From assembly GCA_028279065.1 (NCBI GenBank), contig JANQSY010000110.1, positions 1 to 64,000 on the forward strand: 64,000 bases of DNA. Direction: 5' to 3'. Both the position numbers and the translations under genes were made by a program. The notes under the pieces were generated by a model, which saw nothing but the letters and a program-made list of their open reading frames with translations, ran no database searches and was not told the origin of the DNA. How positions within the stretch are numbered: position 1 is the stretch's first letter; every line of letters starts with the position of its first letter. Of the stretch, positions 1-64,000 are shown piece after piece. This DNA comes from Cytophagales bacterium (GTDB taxonomy: Bacteria; Bacteroidota; Bacteroidia; Cytophagales; CCMP332).

Positions 1-312
1 CGACGCTGTAATGATCACCCCCCCTGAAGCCTTTCTATTCATCACCGCCATTTCCACCGCTGGTGTTGTGCTTAAACCCAGGTCGACAACGTCCAGACCC
101 AGGGAAACAAAGGTGGATGCGGCAATGCTGGAAACCATATCACCTGAGATCCGCGCATCCCTTCCCATGATGATAAGATTTCCCTGGCCCTGGTCTTTTA
201 TCCAGGCACCAAAAGCGGAGCAGAGTTTTACGATGTCGATTGGGGTCAGGGCAGATCCGGGTTTACCTCCAATGGTCCCCCTCATGCCGGAAACAGAAGT
301 GATAAGAGTCAA
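1..312 (-). CDS. glmM: Phosphoglucosamine mutase / phosphomannomutase family, N-terminal part (cut by window start)
   Basis: Only the first 104 codons are present; the gene continues past base 1. The reading frame opens with TSVSGMRGTIGG, the hallmark N-terminus of the alpha-D-phosphohexomutase family, followed by IIMGRDARISGD. It ends just at GGVIITAS, where the active-site loop TASHNP with the phosphorylated serine should begin. These enzymes interconvert hexose-6-phosphate and hexose-1-phosphate. In Bacteroidota the version with this opening usually makes glucosamine-1-phosphate for peptidoglycan and LPS. The start is TTG at 310-312: no ATG or GTG lies between it and the in-frame stop at 337-339. 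Family membership is clear, but substrate (GlcN-6-P or Man-6-P) cannot be decided from this fragment. Confidence 0.88.
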   Translation of the reverse strand, partial: MTLITSVSGMRGTIGGKPGSALTPIDIVKLCSAFGAWIKDQGQGNLIIMGRDARISGDMVSSIAASTFVSLGLDVVDLGLSTTPAVEMAVMNRKASGGVIITAS

Positions 313-359
313 GTCAACTAAATTTTTGCAAAGATATCAATGAAGGGAAGAGGGTGGGC

Positions 360-584
360 CTAGTATTTGGCCATCACTTTTTCCACCTCATTGGCTTCCT
401 CCTCATTCTCGCAGCTGCCCACAGCTTTTCCGCAGTAACCACAGGTTCCTCCCTGCTTCTGCAGGTAAGGATTTTGGGATGCACAGGTGCCCTTGAATTC
501 CCCGTTTTTCAGAAGAAGGAGCCTCACGGACATTCCCACAAAAAATAAACCCACAAGGGCTATTGCCAATATTACCGTGGCCAT
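360..584 (-). CDS. Small Cys-rich single-pass membrane protein of unknown function
   Basis: A 74-residue protein. One hydrophobic segment (about residues 2-25) is followed by a short soluble tail with five cysteines in the pattern GTCASQNP, then CGYCGK, then one more Cys before an acidic end. I recognise this architecture as a short conserved family in Bacteroidota usually annotated only as membrane or secreted protein; no function is known to me. The CxxC spacing could bind a metal or form disulfides, which is inference. It lies between the phosphohexomutase, same strand and 47 bases downstream, and divergent mazG. It is a real gene rather than a shadow because the conserved Cys pattern and the hydrophobic segment are both in this frame. 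Confidence 0.7.
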   Translation of the reverse strand: MATVILAIALVGLFFVGMSVRLLLLKNGEFKGTCASQNPYLQKQGGTCGYCGKAVGSCENEEEANEVEKVMAKY

Positions 585-648
585 TTGAATTATTTTAGAG
601 CAAATTTAGTCTATGTAGATTAACCCGAGCAGGGTCAAAGAGGTTCAA

Positions 649-1440
649 ATGGAGATCAAAGGAAAAAGAAAGACAAAAGCAGAAAAGATCGAAGAGATCG
701 GCAGGTTGCTGGACATCATGGATGAGCTCAGGGAAAAATGTCCCTGGGACAAAGAGCAAACCTTCGAAAGCCTCCGGACTCTGACCATTGAGGAGGTACA
801 TGAATTATCTGATTCCATATTGGAGAAAGACTATGATGAGCTGAAAAAGGAGCTGGGAGACCTGCTACTCCACATCGTTTTTTATTCCCGCCTTGGTGAG
901 GAAGCCGGAGACTTCGATATCCGTGATGTAGCTGAAGGCATCAATGAAAAGCTTATCCGTAGGCATCCCCATGTCTTCGGAGATGTGAATGCCGAGGATG
1001 AAGAGCAGGTGAAAAAGAACTGGGAGGAGATCAAAATGTCGGAGGGCTATAAAAGCGCGATGTCGGGGGTGCCAAAATCCATGCCCGCTCTGGTGAAGGC
1101 TTTAAGGATCCAGGAAAAGGCTGCTGGTGTTGGATTCGATTGGGGGGATCTCAGCCCGGTCTGGGAAAAGCTGGATGAGGAGATCGCCGAGTTAAAGGAA
1201 GAAGAGGGAGGGGAGTTGGAGCGAATTGAAGATGAGATGGGGGACCTGATCTTCACTGTTGTCAATCTGAGCAGGTTCCTGAAGGTCAATCCCGAGGATG
1301 CGTTGGAGAAAGCCAACCGCAAATTCATCGGTCGATTCCTGAAGATGGAGGAGATGGCGGAAAAGCGGGGGAAGAGAATGAGGGAATTTGATCTGGACGA
1401 GTTGGAGGAATTTTGGCAGGAGGCGAAAAATGTGCAATAG
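649..1440 (+). CDS. mazG: Nucleoside triphosphate pyrophosphohydrolase MazG
   Basis: 263 residues, the usual length for the two-domain MazG. It hydrolyses (d)NTPs to NMP and pyrophosphate and is regarded as a house-cleaning enzyme. The first MazG domain shows CPWDKEQT (about residues 31-38), then the metal-binding pattern EEVHE (48-52) and ELGD (68-71). The second domain repeats it as DEEIAEL and later EDEMGDLIF. The start ATG at 649 is the first good one, close to the family's N-terminus. The gene is divergent from the small membrane protein, and its 3' end marks the left edge of the defence island. The 162 bases after it (1441-1602) hold no gene; I see only a weak GATCCA/TGGATC inverted repeat there. 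Confidence 0.95.
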   Translation: MEIKGKRKTKAEKIEEIGRLLDIMDELREKCPWDKEQTFESLRTLTIEEVHELSDSILEKDYDELKKELGDLLLHIVFYSRLGEEAGDFDIRDVAEGINEKLIRRHPHVFGDVNAEDEEQVKKNWEEIKMSEGYKSAMSGVPKSMPALVKALRIQEKAAGVGFDWGDLSPVWEKLDEEIAELKEEEGGELERIEDEMGDLIFTVVNLSRFLKVNPEDALEKANRKFIGRFLKMEEMAEKRGKRMREFDLDELEEFWQEAKNVQ

Positions 1441-1602
1441 GAAAAGAGAAGGAATCTAATGATCCAAGCCCCCCCCTGGATCAAAGATTGGACAAACAAA
1501 TGTTAATGGATTGGGAAGTTTGATGATCCCATTAAAGCTAGTAATAGTGTGATTCCTTTTAAATTTTATATAACTTCATGTTAAAATCATATAGAATGAG
1601 AA

Positions 1603-2565
1603 TTGAATAGACCTGGCTACTTTAACTACATTGAAGAAAAATTAAACATTCTGGCGCTTAGGATTATTTCAAGGGGTAAATTGAATGTTCTTGATTTGCA
1701 TCTTCATTCTGAGGACTTTTTTCAACATCTTTTAAATGAGCTTTTTGGGTGGAATGTGTCGAACGAAAATGAATTCAAACCAAACGTAGAAGCAATTGAT
1801 CTAATTGATCACACAAATAACGTTGTTCTTCAAGTTTCTGCAACCAGCACTAAAACGAAAATTGAATCCTCACTATCAAAGGATGTAATAAATAGATATA
1901 GTCATTATACCTTTAAGTTTATTTCAATAGCAAACGATGCCGATAGTTTAAAGAAAAAGACTTTTGAAAATCCACACTCGATTAGTTTTTCACCAGTTGA
2001 GGATATCATTGATAAGAACACCATACTGAAAAGGGTTAAGAGTTTAAATATTGATGATCAAAAAAAGATATATGAGCTTATTAAAAAAGAGTTAGGGAAA
2101 GAAGTTGATTTCCTGAAATTGGAAACAAATTTGGCAACAATTATTAACATCCTTTCTAATGAAGATTGGAAGACATCTGGGAAAATTGATAAGCAGGCAG
2201 AATTTGATATATCCAGAAAAATTTCTTTCAATAATTTGATATCATCAAAAGATATTATAAATGATTATTACATTCATCATGGGAGAGTTGACAAAATTTA
2301 TTCTGAGTTTGATTTATTAGGAAATAATAAGAGTAACTCAGTTCTTTCAACAATTCGAAAAGAATATCTTATTGAAAAAAATAGTAAAAGCGATGATGAA
2401 TTATTTTTCAAAATCTTAGAAAAAGTGCAAAGCAAAGTTTTAGCAAGCACAAATTACCGTAATATTCCAATTGATGAGCTTGAGCTCGCTGTGGCCATCT
2501 TAGTTGTAGATGCATTTATTAGATGCAAAATTTTTGAAAATCCTGAGAATTATGCTCTTGCCTGA
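1603..2565 (+). CDS. SMEK-domain protein, first component of an ABC-3C (ABC three-component) system
   Basis: 320 residues. The N-terminal ~95 residues match the SMEK domain as I know it: RGKLNVLDLHLHSEDFFQHL, then NVEAIDLIDHTNNVVLQVSA and a Lys-rich helix. SMEK domains are coupling modules at the front of conflict-system proteins. Residues ~130-320 are mostly helical and I cannot assign them. The start is TTG at 1603: the two nearby ATGs (1578, 1596) are out of frame and stop at once. Its last 14 bases overlap the next gene, whose product then overlaps the ATPase, so the three are translationally coupled. The stretch is far more AT-rich than its flanks (line 2221-2280 is 17% GC, line 1021-1080 in mazG is 53%), suggesting horizontal acquisition. 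Confidence 0.8.
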   Translation: MNRPGYFNYIEEKLNILALRIISRGKLNVLDLHLHSEDFFQHLLNELFGWNVSNENEFKPNVEAIDLIDHTNNVVLQVSATSTKTKIESSLSKDVINRYSHYTFKFISIANDADSLKKKTFENPHSISFSPVEDIIDKNTILKRVKSLNIDDQKKIYELIKKELGKEVDFLKLETNLATIINILSNEDWKTSGKIDKQAEFDISRKISFNNLISSKDIINDYYIHHGRVDKIYSEFDLLGNNKSNSVLSTIRKEYLIEKNSKSDDELFFKILEKVQSKVLASTNYRNIPIDELELAVAILVVDAFIRCKIFENPENYALA

Positions 2566-2779
2566 GGATATTAAGCCTGAAAATAGTATCTACTATAATG
2601 GGGCTATTGTATTAGATTCATTGAAGAGTGAAAAAGAAATAGCCCTTTTTGATTTATTTGAAAAAGTCAGAAAAGAAAATAATATTTCTTTTTCGATATT
2701 TATTTTATGCCTTGATTGGCTATTTCTTTTGGGGGTTGCCCAATTAAATCAAAAGGGTAAGGTTTTGCTGTGTTCCTAA
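2552..2779 (+). CDS. ABC-3C system middle component (MC6-like)
   Basis: 75 residues from the ATG at 2552. The frame is open 14 codons further upstream (to 2510), but the protein sense begins MLLPEDIKPENSIYYNGA, which fits the MC6-type middle components that open with a hydrophobic residue pair, KPE and a short helix. The second half is a winged-helix-like segment ending ISFSIFILCLDWLFLLGV. Middle components sit between the effector-coupling protein and the SMC-like ATPase in ABC-3C operons and are thought to bridge them. The gene overlaps the SMEK gene by 14 bases and the ATPase gene by 10. The assignment rests on size, position between two recognisable partners and the sequence pattern. Confidence 0.75.
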   Translation: MLLPEDIKPENSIYYNGAIVLDSLKSEKEIALFDLFEKVRKENNISFSIFILCLDWLFLLGVAQLNQKGKVLLCS

Positions 2780-4479
2780 AATCTTTGACTATAACGAGTG
2801 ATGGAAATGAAATTCGAAGAATTTCCTTTAGGCAGGGATTAAACCTAATTGTTGATGAAAGCACAAATCAAGTTACAGGAAATGGAATAGGGAAAACCAC
2901 AGTCTTGAAACTAGTGGATTTTTGTTTGGGAGCAAATCCAAAAAACATTTACATCGATCCTGAATCCAAAAAGCAGGAACACAAAGCCGTTAAAGATTAC
3001 CTTATTAATAAGAGGGTACTTATTACTTTGGTATTGGTTAGCTCATTTGAAAACCAATCTTCTGATGAAATTATTATAGAAAGAAATTTCCTTTCAAAAA
3101 AGGACCTTGTCAGGAGAATTAATGGAAACCAACTAACTGAAGAGGAGTTTTTACAAAAGCTTTCAAATTTAATATTTCCTAAGCATTTTGCTGATAAACC
3201 AACATTTAGGCAAATAATTTCTCACAATGTTAGATATAAAGACGAGAGTATTAATAATACGCTAAAAACATTAGACAAATTCACTTCAGATGCAGAATAT
3301 GAAACGCTTTATCTTTTTCTTTTTGGAGTCGAATACACACAAGGGAATGAGAAGCAGGAAATTTTAATTAAACTTAACCAAGAAGAGAACTACAAAAAAA
3401 GACTTGAAAGGGATCAAACAAAAACCGCTTATGAAACGACCCTTGCTTTGATCAATAATGACATTTCAACACTTAATGAAAAGAGGTCTTCTTTAAATCT
3501 TAATGAAAGTTTTGAAAGTGATGTGGATAGCCTCAATAACCTTAAGTATGATATTAATAAGCTAAGTTCTAGTATTGGAAAGCTTAATATTAGAAAAGAC
3601 TTAATAATAGAAACCGAAAAGACAATTAGAGGTAGTAAATCCAATATTGATCTTCAACAATTAGAACTGATATATCAGCAGGCCTCTAATCAATTGTCGG
3701 AAATGCAGAAAACCTTTAATGAGTTAGTTTCATTTCACAACAAAATGATCGAGCAAAAGGTAAAATTTGTTTCAAAAGAACTACCAGAAATTGAAGCAGA
3801 TTTATTGAAAAAAAAATCCGATTTAAACCTCCTTCTTAAAGAGGAGAAGCTTTTAACTGAAAAGATTTCTAAAAGTGAATCCTTTGAAGAGTTGGAGGAA
3901 ATAATCGCAGAACTTAACGATAAATATCAAAGAAGGGGTGAATATGAAAATGTACTTTCCCAACTTGTTGAAGTTGAGGAAAATATTAAGGGATTTAATC
4001 TAAAACTTGAGAAAATCGACAATGAGTTATTTTCTGATGAATTCGAAAATCATGTAAAGGATCAGCTAAATAAATTTAATGTCTTTTTTGCTTCAATATC
4101 GGATAAGTTATATGGAGAACAATACGCCATAAAATATGACATTGTTACTAATCGGAAGAAACAAAGGATATACAAATTCGATGCATTTAATACCAACTTG
4201 AGTTCGGGAAAGAAGCAAGGTGAAATTTCGTGCTTTGATATTGCCTACACACTTTTTGCGGATGAAGAAAATATACCGTGTTTACATTTTTTACTTAATG
4301 ACAAGAAGGAGCTAATGCATGATAATCAATTAGTTAAAATTGCCGAGTTTGTAAGCAATAATAACATCCAATTTGTAGCATCAATACTAAAAGACAAATT
4401 ACCTGATGAAATCGATAGAGAAGAATTCTTTGTTCTTAAACTTTCTGATAGTGATAAATTGTTTCGAATTGAATCCTAG
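2770..4479 (+). CDS. DUF2326-type ABC/SMC-like ATPase, third component of the ABC-3C system
   Basis: 569 residues. The start is GTG at 2770, inside the end of the preceding gene. The ATP-binding P-loop GNGIGKTT lies at residues 37-44 and is followed by FCLG, as in DUF2326 proteins. The middle (about 200-440) is heptad-rich and Lys/Glu-rich, a predicted long coiled coil as in SbcC/RecN-like ATPases. The C-terminal lobe has an ABC-signature-like LSSGKKQGEISCFDIAYTLF, then a hydrophobic strand ending FLLNDKKELM where the Walker B strand belongs. Such ATPases are proposed to sense nucleic-acid or phage structures and to license the partner effector. No obvious nuclease domain is fused. The AT-rich composition is shared with the two upstream genes. 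Confidence 0.85.
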   Translation: MFLKSLTITSDGNEIRRISFRQGLNLIVDESTNQVTGNGIGKTTVLKLVDFCLGANPKNIYIDPESKKQEHKAVKDYLINKRVLITLVLVSSFENQSSDEIIIERNFLSKKDLVRRINGNQLTEEEFLQKLSNLIFPKHFADKPTFRQIISHNVRYKDESINNTLKTLDKFTSDAEYETLYLFLFGVEYTQGNEKQEILIKLNQEENYKKRLERDQTKTAYETTLALINNDISTLNEKRSSLNLNESFESDVDSLNNLKYDINKLSSSIGKLNIRKDLIIETEKTIRGSKSNIDLQQLELIYQQASNQLSEMQKTFNELVSFHNKMIEQKVKFVSKELPEIEADLLKKKSDLNLLLKEEKLLTEKISKSESFEELEEIIAELNDKYQRRGEYENVLSQLVEVEENIKGFNLKLEKIDNELFSDEFENHVKDQLNKFNVFFASISDKLYGEQYAIKYDIVTNRKKQRIYKFDAFNTNLSSGKKQGEISCFDIAYTLFADEENIPCLHFLLNDKKELMHDNQLVKIAEFVSNNNIQFVASILKDKLPDEIDREEFFVLKLSDSDKLFRIES

Positions 4480-4504
4480 GATCAATAAAACCTAAATAGA
4501 TTTA

Positions 4505-4550
4505 TTAAAGAATAACCACCTCCTTGATCTCCGTTCTGGGGTCCATATCC
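4505..4550 (-). repeat. Left copy of direct repeat; resembles the 3' end of the DUF721/DciA-like gene
   Basis: Bases 4512-4531 are identical to 6318-6337 (ataaccacctccttgatctc). 25 of 26 bases match over 4506-4531, and weaker similarity extends to 4550. Read on the minus strand this copy encodes a tail of DPRTEIKEVVIL and a stop, against NPGIEIKEVVIL and a stop in the intact gene at 6311. The two copies enclose the AbiE gene pair. The 124 bases between the ATPase stop (4479) and about 4603 hold no other gene. The minus-strand frame stays open upstream to about 4667, but what it encodes there does not resemble DUF721. Confidence 0.7.
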
Positions 4551-4675
4551 CTTAGACTGGTTGGTATTACAGTGGCAGACAGGGCGTCTATGTTCTTTTT
4601 GTAATGGTAATTGATTTTAGAATTTTTTCGAGATTTGAACCGAAAAAGCGTATCTTTCTCGGAATTTTACTAAAA

Positions 4676-5467
4676 TTGACAGTTTCAGAGTATATCAGGC
4701 AACTTCTTTCTTTTGAAGAATACTCCTTTTCACTGGAAGAGGTTTTGGAAAAGTCCTCAAAGGACCAGGTTGCGGTGAGAAGAGAAATTTCGCGCCTGGT
4801 AGAGAAAGGAGAAATTCTCAATCTTAGAAAGGGCTTCTACCTAATCATTCCTCCAAGGTATTCCAGGTCCGGAAAACTACCTGTTCAGCTTTATGTTGAG
4901 AAGCTATTCAAATACCTGACCCGAAAGTACTATGTGGCTTTATACACCGCAGCCCGAATTTATGGGGCAAGTCATCAACAAACCCAGAGAGATTACCTGA
5001 TCATTGAAACGCCGAAACTGAATGCCATCGGGAAAAAGAATATCGATATCCAATTTTTTACCGCGGGGAACTGGCCAGAAAAAAACATTGAATCCAAGAG
5101 GTCAGATGCTGGAATTTATAGAATTTCATCACCCGCCCTAACCTTTGTTGATCTCGTTAACCATCACAGAAAGATTGGAGGCCTCAATCGAATGCTAGCA
5201 CCTCTTGAAGAACTCATGGAAGAAATAAAGGAACAGGATATAGCTTCCCTGATCTCCTGGTATGAGAACAAAAGCACATTGCAAAGAACCGGCTATCTGA
5301 TGGATGAGCTTATGGGTCCAAATCCTTTGAGTGATATGATCTTTGACAAGTTGGATCAGGAGGCATTCTTTCCAATATTGCTAAGTCCAATACACAATAA
5401 GAAACCTGGAAGTGTGAGCAATCGGTGGAGGGTCGATGTAAACCTAAGGCTGGAGAGCGATCTATGA
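4676..5467 (+). CDS. abiEi: AbiEi-family antitoxin of a type IV toxin-antitoxin / abortive infection pair
   Basis: 263 residues from TTG 4676. An ATG at 4604 is in frame and would add 24 residues, but the family normally begins with the (M)TVSEYIRQLL helix of the winged-helix domain. A promoter-like TATCTTTC also lies at 4651-4658, inside the extra stretch. The N-terminal ~75 residues form the wHTH domain, with ISRLVEKGEILNLRKGFY. The rest is the AbiEi C-terminal domain, with YYVALYTAARIYGASHQQ. In characterised AbiE systems this protein represses the operon and neutralises the nucleotidyltransferase toxin. Its TGA overlaps the toxin's ATG by four bases (ATGA). Confidence 0.88.
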   Translation: MTVSEYIRQLLSFEEYSFSLEEVLEKSSKDQVAVRREISRLVEKGEILNLRKGFYLIIPPRYSRSGKLPVQLYVEKLFKYLTRKYYVALYTAARIYGASHQQTQRDYLIIETPKLNAIGKKNIDIQFFTAGNWPEKNIESKRSDAGIYRISSPALTFVDLVNHHRKIGGLNRMLAPLEELMEEIKEQDIASLISWYENKSTLQRTGYLMDELMGPNPLSDMIFDKLDQEAFFPILLSPIHNKKPGSVSNRWRVDVNLRLESDL

Positions 5468-6255
5468 TCCCTAAACCCGATATAGCCAAATGGCAGGAAC
5501 AGGCTCCTTGGAAGGAGTTTGCACAGGTTGAGCAAGACCTGATCATAAGCCGGGCATTAGTGGAGATTTTTTCTGACGATTTTCTTAGGGAACACTTGGC
5601 GTTTAGAGGAGGAACTGCTTTGCACAAATTGTATTTAAACCCCGCTCCCCGCTATTCGGAGGATATTGACCTTGTTCAAATCAAACCCGGACCGATCAAA
5701 CCGATTATACAAAGGATTGGCGAAGTGATCACCTTTTTTGAGGAAGACCGGAGAACAGATAATCGAGGACATGGCATAAAAGCACTATACCGGTTTACTT
5801 CGGAATATGAGGAGATAAGGATGCGACTAAAATTGGAGATCAACTGCCGGGAGCATTTCAATGTGCTTGATTGGGCCGATCTTCCGTTTGAGGTGCAAAG
5901 TGACTGGTATGAAGGGAAATGCAAGATCAAAACCTATAGAATCAACGAGTTGCTGGGCACTAAGCTAAGAGCACTGTATCAGCGCAGCAAGGGAAGGGAC
6001 CTGTTTGATCTGGATTACGCGAGGTTGAACACAAAGATCGACGTCGACGAGATCCTTGCATGTTTTAACAAGTACATTGAATTTGCGACCGGTAAAAACT
6101 CACCGAGTCAAAAGGAGTTTTTACAAAATATAATGTCCAAGGAAAGCGATCCGAATTTCACAGGCGATATGGAGGCGCTTCTGAGGCCTGAGATAAGATA
6201 CGATCAACAAAAAGCCTTTGATTGGCTGAGGATGGAAATTATTTCAAGAATGTAA
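5464..6255 (+). CDS. abiEii: AbiEii-family nucleotidyltransferase toxin
   Basis: 263 residues. The nucleotidyltransferase fold signature is clear: FRGGTALHKLY at 48-58 (catalytic GG at 49-50) and YSEDIDLV at 64-71 (S65, D67, D69). A later conserved LLGTKLRALYQRSKGRDLFD is typical of AbiEii. In characterised relatives this enzyme is bacteriostatic and modifies tRNA by adding nucleotides; the antitoxin gene is directly upstream. The ATG at 5464 overlaps the antitoxin stop. An in-frame ATG at 5425 inside the antitoxin gene is ignored because family members begin just before the PDIAKW-type helix. The 55 bases after the stop run into the right-hand direct repeat; no gene lies there. Confidence 0.9.
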   Translation: MIPKPDIAKWQEQAPWKEFAQVEQDLIISRALVEIFSDDFLREHLAFRGGTALHKLYLNPAPRYSEDIDLVQIKPGPIKPIIQRIGEVITFFEEDRRTDNRGHGIKALYRFTSEYEEIRMRLKLEINCREHFNVLDWADLPFEVQSDWYEGKCKIKTYRINELLGTKLRALYQRSKGRDLFDLDYARLNTKIDVDEILACFNKYIEFATGKNSPSQKEFLQNIMSKESDPNFTGDMEALLRPEIRYDQQKAFDWLRMEIISRM

Positions 6256-6310
6256 TTGGCTTCGCAAGCAAGCTGGCGCCAGGAGAATATCATCATAAGT
6301 ACTGACAGCA

Positions 6311-6356
6311 CTAAAGTATAACCACCTCCTTGATCTCGATCCCTGGGTTCATCTCC
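6311..6356 (-). repeat. Right copy of direct repeat, within the 3' end of the DUF721 gene
   Basis: This is the partner of the repeat at 4505-4550, offset 1806 bases, with 6318-6337 identical. It contains the last codons and the TAG stop (6311-6313) of the intact DUF721 gene. Together the copies bracket the AbiE pair exactly, as an integration event at a gene 3' end would leave them. No integrase is visible between them. Confidence 0.7.
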
Positions 6357-6595
6357 TGGATCTTTTCCTTAAGCTTGACCCTGTTGGTCAGAAGGAAATG
6401 CTTTACAGGACCCGAACCTATCCTGACCATCAATTTACCATCCCTGAACCAGAGATCTTCGGTTCTCTTTTTTACAGACTCTCCGGCCACTTCGGCCCAG
6501 CTTTCCTTTAAGGCGGATTTTTGGAGTTTGCCCCCAAGCGGGCCCTTATCCAAAAAGGCATCAATGCATTCTTTTATGGTCTTGATGTCCTGCAA
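6311..6595 (-). CDS. DUF721 (DciA-like) family protein
   Basis: 94 residues. The pattern ALKESWAEVAGESVKKRTEDLWFRDGKLMVRIGS is split across a helix and a strand pair as in DUF721 proteins, followed by HFLLTNRVKLKEKI and a C-terminal IEIKEVVIL. In other bacteria DUF721 proteins include DciA, the replicative helicase loader. The short Bacteroidota forms found next to recF are likely functional relatives, which is inference. The gene starts three bases after the recF stop on the same strand, so the two form an operon. The 3' end carries the sequence duplicated at 4505-4550 on the other side of the AbiE pair, but the gene itself looks intact. Confidence 0.85.
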   Translation of the reverse strand: MQDIKTIKECIDAFLDKGPLGGKLQKSALKESWAEVAGESVKKRTEDLWFRDGKLMVRIGSGPVKHFLLTNRVKLKEKIQEMNPGIEIKEVVIL

Positions 6596-6598
6596 TTC

Positions 6599-7705
6599 TT
6601 ATTTCTTTTCAAGCAATTGTTGATCCTTCACTTCAAATATCCTGGTTTTGGATCTCAATTCCTTTAAAAGGGGTTTTACCCTTGCAATTTGAGTATCGGA
6701 AATAAAGACCTGACCAAAATCCTCAGCCGAGATCATCGCCACAAGATTTTTTGACCTTTTTTCATCCAGGCGGTCAAAAATATCATCCAGGATCAGAACG
6801 GGCCTTGTGTCACGATTTTGGGAGAGGATCTGCCTTTGCATTATCCTGGCTGACAGGATCAGCGTTTTTTGCTGACCCTGGGAGGCCACCTTCTTAGCGG
6901 GATTTTCCTTCATCTTGAACTCGATATCATCCCTGTGTATTCCAAACAAGTTCCGCTGAGCTTGGATCTCCCTTCTGAAATCCGAGGAAGAATAGGATTC
7001 CGGATCCATTTCTGTCAACTGACTCTGATAGGCAAATGACACCTGCTCATCATTTCCTGCCAATGCCTCGTAGGAAGAATTCAAGACCGGCGCTCCTGAT
7101 TCGAGGAATTCCTTTCTCTTCTTGTAGATTGCCAGATTCAGGGGGCTTAATTGTTGGTGGTAGGTTTCCAAAAGGGCAAAACTTTGATCTCCGGTGGTTT
7201 TCAAGCGCTTGAGCTCTGCGCCTTTTTGCTTCAATAAACGATGATAATCCAACAAAGCCTGCAGATATTCCTGATCAAATTGGGAAATGGTCTGGTCTAT
7301 GAAGGATCTCCTTAGTTCGGGCGAACCCCAAACCAATTGGATATCATGAGGGGCCGAAACAATAACCGGAATTCTTCCGATATGCTCCGCTATTCGCTTC
7401 AAAGGGCTGCCGTTAACTTCTACGAGCTTCCTTGAGCCATTTTGAAATTTCACAACGACTGACCTCAGACCATCTCCATTTTCATATTGCCCATCGATTC
7501 GGTAAAAATCCTCCCCCTCCCTGATGCAGAACTGATCCTGGATTGAAAAGGCGCTCTTGCCCATGGAAAGGAAGTGTATGGCGTCCAGAACATTTGTTTT
7601 CCCAGAGCCGTTAGGACCATAGATCACGTTCAATCCCTCTGATGGGAGGAAATTCAGGGATGCATAGTTGCGAAAATTGGTTAGCTGTAGTTGGGTTAAA
7701 ACCAA
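6599..7705 (-). CDS. recF: DNA replication and repair protein RecF
   Basis: 368 residues, normal length. It begins LTQLQLTNFRNYASL, the RecF opening, with Walker A GPNGSGKTN at residues 30-38. The signature region is SQGQQKTLILSAR and Walker B is PVLILDDIFDRLDEKR. RecF binds ssDNA-dsDNA junctions and, with RecO and RecR, loads RecA at gaps. It is transcribed together with the DUF721 gene and is divergent from pdhA; the shared upstream region is 7706-7760. The ATG at 7705 fits the family N-terminus exactly. Confidence 0.97.
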   Translation of the reverse strand: MVLTQLQLTNFRNYASLNFLPSEGLNVIYGPNGSGKTNVLDAIHFLSMGKSAFSIQDQFCIREGEDFYRIDGQYENGDGLRSVVVKFQNGSRKLVEVNGSPLKRIAEHIGRIPVIVSAPHDIQLVWGSPELRRSFIDQTISQFDQEYLQALLDYHRLLKQKGAELKRLKTTGDQSFALLETYHQQLSPLNLAIYKKRKEFLESGAPVLNSSYEALAGNDEQVSFAYQSQLTEMDPESYSSSDFRREIQAQRNLFGIHRDDIEFKMKENPAKKVASQGQQKTLILSARIMQRQILSQNRDTRPVLILDDIFDRLDEKRSKNLVAMISAEDFGQVFISDTQIARVKPLLKELRSKTRIFEVKDQQLLEKK

Positions 7706-7725
7706 GTCAATAATCAGTTATTTCG

Positions 7726-7733
7726 TAATTTCG
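7726..7733 (+). promoter_or_regulatory. Candidate -7 promoter box of pdhA
   Basis: TAATTTCG differs by one base from the Bacteroidota primary-sigma box TAnnTTTG and is followed by a GC-rich patch, as at 8807 and 10846. It lies 27 bases before the pdhA ATG. No convincing -33 TTG at the usual distance was seen. Confidence 0.35.
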
Positions 7734-7760
7734 CCGCCCGGCAAAACGCTAAACAGGTTT

Positions 7761-8795
7761 ATGGCCACAGCAAAAAAAGCTCCTGCAAAAAAGACCAAAA
7801 AAGAATCAGGGCATTCAAAATCCAGGTATTTATTCTGGTATGAAAAAATGCAGCTGATCAGGCTTTTTGAGCAAAAATGTGCTCAACTCTACGGACAACA
7901 GAAGATCAGAGGTTTCTGCCACCTGTATATCGGGCAGGAAGCAAGCGCCGTTGGAGCGCTTACCGCCCTTGAGAAGGATGACAAGTGGATCACCGCTTAC
8001 AGGGACCATGGACATCCTTTGGCTCTTGGATCTGACCCCAAAAGGGTAATGGCTGAGCTTTATGGTAAGGGGACTGGGGTTTCCTCAGGAAAAGGGGGAT
8101 CCATGCACCTGTTTGATAAGGAAGTTAACTTTTTTGGCGGGCATGGAATAGTAGGTGGACAGATCCCTTTGGGGGCCGGAATAGGGTTTGCTGAAAAGTA
8201 CCTTAAGACAGGAAACATATGTATCTGTTACATGGGGGACGGAGCTGTCCGACAGGGAGCGTTCCACGAGGCTTTCAACCTCGCGATGACCTGGAAACTG
8301 CCGGTGGTCTTTGTGGTGGAAAACAACGGATATGCCATGGGTACTTCCGTTGAGAGAACCTCCAATGTCACCCACCTGTATCAATTGGGCGAAGCCTATG
8401 ATATGCCCTCAAGACCTGTAGATGCCATGAAGATCGAAGAGGTTCATGATGAAACCTTTAAGGCTGCAGAGAATGCAAGAAAAGGAAATGGCCCGTCCTT
8501 CCTTGAATACAGAACCTACAGATATAAAGGCCACTCAATGTCTGATCCTGCCAAGTACAGGACCAAGGATGAGGTCGAGGAATACAAGCAGCATGATTCT
8601 ATTGGACAGGTAAAGAAAACAATCCTTTCAAAGAAATACGCCACGCAGGCAGCCCTGGACAAGATCGACGAAAAGATCAAAGCGCTAGTGCAGGAAGCGG
8701 TGGATTTTGCTGAGGATTCGGCATGGCCGGATCCTTCAGAAGCTTATAAGCACGTTTACAAGCAAGAAAACTACCCTTTTATCATCGAAGAGTAA
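7761..8795 (+). CDS. pdhA: Pyruvate dehydrogenase E1 component, alpha subunit
   Basis: 344 residues from the ATG at 7761. The frame is open 31 codons further upstream, but those would overlap recF and resemble no family member. The N-terminus is Lys/Ala-rich (ATAKKAPAKKTKK), followed by the E1-alpha core with QLYGQQKIRGFCHLYIGQEA-type sequence. The thiamine-diphosphate motif runs from GDGAVRQGAFHEAFN (about residue 158) to VENNGYAMGT. The regulatory-loop region RYKGHSMSDPAKYRT follows at about 252-267. It decarboxylates pyruvate and passes the acetyl group to lipoyl-E2. The beta subunit and E2 are not in the window. A candidate promoter sits at 7726-7733. Confidence 0.96.
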   Translation: MATAKKAPAKKTKKESGHSKSRYLFWYEKMQLIRLFEQKCAQLYGQQKIRGFCHLYIGQEASAVGALTALEKDDKWITAYRDHGHPLALGSDPKRVMAELYGKGTGVSSGKGGSMHLFDKEVNFFGGHGIVGGQIPLGAGIGFAEKYLKTGNICICYMGDGAVRQGAFHEAFNLAMTWKLPVVFVVENNGYAMGTSVERTSNVTHLYQLGEAYDMPSRPVDAMKIEEVHDETFKAAENARKGNGPSFLEYRTYRYKGHSMSDPAKYRTKDEVEEYKQHDSIGQVKKTILSKKYATQAALDKIDEKIKALVQEAVDFAEDSAWPDPSEAYKHVYKQENYPFIIEE

Positions 8796-8806
8796 TTCAT
8801 TATTTC

Positions 8807-8814
8807 TAATTTTG
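8807..8814 (+). promoter_or_regulatory. Candidate -7 promoter box of the TPR gene
   Basis: TAATTTTG is a perfect TAnnTTTG box. It is followed by CGCC and located 17 bases before the ATG at 8831, right after the pdhA stop. It suggests the TPR-ribH-cutA run has its own promoter. Confidence 0.45.
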
Positions 8815-8830
8815 CGCCTCGAAAAATTTA

Positions 8831-9529
8831 ATGATGGCAAAAGAGGAAAGGGAAAATCAGGAACAACAGCAGGTAGAGGAAAGCAAGGGCGCAAGTGTTG
8901 CCCAGGATTTCATCGAAAGGAATAAGAACCTTGTTCAGTATGTGGGCGGTACCCTTGCTGCAATAATTGTGCTTGGATTCTTCGGATACAATTATTTCAC
9001 CGGCCAGAACCAGGAGGCACAGGAGGAGATGTTCAGGGCTGTATTCTACTTCGAAAAGGACAGTCTGGACCTGGCCCTATATGGTGATGGGGATATCACA
9101 CTCGGATTCGAGGACATTGTAGATGACTATGGTTACACCGAGGCCGGCAACCTTGCTAAGTATTATGCCGGTGCCTGCCATCTTAAAATGGGGAATTTCG
9201 AAGAAGCGGTTGATTTTCTAAAAGATTTCAGTGGTGATGATCTGTTCGTCCAGGCAAGAGCGTACTGCCTTATCGGTGATGCCTACATGGAGATGGATGA
9301 GTTTGGAGATGCTATCGACTATTACAAAAGGGCAAGCGACTACAAACCGAACAAATCATTTACACCTATGTATCTGATGAAGCTTGGGCTTGCGTATGAA
9401 ACCGTCAATAATTGGGAAGCCGCTGCTGAGGCCTATGGAAGGATCATAAGTGAGTTCCCTGGCTCCACAGAATTGAACGACGCCAAAAAGTTCAAAGCCC
9501 GAGCCGAGATAGAAAAGACCAATACTTAA
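8831..9529 (+). CDS. Tetratricopeptide-repeat protein with N-terminal membrane anchor
   Basis: 232 residues. The N-terminal ~35 are polar and cytoplasmic, rich in Glu/Gln. One transmembrane helix follows (about 37-57: VQYVGGTLAAIIVLGFFGYN). A periplasmic region carries TPR-like helix pairs, for example AKYYAGACHLKMGNFEEAVDFL, VQARAYCLIGDAYMEMDEFGD and PMYLMKLGLAYETVNNWEAA. The layout resembles the YfgM/TPR_21 type, which associates with periplasmic protein folding and secretion in other bacteria. Two adjacent ATGs (8831, 8834) can start it. It is followed after 20 bases by ribH; the recF-TPR-ribH neighbourhood is one I recognise from other Bacteroidota, here interrupted by pdhA. Confidence 0.85.
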   Translation: MMAKEERENQEQQQVEESKGASVAQDFIERNKNLVQYVGGTLAAIIVLGFFGYNYFTGQNQEAQEEMFRAVFYFEKDSLDLALYGDGDITLGFEDIVDDYGYTEAGNLAKYYAGACHLKMGNFEEAVDFLKDFSGDDLFVQARAYCLIGDAYMEMDEFGDAIDYYKRASDYKPNKSFTPMYLMKLGLAYETVNNWEAAAEAYGRIISEFPGSTELNDAKKFKARAEIEKTNT

Positions 9530-9549
9530 TCAGGGCTCAGCCCGGCCTG

Positions 9550-10038
9550 ATGTCATCATCAGATAAAAATCTTGACTCACACTCCAATATCAACCTTGGA
9601 CATTCCGAAGGCAAGAAGATAGGACTTGTTGTCTCAGAATGGAATGAAGAGATCACCAGCAATCTATTGCATGGAGCAGAGGAAGCACTTTTGGCAAATG
9701 GCATCATAGCTGAGGACATCACCACTGCCTTTGTTCCAGGAAGTTTTGAGTTGATCCTTGGTTCAAAATGGATGGCGGAAGATCCGGAGATCGATGCGGT
9801 CATCGCTTTGGGATCTGTCATCCAAGGGGAGACGAAACATTTTGATTTCATTTGCCAGGCTGTAGCTCAGGGAATCAAAGACGTCAATCTCAGCATTGGA
9901 AAACCAGTGGTTTTTGGAGTGCTTACCACGGACACCATGGAGCAGGCAATGGACAGGGCAGGAGGGGAACATGGCAATAAAGGGTATGAGGCTGGAATCA
10001 CTGCGCTGAAAATGCTTGGTCTTAAGGATAAACTCTGA
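9550..10038 (+). CDS. ribH: 6,7-dimethyl-8-ribityllumazine synthase
   Basis: 162 residues. It condenses 5-amino-6-ribitylaminouracil with 3,4-dihydroxy-2-butanone-4-phosphate, the penultimate step of riboflavin synthesis. Visible family motifs are VVSEWNEEITSNLLHGA near the N-terminus, VPGSFELIL, the GETKHFDF loop with the catalytic-site His, and VFGVLTTDTMEQA followed by GNKGYEA. The ATG at 9550 lies 20 bases after the TPR gene. Its TGA overlaps the cutA ATG by one base, so the two are translationally coupled. No other riboflavin gene is present in the window. Confidence 0.96.
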   Translation: MSSSDKNLDSHSNINLGHSEGKKIGLVVSEWNEEITSNLLHGAEEALLANGIIAEDITTAFVPGSFELILGSKWMAEDPEIDAVIALGSVIQGETKHFDFICQAVAQGIKDVNLSIGKPVVFGVLTTDTMEQAMDRAGGEHGNKGYEAGITALKMLGLKDKL

Positions 10039-10340
10039 TGATCTCGGTTTATGTCACTTTTCCGGATAAGAAAACGGCAAAGGAGATCTCCACAACACTT
10101 CTCGAAAAAAAGCTAATAGCTTGCGCAACCATGATGGAAGGGGAGAGCCTTTACCATTGGGAAGGAAAACTGCAGAATGATACAGAGGTAGTAGCATTTC
10201 TGAAAACCAAGAAAGAAAATTGGGAAAAGGTCAAGCTTGCAATTGAAGGATCACACCCCTATGATGTTCCCTGCATAGTTCGTCTTGAAGTCGAGGCCAA
10301 TTCAGCCTATAAAAATTGGGTTGAAGGGGAGACTCAATAA
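10038..10340 (+). CDS. cutA: CutA-family divalent-cation tolerance protein
   Basis: 100 residues, the standard CutA length. It shows YVTFPDKKTAKEISTTLLEK, LIACATMMEGESLYHWEGK and the C-terminal HPYDVPCIVRLEVE typical of this small trimeric protein. CutA is linked to copper tolerance in E. coli, though its molecular role remains unclear. It overlaps ribH by one base (TGATG) and overlaps the convergent GNAT gene tail-to-tail by seven bases. Confidence 0.94.
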   Translation: MISVYVTFPDKKTAKEISTTLLEKKLIACATMMEGESLYHWEGKLQNDTEVVAFLKTKKENWEKVKLAIEGSHPYDVPCIVRLEVEANSAYKNWVEGETQ

Positions 10341-10792
10341 TCCTTCATCCACTCAAACATCTTATAATGATCCCCATCCATACCGATGGCCTTATAGACC
10401 GATTGAGCCGCGGTATTGGTCTTGTCCACGTATAACCGGATCCCCATCAGGGATTCATCCTTCAAGACCTGATCCTTAATATGAGCATAGATCTGTTTAA
10501 ACACCCCTTTCCCCCGATATTCCGGCAAGACGTAAACCGAATGAACCCAAAGAACATTTCCGTTCCTCCAATCACTCCATTCTTTCAAAACCAGGGTAGA
10601 AGCAATTACCTCCTCCTTATGAGTGGCTACGAGGTAATAGCCGATCTCGGCATTACCGAGCAAATGTGAAACTCCTTTTTGCAGGGTTTGAGATGCAAGT
10701 TCCTGGCCCTCGGTTTCCATGGCCATCTTTATCTGGAATTCGATCAGAAGGTCCAGATCAGCATCATTAGCAGTTCTGATTTGAAAACCCAT
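10334..10792 (-). CDS. GNAT-family N-acetyltransferase
   Basis: 152 residues. The GNAT acetyl-CoA site is clear: VHSVYVLPEYRGKGVFKQIY (about 85-105) contains the Q/RxxGxG/A-type loop RGKGVF. Motif B follows as IRLYVDKTNTAAQSVYKAIG. The N-terminus IRTANDADLDLLIEFQ is the usual strand-helix start. The substrate is unknown. Closest in style are GNATs that act on small amines or toxins, but nothing in the sequence decides this. The gene is convergent with cutA and divergent from gcvP; it starts 80 bases from the gcvP ATG. Confidence 0.88.
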   Translation of the reverse strand: MGFQIRTANDADLDLLIEFQIKMAMETEGQELASQTLQKGVSHLLGNAEIGYYLVATHKEEVIASTLVLKEWSDWRNGNVLWVHSVYVLPEYRGKGVFKQIYAHIKDQVLKDESLMGIRLYVDKTNTAAQSVYKAIGMDGDHYKMFEWMKDY

Positions 10793-10845
10793 AGGCTTTA
10801 GGATTTTGTTGCCCTGAAATTAAACTTAAGTAGCCACATTTAGGT

Positions 10846-10853
10846 TAATTTTG
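10846..10853 (+). promoter_or_regulatory. Candidate -7 promoter box of gcvP
   Basis: TAATTTTG is a perfect TAnnTTTG box, followed by CGGCCC. It lies 19 bases before the ATG at 10873. A TTA 17 bases upstream of the box could serve as a weak -33 element. Confidence 0.45.
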
Positions 10854-10872
10854 CGGCCCTGAATTGCAAAAA

Positions 10873-13725
10873 ATGAGTAAACCTGAAATCAACACCCAAG
10901 CGTTTGAACCAAGGCATATCGGACCCTCGATCAAAGAGGAAAAGGAAATGCTCGAAAAGATCGGTGTAAAGGATAAGGATGAACTTATCATCAAGACCAT
11001 TCCAGACAATATCAGACTCAAAAAGGAACTGGACCTACCCGTGGCTCAGGAGGAACAGGAATTCCTTCATGATTTCAAGGAATTGATGGAGAAGAATAAG
11101 GTGTTCAGATCCTATATAGGAATGGGATACTACGGAACCCATGTCCCCACTGTTATTCAAAGGAACATTCTTGAGAATCCAGGCTGGTACACTGCCTATA
11201 CCCCTTATCAGGCAGAAATCTCCCAGGGCCGACTGGAAATGCTTCTGAATTTTCAAACTGTTGTTTCCGAACTGACCGGATTCGATCTGGCCAATGCCTC
11301 TCTTCTTGACGAAGGCACAGCGGCTGCCGAAGCCATGGCAATGTTCTACCATGTTAAGCGAGGAAGTAAAAAGAACTCTAACACCTTTTTTGCTTCAGAT
11401 AGATGCTTCCCTCAGACCCTGGATGTTTTAAAGACCAGGGCAGGATTTGTAGGCATAGATCTGGAAATAGGGGATATTGAAAGCCTTGACCTAACCCGCG
11501 AGGACCTGTTCGGGGTTTTGATCCAATACCCCGATAAACTCGGAGAGATCAAAGACCATTCTGCTCTGATCGCTACAGCTAAGGAAAACGACTTGTATGT
11601 ATCCATGGCAACGGACCTGTTGGCCCTGACCATGTTAAAGTCACCAGGAAGCATGGGAGCCGATGTAGCTATTGGTTCCGCCCAGCGGTTCGGGGTTCCA
11701 ATGGGTTATGGTGGCCCACATGCAGCCTTCTTTGCAACCAAAGAAGACTATAAGAGAATGATCCCCGGAAGGATCATCGGTGTATCTCAGGATAGGTTTG
11801 GAAATCCTGCATTCCGCATGGCGCTCCAGACAAGAGAACAACATATCAGGAGGGAGAAGGCCACTTCAAATATCTGTACCGCACAGGTCCTTCTTGCAGT
11901 CATGGCAGGAGCTTATGCTGTATATCATGGTCCGGCCGGGATCAGAAGCATCGCAGACAATGTTCATAGCCATGCCAGTCTCCTTGCAGCGAGCCTCAAG
12001 GCGGGGGGAAAGGAATTAGCTGGGTCCTATTTCTTTGACACCGTCTTTTTCAAGACTGATGAAGTCGAAAAATCAAACATTAGAAAAGCTGCTGAGGAAA
12101 ACGAGCTCAACCTGAACTATTACTACGATGGTCTGATCGGTATATCGGTAGATGAAACCACCACCGATAAAGACGTTGAGGCTCTTTTAAATGTACTTGG
12201 GATCGAAAAGGCAAATGATCCGGGTTCTCCGGTACCTAAGGATTTGGAAAGGGGAGTGGATTATCTCAAGGAGGAAGTATTCCACCGTTTCCATTCTGAG
12301 CATGAAATGCTGCGTTATCTGAAAAGGCTTGAGAATAAGGACATCAGCCTAACTCATTCTATGATCTCGCTTGGATCTTGTACCATGAAGCTTAACGCCA
12401 CGTCGGAGATGATCCCTGTCTCCTGGCCTGAAGTAAATCAGTTGCACCCTTTTTGTCCGGCAGAACAGAGTGAAGGTTATGCGGAGATGATGGAGAATCT
12501 TGAAAGGTGGCTAGCTGAGATCACGGGATTCCACTCTGTATCCCTTCAGCCGAATTCCGGAGCTCAGGGGGAGTTTGCTGGCCTTGCTGTGATAGCAGCA
12601 TATCATCAGGACCGGGGTGATGATTCAAGAAGCACGGTGCTCATTCCCAGCTCTGCGCATGGCACCAACCCAGCCAGTGCGGTAATGGCGGGCATGGATG
12701 TCAAGATTGTTCAATGCGACGAAAGGGGAAACATAGATGTGAATGATCTTCAAGAAAAAGCGGTGGCTGCCGGAAAGGAACTCTCTGGTCTGATGGTGAC
12801 CTACCCTTCAACCCATGGGGTTTTTGAGAAGGAGATCATTAAAGTTTGCGATATTATCCATGAGCAGGGTGGACTGGTTTATATGGATGGTGCGAATATG
12901 AATGCGCAGGTAGGATATACCAGTCCTGCAAATATTGGTGCCGATGTTTGTCACCTCAACCTACACAAGACTTTTTGCATTCCGCATGGTGGAGGCGGCC
13001 CCGGGATGGGCCCAATAGGAGTAGCAGAACATCTTGCTCCATATTTGCCAAAGCATGTGCTCATCCCTACAGGAGGTGAAAAAGGAATTTCAGCAATTTC
13101 GGCGGCGCCATTCGGATCCTCGAGCATACTTCCTATTTCCTATGCCTATATCAGGATGATGGGCTTGCATGGCTTGAAAAACGCCACGGCAACGGCAATT
13201 CTCAATGCCAATTATATCAAGGCCAGGCTTGAGAAGGATTTCAAGGTACTTTATGTCGGAGATCTGGGGATGTCCGCCCACGAACTCATCATCGACCTGC
13301 GGGAATTCAAACATGACGGAGTGGAAGCCGAAGATGTGGCAAAGCGCTTAATGGATTATGGCTACCATGCTCCAACTATGTCCTTCCCGGTACCCGGAAC
13401 CTTGATGGTGGAACCAACCGAAAGTGAGACCAAGGAAGAGCTGGATAGATTCTGTGATGCGATGCTCTCCATAAAACAAGAGATCAAAGAGGTGGCTGAT
13501 GGAGCTTTTCCAAAGGATGACAATGTCCTTGTCAATGCACCTCATCCCCTTGAGCATTTCATTTCAGGAGATTGGGAGCATGCCTATTCCAGGGAAAAAG
13601 CAGGATTGCCTTTGGAATTCCTCAAGGTGCACAAAGTATGGCCTTCTGTGGGAAGGATCGACAATGCTTACGGAGACAGGAATCTAATCTGCACCTGCGC
13701 TCCATTGGAATCCTATCAATCTTAG
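10873..13725 (+). CDS. gcvP: Glycine dehydrogenase (aminomethyl-transferring), P-protein of the glycine cleavage system
   Basis: 950 residues from ATG 10873 (an in-frame TTG at 10864 would add three). It is the long, fused form in which both halves carry the PLP-enzyme fold. The N-terminal half opens FEPRHIGPSIKEEKEML and has SLLDEGTAAAEAM. The C-terminal half has NSGAQGEFAGL, SSAHGTNPASA and the PLP-lysine motif LHKTFCIPHGGGGPGMGP, with the lysine at about residue 699. It decarboxylates glycine and passes the aminomethyl group to lipoylated GcvH. GcvH and GcvT are not in the window, but lipB and a lipoate ligase are. It is followed six bases later by the ABC operon. Confidence 0.97.
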   Translation: MSKPEINTQAFEPRHIGPSIKEEKEMLEKIGVKDKDELIIKTIPDNIRLKKELDLPVAQEEQEFLHDFKELMEKNKVFRSYIGMGYYGTHVPTVIQRNILENPGWYTAYTPYQAEISQGRLEMLLNFQTVVSELTGFDLANASLLDEGTAAAEAMAMFYHVKRGSKKNSNTFFASDRCFPQTLDVLKTRAGFVGIDLEIGDIESLDLTREDLFGVLIQYPDKLGEIKDHSALIATAKENDLYVSMATDLLALTMLKSPGSMGADVAIGSAQRFGVPMGYGGPHAAFFATKEDYKRMIPGRIIGVSQDRFGNPAFRMALQTREQHIRREKATSNICTAQVLLAVMAGAYAVYHGPAGIRSIADNVHSHASLLAASLKAGGKELAGSYFFDTVFFKTDEVEKSNIRKAAEENELNLNYYYDGLIGISVDETTTDKDVEALLNVLGIEKANDPGSPVPKDLERGVDYLKEEVFHRFHSEHEMLRYLKRLENKDISLTHSMISLGSCTMKLNATSEMIPVSWPEVNQLHPFCPAEQSEGYAEMMENLERWLAEITGFHSVSLQPNSGAQGEFAGLAVIAAYHQDRGDDSRSTVLIPSSAHGTNPASAVMAGMDVKIVQCDERGNIDVNDLQEKAVAAGKELSGLMVTYPSTHGVFEKEIIKVCDIIHEQGGLVYMDGANMNAQVGYTSPANIGADVCHLNLHKTFCIPHGGGGPGMGPIGVAEHLAPYLPKHVLIPTGGEKGISAISAAPFGSSSILPISYAYIRMMGLHGLKNATATAILNANYIKARLEKDFKVLYVGDLGMSAHELIIDLREFKHDGVEAEDVAKRLMDYGYHAPTMSFPVPGTLMVEPTESETKEELDRFCDAMLSIKQEIKEVADGAFPKDDNVLVNAPHPLEHFISGDWEHAYSREKAGLPLEFLKVHKVWPSVGRIDNAYGDRNLICTCAPLESYQS

Positions 13726-13731
13726 ATCTGA

Positions 13732-14379
13732 ATGGCTGATCCTGGATATGATCTTATATGCCAGGACCTTTCCTTTCAATACCAGGGAGGAAAGGAACTG
13801 AGATACCCTGACCTCAGGCTAGAGAAGGGCAGCCATTGGCTGATCATTGGCCCTTCGGGAAGTGGAAAGACCACACTGTTAAATATGATCGCAGGACTTC
13901 TCAAACCTGAACATGGAAAGATTTTGTTCCTTGGAACAGAGATATACGCTTTAAGCAGCAAAGATCTGGACCATTTCAGGGGCGAAAACCTTGGAATAGT
14001 TTTCCAAACGCCTCGTTTCTTTTCTGCCATGAGCGTTCTGCAGAATCTGTTGATCTCAAACTATCTCGCTGGCAAGAAGCAAAGCAAGGAAAGGGCTCTC
14101 TACCTCCTGCATACCCTTGGATTGAAGGGTATGGAAAGAAAGAATGTAAAGGAGTTGAGTCTGGGGGAACAACAAAGGCTTTCTCTTGCCCGGGCCTTGA
14201 TGAACAGTCCGGAGATACTGATCGCAGATGAACCCACCTCTGCTTTGGACGATAAGAATTGTGATGAACTTACCAATCTCCTGGAGAAGGAAGCAAATGA
14301 ATTCGGAACTACCCTCATTATTGTTTCCCATGATGCCAGGTTGAAGTCAAGATTCCCGAATCAGATAGAACTGAAATGA
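13732..14379 (+). CDS. ABC transporter ATP-binding protein, LolD/MacB class
   Basis: 215 residues. Walker A is GPSGSGKTTLL (from residue 40), the Q-loop region is GIVFQTPRFFSAMSVLQNL, the signature is LSLGEQQRLSLARAL and Walker B is ILIADEPTSALDDKN. Its small size and the partner, an FtsX-type permease starting in an ATGA overlap, place it in the LolD/MacB/type VII superfamily. Those machines use ATP to drive periplasmic work rather than transmembrane transport of small solutes. It begins six bases after gcvP but is functionally unrelated, so the shared operon may be only positional. Confidence 0.92.
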   Translation: MADPGYDLICQDLSFQYQGGKELRYPDLRLEKGSHWLIIGPSGSGKTTLLNMIAGLLKPEHGKILFLGTEIYALSSKDLDHFRGENLGIVFQTPRFFSAMSVLQNLLISNYLAGKKQSKERALYLLHTLGLKGMERKNVKELSLGEQQRLSLARALMNSPEILIADEPTSALDDKNCDELTNLLEKEANEFGTTLIIVSHDARLKSRFPNQIELK

Positions 14380-15548
14380 ATCTCTTTTACCTGGTTTGGA
14401 AGAACGTTTGGAAGAAGCCTTTGGCTAGTCTTTTGAGCATACTCTTATTTTCACTTGGCACCACCATTATTCTATCTATTTCCTCTGCTCAGGAATCCTT
14501 AAAGACCCAGGTTAAGGAAAGCGTTCAGGGAGTAGATATGATCCTTGGGGCAAATGGTAGTCCATTGCAACTGGTTCTTTCCTCCCTTTTCCATATTGAT
14601 TTCCCTACAGGGAATATTCCCTTGGAGAAAACCGAAAAACTCCTGAAAAATCCCTTGATCAAGGAATATTTACACATTTCAATTGGGGACAATTATCAGG
14701 GCTATAGGATTGTAGGAACTGAGCCCGAATTCCTAGATTGGTTCAAGGCAGAAATTGAGTTTGGAAAACCTTGGAACATGTCTTTTGGAGCTGTGATCGG
14801 CGCTGAGGTTGCCCAAAATATGAACCTGGAATTAGGAGGGCAATTCCATAGCTCGCATGGTTTTTCCGGGGAGGGCATGGGTCATGACGACCACCCTTTT
14901 AATGTGGTTGGGATCCTAAAAGAAACGGGAGGTGTAGCAGATAGGCTCATATTTTGTTCCACTGAAACGGTTTGGAATGTTCACGGTAAGCAGCGAGATG
15001 CGGATTCAGAGATCACAGCCAGCCTGATCCGGTTTCGGAACCCAGGAGGGCTGGTTGCTTTTCCAAGGATTGTTAGAAAAATTCCTGAATTCACTGTTGC
15101 CTCCCCTGCTTTTGAGATCAACCGTTTATTTCTGGTTTTTGAACCGCTAATTGGATTTCTTAAAGTCCTTGCCTGGGTGATCATCATTATTTCTTCCCTG
15201 AGTATCATGTTCGCGCTTTTTAATGCGCTCTCCGAAAGGGTATATGAGATCTCACTCATGAGGGTCATGGGGGCATCAAGGAGAAAAGTATTCCTGTCCC
15301 TGATCCTGGAGGGCCTTTATCTTGCTTTCTTTGGTTTCGTGGCAGGGTTTTTGTTTTCCAAAGTGATCAGCCAAAATCTACTTGCCTGGGTACTCCCAGG
15401 ATTTGCAAGCAGTGGCTCCTGGTTTGAAATCAGCTCATTTGAGATTTCTTTATTTGTTTTGGTGCTGCTAATGGGTGTAGTCGCCGCCTTGATCCCCGCG
15501 ATCATCGGTGCCCGAAAAGAGATTTCTAGGATACTTTTCTCAGAATGA
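14376..15548 (+). CDS. FtsX-like ABC permease with His-rich periplasmic loop
   Basis: 390 residues. Layout: one transmembrane helix at about 15-35, a ~220-residue periplasmic domain of MacB type (opening with the characteristic ESVQGVDMILGANGSPLQL), then three C-terminal helices at about 258-285, 310-335 and 360-382. The cytoplasmic coupling helix EISLMRVMGASRRKVF is clear. The periplasmic domain carries SSHGFSGEGMGHDDHPF (159-175), a cluster of three His and two Asp that would suit a metal ion. It overlaps the ATPase gene upstream and the CxxC protein gene downstream by four bases each, a tight three-gene operon. Confidence 0.9.
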   Translation: MNLFYLVWKNVWKKPLASLLSILLFSLGTTIILSISSAQESLKTQVKESVQGVDMILGANGSPLQLVLSSLFHIDFPTGNIPLEKTEKLLKNPLIKEYLHISIGDNYQGYRIVGTEPEFLDWFKAEIEFGKPWNMSFGAVIGAEVAQNMNLELGGQFHSSHGFSGEGMGHDDHPFNVVGILKETGGVADRLIFCSTETVWNVHGKQRDADSEITASLIRFRNPGGLVAFPRIVRKIPEFTVASPAFEINRLFLVFEPLIGFLKVLAWVIIIISSLSIMFALFNALSERVYEISLMRVMGASRRKVFLSLILEGLYLAFFGFVAGFLFSKVISQNLLAWVLPGFASSGSWFEISSFEISLFVLVLLMGVVAALIPAIIGARKEISRILFSE

Positions 15549-15985
15549 TGAACAAACTGATACTTGGATTTTTCTTTATTGTCTTTGCAGGTGAGACTGT
15601 CGTTGCTCAAGGGATGGCCGTATGGAACGTCCTGGCCGATGTGAGATATGGGATAAGATATGACGAGGACCTTGAATACGATGTTGAATACCCGATCTTT
15701 TCTGAAAAGATCAAGGCCTTAGAAGGGAAGGAAGTTGAGGTCAAAGGATATATGATCCCTTTGGATGAGCTGATAGGCCAAAATTTCTTCATTCTCTCTG
15801 CGTTTCCCTTCAATATGTGTTTTTTCTGCGGTGGGGCCGGCCCCGAAACCGTAATAGAGATCAATACCCTTAAAAGGATCCAATTTACAGAAGAGCCTAT
15901 ATTGATAAAGGGCAAATTGGAATTGAATCAATTTGATTACAATCACATGATGTATATTTTGAATGATGCTGTCCTTGTGGATTAG
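15545..15985 (+). CDS. Secreted DUF3299-like protein with CFFCGGAGPE motif
   Basis: 146 residues. An N-terminal signal peptide (about 1-21, hydrophobic, ending VVAQG) precedes a small beta-rich domain. Residues 66-75 read VEVKGYMIPL, then comes FNMCFFCGGAGPETVIE with C92, C95 and the GPE triplet, and finally GKLELNQFDYNHMMYILNDA. I associate this pattern with DUF3299-type periplasmic proteins. In Vibrio a protein of this class is, as I recall, part of the zinc-regulated ZrgABCDE transporter, next to an ABC ATPase and permease. That parallel and the His-rich permease loop suggest a role in metal acquisition or sensing; this is inference. Confidence 0.7.
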   Translation: MMNKLILGFFFIVFAGETVVAQGMAVWNVLADVRYGIRYDEDLEYDVEYPIFSEKIKALEGKEVEVKGYMIPLDELIGQNFFILSAFPFNMCFFCGGAGPETVIEINTLKRIQFTEEPILIKGKLELNQFDYNHMMYILNDAVLVD

Positions 15986-15998
15986 GCATCATCAATAA

Positions 15999-17264
15999 AT
16001 GATTTCAAGGGCTACCATTTTTAAAACCTCCACCAACCTTGCATTGCGGGGTTTATCGGTTATTTCCAAGCTTTTCCTGGTCATTTACCTGGGCAAGTAC
16101 TTTTCTCTGGAGGACCTGGGAACCTATCACATCTTCGCGGTCTCCCTGGCTCTTTTTGTATTTGTACTGGGATTCGAGTTCCACTCATTTAGCTCCCGGG
16201 AATATGAAAAAATGGAAGTGGATGAGGTTGGAAAATATTTTTCCAATCAACTGTTGTTTCTGCTATTAACGTATTTTCCAGGAATCCTGTTGATCCTGGG
16301 GTTCTTTTCATTCGATCTTCTAGGATGGGAATTTTTTCTCCCTTTTTCCCTTGTACTCTTCTTCGACCTCTTAGCTATGCAGACAGGGGTTCTGCTCGCG
16401 GCACGGAAACTCAGCATTTGGTTCAATTTTCTTTTTTTCCTGAGGGGAGGGTTATGGATCTATGCTTTTGTGGGTTGGAGTCATTTTGTAAACCCCCTTG
16501 GGATTAAGGAACTCCTGATTTTTTGGGTAATCGGGGTAGGTATTGCTCTCTTTTTGGCGCTGACGCTTGTAAGGCTCAAGGGACTTTGGCAGCCGAAGGG
16601 CTTTCGCCCTGATTGGGCCTGGATCAAAAAGGGAGTCAAAACTTCTTTGACCTTCTATGTCCTCGTGATCTTCATGCGGCTTATTGATTATCTGGACAGG
16701 TACTTTTTGGAATTCTTTAATGGAAGGGAGGATGTAGGTATCTATAGTTTTTTTTCCGGGATCTCCAATGTTCCCATTACCCTGATCGGTGCTGCAGTGA
16801 CCATCCAATTCATGCCTCTCTTCCTCAGGGCTTATCGGGAAGGAGAGAGGGATATCAAGGTTAAGCTGGCAAAGGAATATATGGGACTAGTTCTGGGGAT
16901 ACTCCTATTTGTATTCGCGGGGGTTTATGTTTTTCTGGACCCATTACTCGTTTTCGTTGATAAGCGGGAGTTGATGGATCATAAGGATGTGTTATGGGCG
17001 CTGTTGATAGCTGCGACCTTCTTTGCATTGGGCACCTTTCCTCAATTGGTATTGTATTCCAGAAGAAATGATAAACTACTGTTGTTGACAGGGTTTTTTG
17101 GCTTGCTGGTTTGCATTGCTGGAAATTATTTTCTGATCCCAAAGTATGGGATCATAGGGGCAGCATATGCAGCGATCATTACCCGCGGGTCAATTCTCCT
17201 TTCAAGATCTTATTTTTCTTTTCTGGGTCCCATAAAGAATAGTATTAAGCCTTCCCAGGGATGA
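15999..17264 (+). CDS. Polysaccharide flippase (Wzx-like, MOP superfamily)
   Basis: 421 residues and almost entirely hydrophobic, with roughly 12-14 predicted membrane helices. The N-terminus ISRATIFKTSTNLALRGLSV and the loop GKYFSLEDLGTYHIF follow the usual flippase pattern. So do the central DYLDRYFLEFFNGREDVGIYSFF, in two parts, and the C-terminal GIIGAAYAAIITRG. Such proteins flip undecaprenyl-diphosphate-linked oligosaccharides across the inner membrane. It begins the surface-polysaccharide cluster: the glycosyltransferase gene starts in an ATGA overlap with its stop, and a ligase follows. Sequence divergence is high in this family, so the exact substrate cannot be read. Confidence 0.85.
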   Translation: MISRATIFKTSTNLALRGLSVISKLFLVIYLGKYFSLEDLGTYHIFAVSLALFVFVLGFEFHSFSSREYEKMEVDEVGKYFSNQLLFLLLTYFPGILLILGFFSFDLLGWEFFLPFSLVLFFDLLAMQTGVLLAARKLSIWFNFLFFLRGGLWIYAFVGWSHFVNPLGIKELLIFWVIGVGIALFLALTLVRLKGLWQPKGFRPDWAWIKKGVKTSLTFYVLVIFMRLIDYLDRYFLEFFNGREDVGIYSFFSGISNVPITLIGAAVTIQFMPLFLRAYREGERDIKVKLAKEYMGLVLGILLFVFAGVYVFLDPLLVFVDKRELMDHKDVLWALLIAATFFALGTFPQLVLYSRRNDKLLLLTGFFGLLVCIAGNYFLIPKYGIIGAAYAAIITRGSILLSRSYFSFLGPIKNSIKPSQG

Positions 17265-18262
17265 AATTATTGTTCATAAGCAAGAAAAAGAAAGGGGTAA
17301 ACTGGTCTGATTCAATTGATCTTTTGAGGGAGGATTTGGCAGCATTAGAGGGAGTTGAACTCCTGGGATTTGAGGTGGACACAGGGGGATTGAACAATTA
17401 CCTTGGAAATTCAAAGAGGCTTTCTGAGATTCTGAATGAACAAGATTTCGATGTTATCTTGGTCCACCATGTGATATGTGCCTGGCCCTTGGGAAAGGTC
17501 ATTAAAAAATTCAGAGGGACAAAAGTGATTGCGCTACACGAGACTGAGCCCGTCCTGGGCTTTTCTTACTTACTAAAGAATATCTTTCGCCTCCCTCTTA
17601 AGCATTGGATAAGGTTTCCAGGGTATTGGAACTCAAGGCCCCTTCATTGGTTTGACCAGGTTTGGATCTTGAGCAAGAAGCAGGCACTTTTCAAAGGGTC
17701 AATGGAAAAATATAAACAGGTCAACTTTCTTGGGGTAGATGAGCAGAGGTTTCAAGCCAAGACAGATTTTGGAGGAAATCCTAAGGTTTTTTTTCCATTT
17801 GGACCTGAGAGAGCAGAAAAAGGATACTCCCTTGCTTTTGAGTCCTTAAATGGTTTGCAAGCTAAGCCAGAATTGATCCTAGGAGGGAATTTTCCATTCG
17901 AAAAAATGCCTGCGGTCTACAAAAGCTGTCAAGTCCTTTTGCTTCTCAGTCTTTTCGAGACCTATTCGTTGGTTGTTTTGGAAGCAATGGCTTCGAACCT
18001 GTTTTTGGTTGTTTCAAAAGGAATTGGACTTGTTGAACAGCTTTCCAATTTGTACACAAAGAATGAATTGAAAGACTTGGGAGTTTATGTTGTGGAAAGG
18101 GAACCTTCTTCTATCTGCAAAGCACTTGAAGAGGTCCTGCTTCGCATTGAAAAAGAGGAGATACCTAAGACAAGAGAGTTACTTTTAAGGGAGGCGCTTG
18201 ATCGAAAAGCGGTTGCAAAATGGGTCAAGAATGAACTGATCAAATCCATGGAGGATGAATAA
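17261..18262 (+). CDS. Glycosyltransferase (GT-B, group 1-like)
   Basis: 333 residues. The second Rossmann half is recognisable: VFFPFGPERAEKGYSLAFES, LILGGNFPFEKMPAVYKSCQ and LLLSLFETYSLVVLEAMASN, which carries the E-x7-E element of retaining GT4-type transferases (FETYSLVVLEAMA). The N-terminal half (DVILVHHVICAWPLGKVI, then a long Arg/Trp-rich stretch) is poorly conserved. It probably adds a sugar to the lipid-linked repeat unit in the cytoplasm; donor and acceptor are unknown. It overlaps the flippase stop by four bases and the ligase start by eight. Confidence 0.85.
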   Translation: MKLLFISKKKKGVNWSDSIDLLREDLAALEGVELLGFEVDTGGLNNYLGNSKRLSEILNEQDFDVILVHHVICAWPLGKVIKKFRGTKVIALHETEPVLGFSYLLKNIFRLPLKHWIRFPGYWNSRPLHWFDQVWILSKKQALFKGSMEKYKQVNFLGVDEQRFQAKTDFGGNPKVFFPFGPERAEKGYSLAFESLNGLQAKPELILGGNFPFEKMPAVYKSCQVLLLLSLFETYSLVVLEAMASNLFLVVSKGIGLVEQLSNLYTKNELKDLGVYVVEREPSSICKALEEVLLRIEKEEIPKTRELLLREALDRKAVAKWVKNELIKSMEDE

Positions 18263-19541
18263 GCTCGGACTTGGTTTCTTTTCAGGGATGCGATTTGCTG
18301 AGAAGGTTTTCCTTGGTTCTCTTTCATTGGCCATCTCAACTATTTTATTGGATCAGAATATCAACAACCCGCTTCTTGGGATAATGGTCATCAGCTGGTT
18401 TTTTGTGCCTAAACCTAAAGGCTACTTAAGGTCTGGTATATCCGATAATTGGGTTCTTACCTGTTGGGCCTTTTATGCTGTCTATATAATCGGCATGAGC
18501 TATACCGAAAACATTTCAAGCGGTCTTTCCCAGCTCGAGACCAAACTTGGATTGGTAATTTTCCCTTTTCTGATCTCATCCTATGGCCGATGGAACTGGG
18601 AAAAAAGAAACTTTCTCCTATTCGTTCTTGGGGTTTCACTTCTCATGCTCGCATTGATCAGTCTGGGCTCTGCCTGGCACCAGAGCTATAAGGTATCAGG
18701 GTCAATAATGGAGTTAATGAGTGAATTCTTTGTTTACAATAAGCTGGTCCGCTTCGTTAACATCCAACCACTTTATATGTCGCTCTTTGTCATATTCTTC
18801 CTGGTAGGATTGCAATTGATCATGATCAGGGAATGGAATGATTGGGGGTCAAGAAAAAGAATGCTCGCCCTGGGGCTTGATCTTTTTTTAATCGCCTTCC
18901 TTCTCCTCCTATCCTCCCGGACCAGTGTAGTCACCTATTTTATTTGGGCAGTACTTCGGACTCTTGTTCTGGTATATCAGAAAAAGCAATTAAAGGAATC
19001 CCTGGTCATGCTAACCGTTGAAGGGATGCTTGCTTTGATCCTTCTTACCCAGCTTAATGTGAACAAAACCAGATTCTCAGAAGCCCTGGATCCCGACTCT
19101 GATTTCCAAACTGATCAATATGCGGGCCGATCCCTGCGTTTGGAAAAGTGGAAATGTGCAATGGAGGTTTGGCGAAAGGAACCGATCATTGGTGTCGGCA
19201 CAGGTGACGAAAACGCAACTCTGTTGGAATGCTTCAAATCAAAAAATATTGAAGAGGCAATCCGTTTCGGTTATAACAGTCATAACCAATACTTGAGTAC
19301 CCTGACTCAGGTAGGGATCATAGGTCTATTCGCCTTGCTGGCCCTGGTTTTATTCCCCTTATGGAAAGGTTACAAAGAAAGGGACCTGATGATCTTTGCT
19401 GTAGGAATGGTATTCCTGCTTTGCATGGGTTCGGAGACCATGCTTAGTCGAAGAATAGGGGTGCTTTTTTGCTCCCTTGTTTTGTCGATTTGGTTTGTAG
19501 CCCCGGTTATGGGTTCTTCAGGACGTAGTAAAGGAACTTAG
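18255..19541 (+). CDS. O-antigen ligase / Wzy-family membrane protein
   Basis: 428 residues with about 10-12 hydrophobic helices. The periplasmic region contains SLRLEKWKCAMEVWRKEPIIGVGTG (given here in two joined parts, 372-396 approx.) and then GYNSHNQYLSTLTQVGIIG. This is the Wzy_C pattern of a conserved Arg before the trp-rich helix and the H-N-x-Y/F-L segment. It either ligates O-antigen to lipid A core or polymerises repeat units; the family does not tell. Its 3' end overlaps the oppositely transcribed WecG-family gene by 35 bases. Confidence 0.85.
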   Translation: MNKLGLGFFSGMRFAEKVFLGSLSLAISTILLDQNINNPLLGIMVISWFFVPKPKGYLRSGISDNWVLTCWAFYAVYIIGMSYTENISSGLSQLETKLGLVIFPFLISSYGRWNWEKRNFLLFVLGVSLLMLALISLGSAWHQSYKVSGSIMELMSEFFVYNKLVRFVNIQPLYMSLFVIFFLVGLQLIMIREWNDWGSRKRMLALGLDLFLIAFLLLLSSRTSVVTYFIWAVLRTLVLVYQKKQLKESLVMLTVEGMLALILLTQLNVNKTRFSEALDPDSDFQTDQYAGRSLRLEKWKCAMEVWRKEPIIGVGTGDENATLLECFKSKNIEEAIRFGYNSHNQYLSTLTQVGIIGLFALLALVLFPLWKGYKERDLMIFAVGMVFLLCMGSETMLSRRIGVLFCSLVLSIWFVAPVMGSSGRSKGT

Positions 19542-20256
19542 GGTTTTCTACAAGGTATCTTTTTCCCAGACGAACGGGTTCAAGTAGCATTCTATAGAAC
19601 CATTCCATTTTCAAATTCCGGAACAGCTTTGGAGCTAGGCTTCGCTTTCCCGCAAAAAAATCGAAAGCTCCTCCGCAGGGAAAAAAGGCATTGCAGGAAA
19701 TGTCTCCCATATGGTCCATGATCCATTTTTCCTGGTCTGGCATCCCAAAGCCTACCAACAGAACGTGGGGCTTGAAGGAATTTATGGTTTCAATCACCCT
19801 TAGGTTTTCAGGATGCTCTTTGCCCTTGTTGAAATATCCGTGGTGGTGGGAAATGATCAATTCAGGGGCATGCTTTTTCATATTCTCGGCAGCCTTCACT
19901 ATGACTTCCTCCCTTGCACCTAAGAAAAAGATCCGGTATCCATTTTTTGCACAGAAGGAGGCATAATTCCAAAACCAAGCATTGTATGCTATCTTTTGAG
20001 GGACAGGTTTCCCTCTCAGCCAGGCACCCATTTGAATTCCAGCACCGTCACACATAACGTAATCAACCTTTTCCCTGAACAGTTTTTTAAGCCAGGGGAA
20101 TTTGGTATTTGCGAGCACGACCATATGTGCATTGCTGTTAAAGAAGGTCTTTTTCTGATTGTTTCTTACAGATTCAACAAGTAATTGCTCATAATCCCTT
20201 TCCTCAAACAGGTCAACGGGGATTCCCCCAACAGATATGGCCTTTTGTTTTTCCAA
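19507..20256 (-). CDS. WecG/TagA/CpsF-family glycosyltransferase
   Basis: 249 residues, the full family length. Conserved elements are NAHMVVLANTKFPWLKKLF, the catalytic-site VDYVMCDGAGIQMGAWLRG, RIFFLGAREEVIVKAAENM, VLLVGFGMPDQEKWIMDH, and the C-terminal FPCGGAFDFFAGKRSLAPK and MEWFYRMLLEPVRLGKRY. Members transfer ManNAcA or ManNAc to lipid-linked GlcNAc early in glycan assembly. It is the only minus-strand gene in the polysaccharide cluster. It is convergent with the ligase (35-base overlap) and divergent from the sugar-phosphate transferase. Confidence 0.93.
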   Translation of the reverse strand: MEKQKAISVGGIPVDLFEERDYEQLLVESVRNNQKKTFFNSNAHMVVLANTKFPWLKKLFREKVDYVMCDGAGIQMGAWLRGKPVPQKIAYNAWFWNYASFCAKNGYRIFFLGAREEVIVKAAENMKKHAPELIISHHHGYFNKGKEHPENLRVIETINSFKPHVLLVGFGMPDQEKWIMDHMGDISCNAFFPCGGAFDFFAGKRSLAPKLFRNLKMEWFYRMLLEPVRLGKRYLVENPKFLYYVLKNP

Positions 20257-20348
20257 ATTCTTATATCGGGTTCTAAGGAACGCTTATTCCTCTGAATTAT
20301 CCCTCAGCCCAAGGAGAAATATCCTTATTTTGCACGAAAACCCAATTC

Positions 20349-21740
20349 TTGAGGAGTCAATATAACAGGTTTCTAAAGGGACTGTTTTTTTTCGTTGATC
20401 TGCTGGCTGTAAACCTTGCTTTTTTCTTGAGCTTCATAATCAGGTTTGGCTCCTTTGATCAGATCTTTTATTCCGAATGGCATAGCAATCTATACCTACC
20501 CTTCTGGCTTTTTTATAATCTGGGATGGCTTGCAATTTCTTCTATTGCAGGCTTTTACCGACCCTTTAAGCATCCTAAGACCTTTAACATTGCCCAGCGG
20601 GTCTTAAGGATCTGGTTCTTCTTTGTTCTTTTCCTGACCATTTACTTCATCCTTATTGCAAGGGAAGATTATTCGAGGCAGTTCTTTTTCGTTGGCTTTG
20701 TGCTTAACCTGATATTCTTACTTATCGGAAGGATGGGGATCCATTTTTCTTTCCGCTTTTCCAGAAAACGTGGAATGTATCAAAGCCGGGTGGTTATTGT
20801 TGGGTATGGAGAGGCCGGAAAGGAATTAAGGGACTACTTCATTGAGCATCCGGAGCAAGGATTTCAGTTCAGTGGATTTTTTGATATTAAGCAGGGCCCT
20901 GACGTCCAGGGAGATATTCTGGAACTCAAGCGCCATTGCAAAAAAGAGAACATCGAAGAGATATACCTCTCAACCTCGGATATGCCTGGAGAAGCAATTG
21001 AGGATATCATTGATTTCGGTGAGCAAAACCTGATCAATGTAGTGCTTCTTCCAAATTTCCTGAATTTTTCCGCCAGGAAATTGGCCCTTGATTTTTATGG
21101 GACCATTCCTATCCTGGTAACTCAAAAAATACCATTAACAGACCCGTTCAACCGTTGGATCAAGCGAGCCTTTGATGTTTGTTTTGCTTTGTTCATTATT
21201 GTTTTTGTTCTATCCTGGTTCATCCCACTTCTTGGTCTTATCATCTATTTTGATTCTCCCGGGCCCATATTCTTTTCGCAAAACAGATCAGGGTTCAAGA
21301 ATAATATCTTCAAGGTCTATAAATTCCGGTCCATGGTTGTGAATAAGCAATCCGACTCTATCCAGGCTACCAAGGACGATAAACGTGTTACCCGGGTTGG
21401 AAGGTTTTTAAGAAAGACAAGTATTGATGAACTCCCTCAGTTCTTCAATGTTTTGAAGGGGGACATGTCAGTTGTTGGCCCCAGACCTCATATGCTTTTC
21501 CAAACTGAGGAATACTCGAAATCAATAGACCGCTACATGGTCAGGCATTTTGTTAAGCCCGGAATTACGGGCCTTGCTCAGGTTAGTGGTTATAGGGGAG
21601 AGACCAGCGAAGAACCATTGATGAAGATCAGGGTTAAGCTGGATCGGATCTACATTGAACAATGGTCCATGCTTTTCGATGTAAAGATCATTTTGCAAAC
21701 CTTCTTATTGGTTTTCAAAAAGCAGGAATATGCCTACTAG
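20349..21740 (+). CDS. Polyprenyl glycosylphosphotransferase (initiating sugar-phosphate transferase)
   Basis: 463 residues. The N-terminal half has four to five transmembrane helices and a Rossmann-like CoA-binding-type domain (SRVVIVGYGEAGKELRDYF). The C-terminal ~200 residues are the bacterial sugar transferase domain: KRAFDVCFALFIIVF (re-entrant membrane helix), GPIFFSQNRSGFKNNIFKVY, KFRSMVV, the catalytic TSIDELPQFFNVLKGDMSVV and GPRPH. It transfers hexose-1-phosphate to undecaprenyl phosphate, the first step of repeat-unit synthesis. The start is TTG at 20349; no ATG or GTG is available in frame upstream of the first helix. The 92 bases before it (20257-20348), shared with the divergent WecG gene, hold no gene. 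Confidence 0.93.
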   Translation: MRSQYNRFLKGLFFFVDLLAVNLAFFLSFIIRFGSFDQIFYSEWHSNLYLPFWLFYNLGWLAISSIAGFYRPFKHPKTFNIAQRVLRIWFFFVLFLTIYFILIAREDYSRQFFFVGFVLNLIFLLIGRMGIHFSFRFSRKRGMYQSRVVIVGYGEAGKELRDYFIEHPEQGFQFSGFFDIKQGPDVQGDILELKRHCKKENIEEIYLSTSDMPGEAIEDIIDFGEQNLINVVLLPNFLNFSARKLALDFYGTIPILVTQKIPLTDPFNRWIKRAFDVCFALFIIVFVLSWFIPLLGLIIYFDSPGPIFFSQNRSGFKNNIFKVYKFRSMVVNKQSDSIQATKDDKRVTRVGRFLRKTSIDELPQFFNVLKGDMSVVGPRPHMLFQTEEYSKSIDRYMVRHFVKPGITGLAQVSGYRGETSEEPLMKIRVKLDRIYIEQWSMLFDVKIILQTFLLVFKKQEYAY

Positions 21741-21743
21741 AGG

Positions 21744-22721
21744 ATGAAGGAGCAGGTTATACAACAAGCTTTTGGGGACCTAAAGTCCAAATGGACCAAT
21801 TGGAAAACCTATAGGATCTACATATTCCTGTTTTCCAACCGGATCTTATTTTTTACGATGGCCATATTCATCCTTTTGGTTGGTTTGCTTTCACTATTTG
21901 GATTTTTTGGCCCGAAAGAATACCAGGCCCTGGTTGGAGGAGTATGTACTCTCATCTGCTTTTTCATTCTTTCCTTGTTCTTTGCCCCTGTTTTCGGTCT
22001 TTACCAAGTGCTTCCTAATATCAAAAGCGAATTCTTTGAGCATTTGAAGGCCTTTTTGAAGATCCGAAACTTCAAGTATAAAGCTGATGGAGAGGCATTC
22101 ACCAAGGACTTTCTGAAAAGCAAACTATATCCTTACAAGCTCACCAAAATCCGGGGAAGAGATTTCTTTTCTGGATTCTCAGGATACTTTCCTTTTTTGA
22201 TCTGGAATGCATGGGGCTGGTTTCAGGAAAGGTCCTTTCAATCACCAATGACATTTGCCTCTGTTAACACCTCCTATATAGGGTTTGCAGGTGATCAGGT
22301 TATTTTCAGAAACATAAAACCTAATACAGGGGACCTTATCGTGTTCTCAAAGAAAGGTGAAGAATACTACGGAGACCTTATGCAATCCTTTAAGAGCGAC
22401 CCTAAATTCAAGCAAACAGGTTTCTCCGATGAAGTTTTGACCAAGAACCTTATCGCGTTCAGGACCGCTTCTTTCGGTGGCCTTACCTCCAGGATCTTTC
22501 ACAGCATCATGGAAATACTACATTTATTTCCTGGCGGTGCAGCCTTCCATTTCTCTCCTGAGGTCATATTTGTGAATGTTCCACATGAGGAAAAGTGGTT
22601 ACAAGGTAATCCGTTTGAAAGCCCGGATAGGATCTTGCTTGGCAATGTTCATAGGTTCTTCAGACTCATGCTTATCCCCGGAATACTTGAAAAAGGGATT
22701 ACTGGGTCTAACCAAGATTGA
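21744..22721 (+). CDS. Membrane protein of unknown function in polysaccharide cluster
   Basis: 325 residues. I do not recognise it securely. Two close transmembrane helices (about 34-56 and 62-86) follow a short N-terminal cytoplasmic stretch rich in Trp and Lys. The remaining ~240 residues look soluble, with mixed alpha/beta segments such as LKSKLYPYKLTKIRGRDFF, GDLIVFSKKGEEYYGDL, TASFGGLTSRIFHSIMEIL and PEVIFVNVPHEEKWL. The layout loosely recalls DUF3137 proteins but I see no decisive motif. It starts three bases after the sugar transferase with an AGG just before its ATG, so it is co-transcribed and may assist or regulate export. Confidence 0.6.
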   Translation: MKEQVIQQAFGDLKSKWTNWKTYRIYIFLFSNRILFFTMAIFILLVGLLSLFGFFGPKEYQALVGGVCTLICFFILSLFFAPVFGLYQVLPNIKSEFFEHLKAFLKIRNFKYKADGEAFTKDFLKSKLYPYKLTKIRGRDFFSGFSGYFPFLIWNAWGWFQERSFQSPMTFASVNTSYIGFAGDQVIFRNIKPNTGDLIVFSKKGEEYYGDLMQSFKSDPKFKQTGFSDEVLTKNLIAFRTASFGGLTSRIFHSIMEILHLFPGGAAFHFSPEVIFVNVPHEEKWLQGNPFESPDRILLGNVHRFFRLMLIPGILEKGITGSNQD

Positions 22722-22823
22722 ATGGTATAATATACCGAATGCCCTACTATGCATGTAATGTGTGCTATTTCTTAGTAATTTTATTACCGAAATAGTCAAT
22801 TAGTCCAAACCAAGACTGGGATA

Positions 22824-24947
22824 ATGAGAAATTTAAGATTAGTAGCCCTGCTTTTTCTGCTTGGTGCTGTAAGTCTCGATGCCTTTTCCACACCGGCACC
22901 CAAACCAAAAAAACTCAGAAAGACCGCTGATAAACATCTATCTAAGGGGGAATTTGTTGATGCCCTTAGAAACTACCTTGATTATGCGAAAGAGGTGGAC
23001 AATGTCGAACCTGAGGTTAACTATAAGATCGGGCTTTGCTTTGTTCAATTGGAAAGGCCTGCGTCAGCACAGAAGTTCTTCCGGGTGGTTAGGAGCCAAA
23101 ACTGGCGGCCTTACCCAACCGAATTTGAGTTTTATCAAGCGAGGGTCTTCCACCTCTTGCATGATTTTGATTCTGCTCATCATTACTATGAAAGGTTTCT
23201 CCGACGCTACAATAAGGACCATGTTGATGACAAGAAATTGGAGATAGCCGTTGAGGAATTGGTTTATCCAACCATTTATGGGAAACTATATGAGCAAAAC
23301 GAAAATCTGATCCCAGTCAAGAGTGCAATTGAAAAGCTGATCGCCTCAACCGAAGAAGGACACAAGCAAAAAGGGCATGGACGCAAAGTTTATGTCAAAG
23401 CTCTCGGTCCGGAGGTCAATACTTCACATGATGAATATGCCCCCTGTATTTCTTCTGATGGCAACCTACTTTTGTTTGCATCGAAAAGGCCTCATTCAGG
23501 CAATGATTCAAAGAAGGATGCAAAAACCGAAAGTCTTTATTTCACCCAGAAGGTAGAAGGAGATTTTGTGAAGGCCGCTAGGGTAAATTTCGGTGAGGGA
23601 GGAAAAAAGAACTACGCCCCTATCGCCTTTGATTATGAAATGAACGGGTTTCTACTTTATGAGTCCGTATCTGAAACCGAAGGGGATATATTCTATTCCG
23701 GTAAAAGCGATGACAAATGGGGTGCTCCTGAGAAACTACCCGAACCGGTTAATTCCGAGCATTATGAGCCAAGTGCAGGCCTGAGTTCAGATGGCAATAC
23801 CATATATTTTTCCAGTAACAGGCCGGGAGGAAAAGGGGGTCTTGATCTGTATAGATCAACCAAGGGCTCGGATGGAAAATGGTCTGTTCCGGTAGGTCTT
23901 GGTGATCAGATCAATACTGAATTCGACGAGGATGCTCCATATGTGAACCCTGAAGGAACGTATTTGTATTTCAGCTCAAGAGGCCATGAAGGTTTAGGGG
24001 GATATGATATATACAGGGCAAAACTGGATGGAGAAAAGGTGGTGTCGGTTGAGAATCTGAGAATGCCAATTAATTCGGCTCAGGATGATATCTACTTTTC
24101 CTGGACAGGTGATGGAACCAAGGCATACTTTTCTTCTTCGCGAGAAGATGAGGGAAAGATCAATTCCGACATCTATCTAATGGACTTTTCGAAATCGACA
24201 TTGGATGTGAATGTATTCGCAATGGATAATGATAGAAGGGTAAGAGTGAGGGATTTCAAAGCATGTCTTTATCAATTGCCGGAAGAGAATCTATTTGCCT
24301 GTGAAGAGCAAAAACTGAAGAACCAGGCCACTTTCTACATTGTACCGGGAAAGCAATATCACTTGACTGTAGAAAGCAGCGAGTATGGAATACACTCGGA
24401 AGAGGTGATGGCAGAACAGGATTTCGATCTTGTCTCCTATATCACAAGGAACGTGGTGCTTGAAAAGATTGAGGTTGTGGTCGACACAACTCCAGCAGAG
24501 CCTGTGGCTGTGGTGGTTCCTGTAGTCGAAGATCCCAAGAAAGATCCGAAACCTGAAAAACCAAAATCAAATTCCAAGGTGAAATTCAAAGGAGGTTATT
24601 ATGGTTTAGGTGATAAACTTCCCGCAAAAGTGCATTTTCTGTTCAATGAGGCTGAGAACATAACCGACTTTTCGAAGAGCCAATTGGACATGTTGGCCGA
24701 CCTGATGAAAGGACATCCCGAACTGAAGGTCAAGTTACTCGCATACACGGATCTTGTCGGAGATGAAGAGTATAACCTTGACCTAAGTATCAAAAGAGCT
24801 AATACCACCAAATCCTATTTGATCAGCCAGGGGATTGAAGAAGAGCGGTTGATCTATAAGGGGGATGGAGAGCACAATCCGGTAATAAAGACCGAGAGTG
24901 CCAATCTCATGAACCGTAGGGTTGAATTTGAGATCGTAGAGATCTAG
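22824..24947 (+). CDS. OmpA-family lipoprotein/outer-membrane protein with TPR and PD40 repeats (PorE-like)
   Basis: 707 residues. Domains in order: a signal peptide (1-~21); TPR helices (about 25-150, for example ADKHLSKGEFVDALRNYLDY); PD40/WD40-like beta-propeller repeats (about 200-460, with repeated SSDGN, YFSSNRPGG and YDIYRAKL signatures); a carboxypeptidase-regulatory-like segment (~465-550); a Pro/Val/Lys linker (~555-580); and a C-terminal OmpA peptidoglycan-binding domain (KLLAYTDLVGDEEYNLDLS, then IKRANTTKSYL, then MNRRVEFEI). This order matches PorE, a T9SS component that anchors the machinery to peptidoglycan. Several paralogues exist in Bacteroidota, so PorE-like is as far as I go. 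The 102 bases before it hold only a 13-bp palindrome at 22724. Confidence 0.88.
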   Translation: MRNLRLVALLFLLGAVSLDAFSTPAPKPKKLRKTADKHLSKGEFVDALRNYLDYAKEVDNVEPEVNYKIGLCFVQLERPASAQKFFRVVRSQNWRPYPTEFEFYQARVFHLLHDFDSAHHYYERFLRRYNKDHVDDKKLEIAVEELVYPTIYGKLYEQNENLIPVKSAIEKLIASTEEGHKQKGHGRKVYVKALGPEVNTSHDEYAPCISSDGNLLLFASKRPHSGNDSKKDAKTESLYFTQKVEGDFVKAARVNFGEGGKKNYAPIAFDYEMNGFLLYESVSETEGDIFYSGKSDDKWGAPEKLPEPVNSEHYEPSAGLSSDGNTIYFSSNRPGGKGGLDLYRSTKGSDGKWSVPVGLGDQINTEFDEDAPYVNPEGTYLYFSSRGHEGLGGYDIYRAKLDGEKVVSVENLRMPINSAQDDIYFSWTGDGTKAYFSSSREDEGKINSDIYLMDFSKSTLDVNVFAMDNDRRVRVRDFKACLYQLPEENLFACEEQKLKNQATFYIVPGKQYHLTVESSEYGIHSEEVMAEQDFDLVSYITRNVVLEKIEVVVDTTPAEPVAVVVPVVEDPKKDPKPEKPKSNSKVKFKGGYYGLGDKLPAKVHFLFNEAENITDFSKSQLDMLADLMKGHPELKVKLLAYTDLVGDEEYNLDLSIKRANTTKSYLISQGIEEERLIYKGDGEHNPVIKTESANLMNRRVEFEIVEI

Positions 24948-24950
24948 GGG

Positions 24951-25526
24951 TCAAATATATCTTAGGTCTGGGCTATAGAGCTCGGGATGTCTTGGGTTGA
25001 CTTCCATGTAATGCTTCATGATCATTTTCATATCCGCATCCATATCACCGGTCGGGTGGAATACCTTTAGAACTCCGGCCTCCTTTTTCCTGAAATCGCA
25101 ATAGCCGAGGGCGATCGGGACCTTGGCCTTCATGGCGACATAGTAGAATCCTGTTTTCCACCTGGTCCTTTTTTTCCTCGTTCCCTCAGGAGTAAGTACT
25201 ATACAGATCTCTTTATGCTCCTTGAAAAGATCTGCCATCAGATCTACCATTTTCTTTTTGGGTTTTCCCGGTTCTGGCGTTCTGTCAATCGCAATTGCTC
25301 CCAGGGGTTTCATGATAAGGTTGAAAGGGAATTTCATCCACTCCTTTTTTATTGCAAAACGCATCGGGATCTTCATTTTGGTAAAAGCTGCGATGGTAAT
25401 CGGAAAATCCCAGTTAGAGGTGTGGGGAGCTGCCATCATAACACATCGATGCAGTTCCGGGCTGTCCTCGTACTTCAGTTTCCAACCCTGTTTCCAAAAG
25501 AAAAAATTGCAAATTGTCTTTACCAT
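24951..25526 (-). CDS. PlsC-family lysophospholipid acyltransferase
   Basis: 191 residues. The acyltransferase box H-x4-D is APHTSNWDF (H35, D40), and the second motif LTPEGTRKKRTRWKTGFY contains the substrate-binding PEGTR. Family members acylate lysophosphatidic acid or related glycerol and ornithine lipids at the inner membrane. The protein is at the short end of the family and lacks a clear N-terminal membrane anchor, having only a hydrophobic ICNFFFWKQGW start. It ends three bases after the convergent OmpA-family gene and starts nine bases downstream of the stop of the SpoIIE gene, so it is probably co-transcribed with that gene. Confidence 0.9.
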   Translation of the reverse strand: MVKTICNFFFWKQGWKLKYEDSPELHRCVMMAAPHTSNWDFPITIAAFTKMKIPMRFAIKKEWMKFPFNLIMKPLGAIAIDRTPEPGKPKKKMVDLMADLFKEHKEICIVLTPEGTRKKRTRWKTGFYYVAMKAKVPIALGYCDFRKKEAGVLKVFHPTGDMDADMKMIMKHYMEVNPRHPELYSPDLRYI

Positions 25527-25535
25527 GTAGTATTG

Positions 25536-28500
25536 TCAGACCCGGACTGCAATGATACAAACGTCATCGAGTTGCTCTTGGTCGCCTTTCCAGCTTTCGT
25601 ATTCTTTTTCCAGGTTTGAATTGATCTGAGAGATCGGCTCATCGATTTGCTGGAGCAGGAATTTTTTAAAGGACCGGTACATGTATTTTTTCCCCCTAGG
25701 CCCTCCGAATTGATCAGCGAAACCATCAGTGAAAAGGAAAAGCAGGTCATCTTTCTTTCCCTGGAAAGCCTTTGTGGAGAATTGCCCTTCCTTTTCGAAT
25801 GCCCCTATAGGCATCTTGTCCGCCTTGATTTCAAAAAGGAATGCTCCATTGTCTCCTTCTATTATGGGCTGAAGCGGTTCAGAATTTACCTTTATTGGGT
25901 CGGGCTCCTTCCGGATGATATATAGACTATTGTGCGCACCTGAGTATTCAACACTAAGGCTTTTGTGATCCAGTGCACATAAGCTGATATCCATTCCATC
26001 TTTAACCTCGTTTTCATCTCCGCCTGTGGGATTAAGCGTCTTGGTGACGATCTCGTTCAAGCTATCCAGAATATGCCCTGTTTCTAATGCTTCGGATTCC
26101 CTTACGACCCGGTTCAATCCGTTATACCCAATAATACTTACAAAGGCTCCAGGAACCCCATGACCAGTGCAATCCACAGATGCAACAAGGGTTTTTCCCT
26201 CATTTTTTCCCCTTCCTTTCTCGATCCAGAAAAAATCACCACTCACAATATCCTTGGGCCGGTACATTATCGAGCTGTTCGGAAGAAGTTCCCGGATCTT
26301 AATGGGGGGAGGTAGTATTGCGAGCTGGATTCGTTGGGCATAATGAATGCTATCTGTGATCTGCCGATTCTTGTTTCCGATAACCTGGTTTTGTTCTTCT
26401 AGTTGATCCCTTTGGGCCATGATCTCCTCGTTTTGAGATTCCAACTCTGAATTTTGCAATTCGATCTCATCTTTTTGAGCTGTGATCTCTTTCGTTTTCT
26501 CTTTGATGATCATTCTCAACCCCCGGTTTGAAACCGTGACCGCCCCATAGACAAAACCAACAAAGAAAATCCCATACATTGAATATGCCCACCAGGTCTG
26601 ATACCATGGAGGAAGAACCCTGAACTGGTACCTAAGAATCGGGCTCTCGATTCCAAAAAAGTCTCTTGCAACCACTTCAAGCATATATTTTCCTCCCGAA
26701 AGATTGGTGTAGACCACATCATTTTTTTCCTTCCACTCAGACCAGCTCTCCTCGAATCCCATTAACCTGTATTTGAAATTCAGACCATCTCTTTTTTTAA
26801 ATGATGTTGCGGAAAATTGAAATGTTAAAGGCTTGGTGGAGTAAGGGATAATGACATTTCCTGTATTCATTGGACCAAAACCGCCGAACAATACAGAATC
26901 TGACCCAAAAGTCAGTTTTTCGAGGTTGCATTCAATACGATAATCAAGATAGGACTCTCCATTATTCATTATTCCATAAAGCCCTAATTCACCACCAAAC
27001 CAAACATCTGAGTTTTCCCGGCTTGAATAAATGGTATGAATTGTAGCCTCCGTGGTCTCCTTGAAGGGTTTATAGACCAGCCCAATTCCATCCTGCAGGA
27101 AACCGTTCTGAAAATCATTAATTCCAAAATCGAAAGTTACAGCCCATAATCTGCTTTCGTCCGGCCCAAGGCAGTAGAAATAATTGGTATTCACTTCCCC
27201 GTTCAATGAACTAATTTCTGCCGGGGAAAACGCGTCTCTTTGTTCATCATATTGGAAAAGTCCATCTGTGGTTCCAAAAATTATCTGATCATTAAAAAGA
27301 ATTGGGTATGGGTCTCCGGTAGCAAGGCCGCTGGTAGAATCGTATTGTATCCGATTTTCAAAATCCGGCTTGCCTGAGTTTTCATCAATCTGGATCTTGA
27401 AGGCACCAAATTCATCGCTACCCATCCAAATGTTTCCATTTCCGTCGGTCTGGATCTTTCGGATATCCAGATTCATTGCCTCATTTCTGTGCTCTTCAGT
27501 CATGAAACCATCATGATCTATGATCGTGATGAATCCGTTCTCTGTTCCTATCCAATATCTTCGAGGATCATTCAGTGATTGATGAATGTAGTATGGGCTG
27601 GTTTTTAAAAGGGTTTCAAATCCTTTTCCTTGCTCATACTCCAATACTGATTTGGCTCCAAGGATTATTAAAGAGTTCTTGCCATTTGATTTTTTTGCTT
27701 CCGCGATAGACCATACCTCACCGGAGAAACCTGAAACCTCCAGGAATTTTTTTTCTTCATAGCTCCAACTTAAGAGCCCGGAAGCGGTTCCAATGTAGAA
27801 TTCTCGTCCTGATTCAATTATGTTATCAACGTTTGAGTTAACCCCAAACTCCCCCCCGAAATAGGTGACTGGGGAATTCAGGTCGATTACCGAAACTCCA
27901 AAATCCAGTGCCAACCATAGATTGCCCTGATGGTCATAAAGCATCCTTTTGACATAATTGGATTGAAGGCCTTTCCTAAGATTCGAAATTTCCTGGATCT
28001 TGCCATTTTCATCCAATGCCACCACGCCATCGGTTTCTGTTGAGATCAGGATCTTCCCGTCTTTCCAATCAAGGGCATCAGTTATTCTGAGATCTCCTAA
28101 CTCGGCTGAGGAATATTTCACTTCGGGAACAAGACCGTTCCCTTCAGCCCTGTATTTTCCAAGCGTTTTTTCATTCTTGATCAAAAAACTGTTTGGCCCG
28201 ATCTGTCTGACATTTACTATTCCATCTTTTGGATCCCAGTCTGTTTCCAATTCAATAAAAGCTCCTTTTTCATCCAGGATCTTTGGATTACTGAATTTCT
28301 CAAAAAGGATAACCCTTCCATCAAGGAAGAATATCTCCAAGAGGTTATCGAGAGAGTATTCTCTTTCCAACTGGTGGCTGGAATTGATAACAAACAAGGT
28401 CTTATCGGAGTAAAACCATATTTGCTGATTCCAGAATTTTGTTCTCCTGATCCGTCCAAAACTGGACTGATTGTCTCCAAAGACCTCAACCATATCCTTG

Positions 28501-28850
28501 AGTTTTCCCTTCCCCTGGTCATTTATTTCTACAAAACCAATGGAGTTCTCTGAACCGAAATACAGGGTTTGATCTGGCCCAAAGCCCAATGAGAGAATCA
28601 CTCTTTGGTCTAGATCCTCAATCATGGAAAAGAATTTTCCGTTATAGACCAAAATCCCACCGTTGTTCGCGATGTATATTTTCTCGTCCGGACCTATGGC
28701 AAGGTCATGGTTTTGACCCTCCCTGCTTTCAAATTCGTTTGGACTAAAGTTGGTGGTCGGGAACTGCCCTTCGATCGCCCGAAGCTCTTGGCATATTGCT
28801 CCCTGAAAGGAGGCAAAAATGATCAGGAGTACCAGAAGGCAGTTTTTCAC
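25536..28850 (-). CDS. Two-component-regulator-type beta-propeller sensor with SpoIIE/PP2C phosphatase output
   Basis: 1104 residues; start GTG at 28850. Domains: a signal peptide (1-~20); a long periplasmic sensor of propeller repeats (~35-690; examples DHQGNLWLALDFGVSVIDL and DGNGNIWMGSDEFGAFKI); a Y_Y_Y domain (~700-765, YTNLSGGKYMLEVVARDFFG); one transmembrane helix (~770-792); a Glu/Gln coiled coil (~800-850); and a PP2C/SpoIIE phosphatase (~855-1104). Metal-binding motifs VSGDFFW, DCTGHGVPGAF and TDGFADQFGG are all intact. It should sense an extracellular ligand and dephosphorylate a Ser/Thr-phosphorylated partner such as an anti-sigma antagonist. The partner is not in the window. Most relatives of this sensor type carry a histidine kinase or HTH instead. 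Confidence 0.92.
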   Translation of the reverse strand: MKNCLLVLLIIFASFQGAICQELRAIEGQFPTTNFSPNEFESREGQNHDLAIGPDEKIYIANNGGILVYNGKFFSMIEDLDQRVILSLGFGPDQTLYFGSENSIGFVEINDQGKGKLKDMVEVFGDNQSSFGRIRRTKFWNQQIWFYSDKTLFVINSSHQLEREYSLDNLLEIFFLDGRVILFEKFSNPKILDEKGAFIELETDWDPKDGIVNVRQIGPNSFLIKNEKTLGKYRAEGNGLVPEVKYSSAELGDLRITDALDWKDGKILISTETDGVVALDENGKIQEISNLRKGLQSNYVKRMLYDHQGNLWLALDFGVSVIDLNSPVTYFGGEFGVNSNVDNIIESGREFYIGTASGLLSWSYEEKKFLEVSGFSGEVWSIAEAKKSNGKNSLIILGAKSVLEYEQGKGFETLLKTSPYYIHQSLNDPRRYWIGTENGFITIIDHDGFMTEEHRNEAMNLDIRKIQTDGNGNIWMGSDEFGAFKIQIDENSGKPDFENRIQYDSTSGLATGDPYPILFNDQIIFGTTDGLFQYDEQRDAFSPAEISSLNGEVNTNYFYCLGPDESRLWAVTFDFGINDFQNGFLQDGIGLVYKPFKETTEATIHTIYSSRENSDVWFGGELGLYGIMNNGESYLDYRIECNLEKLTFGSDSVLFGGFGPMNTGNVIIPYSTKPLTFQFSATSFKKRDGLNFKYRLMGFEESWSEWKEKNDVVYTNLSGGKYMLEVVARDFFGIESPILRYQFRVLPPWYQTWWAYSMYGIFFVGFVYGAVTVSNRGLRMIIKEKTKEITAQKDEIELQNSELESQNEEIMAQRDQLEEQNQVIGNKNRQITDSIHYAQRIQLAILPPPIKIRELLPNSSIMYRPKDIVSGDFFWIEKGRGKNEGKTLVASVDCTGHGVPGAFVSIIGYNGLNRVVRESEALETGHILDSLNEIVTKTLNPTGGDENEVKDGMDISLCALDHKSLSVEYSGAHNSLYIIRKEPDPIKVNSEPLQPIIEGDNGAFLFEIKADKMPIGAFEKEGQFSTKAFQGKKDDLLFLFTDGFADQFGGPRGKKYMYRSFKKFLLQQIDEPISQINSNLEKEYESWKGDQEQLDDVCIIAVRV

Positions 28851-28906
28851 CTTCCGAATTACGGAAAAAATACGACTCTAAACCTGAAAGGCTTTGCTGA
28901 GCGGTT

Positions 28907-31900
28907 TTAGTACTTGATCAGCTTAACAGTCCTCTTTTCATTTCTAGAGGCCAATTCCACAATATAGATACCCGGGTTCAGATGCTCAGCTGGGATCGAA
29001 AGATGTTTCGCGGTAAAATCACCCATGTACTTCACGGAGCCCTTGGCATCTAAGATCCTGATATTAAACCCGTTCAAATCATTGAATCCTGAAGCTTCAA
29101 TCTCGATCGATTTGTTGAAGGGATTCGGATAGACCCCAATGGAATTAAGCTTAGATATGCTTTTCCCTGATACCTGAGCAGAATTAGTAGAATTGGAATC
29201 ATTGGACTTCGAGCGCCTGAAGGTCTTACCCTTTTTGTCTGTATCACATCCTATAGCCGGCCTTACCATTATAACATAGTATAGCCATGGATCATTGATC
29301 AAGGTTGGGATAACATCGGTATAGCTGTTTAATGTAGCGGGTACTGAATCGATCTTTTCCCATCCATTTGCAAGAGTGTTCCTGTAAATGAAATAGGTTG
29401 AGTAGGCGAAGCCCTGATAATCATCCCAGGAAAGGTTGATTGAATTTGGAACCAGCCCCAGGCTTTGGGTAAGATGTATGGTCTTGTGCTCAGGACTCAA
29501 GGAGCTTTCGTTCCCACAGGTATCAACAGCGGAAATCTTGTATTTCCAGGACCTGAATAATGGCAGAGCAACCGGATCTATGAATTCTCCGTCCTGAGAA
29601 AAGGGAACAGAGCCTATCAATTGATATACTCCTGCTGCAGATGATTCTCTATAAATATTATAATGGTCAATCCCTGCGAAATAATTCTTCTCCCAAACAA
29701 TAAGATTTGCCCCCGTGCTGCTGTCAACAGTAACCAGGCAAATAGGGTCCCCAAAGTTTGGGCTGGCTCCAAGATTGGCTGTGGCCGTTCCGAGGCATCC
29801 CTGGGTGTTGGAAACGGTAAGGTTGTAAACCCCTGAGCCTACGGAAATCAGATCCTCAACATTGGATCCACTTGACCAGGTGTAATTAAAAGGGGTATTG
29901 ACCCCGGTTGCTGTAACATATATTGAACCTGCCGGAGAGCTGCATGAAGGCTGGATCACCGAATCCAATACCACCTCAGGTCCAGCAATCTCTGATACAG
30001 CAGCCCAAATCGAATCAGAGCAGCCATTCTGGTCCGTAACAAATACAGAGTAAAAACCGGCAGAAAGTGAATTGGCAATTGAATCGAATGAACCATTGGA
30101 CCAATTATGGATATACGGGCCTGATCCTCCGGTGGCATGAACCACCGCACTTCCATTTGCAAGTCCACAATCGGTTTTTGTAGTTGTTGTGGACAGACTA
30201 ATTTCTGAAGGTTGAGTTACCTCAAATGTGGCCAGGGAAACACAGCTGTCTCCGTCAATCAACATGACCTCATATGGCCCAACTGAAAGGTTTGAGATGT
30301 CCTCAGAAGTGGAGCCATTGGTCCACCAATAATTGAAGGGAGAGATCCCACCTAAAACTGAAATGTCAATGGATCCATTATTACCTCCAAAACAACTTAC
30401 AGGATTGATTTGATTTGCTGTAATTGTGGGAGCCTCTGCGTCCGAGATCAAGATCTGCTTGTCAACTTTGCAACCTGTAGCATCTTCAACCTCTACAACG
30501 TATATCCCTGCTGCCAGGCTATCCGCAAAGGTGGTTTCATCCCCATTGGTCCACCGGTGATCATAGGGAGGAATTCCTCCATTGATGGTTATGCTTGCGG
30601 ACCCATTATTAAATCCGCAGTTTGCGTTGGTGGAACTTGGGGTAAGTATCATTTCCGGTGGGCGGGATATGGTTATGCTATCCAATCCATAACATCCATT
30701 GAAAGAGGATGCTGAGTCATATACATTAACATAATAAGTGCCAGCCTGAAGACCATGCAGATCAGAAGTCCGCAGCCCATTTGACCATTTATAAGAAAAT
30801 GGCGCCTTTCCGGCCAAAATGGTCAGGTCTATGGATCCATCATGAATGTTAAAACAGCTTTGGTCCTGAGCATTCAATGCAAAGCGAGGCCTTGGAGGGT
30901 CTGTCAATTCCACCGAATCAGTTGAGGAACAACCATTGGTATCTGTTACGATTACGGAATACCAACCTGCAGACAGGTTGAACAGAACCTGAGTGGAATC
31001 ATTTGTAGACCAATTAATATTATAGGGTCCCGCCTGGCCTGAGATCTGAAGTACCGCAGCACCATCGGAGCCTCCGCAGGATTGTGGATCGTTTTTCGTC
31101 AGGTTCAGAAAGGGCTTATTGTATCCTGCTATGGTAAATGGAATTGTTTCGGAGCAGCCGGCTGCATCGGAAATGGTTACGGTATAATTCCCTGCTGGAA
31201 GTTGATTTACAAATGGTCCGGTAGCTCCATTGGACCAATTTATTGTGAAAGGGAATTGACCACCAACCATGCTCACACTTGCCACACCTGTATTTTGAGA
31301 ACAGCTATCAGAGTTGAATGTGGTCAAAGTGGTTGTAAAAGTCACATTATCATCCAAATCGATAACCCTGAAAAATTCACACTGTCTTGAATCCCTTACT
31401 CTGACCCAATATTGGCCGCTTTGAACATTGAAAAGGGTTGAGATGGTATCCCCAGTTGACCAAAGGAATTGGTAGGGAGGGTAGCCCCCCTGCCCAAATG
31501 CTGTAATAGAACCATTTGATTGAGTGCATGTGGGCCTGATCGAATCTATGTTGACCCCTAATGGCAATGGGTCAGCGATCACGAATGTATCGTAGGTAGT
31601 GCAGTTGTTATTGGCAAAATCCGAGTCAATGATCGAAACAGAGTATGTTCCCGGAGCAAGGCTGTCCAGATCTTCAGTTGTAGGTCCATGTGCCCAGGTG
31701 TAAGAATAAGGCGGCAAACCTCCTGATACACTTAGATCGATCTTGCCATCATTATCTCCTGTGCAGGATGGGTTAGAAATGTTGGCAATTATATCTGCTT
31801 TGTCCGGACCATCCACAAAAACAGAATCGGAAGCCTGGCAACCAGTAGAGTCTGTGACATCAACCGAATACCATCCTTTTGGCAGGCCAGGCACTACGGA

Positions 31901-33859
31901 GGTGATTTGACCTGAAGACCATTGGACCGTGAATGGAGGATTTTGGCCAGCAACATTTACGATCGCGATCCCATCAGAACTACCACAAGTGGAAGTGGGA
32001 GTGGAAGTTGTGGTGACCTGTGGAGGACTTGATCCTCCTACATCTATCACGCGGATCACTTCACAGTTGTTCGCATCGGTAACAGAAAGGGTGTATTGGC
32101 CTGAAGCGAGATTTGAGATCACCTGGTTTGTGGATCCGGTTGACCAAAGAAAACTGTAGGGAGGGGCTCCGCCTGTTACGGAAGCGATGGCCATTCCATT
32201 ATTGGCACCGCAGGTATCAGCGCTAAATACCGTAACTGTAGGGTCTAGGGTTATCTGCTGCTGGATGTTAAATGTCTGCTGGGTTTCACAACCATTGGCA
32301 TCCCTAACGGTCAAGGTATAATTTCCTGGCACCAGGTTGCTTAATGTGGTTCCTGTTGGACCATGCGACCAAACCTCGGTATAGGGTGCCTGCCCTCCGG
32401 AATAATTAACACTGATCGCGCCATCATTGCCAATTCCACATGTGACCTGGGTAACAGAAGAAACGAATTCTATTGGTTCATTTTTTAGGATTGAATAGCC
32501 CATATCCCAAGACCCTGCACCATTGATAGTCTGGTTCCCCATGGTGTATGTTGGGCTGTTCGTTCTATAGCTCAGTATGATATCTTCATTTGGCATGACA
32601 TTGATCGAAAAGCCATAGTCATTTGCCAATCCGCCTCCGGACCTGGCCCATACCAGGTTTCCAGAAAAATCAACCAGTCCCCCAAAAGCATCATAAAACC
32701 CAGCATTGGTATTTATTAGGGTATCCTGGCCATCACTTAGTTGAACTCCGTCAAAATACCCAGCTATATAGAGCCCCTTATCAGCATGATCATCGAGCTC
32801 ATAAATAAGGTTGTTGCCGGGAGAGTTAAAGTTGGAGGTCCAAAGCATGCTTCCTGTTGAAGAAATCTCACCAAGGAAAGCCTCCCTGGTACCTGCTCCG
32901 GGATCGGTATTGATCAGTTGAGTTGCACCAATCGAAATGGTATCACTTGTCCAGTACCCTGAAATAAAGGCTTTTCCGAAGTTATTGACCTTAACCTGTG
33001 TCAAATAGTCATCGCCGCTTGCCCCATTCATCATGGTATGCCATTGAATGACTCCTCCACTGTTGATTTTTGTGACATAGGAATCGAAGCCGCCTTGAAT
33101 ATTATATACCTGGCCATTTAAGGTCACGGTATTACCATCTGAATATCCAACCACGTATACATTACCGCTCAGGTCGAAATCGGCATGTCTGGCATAGGCA
33201 TTGTTAGGAGAATAGTAGCCATGAGCCCAGGCAGCAGTACCATTGGAATTATATTTTACCACATATCCCTCTGTATTGGTGGGATTATTCAATGAGCCCC
33301 AGCCAGAAAAACCTGCAGCTGCAGTGGTATAGTAGCCTGTAACAGCCACCTGACCGGAAGGAGAGACTGAAAGATTGTACCCGATCACGTTTGCACCACC
33401 ACCACCTCCGGATCTTGTGTTCCAGATCTGATTGCCATTTGGACCATACTTGAAAACGAACATATAGGTCCTCCAAGGAAAGCTGTTATTTATGCCATTG
33501 AAGTGGTTTGAGGTGTATCCCGTGAAGTAAATATTTCCGCTTGCATCTGTTTCGGCGTCATAGATCACAACCGTTGGACTATTTATCGCCCAGGTTGCAT
33601 GGCCGGTCGAATCGAGCTTAACAATGAATCCATTATAGGTGCCCACTCGTTGGAATGTTGTGTCTCCAACGGTAAGCGAATCGCTATAGAAATATCCACA
33701 GATGATCTGATTCCCAAATGGATCGATCTCAGTATCCATGTGATAATCATCAAGGGCCCCACCCTGGTTAACGGAAATGTCCCATTTTTCACATTGAGAG
33801 TAGCTTATTAATGGAATGGTAAGGAGAAGGAGGAGAGGTAAGAGTAATCTTCGGCCCAT
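28907..33859 (-). CDS. Giant secreted SprB-repeat adhesin with T9SS type A sorting domain
   Basis: 1650 residues. Signal peptide 1-21. Residues ~25-460 form a propeller of SBBP-like repeats (WAINS, DASGNIYFTGYT, DLSGNVYVVGYS). About 465-1365 hold twelve SprB-type repeats of ~75 residues, each with a C near the start, GG/GxxPPYxxxWSxG in the middle and GxYxVxVTDxxGC at the end. Two Fn3-like domains follow (~1370-1545). The C-terminal ~75 residues are a type A sorting domain: IGVYPNPFNKSIEIEASGF through NPGIYIVEL and KLIKY. SprB is the cell-surface gliding adhesin of Flavobacterium; this protein shares repeats but has a different end. It should be exported by T9SS and anchored or released after CTD cleavage. 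The 56 bases downstream (28851-28906) are empty. Confidence 0.93.
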   Translation of the reverse strand: MGRRLLLPLLLLLTIPLISYSQCEKWDISVNQGGALDDYHMDTEIDPFGNQIICGYFYSDSLTVGDTTFQRVGTYNGFIVKLDSTGHATWAINSPTVVIYDAETDASGNIYFTGYTSNHFNGINNSFPWRTYMFVFKYGPNGNQIWNTRSGGGGGANVIGYNLSVSPSGQVAVTGYYTTAAAGFSGWGSLNNPTNTEGYVVKYNSNGTAAWAHGYYSPNNAYARHADFDLSGNVYVVGYSDGNTVTLNGQVYNIQGGFDSYVTKINSGGVIQWHTMMNGASGDDYLTQVKVNNFGKAFISGYWTSDTISIGATQLINTDPGAGTREAFLGEISSTGSMLWTSNFNSPGNNLIYELDDHADKGLYIAGYFDGVQLSDGQDTLINTNAGFYDAFGGLVDFSGNLVWARSGGGLANDYGFSINVMPNEDIILSYRTNSPTYTMGNQTINGAGSWDMGYSILKNEPIEFVSSVTQVTCGIGNDGAISVNYSGGQAPYTEVWSHGPTGTTLSNLVPGNYTLTVRDANGCETQQTFNIQQQITLDPTVTVFSADTCGANNGMAIASVTGGAPPYSFLWSTGSTNQVISNLASGQYTLSVTDANNCEVIRVIDVGGSSPPQVTTTSTPTSTCGSSDGIAIVNVAGQNPPFTVQWSSGQITSVVPGLPKGWYSVDVTDSTGCQASDSVFVDGPDKADIIANISNPSCTGDNDGKIDLSVSGGLPPYSYTWAHGPTTEDLDSLAPGTYSVSIIDSDFANNNCTTYDTFVIADPLPLGVNIDSIRPTCTQSNGSITAFGQGGYPPYQFLWSTGDTISTLFNVQSGQYWVRVRDSRQCEFFRVIDLDDNVTFTTTLTTFNSDSCSQNTGVASVSMVGGQFPFTINWSNGATGPFVNQLPAGNYTVTISDAAGCSETIPFTIAGYNKPFLNLTKNDPQSCGGSDGAAVLQISGQAGPYNINWSTNDSTQVLFNLSAGWYSVIVTDTNGCSSTDSVELTDPPRPRFALNAQDQSCFNIHDGSIDLTILAGKAPFSYKWSNGLRTSDLHGLQAGTYYVNVYDSASSFNGCYGLDSITISRPPEMILTPSSTNANCGFNNGSASITINGGIPPYDHRWTNGDETTFADSLAAGIYVVEVEDATGCKVDKQILISDAEAPTITANQINPVSCFGGNNGSIDISVLGGISPFNYWWTNGSTSEDISNLSVGPYEVMLIDGDSCVSLATFEVTQPSEISLSTTTTKTDCGLANGSAVVHATGGSGPYIHNWSNGSFDSIANSLSAGFYSVFVTDQNGCSDSIWAAVSEIAGPEVVLDSVIQPSCSSPAGSIYVTATGVNTPFNYTWSSGSNVEDLISVGSGVYNLTVSNTQGCLGTATANLGASPNFGDPICLVTVDSSTGANLIVWEKNYFAGIDHYNIYRESSAAGVYQLIGSVPFSQDGEFIDPVALPLFRSWKYKISAVDTCGNESSLSPEHKTIHLTQSLGLVPNSINLSWDDYQGFAYSTYFIYRNTLANGWEKIDSVPATLNSYTDVIPTLINDPWLYYVIMVRPAIGCDTDKKGKTFRRSKSNDSNSTNSAQVSGKSISKLNSIGVYPNPFNKSIEIEASGFNDLNGFNIRILDAKGSVKYMGDFTAKHLSIPAEHLNPGIYIVELASRNEKRTVKLIKY

Positions 33860-33890
33860 ATACCTGGTGTTAGATCATACAAATATCGCA

Positions 33891-33911
33891 AAAAGCACAG
33901 GTTTAACCTGT
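33891..33911 (-). terminator. Weak intrinsic terminator candidate after the rhomboid gene
   Basis: On the minus strand a 15-base inverted repeat (33897-33911, arms ACAGGTT and AACCTGT around one base) is followed by GCTTTTTG. It lies ten bases beyond the rhomboid stop, at the end of the pgi-to-rhomboid run and upstream of the adhesin gene. The stem would be only about six pairs, so this is tentative. Confidence 0.35.
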
Positions 33912-33920
33912 TTAGCCGTC

Positions 33921-34544
33921 TTATATGGATACGATATATTGAATAATCTGTTCGAAAAATCTTGGAAAAAGGCCTGGTTGTAAGATTCCGATAAAGATCA
34001 TACCGTAAACAGCACCCCAAAAATGGGCCTCATGATTGATCATTGAATCCCGGTTTTTTGAGGAAACATGGGAATAATAAAGAAAAACCGGAGCTAAAAC
34101 GAAGCCGGGAATGCAGATTAGGGCAAACAGGCAAACCTTTTCCAACGGGTAGATCAAAATGCTTGCAAACAAGACCGCGCTTACGGCACCAGAAGCTCCC
34201 AGCGATGCATATTGAGGGTTGTTTCTGTGCTTGATAAAGGTTGAAAGATTGGCAATTATTATTGAGGAAATAAAGAGGCCTGCATAAATGAATCCGCCTA
34301 ATCTTAGACCATACCAATAGCTTAATGACCGTTCTACAATGGGCCCAAAGAAGAAAAGAGTGAAGAGGTTGAAGAATAGGTGAGAGTAGTTGGCATGGAC
34401 AAATCCAGAGCTAACAAGAGGGAAGAAATTTTTGGATCTGGAGTTTGAGTAAGGCCTTAGTGCCCATTTGATAAGAAAAGTCTGGTTTTGAAAAGCAATT
34501 ATTGACATCAGGGCGCATATGCCCATGATTAACCAGGTGTACAT
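33921..34544 (-). CDS. Rhomboid-family intramembrane serine protease
   Basis: 207 residues with about six membrane helices. The catalytic serine motif is SLGASGAVSAVLF (S118 in G-A-S-G). The catalytic histidine is in NHEAHFWGAVYG (probably H174) on the last helix pair, and FVHANYSHLFFNL (48-60) is the typical helix-2 His-Asn region. Rhomboids cleave membrane-spanning segments of substrate proteins. Start ATG 34544 overlaps the TGA of the polyprenyl synthetase gene by one base (TGATG), so it is the last gene of that operon. A possible terminator follows at 33891-33911. Confidence 0.93.
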   Translation of the reverse strand: MYTWLIMGICALMSIIAFQNQTFLIKWALRPYSNSRSKNFFPLVSSGFVHANYSHLFFNLFTLFFFGPIVERSLSYWYGLRLGGFIYAGLFISSIIIANLSTFIKHRNNPQYASLGASGAVSAVLFASILIYPLEKVCLFALICIPGFVLAPVFLYYSHVSSKNRDSMINHEAHFWGAVYGMIFIGILQPGLFPRFFEQIIQYIVSI

Positions 34545-35512
34545 CAGGATTTTCTTTTTCCCAATTTCCTAAAGTAGGACAGCAATTCATCCTTTGCCCC
34601 CTCTCCCGCAGAGATGGATCCTACTAGTTCCTTGACCTTTTCAAACCGTTGATCAATCATTCCCTGGATCTTTTCTTCCAGGTTCAGCTCTTTAAAAAGA
34701 TCAATTACATTTTCCACCTCCTCAGTATCCCTTGAATTCTGTTGATAGATGGACGCCAGAAGCTCTTTTTTGGCAGCCGATGCTTCTTCGTTGGCCAGGA
34801 ACCACAATATGGTTTTCTTCCCTGACCTGATATCCCCGCCCGGGACCTTTCCAAAAGACTCCGGATCACCGAAGGCATCCAGATAGTCATCCATCAATTG
34901 AAAGGCTATCCCGGCGTTTATCCCAATTTCATAAAGCTTTTTGCAGCTGGAAGCATCGGCCCCCCCGACCTTTCCACCAAGCCAACAAGAATAACCCAAA
35001 AGAACAGCCGTCTTTAGCCGTATCATTTCCAAGTATTCCACCTTGGTTGAGTCCGCCTTTCCTTCCAGATCCATATCCATCTGTTGGCCTTCGCAGACCT
35101 CCAATGAGGTTCGATTAAACATGTCCAGAATTTGTTTCAGGTTGACCTCGGTGCCAGCTAATTGCTGATAAGCCTTCACCATTAAGGCATCACCTGAGAG
35201 TATTGCGATGTTAGGATCCCATTTTTCATGGACGGTTTCCTTGCCTCTCCTCAGCGGAGCCTCGTCCATGATATCATCGTGTAGGAGGGTGAAGTTGTGG
35301 AAAAGTTCTATGGACGATGCCATCTTGGCGTCATTCTCATCAACCGCTCTGAATAGGGAGGTGCAAAGAAGAGAGAGGGTTGGCCTCATCCTTTTTCCGC
35401 CCAGTGAAAGAAAATATCGGATGGGGTCATAGAGGGATTTGGGAACCTCCGGAAGCTCTATCTCAGACAGGGCTGTTTCTATCATTTCCTGGTATTCCTT
35501 AACCCTGTTCAT
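34544..35512 (-). CDS. Trans-isoprenyl diphosphate synthase (polyprenyl synthetase)
   Basis: 322 residues. The first Asp-rich motif is HDDIMDEAPLRRGKETVH (DDIMD 79-83) and the second is FQLMDDYLDAFGD (DDYLD 208-212). GGKRMRP at 38-44 binds isopentenyl diphosphate. It elongates allylic diphosphates with IPP, giving precursors for quinones, carotenoids or undecaprenol. Chain length cannot be read reliably. The gene begins inside the 3' end of the RNase R gene (14-base overlap) and ends in a one-base overlap with the rhomboid gene. Confidence 0.94.
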   Translation of the reverse strand: MNRVKEYQEMIETALSEIELPEVPKSLYDPIRYFLSLGGKRMRPTLSLLCTSLFRAVDENDAKMASSIELFHNFTLLHDDIMDEAPLRRGKETVHEKWDPNIAILSGDALMVKAYQQLAGTEVNLKQILDMFNRTSLEVCEGQQMDMDLEGKADSTKVEYLEMIRLKTAVLLGYSCWLGGKVGGADASSCKKLYEIGINAGIAFQLMDDYLDAFGDPESFGKVPGGDIRSGKKTILWFLANEEASAAKKELLASIYQQNSRDTEEVENVIDLFKELNLEEKIQGMIDQRFEKVKELVGSISAGEGAKDELLSYFRKLGKRKS

Positions 35513-37664
35513 GTTTTGATATGAAGCTTAAGTCTATGGTTCTTTTGTTAAGATCTGCAGAGGTGACCTCCACCATGACCTCATCCCCGATCCTGATCTC
35601 CATTCCACTCTGTTGACCGATCACCCTGAATTTATGGGGTTCCGCTACGAAGAAATCATCCAGAATATCTCTTATTCTTATCATTCCCTCGCATTTCATC
35701 TCGGAGATCTCAACATAGATCCCGAAATCCGTCACCCCTGATACTATTCCAATGTATTCAGCCCCGATCTGGTCCTGCATGAATTCCACCTGTTTGTATT
35801 TTACCGATGCCCTCTCCGCCTCGGCAGCGGATTTTTCCTTTTCTGAAAGGTATTGGCACTTTTTTTCAAGATTTTGATCTTGCTTTTGCTTATGTCCAAT
35901 AATCTTTTCCTGGAGGAAGCGGTGGACCATTACGTCGGGGTATCGCCTGATAGGAGACGTGAAATGCGTGTAATCCTTAAAGCCCAATCCGAAATGGCCT
36001 GAATTTTCCCTGGTATATTTTGCCTTTGCCATCGACCTGATAGCCAGGCCCTGAAGTACGCTTTCTTCGGGTTTTCCGGAAATTTTTGCATTGAACTGAT
36101 TCAACTCTTTTGAAAGATCCTTTGAAGAAATGTTTATGCTGTATCCAAAATTCTTAGCGAATAGCGAGAAGTTCTCTAGCTTTTCCTGGTCCGGCCAATC
36201 ATGGGTTCTAAAAACGAATTCCCTTGCCACCTCACCTTCTTTTTTTCTGAACAGGGCAGCCACTTTTTTGTTTGCCAGCAACATGAAATCCTCGATCATT
36301 TTATGGGCATCCTTTCTTTCCTTTGGAGCCACTTCTATTGGATATCCTGTTTCGTCAAGCTTAAACTTCAACTCAGTGGTTTCAAATGATATGGAGCCCT
36401 TATTGAATCTGTCCTTTTGAAGTCTTTTGGCTATTTCATTCAACAAAACCACCTCCTCAGCATAATCACCTTCCTTTTTTTCAATCCTTTGCTGAGCTTC
36501 TTCATAGGTGAATCTTCGATTCGAATGGATCACCGTTTTACCATACCATTCCTCCTTAACCTCTCCATTTTTATCCATATCAAACACGGCTGAGAAGGCC
36601 AATCGATCCTCATTGGGTCTGAGGGAACAAAGGTTGTTTGAGAGCTTTTCCGGCAACATTGGAATGGTCCTGTCAACCAGGTACACAGATGTGCCCCTTC
36701 GATATGCTTCCTTATCTAGGCTGGTTCCAGGCTGAAGATAATGGGTTACATCAGCGATGTGAACACCTATCCTGTACAGGCCATCACTCAGATATTCCAA
36801 TGAAATTGCATCATCGAAATCCTTGGCATCTTCTGGGTCAATGGTGATGGTCAGAACATTCCTGAAGTCCTTTCTTTTCTTTATCTCCGTTGCTGAGATT
36901 TTCTCAGGGATCTCACCTGCCTCCTGCTCAACTTCCCCGGAGAACTTGTAGGGGAGACCATATTCAAGCATGATGGCATGCATCTCTGCATCATTTTCAC
37001 CCTCAAGTCCCAGTACATCTATAATGCTGCCCTCCGGATTGCGGTGCCGATCTCCCCATTCTTCGATCTTTACGAGAACAATACTCCCATCCTTGGCCTT
37101 TTTTAACTCAGGGCCCGGAATGAAAATATCCTGGTGCAGCTTCTTGTTGCTGGGAACTACAAATCCATATGTAGCTGCGATCTCCAGTTTTCCTACGAAT
37201 TCAGTTCTTTTCCTTTCAATGATCTCTACAACCCGGCCTGTCCTTCTGCCATCTCGCTTTCGATTTGCGGGGTTGACCTGGACCCTCACCCTGTCCTCGT
37301 GCCATGCCCCTCCCAACTCAGGTGCCCTTACCATGATATCTTCAGCCATTCCTTCTACCATGACAAACGCATACTGACTGTTTACATGGTCTACAATTCC
37401 CTCATGGGTCTTTAGTTGATGGGCACTGAAGTATTTGTTTCCTGACTTGCTAAGCTTTCCCTGGTTAACAAGGTCATTGAGCTTGGACTCGATCAATTCC
37501 TTATCCAAATGACTTTCAGGTGCAAGGGATCTAATGATCTGCCTGGAATTCAACCCTTTTCCCGGATTCAGATCCAATAGTCTGACTATGCCGGAGATAA
37601 TTGGTTTCGGGCTTGACTTCTTCCCGTAATTCTTTTTTGAGATCTTTTTTCTTTTTCTTCCCAC
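35499..37664 (-). CDS. rnr: Ribonuclease R
   Basis: 721 residues, start GTG 37664. It has a Lys-rich N-terminus (GRKRKKISKKNYGKK), a winged-helix region, two cold-shock domains (~75-220, including TYGFVVPSNKKLHQDIFIPG) and the RNB catalytic domain. The RNB domain begins at about 270 with TIDPEDAKDFDDAISLE, where the metal-binding aspartates lie. It later has HIADVTHYLQPGTSLDKEA and YTHFTSPIRRYPDVMVHR. A C-terminal S1 domain follows (YIGIVSGVTDFGIYVEI). It is a processive 3'-5' exoribonuclease that can degrade structured RNA. It lies three bases after the ABC ATPase gene and overlaps the prenyl synthetase gene. Confidence 0.96.
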   Translation of the reverse strand: MGRKRKKISKKNYGKKSSPKPIISGIVRLLDLNPGKGLNSRQIIRSLAPESHLDKELIESKLNDLVNQGKLSKSGNKYFSAHQLKTHEGIVDHVNSQYAFVMVEGMAEDIMVRAPELGGAWHEDRVRVQVNPANRKRDGRRTGRVVEIIERKRTEFVGKLEIAATYGFVVPSNKKLHQDIFIPGPELKKAKDGSIVLVKIEEWGDRHRNPEGSIIDVLGLEGENDAEMHAIMLEYGLPYKFSGEVEQEAGEIPEKISATEIKKRKDFRNVLTITIDPEDAKDFDDAISLEYLSDGLYRIGVHIADVTHYLQPGTSLDKEAYRRGTSVYLVDRTIPMLPEKLSNNLCSLRPNEDRLAFSAVFDMDKNGEVKEEWYGKTVIHSNRRFTYEEAQQRIEKKEGDYAEEVVLLNEIAKRLQKDRFNKGSISFETTELKFKLDETGYPIEVAPKERKDAHKMIEDFMLLANKKVAALFRKKEGEVAREFVFRTHDWPDQEKLENFSLFAKNFGYSINISSKDLSKELNQFNAKISGKPEESVLQGLAIRSMAKAKYTRENSGHFGLGFKDYTHFTSPIRRYPDVMVHRFLQEKIIGHKQKQDQNLEKKCQYLSEKEKSAAEAERASVKYKQVEFMQDQIGAEYIGIVSGVTDFGIYVEISEMKCEGMIRIRDILDDFFVAEPHKFRVIGQQSGMEIRIGDEVMVEVTSADLNKRTIDLSFISKHEQG

Positions 37665-37667
37665 TTT

Positions 37668-39059
37668 CTATGGTTTTGAAAGGTCTTTTATCAGACTTCC
37701 TTTTTCCAATTCAATAACCTGATCACACAACTCTTCAATTGCCGGGATCTCATGAGAGATAAGTATAAATCTTACCCCCTGATTTTGTTTCAGTTCCTTT
37801 AAAATGGAGATTATTTCTTGCTTATTTTTTTTATCCAAGCTCGAAACCGCCTCGTCCAATACGATGACCTTAGGGCTTAAGACCAAGCACCTTCCCAATA
37901 ATACCCTTTGCCTTTGTCCTACAGAAAGTTGGTGAGGAAACCTATCAAGTATTTCTTCAGGAAGATTGAGCAAACTTAAGACCTTCCTGACCAATTCCAT
38001 CTGTTCCGAGGAACTTCCTATGCCATGGATCTTTAATGGTTCAAGCAAATGAAAGCAAATGGATTTGAATGGATTCATGGAAAGGGTGAGTTCCTGGAAG
38101 ACGATCTGATAATCCTTTCTGGATCTTTTTTGGTCCTTTCCAAACTGATTGCCATCTATTAGAATTTCCCCGGATGTTGGATTAATCAAGTCCAAGAATA
38201 GTTTTCCGAGAGTGGATTTTCCGGCTCCCGATCTCCCGAAAATTCCCAAAGATCTTCCTTCTGATACCTTTAGATCAATATTTCGGAGTGCAGGCGACCT
38301 ATCTTTTTTGGAAGAAAAAAGACCTCCGGAACCAAATTCCATTGTCAAATCTCTGACTTCCAACCAGGGTTCGGATCCTTCTTCTGTGGGTCTCCATCCT
38401 GAGAAAAATGCAACATCCTGATCCGGTTTTTCATCGCTTTGAGGCGTTTGTTCCCTGATCTCCCCGTCCTCAAGCACAAAAATCTTATTAGCGGATTTTT
38501 TCAGGATCTTCTCATCGTGTGAAATGAACAGAACCGATAAGCCCTTGCTTTCCACCTGGGATTTTAACAGATCAATGATCAGGCTATCATTTTCCTGATC
38601 CAATGAAGAGGTGCACTCATCTGCAATGATCAATGAGGGTTCGTTTGCCATCGCATTTGCCACATTGACCCTTTGGGCCATACCTCCTGATAACTCATGC
38701 GGAAACTTTAGAGCATCTTTTTCTGGGCTTTCAAAATTCAGATCTTTTAGAAGGTCCAAAGCCTTGATCTTGCAATCACTCGTCGATAGATCGGAATGCC
38801 TTTTTATGGTTCTGGCTATCTGTTTACCGATCCTCAGGCTTGGATTTAGGGCTGCGTTGGTTTCCTGGAATAAAAGGGTCAATTCCTTCCCTCTGATCTT
38901 CTGAAGTTTTTTCTCCTCCAACTTCAATAGATCGATGCGACCAAATTGCTCACTTTGGAAATGAGCATCTCCTGCCTCTAATGTGGCCAGGTTTTTTGGT
39001 AGCAACTTTATGATTGATCTTGCCAGAAAAGATTTCCCAGCACCTGATTCACCTGCCAA
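37668..39059 (-). CDS. Two-domain ABC ATPase (Dpp/OppD-OppF-like fusion), start uncertain
   Basis: At least 463 residues with two complete nucleotide-binding domains. Domain 1 has GESGAGKSF, LSGGMAQRVNVANAMANEP and LIIADECTSSLD. Domain 2 has GRSGAGKST, a deviant signature QLSVGQRQRVLLGRCLV and VIVLDEAVSSLD. The layout is that of fused dipeptide/oligopeptide transporter ATPases, but no permease is nearby. The listed start (TTG 39059) is the first canonical one, yet it would begin at the P-loop. The frame continues upstream through DILQVNNLKASYVFKNTQHQ and VLNGVNLSIPKGKIIGLAGE, the normal first strand pair of an ABC domain, to 39161-39164. There only CTG or ATA is available before an in-frame TGA. 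The true start is probably there, overlapping lipB. Confidence 0.88.
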   Translation of the reverse strand: MAGESGAGKSFLARSIIKLLPKNLATLEAGDAHFQSEQFGRIDLLKLEEKKLQKIRGKELTLLFQETNAALNPSLRIGKQIARTIKRHSDLSTSDCKIKALDLLKDLNFESPEKDALKFPHELSGGMAQRVNVANAMANEPSLIIADECTSSLDQENDSLIIDLLKSQVESKGLSVLFISHDEKILKKSANKIFVLEDGEIREQTPQSDEKPDQDVAFFSGWRPTEEGSEPWLEVRDLTMEFGSGGLFSSKKDRSPALRNIDLKVSEGRSLGIFGRSGAGKSTLGKLFLDLINPTSGEILIDGNQFGKDQKRSRKDYQIVFQELTLSMNPFKSICFHLLEPLKIHGIGSSSEQMELVRKVLSLLNLPEEILDRFPHQLSVGQRQRVLLGRCLVLSPKVIVLDEAVSSLDKKNKQEIISILKELKQNQGVRFILISHEIPAIEELCDQVIELEKGSLIKDLSKP

Positions 39060-39150
39060 TCCAATAATTTTTCCTTTTGGGATGCTTAGATTGACTCCAT
39101 TAAGGACTTGGTGCTGGGTGTTCTTAAAGACATAGGAGGCCTTTAGGTTA

Positions 39151-39906
39151 TTAACCTGCAGTATGTCTGACGAGTGGTCTATCTGTTTTGAAATTAAATG
39201 GGATCAACTCCATTCCAAATGTAAGCTCAAATTTTTCTTTAAGGCTTTCTTTTACCTCTTCCATTGGCACCTTTTTGCCAAGTTCCTTTTCAAGACTGGT
39301 GACCCCCTTATCTTCGATTCCACAAGGAACTATGTAGTCAAAATATTCCAGGTCTGTGTTTATGTTGAATGCAAGGCCATGCATGGTCACCCATCTACTT
39401 GTCTTTATTCCAATCGCGCAGATCTTCCTCGCCTTTTTTTCATTTTCTGGTTCTAACCACACCCCGGTCAAGCCATCTATTCTTCCTGATCCAATTCCGT
39501 AATCCTTCAGGACCAGGATAACAGCCTCCTCCATGGCCCTTAAGAAATAACTCAGGTCAGGTTTGAAATTCTCAAGATCAACGACCGGATAGGCCACCAA
39601 TTGACCCTGGCCATGATAGGTAATATCTCCGCCTCTATTTATTGGGAAATAACTTGCGTTAATAGATGAGAGATCATTTAGGTCTATTAATAAATTGTCA
39701 GCGGTTCCATTTTTCCCAAGGGTGAAAACATGAGGATGTTCTACAAACAATAGGTAGTTGTTGGTGGGAGATTTTGGATGGTCCCTATTCTGCTTTTTTT
39801 GTTCCAGTATGGATTCAAAAAGGCTGGTTTGTATGTCCCAACATTCATCAAAGGGCCTTAAACCAAGGTCCTGAAAAGACACTTTCTTGTTTATCAGGGA
39901 ATCCAT
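39151..39906 (-). CDS. lipB: Octanoyl-[ACP]:protein N-octanoyltransferase LipB
   Basis: 251 residues. The family motifs are all visible: RGGDITYHGQGQLVAYPV, GSGRIDGLTGVWL, and KICAIGIKTSRWVTMHGLAF, where the acyl-site lysine and His lie. These are followed by IVPCGIEDKGVTSL with the catalytic cysteine. LipB moves octanoate from acyl carrier protein to lipoyl domains of PDH-E2 and GcvH, linking to pdhA and gcvP in this window. The gene overlaps manA upstream by 13 bases and probably the ABC ATPase gene downstream. LipA (lipoyl synthase) is not present here. Confidence 0.96.
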   Translation of the reverse strand: MDSLINKKVSFQDLGLRPFDECWDIQTSLFESILEQKKQNRDHPKSPTNNYLLFVEHPHVFTLGKNGTADNLLIDLNDLSSINASYFPINRGGDITYHGQGQLVAYPVVDLENFKPDLSYFLRAMEEAVILVLKDYGIGSGRIDGLTGVWLEPENEKKARKICAIGIKTSRWVTMHGLAFNINTDLEYFDYIVPCGIEDKGVTSLEKELGKKVPMEEVKESLKEKFELTFGMELIPFNFKTDRPLVRHTAG

Positions 39907-40865
39907 GTTTTTATAAATGCTGTTTCCTTTCTTGAATCGATGCGGAAGCCGTCCAGCGCAGCTGGAATCAGTAAGGTATCTCCTTTCTCATATTCGAGAT
40001 TACCTTCAGAAAACTCGATATAACCCTCGCCGCCTGTAAACATTAAAACCTCAAATGAGTCTTTTGAGTTTGTAAGATCCAAGGTTTCTGAGGCTGGCAC
40101 TTTCCAGGATTCCGTAAAAAAGTATGGGCAAGACACCAGTTCGTTCCCTTTAGCCCCTGCTGGGGATGCCTTTTTATTTGATCCTATGTGTTGGAAGTCC
40201 AAAACCTCAAGGCCTTCTTCTATGTGCAGTTCCCTTTCATTACCATCAGCATCTTTCCTTTTGAAGTCGTATAAGCGGTATGTGGTATCAGAGCTCTGTT
40301 GAATTTCGGCGAGCACCAACCCCTTTCCAATTGAATGAATCCGGCCTGAAGGAAGAAAAAAAACATCATTTTCCTCAGCCTGGTCCTTGTTTAGCAATTC
40401 CTCAAGAGTCCCTTCGTTTATTGCAGACTTTACTTCGGCCTGGTCGGTTTGCTTTGAGAATCCTGAATATAATTGAGTTCCTGGCTCTGACCTTAGAATG
40501 TACCACATTTCTGTCTTACTATTCCTGGAGCCTTCCTTTGGATGAACCTGGATTGATAGATCGTCTCTGGCATCAATAAATTTGAAAAGCAGGGGAAATG
40601 TCTTTCCATACCTTCTGAAAACCTTGTCTCCAAGTATCTCCGCACCAAACTCATTGATCAGTTCTTGCAGGTCTTTGCCTTTAAACCGTCCAAGCGAGAC
40701 CTGACTGATGTCCCCGGGGACTGCTGATAGTTCCCATGATTCTCCAATAAGCAAGCTTGGGTCTGTCCCTTTTTGAAATTCTGAGAATAACGCATTTCCC
40801 CCCCAGATCTTTTCTTTTAGAATAGGCGTGAATTTGAGTGGCTCCAAAATATTCTTCAGCCCCAT
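39894..40865 (-). CDS. manA: Mannose-6-phosphate isomerase, class I
   Basis: 323 residues, the short cupin-type form common in Bacteroidota and Firmicutes. It opens PLKFTPILKEKIWGGNAL. The zinc site reads LSIQVHPKEG, then KTEMWYIL, and finally SGRIHSIGKGLVLAEIQ. These give the two His and the Glu expected, with SSDTTYRLYDF following. It interconverts mannose-6-phosphate and fructose-6-phosphate, feeding GDP-mannose and hence surface glycans. It overlaps pgi by ten bases and lipB by thirteen. The link to pgi, which also uses fructose-6-phosphate, makes metabolic sense. Confidence 0.94.
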   Translation of the reverse strand: MGLKNILEPLKFTPILKEKIWGGNALFSEFQKGTDPSLLIGESWELSAVPGDISQVSLGRFKGKDLQELINEFGAEILGDKVFRRYGKTFPLLFKFIDARDDLSIQVHPKEGSRNSKTEMWYILRSEPGTQLYSGFSKQTDQAEVKSAINEGTLEELLNKDQAEENDVFFLPSGRIHSIGKGLVLAEIQQSSDTTYRLYDFKRKDADGNERELHIEEGLEVLDFQHIGSNKKASPAGAKGNELVSCPYFFTESWKVPASETLDLTNSKDSFEVLMFTGGEGYIEFSEGNLEYEKGDTLLIPAALDGFRIDSRKETAFIKTWIP

Positions 40866-42487
40866 TTCTTAATTGTTTCTATAAGAGCGGAAGTTGTGGG
40901 ATCAAGGTCATTTGAATCCTTCCCATTTAGTATAGGCAGCAGTTTGCCGGCCATTTCCTTTCCCAACTCAACACCCCATTGATCATAACTAAAAATGTTC
41001 CAAATGACCCCCTGGGCAAAGATCTTATGTTCATATAGGGCTATTAAAAAACCCATTGTTTCAGGATTCAGAGTTTCAAACAAAAGTATGTTAGACGGGT
41101 TTAAACCTTGAAAAAATCTAAAAGGCGCAGTTAATTGCGCAGACTTCTCATTTCCCATTTGTTTCTTTACCGTTTCGATACTTTTTCCCTCCCAAAGTGC
41201 TTTGGCTTGTGCCAGTCCATTGGCCAAAAGCATATCGTGTTGATTTTGGTATTCACCATTGGTTTTAGAAAAAAGGATCAAATCGCATGGTATGAGGTGA
41301 GTCCCCTGATGGAGCAACTGGAAAAAGGCATGCTGACCATTGGTGCCTGGCTCCCCCCATACAATTGGGCCCGTGGAATAATCAACGGGATTCCCCGATC
41401 GGTCAATTGCTTTTCCATTGCTCTCCATATTTGCCTGTTGAAGGTATGCAGGGAAGCGATGAAGGCCCTGAGAATATGGAAGTATCGCTTCTGATTCCGC
41501 ACCCAGGAAATTGGTATTCCATATTCCGATCAAGGCCATCAATAGGGGAATATTCTGTTTGAATTCGGAATCTTTAAAGTGTTTATCAGCCTTTGATGCG
41601 CCCTTCAAGAGCTTCTTGAAATTATGATAGCCTATAGTGCAAGCTATTGATATGCCTATTGCAGACCAAAGCGAATATCTACCCCCTACCCAATCCCAAA
41701 AACCAAATACATTCTCCTTATCCACACCAAAACTTTGAGCTGCCTCAATATTGGTGGACACAGCTATGAAATGATCCTGAACTTGTAATTCATTTCCTCC
41801 ATTTCCAATGAACCAGGACTTTGCGGCTTCGGCATTTGCCATTGTTTCCTGAGTAGTGAAGGTTTTCGAGGAGATGATGAATAAGGTGGTCTGTGGGTTA
41901 AGTTCTTTTAAGGTTTGGTCAAGATGAAAGGGATCAACGTTTGAAACAAAATGAGGTTTTATTCCCGGTTTCCAATATTCCTTAAGGGCTTCTGTAACCA
42001 TATATGGGCCCAGATCTGATCCGCCTATCCCGATGTTGACTATATCGGTGAAGGGTAACCCGGAAAATCCCGTTCTTTTTGAACTATTGATCTCATTTGA
42101 GAATTTTTCGATCCTTTTTAAACTGCTTTCAACCTCTTCTCTCACGTTCAACCCATCTAATTCAAGATCAAAAGCTGCAGGGTTTCTCAATGCTGGATGA
42201 AGTACAGATCTATTCTCGGTTTCGTTAATTTCATCACCTGAAATAAGTTGTCGATATCCTTCCCTAATATTCGCCTCATCGGCTAGCCTTTCCAGCTCAA
42301 TTAGAACCTCCTTATCCAACAGATTTCTGGAAAAATCAAACACCATATTTCCCAGATCTATCCTCCAACCAGGGTTTCCAAGCCGGATTTCCTTGGGAGA
42401 TTTGGATAGGGCAGCAAGGACAGATTGAGATAATTCTTTAAGTCTTTTCCAGGACTTGAGTTGTGTGGGAGGGGTTTTTGAAAGCAT
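40856..42487 (-). CDS. pgi: Glucose-6-phosphate isomerase
   Basis: 543 residues, the long form typical of bacteria. Signature elements are DIVNIGIGGSDLGPYMV, FIISSKTFTTQETMANA, WDWVGGRYSLWSAIG, SQGLHRFPAYLQQANMESNG and QWGVELGKEMA. It interconverts glucose-6-phosphate and fructose-6-phosphate in glycolysis and gluconeogenesis. It is the first gene of the minus-strand run that continues through manA, lipB, the ABC ATPase, rnr, prenyl synthetase and rhomboid. Every junction there is an overlap or a gap of a few bases. Its promoter should lie in the 29 bases shared with divergent yraN, where TAATTTTA (minus strand, 42499-42506) is one base off the TAnnTTTG box. Confidence 0.97.
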   Translation of the reverse strand: MLSKTPPTQLKSWKRLKELSQSVLAALSKSPKEIRLGNPGWRIDLGNMVFDFSRNLLDKEVLIELERLADEANIREGYRQLISGDEINETENRSVLHPALRNPAAFDLELDGLNVREEVESSLKRIEKFSNEINSSKRTGFSGLPFTDIVNIGIGGSDLGPYMVTEALKEYWKPGIKPHFVSNVDPFHLDQTLKELNPQTTLFIISSKTFTTQETMANAEAAKSWFIGNGGNELQVQDHFIAVSTNIEAAQSFGVDKENVFGFWDWVGGRYSLWSAIGISIACTIGYHNFKKLLKGASKADKHFKDSEFKQNIPLLMALIGIWNTNFLGAESEAILPYSQGLHRFPAYLQQANMESNGKAIDRSGNPVDYSTGPIVWGEPGTNGQHAFFQLLHQGTHLIPCDLILFSKTNGEYQNQHDMLLANGLAQAKALWEGKSIETVKKQMGNEKSAQLTAPFRFFQGLNPSNILLFETLNPETMGFLIALYEHKIFAQGVIWNIFSYDQWGVELGKEMAGKLLPILNGKDSNDLDPTTSALIETIKKWG

Positions 42488-42516
42488 GATTTAGGATGTA
42501 AAATTAGCTAAATTGA

Positions 42517-42888
42517 ATGTTAGTGAATGATCATAAAAAGCCGGGTTCCGGAAAAGTTGCTGAAAACTTTGCTGCTGAATTCCTAGAGTCCAAGGGTTGT
42601 AACATAGTCGTGCGGAACTATAGATATAGAAGATCCGAGATCGATATTATCTATAACGAAAGAGGGGTCCTGGTATTCGGAGAGGTTAAATTCCGCTCCA
42701 ACTCAAAATTTGGACACGCTGAAAGCTTTGTTTCTAAGAATCAAGAGGAAAAGATTCTTGATGCCGCCAACAATTACCTGTTGGAAAACCCTTGGGATGG
42801 GCCGGTCAGATTTGATATTATTTCTTTAGAAGGACCAATTGATTCTCCTTCCGTTTCCATTTTCAGGGATGCGATCAGCGGCGGATAA
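42517..42888 (+). CDS. YraN/UPF0102 family endonuclease-like protein
   Basis: 123 residues. The family pattern is clear: GSGKVAENFAAEFLESKGC at the N-terminus, then RNYRYRRSEIDIIY (the acidic residue of a PD-(D/E)xK-like site) and LVFGEVKFR (the E-x-K arm). The fold is that of Holliday-junction resolvase-like nucleases, but the cellular role is not settled. The gene is divergent from pgi. Its last 14 bases overlap the tail of the convergent exonuclease gene. Confidence 0.9.
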   Translation: MLVNDHKKPGSGKVAENFAAEFLESKGCNIVVRNYRYRRSEIDIIYNERGVLVFGEVKFRSNSKFGHAESFVSKNQEEKILDAANNYLLENPWDGPVRFDIISLEGPIDSPSVSIFRDAISGG

Positions 42889-43591
42889 TCTCTTCAGGGC
42901 TCATTGAGGAATACCCCTTTAACCTTAAAAAGACCTGTGCGCATACGACTACATCTTCCATACAGTACTGGCTGATCCTTTCCAGGTTCTTTTCTTTGTA
43001 ATAAACCTCCGAAACCATACTTCCGTCAATATCGCTCTTGCTGGAGGGCACATCGAAAAGTTTTGCAAGAAGATCCAAAGAAGTAAAGTTCTTTCGATCT
43101 CCGAATTTCCACATTTCCATAGTATCCAAATGGGGTATCTCCCAGGGTTTTTTGCCCGAGTTATCCAGGCAATTTGGAATTGGAAGACCCTGGATAAGCA
43201 TCCTTCTGGAAAGGTATGGGAAGTCGAATTCCTTTCCGTTATGAGCAACTAACCTAAGGTTGGGTTTGCTGATTTGGTCTATAACCGAGATGAATTCTTC
43301 TAGTAATTTTTTCTCGTTGTCATTTGATATTGCTTTTACCCTGAACTCTTTTTTTTCCATTGAAAATGCTGAAAAAAGGCCAACCCCAACCACAATGATT
43401 TTTCCAAATTCAGAAAAGATCCCAGCTCTGTCAGAGTATGCATCCCTGTAGGCTTCCTCAGACTCTTCGCCCACAAAGTATTGGGCTTTTTTTGCCCAAA
43501 GGGCCTTCCATTCCTCATCCAGTTCTTCATACGCAGAGTTAGAGGGGACTGTCTCGATATCGAGGAATAAAAGGTCCGAAAAGTTCTCCAC
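42875..43591 (-). CDS. Predicted 3'-5' exonuclease (DnaQ/PolB-exonuclease-like)
   Basis: 238 residues, start GTG 43591. Exo I is LLFLDIETVPS with the D-x-E pair at about residues 10-12. Exo II is LVAHNGKEFDFPYLSRRM. Exo III is ISQYCMEDVVVCAQVFLRL with the Y-x3-D arrangement. This is the DNA_pol_B_exo2-type stand-alone exonuclease found in many bacteria. Substrate and process are unknown; DNA repair or processing is likely. Its GTG overlaps the M14 peptidase stop by one base (TAGTG), so the two are coupled, and its 3' end overlaps yraN. Confidence 0.88.
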   Translation of the reverse strand: MENFSDLLFLDIETVPSNSAYEELDEEWKALWAKKAQYFVGEESEEAYRDAYSDRAGIFSEFGKIIVVGVGLFSAFSMEKKEFRVKAISNDNEKKLLEEFISVIDQISKPNLRLVAHNGKEFDFPYLSRRMLIQGLPIPNCLDNSGKKPWEIPHLDTMEMWKFGDRKNFTSLDLLAKLFDVPSSKSDIDGSMVSEVYYKEKNLERISQYCMEDVVVCAQVFLRLKGYSSMSPEEIIRR

Positions 43592-44721
43592 TATAAGAGG
43601 TGTTTTATGGATGAAAGCGCCTCTATGCTTGAAGCGCCAAGTACCTTGGACTTTTCAGGGGACCAGCCATTGAGAGGATCGGGATGATTGTGGTCATCGG
43701 TGAAGGGCATTTCTATGGTCAGGGAAAAACAATTGAAGCGCTCGCTAACCTGATTGGTGCATAAGGAAAGATCACCTTTTCCAGGTTCGTCCTTGTCATA
43801 ACCATGCTCCACCTGAAAGGTCTGGTTTATTTTCATCCAGTTTTGCCGAAAGGCATCATCAATGGTTTGAAGCCTTTCGGTGAATCCAGGATTTCCCTCA
43901 GCGCCTGATCCAAAAACATATGGGATATCTTCATCGCCATGGATATCCAAACAGGCATCAACGCCAATCCGATCCATTTCCTTAAGTGCGAACAGAACCT
44001 CGGGCGAATATTCTTCTGAGGCTTTGTCCCATTCCCTGTTCAGGTTGGCCCCTTTTGCATTGGTTCGTAGGTTTCCATGGAATGTCCCGTCAGGGTTGAT
44101 GTTTGGAATAAGATGAAGATCGGCCCAGGAAAGAATTCCTTTTGCCGCTTCATCCTCAGGATCACAAAGGCGTTCGATTAAGCCTTCCATGAACCATTCA
44201 GCCATTGACTCCCCAGGGTGTTGCCGGGCAAGGATCCAAAGATTTTTCTTTTCCCCGCCACCCGAACCAAATGAGAGAAGCTCAATGTTCCTTGACTCAC
44301 AGCTCTTTCCTACTTCAATGGAAACAAAATAGGGGGATGCTTGAGCACGGCTAATCATTTCCTTATGCCTGGTCAGATCATATGGACCGAAATAAGCAAA
44401 TGAAGCGGCTCCGATCTTTGGAACCAGCTTAAAGGTCAGAATGGGGTCTTCAAAGCTTGAAGGAAGCCTTTCCCAGGTTTTACCATCTTCCGAATAGGGA
44501 ATGTTGTGGATTTTCCAACCCTCTGGGTAGGAGGACTTTCCCGCATTGAGGATCCTGAAGGTGTATTCTTCGCCTACACTCAGACCCTCAGCTCTGAAAT
44601 GGAACCATTGAAAAAAGTCAGACCGTATGTCCTTCCTAATATTGACATCAATTCGGTTTCCAGCTATTTCGACAAGCTCAGCATTTCCACTGTCGAAGTC
44701 ACTACTAATCACTATGCTCAT
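43591..44721 (-). CDS. M14-family metallocarboxypeptidase, cytosolic carboxypeptidase type
   Basis: 376 residues. An N-terminal beta-sandwich (about 1-125; FFQWFHFRAEGLSVGEEY and ASFAYFGPYDLTRHKEM) precedes the catalytic domain, the architecture of cytosolic carboxypeptidases. Zinc ligands are in LARQHPGESMAEWFMEG (H and E) and CLDIHGDEDIPYVFG (H). The substrate-binding Asn-Arg is in GANLNREW, and the general-base Glu is likely in FSLTIEMPF. No signal peptide is present. Bacterial members trim C-terminal residues of proteins or peptides; the physiological target is unknown. The ATG at 44721 is the only good start; the 42 bases upstream are empty. Confidence 0.92.
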   Translation of the reverse strand: MSIVISSDFDSGNAELVEIAGNRIDVNIRKDIRSDFFQWFHFRAEGLSVGEEYTFRILNAGKSSYPEGWKIHNIPYSEDGKTWERLPSSFEDPILTFKLVPKIGAASFAYFGPYDLTRHKEMISRAQASPYFVSIEVGKSCESRNIELLSFGSGGGEKKNLWILARQHPGESMAEWFMEGLIERLCDPEDEAAKGILSWADLHLIPNINPDGTFHGNLRTNAKGANLNREWDKASEEYSPEVLFALKEMDRIGVDACLDIHGDEDIPYVFGSGAEGNPGFTERLQTIDDAFRQNWMKINQTFQVEHGYDKDEPGKGDLSLCTNQVSERFNCFSLTIEMPFTDDHNHPDPLNGWSPEKSKVLGASSIEALSSIKHLL

Positions 44722-44763
44722 ATTATTAAGGTATTTTGTTTTTTGACTCTTTCGATCACTGTT

Positions 44764-45654
44764 CTATGAAAGCACCGAGTTAAGATAATCAAAGAATTCT
44801 CTGGATAGATAAGCAAGGGGACTATACGGAATGAGGATCTCCTTTTCTATCCGGATGGAAACCAGAGATCCCCCCTCAATTTTTAAAGTACCGTTCCTTT
44901 TTGATTTGATCAGGGCATTTGAATCCACCTCAAACGGGGGTGTTTTCCCAAAGGTCCAGTCCCAGGACAAATACTTCTTTTGCTTGACCCTGATCTCGGA
45001 GGGATCCAAATTGAGTTGATCGATATTTGTGCTTTGGGCCTCAAGAAGTTTCCCTATTTCCTCTACGCATTTTTTTTTCAGGTTAGCAGGCAGATTTCCA
45101 ACTCTCGACCTTACCGAAGAGACCGCCTTTGAATTGGAAATGATCTGTTCGGTATCTAGAAGGGGGTTCAGGAAATCCAGGTCAGCATCAAATAATAAGG
45201 TTCCATGGCTTAAGCATTTTCCGTTCCTGAGGGTCTGGGCATTCCCACTTATCTTTTTTTCGTTGAAAAATAAACAGCTTCGCTCATCCTCGGTTATCTG
45301 AATCCCAAGAGATCCGAAAGCGGATATGATCCTTTGATTGTAGTCTTTCATCGGGATCAGGAATTTGCCCGATGCTCTTTCGACAAAGCTAAACAGGATA
45401 TTCCCCGGGCCATGGAAAACCGTGCCTCCTCCTGATATCCTTCTGAATACCGGGACAGAATTGGTTTTTGCATATTCAAGATCAACCTCTTGCCAGGGAT
45501 TCTGATTCTTTCCTAACACTACGGCATTAGGGTTTTCATATAGTAATAGTATTGGATTTGGAAGTTCGACATCCAGCAACAGCTCCTCGAGTGAAAGGTG
45601 GAATTCCGGAGGCCGGTTATCTCCAATGAGATCAAGGATCTTCCAATCAGGCAT
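44764..45654 (-). CDS. Lipoate--protein ligase A family
   Basis: 296 residues. The motif FRRISGGGTVFHGPGNILFS is the R-R-x-S-G-G-G-x-V/T-x-H signature of lipoate ligases. It is followed by NEKKISGNAQTLRNGKCLSH, whose first lysine normally contacts lipoyl-AMP. LFDADLDFLNPLL and a C-terminal accessory region (~210-296) complete the length of a ligase with its second domain. It activates free lipoate (or octanoate) with ATP and attaches it to E2 and GcvH. Its presence beside a complete LipB gives the cell both salvage and de novo routes. It ends 42 bases before the M14 gene and lies one base after yaaA. Confidence 0.9.
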   Translation of the reverse strand: MPDWKILDLIGDNRPPEFHLSLEELLLDVELPNPILLLYENPNAVVLGKNQNPWQEVDLEYAKTNSVPVFRRISGGGTVFHGPGNILFSFVERASGKFLIPMKDYNQRIISAFGSLGIQITEDERSCLFFNEKKISGNAQTLRNGKCLSHGTLLFDADLDFLNPLLDTEQIISNSKAVSSVRSRVGNLPANLKKKCVEEIGKLLEAQSTNIDQLNLDPSEIRVKQKKYLSWDWTFGKTPPFEVDSNALIKSKRNGTLKIEGGSLVSIRIEKEILIPYSPLAYLSREFFDYLNSVLS

Positions 45655-45655
45655 T

Positions 45656-46426
45656 TTAATCCTCCCTGGTGAAAACCCAATAGTTTTCGGTACTGATCTC
45701 GGGGTTATACGTATAACCCTCAGTATTGAATTCCTTTAACTCCTCGGCATTTTTGATCCTGTTTTTAACCATAAACGCAGCGGCGTAGCCTCTGGCCTTT
45801 TTTCCAAGGAAATTAATGAATTTGTACTGACCATTTCTGTATTCCTTCATAGAAATCTCTATTACCCTTCCATTAACTTTTTCAGGTTTTACCGCAGCAA
45901 AATACTCTTTGGAAGCCAGGTTGACTAAGGTATCCGAGCCCGTTTCTCTCAGAGCCTCATTGATCTTTTCCGTTACTGAGTCTCCCCAAAAATCATACAG
46001 GTTCTTTTTTCTCCCAATTTTGATTTTGGTGCCCATCTCGAGCCTGTAGGGTTTTATTCTGTCCATGGGCCTTAGCAAGCCATGAAGCCCGGATAGTATC
46101 CTAAGATGATCCTGGGCAAATTCATAATCATCCTTGTCCCAATCCCAGGGCATCATTCCCTGATAAACATCTCCCCTGAACATCCGGATCGCAGGCCTGG
46201 TGCTTTCCGGATCCATTTCCGAAGTCCAGATTTGATTTCGGCCATAGTTCATCTCTGCCAATGCCCGGCTAATGCCGTGGAGTTTTGCTAGGGTAGGGAC
46301 CTTTTTCTTTCTCAAGGTTCCCATTATTTGTTCGGAATCTTTCAGAAAATAAGGTTCGGTTGTTTTAAGCGATGGGATTTCGGATTTTTCATCCAGGTTT
46401 TTGGCAGGGGAGATGACGGCGATCAT
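45656..46426 (-). CDS. yaaA: Peroxide stress protein YaaA (DUF328)
   Basis: 256 residues, usual length. Conserved parts are the N-terminal ISPAKNLDEKSEIP, AEMNYGRNQIW, MFRGDVYQGM, RILSGLHGLLRPMDRIKPYR and LEMGTKIKIG. LVNLASKEYFAAVK, FINFLGKKARGYAAAFM and the final FNTEGYTYNPEIS follow. In E. coli YaaA lowers free intracellular iron under peroxide stress, and the family fold binds DNA. It is divergent from rnd; the 53 bases between them hold a minus-strand TATGTTTC that is one base off the promoter box. Confidence 0.95.
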   Translation of the reverse strand: MIAVISPAKNLDEKSEIPSLKTTEPYFLKDSEQIMGTLRKKKVPTLAKLHGISRALAEMNYGRNQIWTSEMDPESTRPAIRMFRGDVYQGMMPWDWDKDDYEFAQDHLRILSGLHGLLRPMDRIKPYRLEMGTKIKIGRKKNLYDFWGDSVTEKINEALRETGSDTLVNLASKEYFAAVKPEKVNGRVIEISMKEYRNGQYKFINFLGKKARGYAAAFMVKNRIKNAEELKEFNTEGYTYNPEISTENYWVFTRED

Positions 46427-46479
46427 TTTATTGGTATTTTAAAGAGAAACATAAAGAGAACAGTTGGTTCTGATCCATT

Positions 46480-47604
46480 TTGAAGTTTGAATATATCCAG
46501 AACAAGGAAGATGTAGAAAAAGCCTTAAATGGTCTCCAAAAAAATGAGATTGTAGGTTTGGATCTGGAGTTTGACAATAATTCATTTTCCTATGGGGTCA
46601 ACCTCTGCCTGGTTCAGATCTCCACGACTGATGGGAATATTTATCTGATCGACCCGATTTCTGCAGGGATCAGCAGTACCTTAATGGATTTTTTTGCAAA
46701 TCAAAAGATCAAAAAAGTAATCCATAGTGGAAGTGAAGATGTTTTCGTAATAAGGACTTTGGGGGGAGAAATAAAAAATCTTCTTGACACGGAAAAGCTG
46801 GCAAAACTTGCGGGAGAGGAAAAACAAGGTTTATCGGACCTAACACAAAAGTATTTTAATGCCGGAAAAATGAAAGACCTTCAAAGGTCCGACTGGAACC
46901 AGAGACCTTTGAGTGAAGAGCTTCTAAAATATGCTGCTGCTGATGTCGATCATATTTTGCCACTAGCTGGAGTTTTGGAAGACAGGGTAAAACATATTGG
47001 ACTCGGGTCCTGGATTACTCCGCTGATGCGAACATTCGAGGCAGATTTTAATTCTGAGCGAGCTCAAAAATCACTCTGGGTAAAGGGTATGAATGAGCTG
47101 TCCAAAGAGGGAAAAATTAACGGCCTTGTGCTTCTTGCTGTGAGAGAAAAATTCGCTGAAAAGAATAATGTTCCTCCTTATAAGGTTCTCAGGAACCACC
47201 AGGTATTGTACCTGAGCGATAGAAAGTTTGAGAATTTTCAATCCTGGAAAAAGCACAAAGGACATAATTCAACCAGTGGATCGAAGGAATTTTTTGAAGA
47301 GTATCACAAGGGGTTGAAGGATCCAAGTTTCCGTGAAAGAGCAAAAAAGACCCTTGAGGAGAAAAAGCAGAGGAAATTTGTCAAACCTCACATTTTTCAA
47401 AAAAGGGTCTCTTTTTTGGAAAGGTTTAAAAAGCAGCTTGTAAATGAAGGAGGGGATCAGGCCGCCCGGCTGGTTTTAAGCAAGGCAAAGATCAACGATA
47501 TTGCGGTTAGCGGAAATTTAAGCAGGATCGATCCTTTTTTCCTTGAGTTGTGTTATGGTAGTCTTGGGATAAAGGATTCAGATCTGGAGCAAATTTTTCA
47601 GTAA
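46480..47604 (+). CDS. rnd: Ribonuclease D
   Basis: 374 residues; start TTG 46480. DEDD exonuclease motifs: VGLDLEFDNNSFSYG (Exo I), IHSGSEDVFVIRTLGG (Exo II) and LLKYAAADVDHILPL (Exo III, with Y). An HRDC domain follows at about 210-290 (LLAVREKFAEKNNVPPYKVL). The C-terminal Lys-rich part is a second helical region. RNase D trims 3' ends of tRNA precursors and other structured RNAs. It is followed three bases later by the TANGO2-like gene and is divergent from yaaA. Confidence 0.94.
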   Translation: MKFEYIQNKEDVEKALNGLQKNEIVGLDLEFDNNSFSYGVNLCLVQISTTDGNIYLIDPISAGISSTLMDFFANQKIKKVIHSGSEDVFVIRTLGGEIKNLLDTEKLAKLAGEEKQGLSDLTQKYFNAGKMKDLQRSDWNQRPLSEELLKYAAADVDHILPLAGVLEDRVKHIGLGSWITPLMRTFEADFNSERAQKSLWVKGMNELSKEGKINGLVLLAVREKFAEKNNVPPYKVLRNHQVLYLSDRKFENFQSWKKHKGHNSTSGSKEFFEEYHKGLKDPSFRERAKKTLEEKKQRKFVKPHIFQKRVSFLERFKKQLVNEGGDQAARLVLSKAKINDIAVSGNLSRIDPFFLELCYGSLGIKDSDLEQIFQ

Positions 47605-47607
47605 ACG

Positions 47608-48396
47608 ATGTGTTTAGTTGCTTTTCAAATAAGAAAGGAAGCTGAGGATTATGGCATATTGGTTTGTGCCAATCGGGATGAGTTCTTTAACAGACCAACC
47701 CGGGAATTGCATTCCTGGGAAGATGGTGTCCTCGCCGGAAGGGACCTTGAAGCCGGAGGAACCTGGATGGGCATTGGGCCAGGCGGAAGAGTAGCTTTTC
47801 TTACGAATTTCAGGGACCTTAATAACATCAGGAAAGATGTCAGATCGAGGGGGGGGCTGGTAGCGGATTTCCTTACAAGTAAGGATCCCTCAGAAAAATA
47901 TCTTGAAACCATTTCTAAATCCTCAAAGGAATACAACGGTTTTAATCTGGTGGTGGGATCTAATAATGGTTTTTATTATTTCTCTAATGAGGAAGAGGAG
48001 ATCAGACAATTGGAAGTGGGGATCTACGGTCTGAGCAATGGCATTTTGGATGAACCCTGGCCCAAGGTATCTCGAGTTAAAAGGGAGTTTGGTGAATTGG
48101 TTATGGGCAACTCTTCTGAGCAGGATTTTTTCAAGGTGATGAAGAATACGGATACCTATCCGGATGATCAATTACCTAGCACAGGGGCTGATTTGGACCT
48201 GGAAAGGGGCCTTTCGGCAATGTTCATCCGCCTGAAGGGCTATGGTTCAAGGGTGAGCTCCCTTCTGGATTTTAAGACTGAAAACGATTTCAGATTCTGG
48301 GAAAGGACCTATGATTTTCCGGGTAACGAAGTTCAGACGAAGTTCTATTTTTCGGGTTCATCAAAGCTTTTATCCACCACTATTTCTCCCTCATAG
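47608..48396 (+). CDS. NRDE/TANGO2 family protein
   Basis: 262 residues. It begins MCLVAFQI with the invariant second-position Cys and has VCANRDEFFNRPTRELHSWE, which contains the N-R-D-E signature. GGTWMGIGPGGRVAFLTNFR and NGFNLVVGSNNGFYYFSN follow, as in TANGO2-like Ntn-hydrolase-fold proteins. Bacterial and eukaryotic members have been linked to heme handling, but the bacterial role is not settled. The gene probably shares a transcript with rnd (3-base gap). Its last 52 bases are antisense to the 3' end of the M28 peptidase gene. Confidence 0.92.
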   Translation: MCLVAFQIRKEAEDYGILVCANRDEFFNRPTRELHSWEDGVLAGRDLEAGGTWMGIGPGGRVAFLTNFRDLNNIRKDVRSRGGLVADFLTSKDPSEKYLETISKSSKEYNGFNLVVGSNNGFYYFSNEEEEIRQLEVGIYGLSNGILDEPWPKVSRVKREFGELVMGNSSEQDFFKVMKNTDTYPDDQLPSTGADLDLERGLSAMFIRLKGYGSRVSSLLDFKTENDFRFWERTYDFPGNEVQTKFYFSGSSKLLSTTISPS

Positions 48397-49934
48397 TTGG
48401 CGATGGCGAGAAGGGTATTATAAATAAGCTCGGTCCTTTTGTTATAGATATCAAAATTGATCTTATCAACCGTGTCGGTTGGCTTGTGGTAATCCTCATG
48501 TGAACCATTGAAATAAAAGATCACCGGGATGTTGTTTTTAGCAAAATTGTAATGATCGCTCCTTTTGTAAAAGTTGTTTGGATCCTGGAAGTTATTAAAG
48601 GTGTAGTCAAGGTTTAGGCCACAACATTCTTGATTGGCTCTTTCACTTATCTCATGGATGGTTGTAGAGAGCATGTCAGACCCGATCAAATAGACGTAGT
48701 TACTGTCCTCAATATGTTCCTCGTCCACTCTGCCGATCATATCGATATTCAGATTGCAAACTGTATTTTCAAGGGGGATCACAGGGTCTTGGTCGCAATA
48801 GTATTTTGAACCCAACAAACCTTTTTCCTCACCGGTAAAAGCAAGGAACAGAATACTTCTTTTTGGTTTTTCCTCTCCTGAAAATCTGGCAGCAATTTCC
48901 TGGGCTATCGAAATGAGAGCCACGGTACCGGAACCATCGTCATCCGCCCCGTTGTTAATATCATCTCCGGACCTCCCGATATGATCATAATGAGCAGTAA
49001 GCACAACATATTCATCTCTCATTTCCGATCCAGGGATTAGGCCAAGGACATTTGATGTAACAACATCTTCAATGGAGTAAACCGTTTCCAATGTTATTGA
49101 GTCCATTTCGGTTTGAACGGGTTTTCCACCGTCTATGAGTTGTTCTATGGATCTTGAAAAAGACTTGGAATTTACTCCTATGGCTTTTGCCCAAGCTTCA
49201 GGATAGGTATACAAGGTCCCATACTTGGACTTTTTTCCTTCCATATCCAGATCATTAGGAAGCATATAGGAGCCCCTTTTGGTATATCTTGATAAGCTTT
49301 GTCTTCTTGACTCATACTCTTCCTTCGAAGGCATGATAACTATAACGTCTTCAGCCCCAAGGTTTCGAGCTGCCTTTACTTTTTTATAAACACCGTAACG
49401 GGTTCCCCAGGCTGAGTTCTTTTCCTCCCCGGTTAAAAGGAAATTTCCATCCTTGCTTTTTGGTTCTCCCCAGACCATCACGGCTATTTTTCCTTTTAGG
49501 TCTTTTCCATCATAGTCAGAGTACTCTTTGGTGTCGATCCCGAATCCCACGAATTCTAAGGCAAGTGTTTTTTCGGTAGGATAAAAAATAGAAAAACCAT
49601 AAACCTCATCCCACCAGCTGATGGATCCTGAAGTAGCGGAGATATTTATTTTTTCTAGCCTTCCATTTTTCAAGGGAACGTCCTGGAAGTAACTCTTTCC
49701 GTAAGAAGTTTGTACAGGAGGTAAGAGATTAGACTTCCTAAAAACATTGGAGATATATCTGGCAGCCTTAAGTTGTCCCAATGAGCCAGTGTTTCTCCCT
49801 TCAAATTCATCTGATGCGATAATGGAAAGGTGCTTTTCAAGGTTTTCAATATCATAGGCCATTTGAGAAAATGCGACTTTTCCGGGAAATGGTATTATGT
49901 AAAGAATAAAAAGGAGGTAAAAAACAAGTTTCAT
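48345..49934 (-). CDS. Secreted M28-family zinc peptidase with PA domain
   Basis: 529 residues. Signal peptide 1-~24. The catalytic domain has zinc ligands in VVLTAHYDHIGRSGDDINNG, ADDDGSGTVALISIA, LAFTGEEKGLLGSKYY, and the final HSD/DHYNF region KRSDHYNFAKNNIPVIFYF. A protease-associated domain is inserted at about 125-260 (KIAVMVWGEPKSKDG, then RNLGAEDVIVIMPS). Aminopeptidases of this type remove N-terminal residues of peptides outside the cell. No T9SS sorting domain is visible at the C-terminus, so it is probably periplasmic. It is tail-to-tail with the TANGO2-like gene and overlaps it by 52 bases. Confidence 0.94.
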   Translation of the reverse strand: MKLVFYLLFILYIIPFPGKVAFSQMAYDIENLEKHLSIIASDEFEGRNTGSLGQLKAARYISNVFRKSNLLPPVQTSYGKSYFQDVPLKNGRLEKINISATSGSISWWDEVYGFSIFYPTEKTLALEFVGFGIDTKEYSDYDGKDLKGKIAVMVWGEPKSKDGNFLLTGEEKNSAWGTRYGVYKKVKAARNLGAEDVIVIMPSKEEYESRRQSLSRYTKRGSYMLPNDLDMEGKKSKYGTLYTYPEAWAKAIGVNSKSFSRSIEQLIDGGKPVQTEMDSITLETVYSIEDVVTSNVLGLIPGSEMRDEYVVLTAHYDHIGRSGDDINNGADDDGSGTVALISIAQEIAARFSGEEKPKRSILFLAFTGEEKGLLGSKYYCDQDPVIPLENTVCNLNIDMIGRVDEEHIEDSNYVYLIGSDMLSTTIHEISERANQECCGLNLDYTFNNFQDPNNFYKRSDHYNFAKNNIPVIFYFNGSHEDYHKPTDTVDKINFDIYNKRTELIYNTLLAIANYEGEIVVDKSFDEPEK

Positions 49935-50047
49935 ACTTTTTGCGGCCTAGGGTAATTTTTAGGATTTCAAAATTGAAGAAATGGTTTTAATGCGAATCAC
50001 TTTTTTGATTTTTATCGTATATAAACATTACATAGAGCCTAAAGTTC

Positions 50048-50055
50048 TATTTTTG
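50048..50055 (+). promoter_or_regulatory. Candidate -7 promoter box of the giant adhesin gene
   Basis: TATTTTTG fits TAnnTTTG perfectly, 30 bases before the ATG at 50085, with a TTA 17 bases upstream as a weak -33 element. A GGCCGC-TT-GCGGCC inverted repeat (50056-50069) follows immediately and would lie at the very start of the transcript. The rest of the 150-base gap (49935-50084) shows nothing else. Confidence 0.45.
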
Positions 50056-50084
50056 GGCCGCTTGCGGCCTTATGTAACCAATCA

Positions 50085-53000
50085 ATGAATATGTTTCGAG
50101 ACTTTCTACGAGTTATCGCACTAAGCCTTGTATGCTTTTTTCTATTTAACCAAAGGGCATCCGCACAATGCTCAAACCTGTCAGGTAGCTTTGTTAATGA
50201 TCTAAGGGTAGCAAGCCTTTGTGCTCCCACTCCTGTAACCTGGAACGTTGAGTTCGAATTCCTTTTTTCTGTTTCAGTTGCGGATACCGATAAGGTATAT
50301 ATTAACATTAGGTGGAATGATCCAGGCAATAACCAAGTCACGGTCCAGGCATCCCCGAATGGAAACAGAAGGCGTTTTTCTGTAAGTGAAAGTTTTACCT
50401 ATCCCGCAACTGGAGGAGATTGTAGTTATGAACCTATTGCGTTTGCTTGTTGGGACGCGGATGGGAATGGAATTATTAGTGGAGCAGAAGTTTGCGTAGG
50501 ATCCAGGATTGAAGCTACACTGTCTTCATGGTCTACCGATGATTCAAACGGAGGAACTTTAGCCATAAATCCTGCTCAGGAAGATATTTGTGTGGATGAT
50601 TCTGCCCTAAATTTTCAATTCCAAGATGCCACCTTTCCTAATTGTGAAGTCACAGTGGAACCTGATGTTCCCAACCAACAGACCAGATGGGTCCAATTCA
50701 TTTATGGTACCAACGTAAATCCAGGACCATATATTCCTCTGGTGTCTATAGATACCGGGGGTGGAACAGTCCAGATTACGGATGCTGCTGGAGCAATTAT
50801 TACCACTTTTGCCGGACCGATTATTGAAATTCCTGCCCCCGTTCTCGTAGGAGATCTAAATGAACTTACCTATCCAATTTCCTATCCTGGTGGAGTGGCA
50901 GCAATAGGTGATGTTTTCGAAATCACCCTTAGAAACTGGAATATTTGTAACCCTTATGATACGCTTCCGGATGGAAACCCACCAACTGACCCGGTTAACG
51001 GAGATTTTCCTGCGATTACCACAGAGGCAATTTTAAATGTGATTGGACCAACTCCGGCTACAGCTGGTCCTGACCAAGACGTTTGTGGAACTTCAACAAA
51101 TTTTGCTGCCAATACACCTGGGACTGGCACAGGGACCTGGAGTCAACTTACCGGTCCTACGGTTGCCTCAATTACCGATATCAATGACCCGACCTCAAAT
51201 GTTTCCATTGGTGGTGGTGGAGCGGCTGTAAAGGTTTACACATTTGAATGGTCCACGGCTTTAGGTGGTTGCGCAACGAGCGTTGATACCGTTCAAATCA
51301 CTTTTTACCGTGATCCCAATAATCCTAATGCGGGACCAGACCAAGACATATGCGGGTTGAGCACTACAATGGCTGCAAACAATATTACTCGAGGTTTTGG
51401 GCAATGGGTTCAAACTGGGGGGCCAGTTGCAAACCCGGGCCTTTCTTCAATTTTTGACAGAAATGCAACGCTCAATGTCTCTACTTCCGGTTATGGGGTA
51501 TACACCTTTGACTGGACGGCTAACAACCCACCCTGTGCGCAAAAAACAAACGAAGTAGTTATAACTTTTGAGCAAGACCCAACTACACCAAATGCGGGCC
51601 CAGATGACACCACGGTTTGTAATTCTTTAAACTATACGCTAGCAGGAAATTCAATTGGTGTTGGAACAGGAACCTGGACAAAGGTTTCCGGCCCAGTGGG
51701 AGCAGTAACATTCGCCCCCAATGCAAACGATCCGACTGCCACTGCCACCTTGCCCACCTACGGTACATTTGTTTTAAGATGGACTGCAACAAACGGAACC
51801 ATTTGTGCTGACCAAACGGATGATGTTACAATTTCTGCATTCCAAACCCCAACGGTTTCGGTAGCTGGAATAGACAGTACGCATTGCGGATTGAACATAA
51901 ACCTATATGGGAATACACCTACAGTTGGACAAGGAATGTGGACCCATGAATCCGGACCCGGACCCGTGGTATTTGTTGATGCCACCGACCCGAATACCTT
52001 GGTTACGGTTCCAAATGCAACAGTTTACAGGTTTAGATGGACAATTAGCAATGGGAATTGTCCTGATTCTTTTGATGACGTCTTTATTACCTTTGGCCCA
52101 CCTGCTGATGTTGCAAATGCCGGACCGGATGATTCGGTGTGTGCATCAGAACAGATCACTCTTGGAGCAAATGACCCTACTCCGGCACCTTCGTTAGGAA
52201 CGGGAACTTGGACTATAATCAATGGCCCCGCAGGATATGTTCTAGGGGCTAACACATTCATTTCAAATGTTAATGATCACAATGCAGTATTAAGTTGGGA
52301 TACCCTTTCTGCTATCGGAAATGGGCCATTCAGCTATACCCTAGTTTGGACAGTAACAAAGGTTTCTTGCCCTACCACCACGGACACAGTAGTTGTCTGG
52401 AATTATCCAAAGCCAACATCTGCTGTTGTCACCGGGTTAAATCCGAGGGTAACTTGCGCTTTAACTCAATCGATTTCCGCAAATCCACTTGCTGAAGGCC
52501 ATGGACAATGGACACAAGTTTCAGGACCAGGTATTTCAACATTCGTTGATGATACTCTTGCTACCACCAATGTCACTGTTTCTCAATCAGGGTACTACAG
52601 ATATAAATGGGAAGTCGTCTCAGGTCCTTGCTCGCCTCCTTCTAGAGACACATTGGATGTGGATTTCACAAGTCCTACTCCCTCTGCCGCTGGAAATGAT
52701 ACATCTACTTGTGCATTCTTCGACACCCTAAATGCTAACACTCCTACTGTAGGATCAGGTACCTGGACAGTAGTAGGACAACCTGTTGGTGGTACCTTAA
52801 GTTTTGATGATGTTAACAAGCCCAACGCAAGAACTGACCTTTCTGGAGCTATAGTCTACGGAACTTACACCCTCCGCTGGACAATTACCAATGCCGGTTG
52901 TACTGATGAGGTGGATGAAGTTGATATAACATTCTTTGAGGACCCTACAGTGCCCAATGCTGGTACAGATATTTTCGTTTGCGCCAACTCCACAAACATG

Positions 53001-56000
53001 GCAGCAAATGCCATAACTATAGGGACGGGTCGTTGGAAACAGGTTTCCGGCCCTGCGAGTATCGTGATTGGCAATGTGAATTTGGAAACCAGTTTAATGA
53101 CAGCACCTGCATTTTCTGATTCCGCTGTCTATGAATTGGAATGGGCATCCTTTAACGGGGTTTGTGATACTCTTAGAGATACTGTCCAAGTCACCTTCTA
53201 TGAGAGTCCAACCAACCCCAATGCCGGTACTGACATAGCAGTTTGCGCGACCTCAACCAACCTGGCTGGCAATGCAATAACGGTAGGTATAGGCACCTGG
53301 ACTCAAGTTTCCGGGCCTCCTACATTAACGATCACTTCCCCCAATTCTGAAACCAGTGCGATCAATATTTCAGGATTCACTCTTGACTCTGATACATTCT
53401 TAATAGAATGGGCCACAACAAATGGTAATTGCCCCGTTGAAAGAGATACTGTTCAGGTTATTTTTCATAATGATCCGACCCCGGCTACAGCGGGAACTGA
53501 TATTGATATTTGTGCCGATACAGCAATTCTTTCTGGGAACCCTCCTACAGTAGGTACTGGAACCTGGACTCAGGTATCGGGAACCGGAGCCCTGACCATT
53601 GACAATAATACCGACCCAAACACCACGGTTAGGAATCCTGTTTTTGGCGCAAATGACTCTTCAATCTACCTACTTGAATGGGCAACAAGTAATGGGAATT
53701 GTATTGTTTCGAGAGACACTGTTCAGGTGGTATTCTTCCTTGATCCGGATGTGGCTGATGCAGGCCTTAACGATGCGATCTGTGCTTTAACTTACACCCT
53801 TGCGGGAAATTCTCCACCCTATGTGGGTCGGGGTCTTTGGACTCTCGGAACTGGCCCCGGAACAGCGAGTTTTGTAGACCCAACCGATGAAGGTACGGAT
53901 GTAACCGTCACTGCCTATGGTTTGTATAAGTTTTACTGGACCTTGAGCAATGGGCCGTGTCCTTCAAATACTGATTCGGTGTTAATAAGGTTTGATGAAT
54001 TCCCCTCCAGCGCTTCTGCAGGACTTGATGACACGGTCTGTGCATTGACCTATACTCTGGATGGGAATGTTCCTGGAGTTGGAACCGGAGAATGGTCTCT
54101 TGTGTCTGGGCCAGGTACTGCAACATTTGTTGATTCCTCACAAAACAACACCGATGTTACTGTTTCGTCAGTTGGAACATATGAATTTGAATGGAGGATC
54201 TCTAATGGAGTTTGTGCGGATTCTACCGACAATGTCATAATAATATTTGCTGCATCTGGTGGAAATACAGGAGTAAATGGTGATACTACTCAATGTATTG
54301 GTGCAACTAATGAAGTTTATGACGTTCCCTTTGTTCCTGGAACTACCTACGAGTGGTTGCTTCCTGCAAACGTGGATTCACTTTTTGGAGGAGGAGAATT
54401 TGATAATTTCTATGTCCTTGAATTCAACACGGCGGGAACATTTACGATTGGGGTTATTCCGACCAATAATTTTGGATGTTCCTCGGATACCCAAACAACC
54501 GATGTAACGGTTTACGATTTCCCAACTATAGATGCCGGACCTGATCATGCTATCTGTTCCGGTGATACTGTAGTTCTTGGAGGAGCCCCTACGGCTTCCG
54601 GCGGTTCTGGGGTTTTTGGTTATAACTGGTTTCCAACAAGCGGACTGGATGATGCAACAGCTGCAAATCCAAATGCATTTCCAACATTCGACAGGTCTTA
54701 CTTTCTGACCGTAACTGATTCTGTTTCAGGATGTATCACCCAACAGGATACCGCTGTTGTCACAGTCAATTCCAGCCCGTCAAGCCAACTTCTGGTTCTT
54801 GATCCTTCCATCTGTGAGGGGGATAGCGCAAGGCTCTACATCACCTTCCCAACTGGGGTTGGACCGTTTTCCGTAAGCATAAGTACTGGTGCTGATACCC
54901 TTGTTTTCCCGAGTGTGAGCAACCCGGATACATTGTTGGTTGGTCCTGATTCAACGATCACCTATCAAGTCATAGCGATTTTTGATTCGGCTACTTCTTG
55001 TGTAGGATCTACCTTCGTTGGGGCAGCTACCGTGAATGTAAGAGCATTACCAACCGCCACTTTAAGCACACTTGACTCTGTGATTTGTGAAGGTGACATA
55101 GCAAATCTTAACATATCGGTTTCAGGGCCTGCTCCTCAGATCTATACCATTGAATATGCCATTAACGGACAAGACACAACTGTATTTAATCTTGTTGGTG
55201 GAAGTGGAACCATTCCGGTTGCACCGGATAGCACAAGCCTTTACACTCTGATAAGTGTTACGGATAACTTCAGGAGTTGCCAGGTCAACGCTCCATCGAT
55301 AAGATTTACGGACAGTGTTCTTATTACTGTTGATTCTCTGCCGAGGGGAATTCTTACTGGTGGGGATACGATTTGCGCCGGTGATTCTGCTGCTTTGGTA
55401 GCCAATTTCACTGTGGGTGATGGCCCGTTTACCCTGGTGATCAACAACCTTGGAACAATTAATAATTATAACAGTGGTGATACGATTTGGGTAACCCCAA
55501 CGTCTACAACTGTTTATTCGCTTGCTTCTGTCTCTGATTCAAACTCCTGTGTTGCAACGGGAAGTTTGATCGGGGGATCGGCAACCATTATTGTTAATCC
55601 TCTCCCTGTAGCGACATTGCTTGGGACTTCAACTATTTGTCTGGGAGACACTGCGAATCTTTCTGTTCTTGTTACTGTAGGAACAGGACCATTCACGGTC
55701 ATCATCGATAACGGTGATACTGTTCTGAATTACAACAATTTGGATCCGATCCCTGTTGCTCCGTTGGTCACCACAAGTTATAATCTACTGGAAGTGACGG
55801 ATACCTTTGGCTGTACTACTTCAGCTCCATCCCCAGACCTGACGGGCAATCCATTGGTTACAGTGAATCCACTACCGACCGCCCAGGTTCAGCAGGACGA
55901 TACCATATGTAATGGTCAGACCACTACCCTGACTTTCAGTATGACAGGGCAAACGCCTTTCATTGTTACCTTCAGGAACAACACCACAGGGCAGGATAGC

Positions 56001-59000
56001 ACCATCGCAACCGTAGGATCCGCAACTTCTATCAACCTGGTCCTTGGACCTGATACCACAACCATATACTCCATTGTTAGTGTGATGGACGGCAACGGCT
56101 GCATGGACTCTGTTGGAAATCCAATAAACCCTGCTTTTGGGGACAGCGTGGAGATCTTTGTAAGGGATGTTCCTTCTGCTACTCTCGCTGCCGATACGAC
56201 AATATGTGATGGACAAACCGGTCATCTTTTCGCTACGGTGAGCAATGGTCTGGCTCCATTTACCCTTAACATCAGTGGTGGAGTTGGCATCATAAACAAT
56301 TACAATTCAGGGGATACAATTTTTGTAAACCCAAGTGATACCACCGACTACTATATCATCTCACTGACCGATGCCAACGGTTGCGGGGTAGTTGCCGGTG
56401 ATACCAATCTGCCTGACACAGTTACATTTAACGTAAATCCACTGCCTGTGGCAGATCTATTTGGGGATGCAACTATCTGTTTTGGTGATTCGACACCGAT
56501 TCAACTCACAATGTCTCCATTCACAGGACCTTATATTGTTGAATTGAGCAATGGCGTGACGGATTCTTCGTACTATAGCCTTGACTCGATATGGGTAAGT
56601 CCGACCACAACTCTTACGTACAATATTGTTAGGGTTACCGATTCAACAACGGGTTGTGTGATCATTGCACCTGATGCCAGCCTGACCGGCTCAGCGACCA
56701 TCACGGTCAATCCATTGCCTACGGCTCAAGTAGCCTCAGATGATACCATCTGTTTTGGTGAGAGCACCATTCTGACTTTCAGCATGACAGGCCAGGCCCC
56801 ATTCACGGTAACTTACAGGGATAACCTGACCATGCAGGACAGCACCTTTATGACTATAGGTTTGTCCACTTCAAGAAACATTACGGTTACCCCGGCTGAT
56901 ACCACCATCTACAGCCTGGTGAGCGTAATTGATGCAAACGGATGTGCTGACTCGATCAACAATCCGATCAATCCGGCATTTGGAGATTCGGTCACCATCA
57001 TGGTAAGGCCTGAGCCTTCAGCGAACTTCTCTGTATTCGCTGATGTAGATACGATCTGTAACGGGGACATCTCATATCTGACCGCTAACCTGACGGTTGG
57101 AGTTCCTCCGTACCAACTGATCGTAAGCAGTGGAGTAGGAGTGGTTAACAATTTCAACAATGGAGATTCGATACTGGTGAACCCAAGTATCACGACCCAA
57201 TACTGGATCGAGCAGTTAACCGATTCAAATGGTTGCGTTGTGATGGCGGGAAGCCCAAATCTTCCGGATACGGTAACGGTCCATGTGGATCCGCTACCAA
57301 CGGCAGATCTAAGTGGAGATGCCACCATCTGCTTTGGGGACAGCACCCCACTGGTACTTGCGATGGGTCCAACCACGGGCCCATTCATCGTTGAGCTGAC
57401 CAATGGGGAGGTTGATAGTTCCTATTATGATATGGATAGTATTTGGGTGAGTCCGACCACGACGACCACCTATACCATACTGAGAGTTACTGACTCCATT
57501 ACCGGATGTTTTGTGGATGCCCCGGACGCCAGCCTGACCGGCTCAGCGACCATCACGGTCAATCCATTGCCTACGGCTCAGATCGGATCTGATGATACAA
57601 TATGCTTTGATGATAATGTAGTCCTCACCCTGAGTATGACCGGACAGTTCCCATTCACGGTCACCTATAGGGATAATACTTTAATGAGGGATTCCACCAT
57701 TACTACAGTTGGATCACTTACATCACATCAGGTAACAGTTAGTCCTGATAGTTTCACCATTTATTCTCTTGTTAGTGTGATCGATGGAAACGGATGTGTT
57801 GACTCGATCAACAATCCGATCAATCCGGCTTTTGGAGATTCCACAACGATCTGGGTGGATAGTCTGCCTATAGCCGAGATAGTGATCGATCCATTGACAG
57901 ACACGATTTGCGATCTTGATACGGCATTCCTAATAGTGAATGTCAGTACTGGGCCTGGTCCATATAATATTCAGATCTCTGGTGGAGTAGGTGCGATCAA
58001 CGGGTATATCAGTGGAACTCCTATTCCTGTTACGCCGTCAACCAATACCACGTACAGACTTACCTTCCTTGAGGACGCCAATGGATGTTCGGTGATCGAT
58101 GGTCATCCGAATATCGATACGACCGTAACTGTGGTTGTCAATCCTCTTCCTGTAGTAGAGCTCAGACTTTCTCAGAATGAGATATGCCTAGGTGATTCTG
58201 CTCAGCTATTTTGGAATGTAACTGTTGGAATAGATCCAATAAGAGTGGTCATCGATGATGATCCAAGTGATACCATCGCCGCTGGAATAAACGATTCGAT
58301 CTGGGTAAGTCCGATTGACACAACAACGTACACTATCCTTTATTTCGAGGATGGAAATGGTTGTGCTGTATCAGCTCCGAATCCAAATATTTCCGGTACC
58401 CCAACCTTGATCGTCAATCCTTTGGCTACTGCGTCCATCTTCCAGGATGATACCATTTGTTATGGAGATAACGCCGAACTGATCTTCAGGATAGCGGGGG
58501 CAAATGCGCCCTACACAGTTACTTATTTGGATACTGGCGGTGCGCCATTGACCCAATTCAACGTGGTAGACAGCACTATAGTGAACTGGAGTCTGAACCC
58601 TGGGCTGAACACCTTCACTCTGAGGAATGTAGTGGATGACAAGGGTTGTGTTGCAAATCTATCAGCTGACACCATTGTGGATATTCTGGTACATGAGCTT
58701 CCTACCGTTGCGATCAGCGGGGACACCACTCTTTGCGAGGGAGAAACAGGTAAACTTTACTTTGATTTCACAGGGGTTGGGCCATTTACAGTAGTTTATA
58801 CCCATGGAATCACCCAGGACACGGCCACATTGAATGGCCCAAGGGATTCAGTTGACTTTGATGTTACTCCTTCTCCGATTCCCTATGTCTATACGCTGGT
58901 TGAGGCCTTTGATTCAAATCTTCCGGATGCATGTTATGCAACCAGCCTGACCGGAACTGCTACAGTAATAATGTACGAGAGAGCAAGGATCAGCTGGGCA

Positions 59001-62000
59001 AATGGAAATGACACCACCATTTGTGATCGTGATTCCTATGTGTTGACATTTGATGTTCAGGGCGGAAGACCTACCTACTCCGTAGATATATCCTGGTCGG
59101 ATGGAATAACTGTAGATACGACTTTGACTGGTATAGGAGATAACTCTATCTACATAGTTTCTCCAAGTGATACCACCACATATACCATTGTGTCAGCGAT
59201 CGAAGAGTTCACTACGGAGCTTTGTGAGGCCGTAGTTGTTGATGATTCTGTCGTGACCATCAATGTCAATCAATTGCCTACGGCTGATGTTGCGGTTACC
59301 GGGCCAACCGATGTATGCGATGGAGATAGCATTACCCTGGAATTCAATTTCACCGGACAGGCGCCATGGGATCTGACCTACCTGACTACCTATGCAGGAA
59401 CATTGGATACGCTTGGAGTAACAGCCAATCCATTGGTATTGCAGGTAGCTCCGCCATTTGCTGGAAGCTATTCGGTCTCTATTCTATCCGTTAAGGATGG
59501 GCATACACCTCAATGTCAGGTATTTGCGCCCGATGCCAATATTACTGGTCTTGCAAGCTTCACAACACATGGACTGCCATCTGCCAGCCTGAACCCATTG
59601 GGACTCACCACCGTATGTCGTGGTGATACCACCGACCTGCTGGTAGTTGCTTCAGGAGGGACTCCTCCATACAGGATCTTTATCTCTGATGGAGCTGGCT
59701 ACAATATTGACACAACATTCAATAGCAATACGATTGTCATTCCGGTATTCCCGACAAATACCACCACCTTCAGCATTGACAGTCTGATGGATTCGAATGC
59801 TCTTACTGCCGCCGGATGTATGGCTGATACAGCCAACCTGACCGGTCAGGTTACAGTAACCGTTAATGATAGGCCAACAGCAGGTATAAGTGGAATCGAC
59901 ACGGTTTGTTCTCTTGAGAACAGTTCATTCCAGATCACTCTGGGTGGTACAGGTCCGTGGTTTGTACAGTACAGCGATGGCACCAATACCTTCCCAACTG
60001 TAGCCACTAGCTCACCGCATACCGTAACCGTGATCAATCCTTCGGTTGGAACAAATGTATATAAGATCGTTACGGTCTCCGATAATGGATTGATTCCATC
60101 ATGCCCTGCTGATTCTCTTCCAACGGATTCAGCCTGGGTGCATGTCAACGACCTGCCGTCTGCTACGCTTTCAGGTGATACAAGCATTTGCGAAGGCGAC
60201 CTCTTGCCCTTGGCCCTTGATTTCGGGGTTACCAATGGGCCATTCGGAGGACAGATCATCGATGGAAACGGAGTGACATATCCGTTTACAGGATTGCTAT
60301 TCCCAACAGACACCGTCCTGATCCCATATACTCAGACCGGATTGCAGACCTACTTCCTGGATTCCGTGATCGATGAAGGAACGACCTGTGAACCATTGTT
60401 TACAGTCGGGCAGGCTATAGTTACCATTAGGCCTACAGTGACCGTTGATCTTTCAGGCTCCGATACCATTTGCGATGGGGCATTCGGTGTGGGACGTTTG
60501 TTCTTTGACTTCACCGATGCTAATGGAACCGCTCAAGGAGCATATGATGTGGAAATTTTGAGAAATGGAATTCCGGTTGATACGGCGCTTCAAGCAACCC
60601 CAGGAAGCTTTATAGATGCCCCGGATCTCCAGGTTGGAATGAACAACTATACAGTTGGCTGGGCAACCTACACTTCAGTGGGTGCAGCCACACCTCCGTA
60701 TTGCGACCTTGTTCCAGGAACAGGAGCGGATATTCTGGTTCATCCACTTCCCAATGCAACCATCCAGGATGATGACACAATATGCAATGGGCAAAGTACC
60801 ACATTGACTTTTGATTTGACTGGGCAAGCGCCTTTCGATATCAGATACTCGGCAGGGTTTACTAGTGAGGATACAGTTGCTTCAACTGGTTCACTTACAA
60901 TATCTGTTTCTCCTGCTAACCGCACAACCTATGCCCTCTCTATAGTGACTGATGCGAATGGTTGTTCACAAAGCAACTTCCCTTCAAGTGACAGCACTGA
61001 GGCAACGATCATTGTCAATGATCTGCCATTAGCCCAGCTGAGGATCGATGGATTCTTCTCCAATTCGGTGAACTTCTGTGAGGAGGATACCGCTGCATTG
61101 CAGATCCTGCTGACTGGAAATGGGCCCTTTGATGTTGAGGTCGGTGATAATCTCGGAAATACCTATAACAGGACCGGGTTCAACAGCGGTGATACCATAC
61201 AGGTATTCCCGCCATTGAGCGTGCCAGTCAGATACTTCATCAATTCGGTTTTCGATAGCCATAATCCGACCTGTAGTCCTGCGACTTTGACCGATACGGT
61301 CACCATATTTACTGATCCTTTGCCAACCGGGGATTTGACCGGAGACACTACAATTTGTCTTGGCGCTACCGCTCCACTAAGAATAGACCTTACTGGTATT
61401 GGTCCATGGAATATTCAAGTTGATGGTGTTCCGGGGACTACTCAGGTACTTTCCTCACCTTTTATTTTAGATGTTACACCAGTAACCACGACCACTTACA
61501 GGATCATAAGCATTGTGGACGTTGGAACCAATAATGATTGTGGTGTGGATTCCACCCATGGAAATGTTACCGGAATTGTAACCGTAACCGTAGCACCAGA
61601 GGTATTCGCCGGATTCACATTTACCGAGGATGGAAGATGCGGTGATCCCACATTCACTTTCACTGACACCACCGCACCACCCAATACCTATAGCTATTTC
61701 TGGAGTTTTGGAGATGGGGATACCTCAACGCTTCAAAACCCTGTACATCAGTATAACAACACTACATTGAATGTTGTGAACTATGATGTCACTCTAATAG
61801 CAACTACCGTAGCCAATCCAGTGGGTTGTCAGGATTCTGTAACCCAAACCATTTCGGTCAGACCGGCGATCACCGCTGATCTGACTGTATCTGAGGATTC
61901 AGGTTGTTCACCGTTTGAGGTGACCTTCACCAGTAATAATGCTGCTGTTTCGAGGTACTGGGATTTTGAGTCTAATGGAACGGATCTACAGGTAGGAAAT

Positions 62001-63206
62001 GCAATAGAGACCTATACATTCGAGAATACTGGATTGACAGATGTTACATTCAATGTGTGGCATGTGGTTGAAAACCAATTTGCTTGTAGGGATACTTTGA
62101 TCCAGGATATCAGGGTCTTTGCCTTACCAAAGCCTGCGTTCACGGCAAATCCTCAAGTTCAGAACTGGCCGATTTCTCCTGTGTCTTTCACCAATAACAC
62201 CCCGAATGTGAATACGTTCACCTATTTCTGGGACTTTGGAGATGGTCTTGGCGCATCAAATGCAATCAATCCTCCGGATTATACTTACAATACCTGGGGC
62301 GACTTCGATGTTCAGTTGACAGCCACCTCGGTTAACGGTTGTGTGGATTCATTCACTCAGACCGTAACTATTTTGCCTGAGCTTCCGGTTGCGAGCCTTC
62401 CAGGAGATACAGCATTCGGTTGTGCGCCGTATGAATACACTTTCACGCATAACTCACAGTTTGCATTCTCCTCAGTATGGAAGTTCACCGACGGCCAGAC
62501 CTATGCTTCGGATGAGGTTACCAGAAGCTTCCTTACGCCAGGAGACCAGGGTGCGCCTAAGTTCATTGGAGTATGGCTTGTGGTAACTGGGTTGAATGGA
62601 TTCCAGGACTCCACCTTCCAGCAGGTGATCGCGGTTGTTTATCCTACCCCACAGGCTGCATTTACGACTTCGTTTGATACGGTATTTGCACCAAATAACA
62701 AGGTCAACTTCAACAACTTCAGTCTGTATTATGATAGCCTGAAATGGGATTTCGGTGACGGAACTACTGCATTCACTGTCAACCCAACGCATACCTACGA
62801 GAAAGAAGGTGAGTATGATATCACAATGATCGCGTACTCGGATGAGGGTTGTACGGATACAGCGGTAAGACCTATGGTTGTGAAGCCAACCGCAAATATT
62901 TTCGTACCGAATGTATTCATTCCAAATCCGGCAGGGCCAAGTGGAGGGGATATTTCCTCTGCCACGGGTCAGTTGATCAATACGGTGTTCTATCCGGTGC
63001 CAAATAAACCGGTCAAGAGCCTGATATTCCAGATCTTCAATCGCTGGGGTGAGGTGATCTTCGAGTCACAGGATGTCAATATTGGATGGGACGGTTATGT
63101 CAATGGAAAATTGGCAACACAATCAGTGTATATCTATAGGGTGGATGTGAAGTTCACCGATGGATCGGAAGAAACGATAATTGGGGACGTAACTCTCCTC
63201 AGGTAG
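50085..63206 (+). CDS. Giant repetitive T9SS type B surface adhesin (4373 residues)
   Basis: Signal peptide 1-~28 (ending RASAQC). An N-terminal beta-rich region runs to ~320. Twelve copies (~322-1387) of an ~89-residue domain follow, with signature NAGPDxxVC, GxGTWTQVSGP and SNGxC. Two further Ig-like domains come next (~1388-1562), one starting DAGPDHAICSGDT. About 24 copies (~1563-3838) of a ~95-residue Ig-like domain follow, with signature GDxTICxGDS, GPFTV, TTxYxIxSVxDxNGC and TITVNPLP. Five PKD-type domains (~3840-4266; FWSFGDGDTS, FWDFGDGLGA, KWDFGDGTTA) precede the type B sorting domain (~4268-4373: ANIFVPNVFIPN, FQIFNRWGEVIFESQ, IGWDGYVNGKLA, YIYRVDV). The type B CTD and the PorP/SprF gene 14 bases downstream indicate T9SS export and surface attachment, as for SprB/SprF. 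The reading frame is uninterrupted for 13.1 kb. Confidence 0.95.
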   Translation: MNMFRDFLRVIALSLVCFFLFNQRASAQCSNLSGSFVNDLRVASLCAPTPVTWNVEFEFLFSVSVADTDKVYINIRWNDPGNNQVTVQASPNGNRRRFSVSESFTYPATGGDCSYEPIAFACWDADGNGIISGAEVCVGSRIEATLSSWSTDDSNGGTLAINPAQEDICVDDSALNFQFQDATFPNCEVTVEPDVPNQQTRWVQFIYGTNVNPGPYIPLVSIDTGGGTVQITDAAGAIITTFAGPIIEIPAPVLVGDLNELTYPISYPGGVAAIGDVFEITLRNWNICNPYDTLPDGNPPTDPVNGDFPAITTEAILNVIGPTPATAGPDQDVCGTSTNFAANTPGTGTGTWSQLTGPTVASITDINDPTSNVSIGGGGAAVKVYTFEWSTALGGCATSVDTVQITFYRDPNNPNAGPDQDICGLSTTMAANNITRGFGQWVQTGGPVANPGLSSIFDRNATLNVSTSGYGVYTFDWTANNPPCAQKTNEVVITFEQDPTTPNAGPDDTTVCNSLNYTLAGNSIGVGTGTWTKVSGPVGAVTFAPNANDPTATATLPTYGTFVLRWTATNGTICADQTDDVTISAFQTPTVSVAGIDSTHCGLNINLYGNTPTVGQGMWTHESGPGPVVFVDATDPNTLVTVPNATVYRFRWTISNGNCPDSFDDVFITFGPPADVANAGPDDSVCASEQITLGANDPTPAPSLGTGTWTIINGPAGYVLGANTFISNVNDHNAVLSWDTLSAIGNGPFSYTLVWTVTKVSCPTTTDTVVVWNYPKPTSAVVTGLNPRVTCALTQSISANPLAEGHGQWTQVSGPGISTFVDDTLATTNVTVSQSGYYRYKWEVVSGPCSPPSRDTLDVDFTSPTPSAAGNDTSTCAFFDTLNANTPTVGSGTWTVVGQPVGGTLSFDDVNKPNARTDLSGAIVYGTYTLRWTITNAGCTDEVDEVDITFFEDPTVPNAGTDIFVCANSTNMAANAITIGTGRWKQVSGPASIVIGNVNLETSLMTAPAFSDSAVYELEWASFNGVCDTLRDTVQVTFYESPTNPNAGTDIAVCATSTNLAGNAITVGIGTWTQVSGPPTLTITSPNSETSAINISGFTLDSDTFLIEWATTNGNCPVERDTVQVIFHNDPTPATAGTDIDICADTAILSGNPPTVGTGTWTQVSGTGALTIDNNTDPNTTVRNPVFGANDSSIYLLEWATSNGNCIVSRDTVQVVFFLDPDVADAGLNDAICALTYTLAGNSPPYVGRGLWTLGTGPGTASFVDPTDEGTDVTVTAYGLYKFYWTLSNGPCPSNTDSVLIRFDEFPSSASAGLDDTVCALTYTLDGNVPGVGTGEWSLVSGPGTATFVDSSQNNTDVTVSSVGTYEFEWRISNGVCADSTDNVIIIFAASGGNTGVNGDTTQCIGATNEVYDVPFVPGTTYEWLLPANVDSLFGGGEFDNFYVLEFNTAGTFTIGVIPTNNFGCSSDTQTTDVTVYDFPTIDAGPDHAICSGDTVVLGGAPTASGGSGVFGYNWFPTSGLDDATAANPNAFPTFDRSYFLTVTDSVSGCITQQDTAVVTVNSSPSSQLLVLDPSICEGDSARLYITFPTGVGPFSVSISTGADTLVFPSVSNPDTLLVGPDSTITYQVIAIFDSATSCVGSTFVGAATVNVRALPTATLSTLDSVICEGDIANLNISVSGPAPQIYTIEYAINGQDTTVFNLVGGSGTIPVAPDSTSLYTLISVTDNFRSCQVNAPSIRFTDSVLITVDSLPRGILTGGDTICAGDSAALVANFTVGDGPFTLVINNLGTINNYNSGDTIWVTPTSTTVYSLASVSDSNSCVATGSLIGGSATIIVNPLPVATLLGTSTICLGDTANLSVLVTVGTGPFTVIIDNGDTVLNYNNLDPIPVAPLVTTSYNLLEVTDTFGCTTSAPSPDLTGNPLVTVNPLPTAQVQQDDTICNGQTTTLTFSMTGQTPFIVTFRNNTTGQDSTIATVGSATSINLVLGPDTTTIYSIVSVMDGNGCMDSVGNPINPAFGDSVEIFVRDVPSATLAADTTICDGQTGHLFATVSNGLAPFTLNISGGVGIINNYNSGDTIFVNPSDTTDYYIISLTDANGCGVVAGDTNLPDTVTFNVNPLPVADLFGDATICFGDSTPIQLTMSPFTGPYIVELSNGVTDSSYYSLDSIWVSPTTTLTYNIVRVTDSTTGCVIIAPDASLTGSATITVNPLPTAQVASDDTICFGESTILTFSMTGQAPFTVTYRDNLTMQDSTFMTIGLSTSRNITVTPADTTIYSLVSVIDANGCADSINNPINPAFGDSVTIMVRPEPSANFSVFADVDTICNGDISYLTANLTVGVPPYQLIVSSGVGVVNNFNNGDSILVNPSITTQYWIEQLTDSNGCVVMAGSPNLPDTVTVHVDPLPTADLSGDATICFGDSTPLVLAMGPTTGPFIVELTNGEVDSSYYDMDSIWVSPTTTTTYTILRVTDSITGCFVDAPDASLTGSATITVNPLPTAQIGSDDTICFDDNVVLTLSMTGQFPFTVTYRDNTLMRDSTITTVGSLTSHQVTVSPDSFTIYSLVSVIDGNGCVDSINNPINPAFGDSTTIWVDSLPIAEIVIDPLTDTICDLDTAFLIVNVSTGPGPYNIQISGGVGAINGYISGTPIPVTPSTNTTYRLTFLEDANGCSVIDGHPNIDTTVTVVVNPLPVVELRLSQNEICLGDSAQLFWNVTVGIDPIRVVIDDDPSDTIAAGINDSIWVSPIDTTTYTILYFEDGNGCAVSAPNPNISGTPTLIVNPLATASIFQDDTICYGDNAELIFRIAGANAPYTVTYLDTGGAPLTQFNVVDSTIVNWSLNPGLNTFTLRNVVDDKGCVANLSADTIVDILVHELPTVAISGDTTLCEGETGKLYFDFTGVGPFTVVYTHGITQDTATLNGPRDSVDFDVTPSPIPYVYTLVEAFDSNLPDACYATSLTGTATVIMYERARISWANGNDTTICDRDSYVLTFDVQGGRPTYSVDISWSDGITVDTTLTGIGDNSIYIVSPSDTTTYTIVSAIEEFTTELCEAVVVDDSVVTINVNQLPTADVAVTGPTDVCDGDSITLEFNFTGQAPWDLTYLTTYAGTLDTLGVTANPLVLQVAPPFAGSYSVSILSVKDGHTPQCQVFAPDANITGLASFTTHGLPSASLNPLGLTTVCRGDTTDLLVVASGGTPPYRIFISDGAGYNIDTTFNSNTIVIPVFPTNTTTFSIDSLMDSNALTAAGCMADTANLTGQVTVTVNDRPTAGISGIDTVCSLENSSFQITLGGTGPWFVQYSDGTNTFPTVATSSPHTVTVINPSVGTNVYKIVTVSDNGLIPSCPADSLPTDSAWVHVNDLPSATLSGDTSICEGDLLPLALDFGVTNGPFGGQIIDGNGVTYPFTGLLFPTDTVLIPYTQTGLQTYFLDSVIDEGTTCEPLFTVGQAIVTIRPTVTVDLSGSDTICDGAFGVGRLFFDFTDANGTAQGAYDVEILRNGIPVDTALQATPGSFIDAPDLQVGMNNYTVGWATYTSVGAATPPYCDLVPGTGADILVHPLPNATIQDDDTICNGQSTTLTFDLTGQAPFDIRYSAGFTSEDTVASTGSLTISVSPANRTTYALSIVTDANGCSQSNFPSSDSTEATIIVNDLPLAQLRIDGFFSNSVNFCEEDTAALQILLTGNGPFDVEVGDNLGNTYNRTGFNSGDTIQVFPPLSVPVRYFINSVFDSHNPTCSPATLTDTVTIFTDPLPTGDLTGDTTICLGATAPLRIDLTGIGPWNIQVDGVPGTTQVLSSPFILDVTPVTTTTYRIISIVDVGTNNDCGVDSTHGNVTGIVTVTVAPEVFAGFTFTEDGRCGDPTFTFTDTTAPPNTYSYFWSFGDGDTSTLQNPVHQYNNTTLNVVNYDVTLIATTVANPVGCQDSVTQTISVRPAITADLTVSEDSGCSPFEVTFTSNNAAVSRYWDFESNGTDLQVGNAIETYTFENTGLTDVTFNVWHVVENQFACRDTLIQDIRVFALPKPAFTANPQVQNWPISPVSFTNNTPNVNTFTYFWDFGDGLGASNAINPPDYTYNTWGDFDVQLTATSVNGCVDSFTQTVTILPELPVASLPGDTAFGCAPYEYTFTHNSQFAFSSVWKFTDGQTYASDEVTRSFLTPGDQGAPKFIGVWLVVTGLNGFQDSTFQQVIAVVYPTPQAAFTTSFDTVFAPNNKVNFNNFSLYYDSLKWDFGDGTTAFTVNPTHTYEKEGEYDITMIAYSDEGCTDTAVRPMVVKPTANIFVPNVFIPNPAGPSGGDISSATGQLINTVFYPVPNKPVKSLIFQIFNRWGEVIFESQDVNIGWDGYVNGKLATQSVYIYRVDVKFTDGSEETIIGDVTLLR
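55870..58420 (+). repeat. Higher-order repeat inside the adhesin gene: three-domain block repeated about three times
   Basis: The domain opening AQVQQDDTIC (gcc at 55881) recurs as AQVASDDTIC (gct at 56724) and AQIGSDDTIC (gct at 57576), spacings of 843 and 852 bases. Each block has the same order of three Ig-like domains: DDTIC with SMTGQ, then a D(T)TIC domain, then GDATICFGDS. The third block diverges after its first domain. Within it, 56676-56728 is identical over all 53 bases to 57528-57580. Confidence 0.85.
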
Positions 63207-63220
63207 AAAAATTGTAAAGC

Positions 63221-64000
63221 ATGAAAAGGATACTCCTACTTGCAATTCTAATTATTGGGTCCGGCCTTGGACTAAAGGCGCAGGATTTCCAGGTCTCGCA
63301 GTACTATGCTGCTCAGACGTTCCTTAATCCTGCCTTCGCCGGAAATACCACTATGGCAAGGGTAAATAGCATTGCCCGATTGCAGTGGCCATCGAATGCA
63401 GCAAGGTATCGGACCTTTGTTGTAGGTGCAGATCATAATCTTCCTCATCTGAATAGTGGGGCGGGAATACTGTTCACCAGGGATGCCGCTGGCTCGGCCT
63501 CTCTTGCTACCAATTATGTGGGAGGAATGTATGCCTATCAATTGGGAATAAACAAGAAGTGGGCGATGAGGACAGGTTTGCAGATCGGATATTCCTGGTT
63601 ATCCATCGACGAGGGGTCTTTGACCTTCAGAGACCAGTTGAATGACAATGGTACCATCGCTGGTTCTACATCTCAGACCATTCCTTTCAATACAAAGAAT
63701 TTCTTTGATGTCACCGCAGGTTTCCTTTGGTTCACCAACAAGGCCTGGATAGGAACGACCTTCAAGCATTTGAACAGGCCTAATCAAAGTTTGATCACCG
63801 GTGAAGAAGGAAATCTACCGGTGTACTTCTCATTGCATGCAGGATACCAGTTCCCCCTTTATCCGGGAGGAAGGTATAGGGGAGATGCCAGGCAATCCTA
63901 TTTCAGCCCAACCTTCAACTATAAGAGACAGGGAAATTTCAACCAGCTTGACATAGGTGCTTACTTCTCCTATGAGTGGTTGGTAGTGGGTTCATGGTAC
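63221..64000 (+). CDS. PorP/SprF-family type IX secretion membrane protein, 5' part (cut by window end)
   Basis: 260 codons are present and the frame is open at the window edge. Signal peptide 1-~20 (KRILLLAILIIGSGLGLKAQ) is followed by DFQVSQYYAAQTFLNPAFAG. This is the family hallmark Q-x-S-Q-Y-x5-x-x-NPAFAG. Then come beta-strand stretches with alternating hydrophobics (NYVGGMYAYQLGINKKWAMR, LQIGYSWLSI, FFDVTAGFLWF and HLNRPNQSL). These outer-membrane beta-barrel proteins pair with type B cargo: SprF is needed to secrete SprB. The position 14 bases after the giant type B adhesin is the expected cargo-partner arrangement. The ATG at 63221 is preceded by AAAGC with no strong ribosome-binding site. 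Confidence 0.95.
   Translation, partial: MKRILLLAILIIGSGLGLKAQDFQVSQYYAAQTFLNPAFAGNTTMARVNSIARLQWPSNAARYRTFVVGADHNLPHLNSGAGILFTRDAAGSASLATNYVGGMYAYQLGINKKWAMRTGLQIGYSWLSIDEGSLTFRDQLNDNGTIAGSTSQTIPFNTKNFFDVTAGFLWFTNKAWIGTTFKHLNRPNQSLITGEEGNLPVYFSLHAGYQFPLYPGGRYRGDARQSYFSPTFNYKRQGNFNQLDIGAYFSYEWLVVGSWY

Follow-up and report, generated by a model that had tools for sequence, protein, structure and literature searches.

PorP-like proteins act as binding partners of type B C-terminal-domain proteins, an example being SprF, which binds SprB in Flavobacterium johnsoniae (PMC9143113). In the Periscope Proteins SasG, Rib and Sgo_0707, stalk length changes with how many highly identical repeats are present (Whelan et al. 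2021, PMC8201768). Bjorklund et al. (2006, PMC1553488), whose study of domain repeats includes the seven-domain units of nebulin, suggested that avoidance of aggregation may select for duplications that cover several domains. Neither multi-domain duplication nor a bacterial stalk of variable length is new in itself, and in our limited literature search no paper described type B adhesins of the type IX secretion system, such as the one analysed here, that vary in length by whole blocks. The gene belongs to a Cytophagales bacterium and lies in a 64,000-nt stretch of contig JANQSY010000110.1 that was analysed as a whole (the window).

Architecture and predicted export of the giant protein

The forward strand of the window carries an open reading frame of 4373 aa (50085–63206). 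From the N to the C terminus, its product consists of an N-terminal part, a PKD-type array, an array of 24 Ig-like domains (54519–61319), PKD domains and a type IX secretion C-terminal domain. The latter was recognized as CHU_C (63012–63173, forward strand; PF13585, 29.6 bits for a cut-off of 27), and the NCBIfam model TIGR04131 scored 28.1 bits at the same end, short of its cut-off of 35. Directly 3' of this frame and on the same strand lies a gene for a putative outer-membrane partner of the PorP/SprF family (63221–64000, continuing past the window edge; PF11751, 2.3e-45; TIGR03519, 9.6e-53). The SprA secretion channel scored above cut-off in all three genomes of the family. Given the CHU_C end, the PorP/SprF neighbour and the presence of SprA in the genome, the protein is predicted to be a type B C-terminal-domain substrate of the type IX system. 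The GldJ model, which does not separate paralogues such as GldK, gave a match of 2.4e-41 in the bacterium's own genome and stayed below its curated cut-off in all three genomes. Eight Pfam families were found in the giant protein at E 0.01, and the SprB repeat (PF13573) was not among them.

Structure prediction was applied to seven non-overlapping stretches of the window. The model of block 2, defined below, shows three beta-sandwiches with a mean pLDDT of 90.7. Fold comparison returned only generic multi-Ig chains, POM152 and phage virion proteins (several of them named Ig-like), and gave no clue to function.

Three-domain blocks and the age of their duplication

The first-pass annotation had proposed that the amplified unit is a block of three different Ig-like domains, and not a single domain, with the same order kept at periods of 843 and 852 nt from 55881, 56724 and 57576. 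Domain segmentation recovered this A-B-C order and both periods, with block starts at 55872, 56715 and 57567, the earlier positions sitting 9 nt inside them. All on the forward strand, block 1 spans 55872–56714 (843 nt; A1 55872–56168, B1 56169–56441, C1 56442–56714), block 2 spans 56715–57566 (852 nt; A2 56715–57020, B2 57021–57293, C2 57294–57566) and block 3, at the edge of the series, spans 57567–58421 (855 nt; A3 57567–57872, B3 57873–58148, C3 58149–58421). The ordered series starts one block earlier than first described, with a diverged block 0 at 55050–55871 (A0 55050–55337, B0 55338–55601, C0 55602–55871). Far downstream of the blocks, an isolated A-type domain (domain 23, 60747–61028, forward strand) has A2, A1 and A3 as its best partners in the array, and 60765–60836 within it is 74% identical to 55890–55961 over 72 nt. 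Tandem Repeats Finder, for which 500 is the longest period handled, missed the array.

Among the 24 Ig-like domains, similarity at lag 3 was higher than in all 5000 shuffles of domain order, and lags 1, 2, 4 and 5 showed no excess over these shuffles. In a tree including domains of an ortholog from another genus, two changes, the fewest possible, suffice to account for A, B and C, which suggests that the three types are older than the split of the two genera. Segmentation, the lag-3 peak and the clustering by type thus agree on the block as the unit, and the peak together with the constant order of types points to multi-domain internal duplication. Adjacent domains are at most 45% identical, even where the blocks themselves are identical; for two interrupted B domains of the ortholog this comparison used just the first 79 residues.

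At the DNA level, the blocks of the window share 53 to 63% identity, with 63% between blocks 1 and 2 and 54% overall between blocks 2 and 3. Where neighbouring blocks encode identical residues, the same codon is used in a fraction of 0.46, 0.41 and 0.41 of cases (exact tracts included), for a chance expectation of 0.375 and a value of 0.40 in orthologous stretches of the two genera. Synonymous positions are as scrambled between blocks as between genera; hence the duplications appear to be old, none of the blocks having been copied recently. The rest of the array had been described as diverged to the protein level, which is nearly so, except that the upstream PKD-type array keeps pairs recognizable at the DNA level (52953 and 53217, 72% over 102 nt; 53406 and 53676, 76% over 74 nt).

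Exact tracts and block turnover in a related genus

A perfect match of 53 nt between 56676–56728 and 57528–57580 (forward strand), spanning the C1/A2 and C2/A3 junctions, was confirmed as exact and maximal. Another perfect match, 30 nt long, lies close to the ends of A2 and A3 (56948–56977 and 57800–57829, forward strand) at the same offset of 852 nt, and these two tracts are the only exact repeats of at least 16 nt in the gene. When synonymous codons were shuffled, the longest exact repeat was at most 29 nt, and none of 1000 shuffles reached 30 nt. In a 25-codon window of the 53-nt tract, the same codon is used for 19 of 23 identical residues. Because they are free of synonymous change inside paralogous sequence that is otherwise near saturation, the tracts look like short-tract gene conversion superimposed on old duplications. 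Of the two readings first offered for the 53-nt match, the codon and shuffle comparisons support conversion, and recent expansion in this genome is not borne out.

The only ortholog whose blocks were compared, in a genome of another genus of the same family (G002), has six blocks for the three in the window, three of which (G3–G5) are 99.8 to 99.9% identical; its exact repeats reach 870, 739 and 418 nt. Thus, block-wise turnover at this spot appears real, and the statement that expansion is still active there would hold for the related genus and not as a recent event in the present genome. On both sides the flanks correspond one to one: five domains precede the blocks and eleven follow them, at conserved spacing. 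The motif is absent from two positions in G002 and from one in the window, with spacing unchanged. The G002 array starts and stops at the C/A junction, the site of the 53-nt tract in the window. This agreement is a one-off that, by rough arithmetic (the tract together with the uncertainty of the edge, divided by the length of a block), could arise by chance about once in ten times. The junction sequences of G002 differ from the 53 nt of the tract. Two one-base interruptions break the G002 reading frame, both inside near-identical blocks, and its product may not be made, unless these are assembly errors.

Trees were built from the blocks of the window (W0–W3) and of the ortholog (G0–G6), leaving aside G3 and G5, whose B domains are frame-interrupted and which are otherwise 99.8 to 99.9% like G4, and the flanking domains A9/B9; the per-domain trees used the same set. 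The block tree groups W0 with G0 (100/100), W1 with W2 (100/99), W3 with G6 (97/94) and G2 with G4 (98/97). Trees constrained to pair W1 with G1, or W2 with G2, were rejected (p-AU 4.0e-5 and 3.5e-5), a single clade of W1, W2 and W3 was marginally rejected (p-AU 0.0365), and G1, G2 and G4, which form no clade in the best tree, could be constrained into one (p-AU 0.128). The per-domain trees are poorly resolved, with one starred branch per type, and none recovers the block tree alone. On the block tree, block 0 is orthologous to block 0 of the relative, blocks 1 and 2 are a lineage-specific pair and block 3 is an older edge block; with 54% DNA identity to block 2 and a place beside the last block of the relative, block 3 taken whole is no recent copy of block 2.

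Turning to other genomes, the one from the same genus (G001) gave only weak matches to the C-terminal part of the giant protein and none to its N-terminal part, and a scan of the genome collection yielded one weak relative, in Lacibacter luteus (L037, 28% identity). The N-terminal part was matched in 24 genomes, including its own and G002, and giant frames from 14 were checked for the pattern. Since most of these have a one-domain period (about 92–106 aa) visible at all its multiples, the three-domain block does not seem general in the order. Exact repeats exceeded all 100 synonymous shuffles in two of the 14, with 270 nt at lag 582 (two domains) in L057 and 32 nt at lag 849 (about three domains) in L061, and did not in the other 12; L060 has a strong protein-level lag of 353 aa (four domains) with no exact DNA repeat beyond its shuffles.

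Several explanations can be weighed against these data. A recent block duplication that left the 53-nt match as its trace, and with it active expansion in this genome, would agree with the crossing of a block junction by this match at exactly the block offset and with the truly recent copies found at the same spot in G002. We consider it very unlikely: a recent 852-nt copy would be alike throughout, as the G002 copies are, but blocks 2 and 3 of the window share only 54%, and the near-saturated synonymous positions outside the tracts contradict this reading here. The tracts might instead owe their identity to selection on protein or DNA, such as a conserved linker with fixed codons, rather than to exchange: the linker motif VNPLPTA ranks with the best conserved stretches, and a further junction (59255–59293) matches the 53-nt tract at 85% over 39 nt. 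This too is unlikely, since linkers elsewhere encode the identical peptide with different codons, the synonymous shuffles stop short of the tracts, and the 53 nt are not found at the G002 junctions.

An artefact of assembly or consensus, in which mis-joined reads produced the tract of the window or the extra blocks of G002, draws some weight from the draft state of the present genome (191 contigs), from the frame interruptions in near-identical blocks and from the G002 sprA gene, which is split by an in-frame stop; it is improbable given that each tract is short and sits between diverged, unique stretches within a contig of 80,928 nt, and that G002 was assembled into one contig of 3.3 Mb, in which the blocks carry a few distinguishing bases. 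Selection on protein function alone, each domain type keeping its own binding role and recombination being confined to ancient duplications, would fit three domain types that predate the genus split, but is highly improbable because the lineage-specific pairing of blocks and the near-identical G002 blocks require later copying.

We thus favour, with a probability of roughly 0.75, a type IX-exported stalk shaped by block-wise unequal recombination, with old duplications in this genome and later conversion patches. The gene product would form a giant stalk on the cell surface, held in place by the PorP/SprF protein of the adjacent gene. Its Ig-like region would have grown by unequal recombination, presumably homologous and of the RecA type, between whole three-domain blocks, with growth and shrinkage by whole blocks continuing in related lineages. 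The C/A junction would be where copies join, and may be a preferred seam. The perfect tracts would be later, short conversion patches between matching parts of neighbouring blocks (C1-A2, C2-A3), and the number of blocks may set the stand-off of the N-terminal part from the cell.

Comparison with known systems

Like SprB with SprF (PMC9143113), this is a giant, repeat-rich surface protein with a type B C-terminal domain, encoded beside a PorP-like partner. In contrast to SprB, no PF13573 repeat was found in it at E 0.01, its domains are Ig-like and PKD, and no sign of a role in gliding was seen. The copying of several domains together in the middle of an array, with a peak at the corresponding lag, resembles the cases of Bjorklund et al. 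(2006). Their worked examples are mostly eukaryotic, unlike this probable secreted bacterial adhesin, for which a related genome holds copies nearly identical in DNA.

Likeness to the Periscope Proteins, as PMC8201768 presents them, lies in a surface stalk of tandem folded domains. Their tandem domains are highly similar copies (G5/E in SasG), whereas here three dissimilar domains are copied as one; long, highly identical tandem repeats are found only in G3–G5 of the relative and not in the window. The difference in repeat number seen here, three against six, is one between two genera.

As a bacterial example the locus is clean: the unit of recombination spans three domains and that of folding one. 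Two stages are visible, with old blocks carrying conversion patches in one genus and, at the matching position in the other, freshly multiplied blocks. The suggestion that multi-domain copying separates like domains also becomes a testable question. The low identity of neighbours may be why the unit comprises three domains. More speculatively, and less probably than not, the unit could be a selected compromise between changing length by recombination and avoiding misfolding between like neighbours, a DNA-identical C/A seam refreshed by conversion allowing the in-frame gain or loss of one block. If so, identical DNA would recur one block apart with unlike domains side by side, and there would be a class of variable-length stalks obeying a rule of neighbour dissimilarity that the Periscope Proteins break.

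Three-domain period of the array

The ORF at 50085-63206 (+) encodes a protein of 4373 aa, along which Pfam places Ig-like and PKD families. Its second array was segmented into 24 domains (54519-61319), and the mean similarity score at a lag of three domains was 139, versus 86 in shuffles, with 0 of 5000 shuffles as high. A lag of six domains also peaks (23/5000 shuffles as high), and lags one, two, four and five gave no similarity peak in these 24 domains and 5000 shuffles. The segmentation puts the starts of the A-B-C blocks, made of three Ig-like domain types, at 55872, 56715 and 57567 (+). A 53-nt match (56676-56728 and 57528-57580) is exact, and a second exact match of 30 nt (56948-56977 and 57800-57829) has the same offset of 852. 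The higher-order repeat proposed in the first-pass annotation is real and was well measured.

A tree of 27 domains from the window gene and its relative separates types A, B and C with two changes, the minimum; its support is moderate, and in the best tree no single branch sets type B apart. All three domain types, along with a fourth block (55050-55871), are therefore most likely older than the split of the two genera. A lone A-type domain lies far outside the blocks (60747-61028), which means that some copying did not involve a whole three-domain block; the relative has a similarly placed domain.

Age of the blocks and probable short conversion tracts

Identical residues share the same codon at 86 of 187 positions between B1C1A2 and B2C2A3, at 76/187 between blocks 1 and 2 and at 60/145 between blocks 2 and 3, tracts included. 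The window blocks are at or near synonymous saturation, because these counts are close both to the fraction predicted by chance from the codon usage of the gene alone (0.375) and to the values for orthologous stretches of two genera (70/174 and 64/160). The proposal that expansion is still active here is therefore unsupported for this genome, only two short conversion patches being recent.

Over the 25 codons that hold the 53-nt tract, the codon is the same at 19 of 23 shared residues, and when synonymous codons were shuffled over the gene (1000 trials) the longest exact repeat averaged 16.8 nt and never exceeded 29. Thus, the tracts are younger than the sequence around them, which is not itself recent. 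The 53-nt match had been attributed to a recent event or to gene conversion: a fresh block copy is excluded, since neighbouring blocks are at or near saturation outside the tracts, and the simplest reading of the sequences is gene conversion over short tracts at the 852-nt offset. Two separate conversion patches are probable, because similarity drops to background between the tracts. The G+C content of the one tract measured (56676-56728) is 62%, versus 47% for the gene, which might hint at GC-biased conversion.

Block history in two genera

The block region, searched against 39 genomes, found some match in 13, own genome included, and the only other close match was G002, from another genus of the same family, on one contig. 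Six A-B-C blocks occupy the array there, versus three in the window, while five flanking domains before the blocks and eleven after them keep one-to-one spacing. Blocks 3 to 5 of G002 are 99.8-99.9% identical, their longest exact repeat being 870 nt, and the edges of its array fall at the C/A junction, within the position occupied by the 53-nt tract in the window. Block-wise expansion at the same array spot in a related genus is thus supported, and the two genes make a good natural comparison. The assembled G002 frame is broken by two one-base deletions inside these near-identical blocks, with a deletion-free copy between them; the deletions may be genuine or may come from the assembly. An in-frame stop also divides the sprA reading frame of G002 (L076, G002:C1:1366300-1374000) into parts of 1755 and 703 aa; this and the interrupted adhesin gene reflect either a decaying system or errors in the sequence. 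In G001, a genome from the same genus as the window, there was no match to the N-terminal part of the giant protein and weak matches (34%) to its C-terminal part.

The block tree, which averages across domains whose exchanges may have been independent, paired W0 with G0 (100/100), W1 with W2 (100/99), W3 with G6 (97/94) and G2 with G4 (98/97), W and G denoting window and G002 blocks. Holding W1 with G1 (p-AU 4.0e-5), W2 with G2 (3.5e-5) or W2 with G4 (1.5e-4) was rejected. On these pairs and rejections, the edge blocks are orthologous and the inner blocks lineage-specific, as turnover in the middle of the array would produce. Some results agree less closely with this: trees of single domains have weak resolution, the best tree does not unite the three inner G blocks in a clade (constraint not rejected, p-AU 0.128), and a single W1+W2+W3 clade is marginally rejected (p-AU 0.0365).

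Export, domain neighbours and known systems

The C-terminal end carries a CHU_C type IX secretion signal (Pfam, 29.6 bits, cut-off 27) and scores 28.1 bits with the NCBIfam type B sorting model, under its cut-off of 35. A PorP/SprF family gene adjoins the ORF from 63221 onward (Pfam, NCBIfam), and SprA, the type IX channel, is present in the genome. By analogy with SprB and SprF (PMC9143113), the giant protein would be expected to be exported by type IX secretion and then held by its PorP-like neighbour. The SprB repeat PF13573 was not found in it at E 0.01 (Pfam), and it is, judged by its domains, not an SprB-repeat protein. The window holds a second probable type IX substrate, a protein of 1650 aa at 28907-33859 (-) in which SprB repeats occur in eight stretches and which ends in a Por secretion tail. 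In Pfam, the Ig-like domains matched PF24312 best, the Ig-like domain of the nucleoporin POM152 (9.6e-38; best stretch, residues 2221-2294), and a PDB sequence search also found POM152 (2e-10); that a bacterial adhesin should resemble a protein of the nuclear pore in sequence is unexpected.

Block 2 was modeled as three beta-sandwiches (mean pLDDT 90.7, alignment of seven window stretches). Published proposals hold that adjacent domains of similar sequence misfold, a problem that duplicating several domains at once may circumvent (PMC1553488; PMC8201768; PMC4660218). The present array is consistent with this proposal: neighbouring domains are 33-45% identical in the window and 27-44% in G002, and identity at a lag of three reaches 78% and 100%, respectively. 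In most of 14 giant relatives from other families the period is one domain, and identity at that lag reaches up to 79% over 70 residues and, in the stretch L057, 100%, which counts against a general rule. Two related giant proteins show other lags: two domains in L057 (G273:C1:2421500-2438500), where the longest exact repeat in the DNA measures 270 nt, and four domains in L060 (G353:C1:2145500-2160500), with 90% protein identity. Duplication of this kind is already known, as are variable bacterial stalks.
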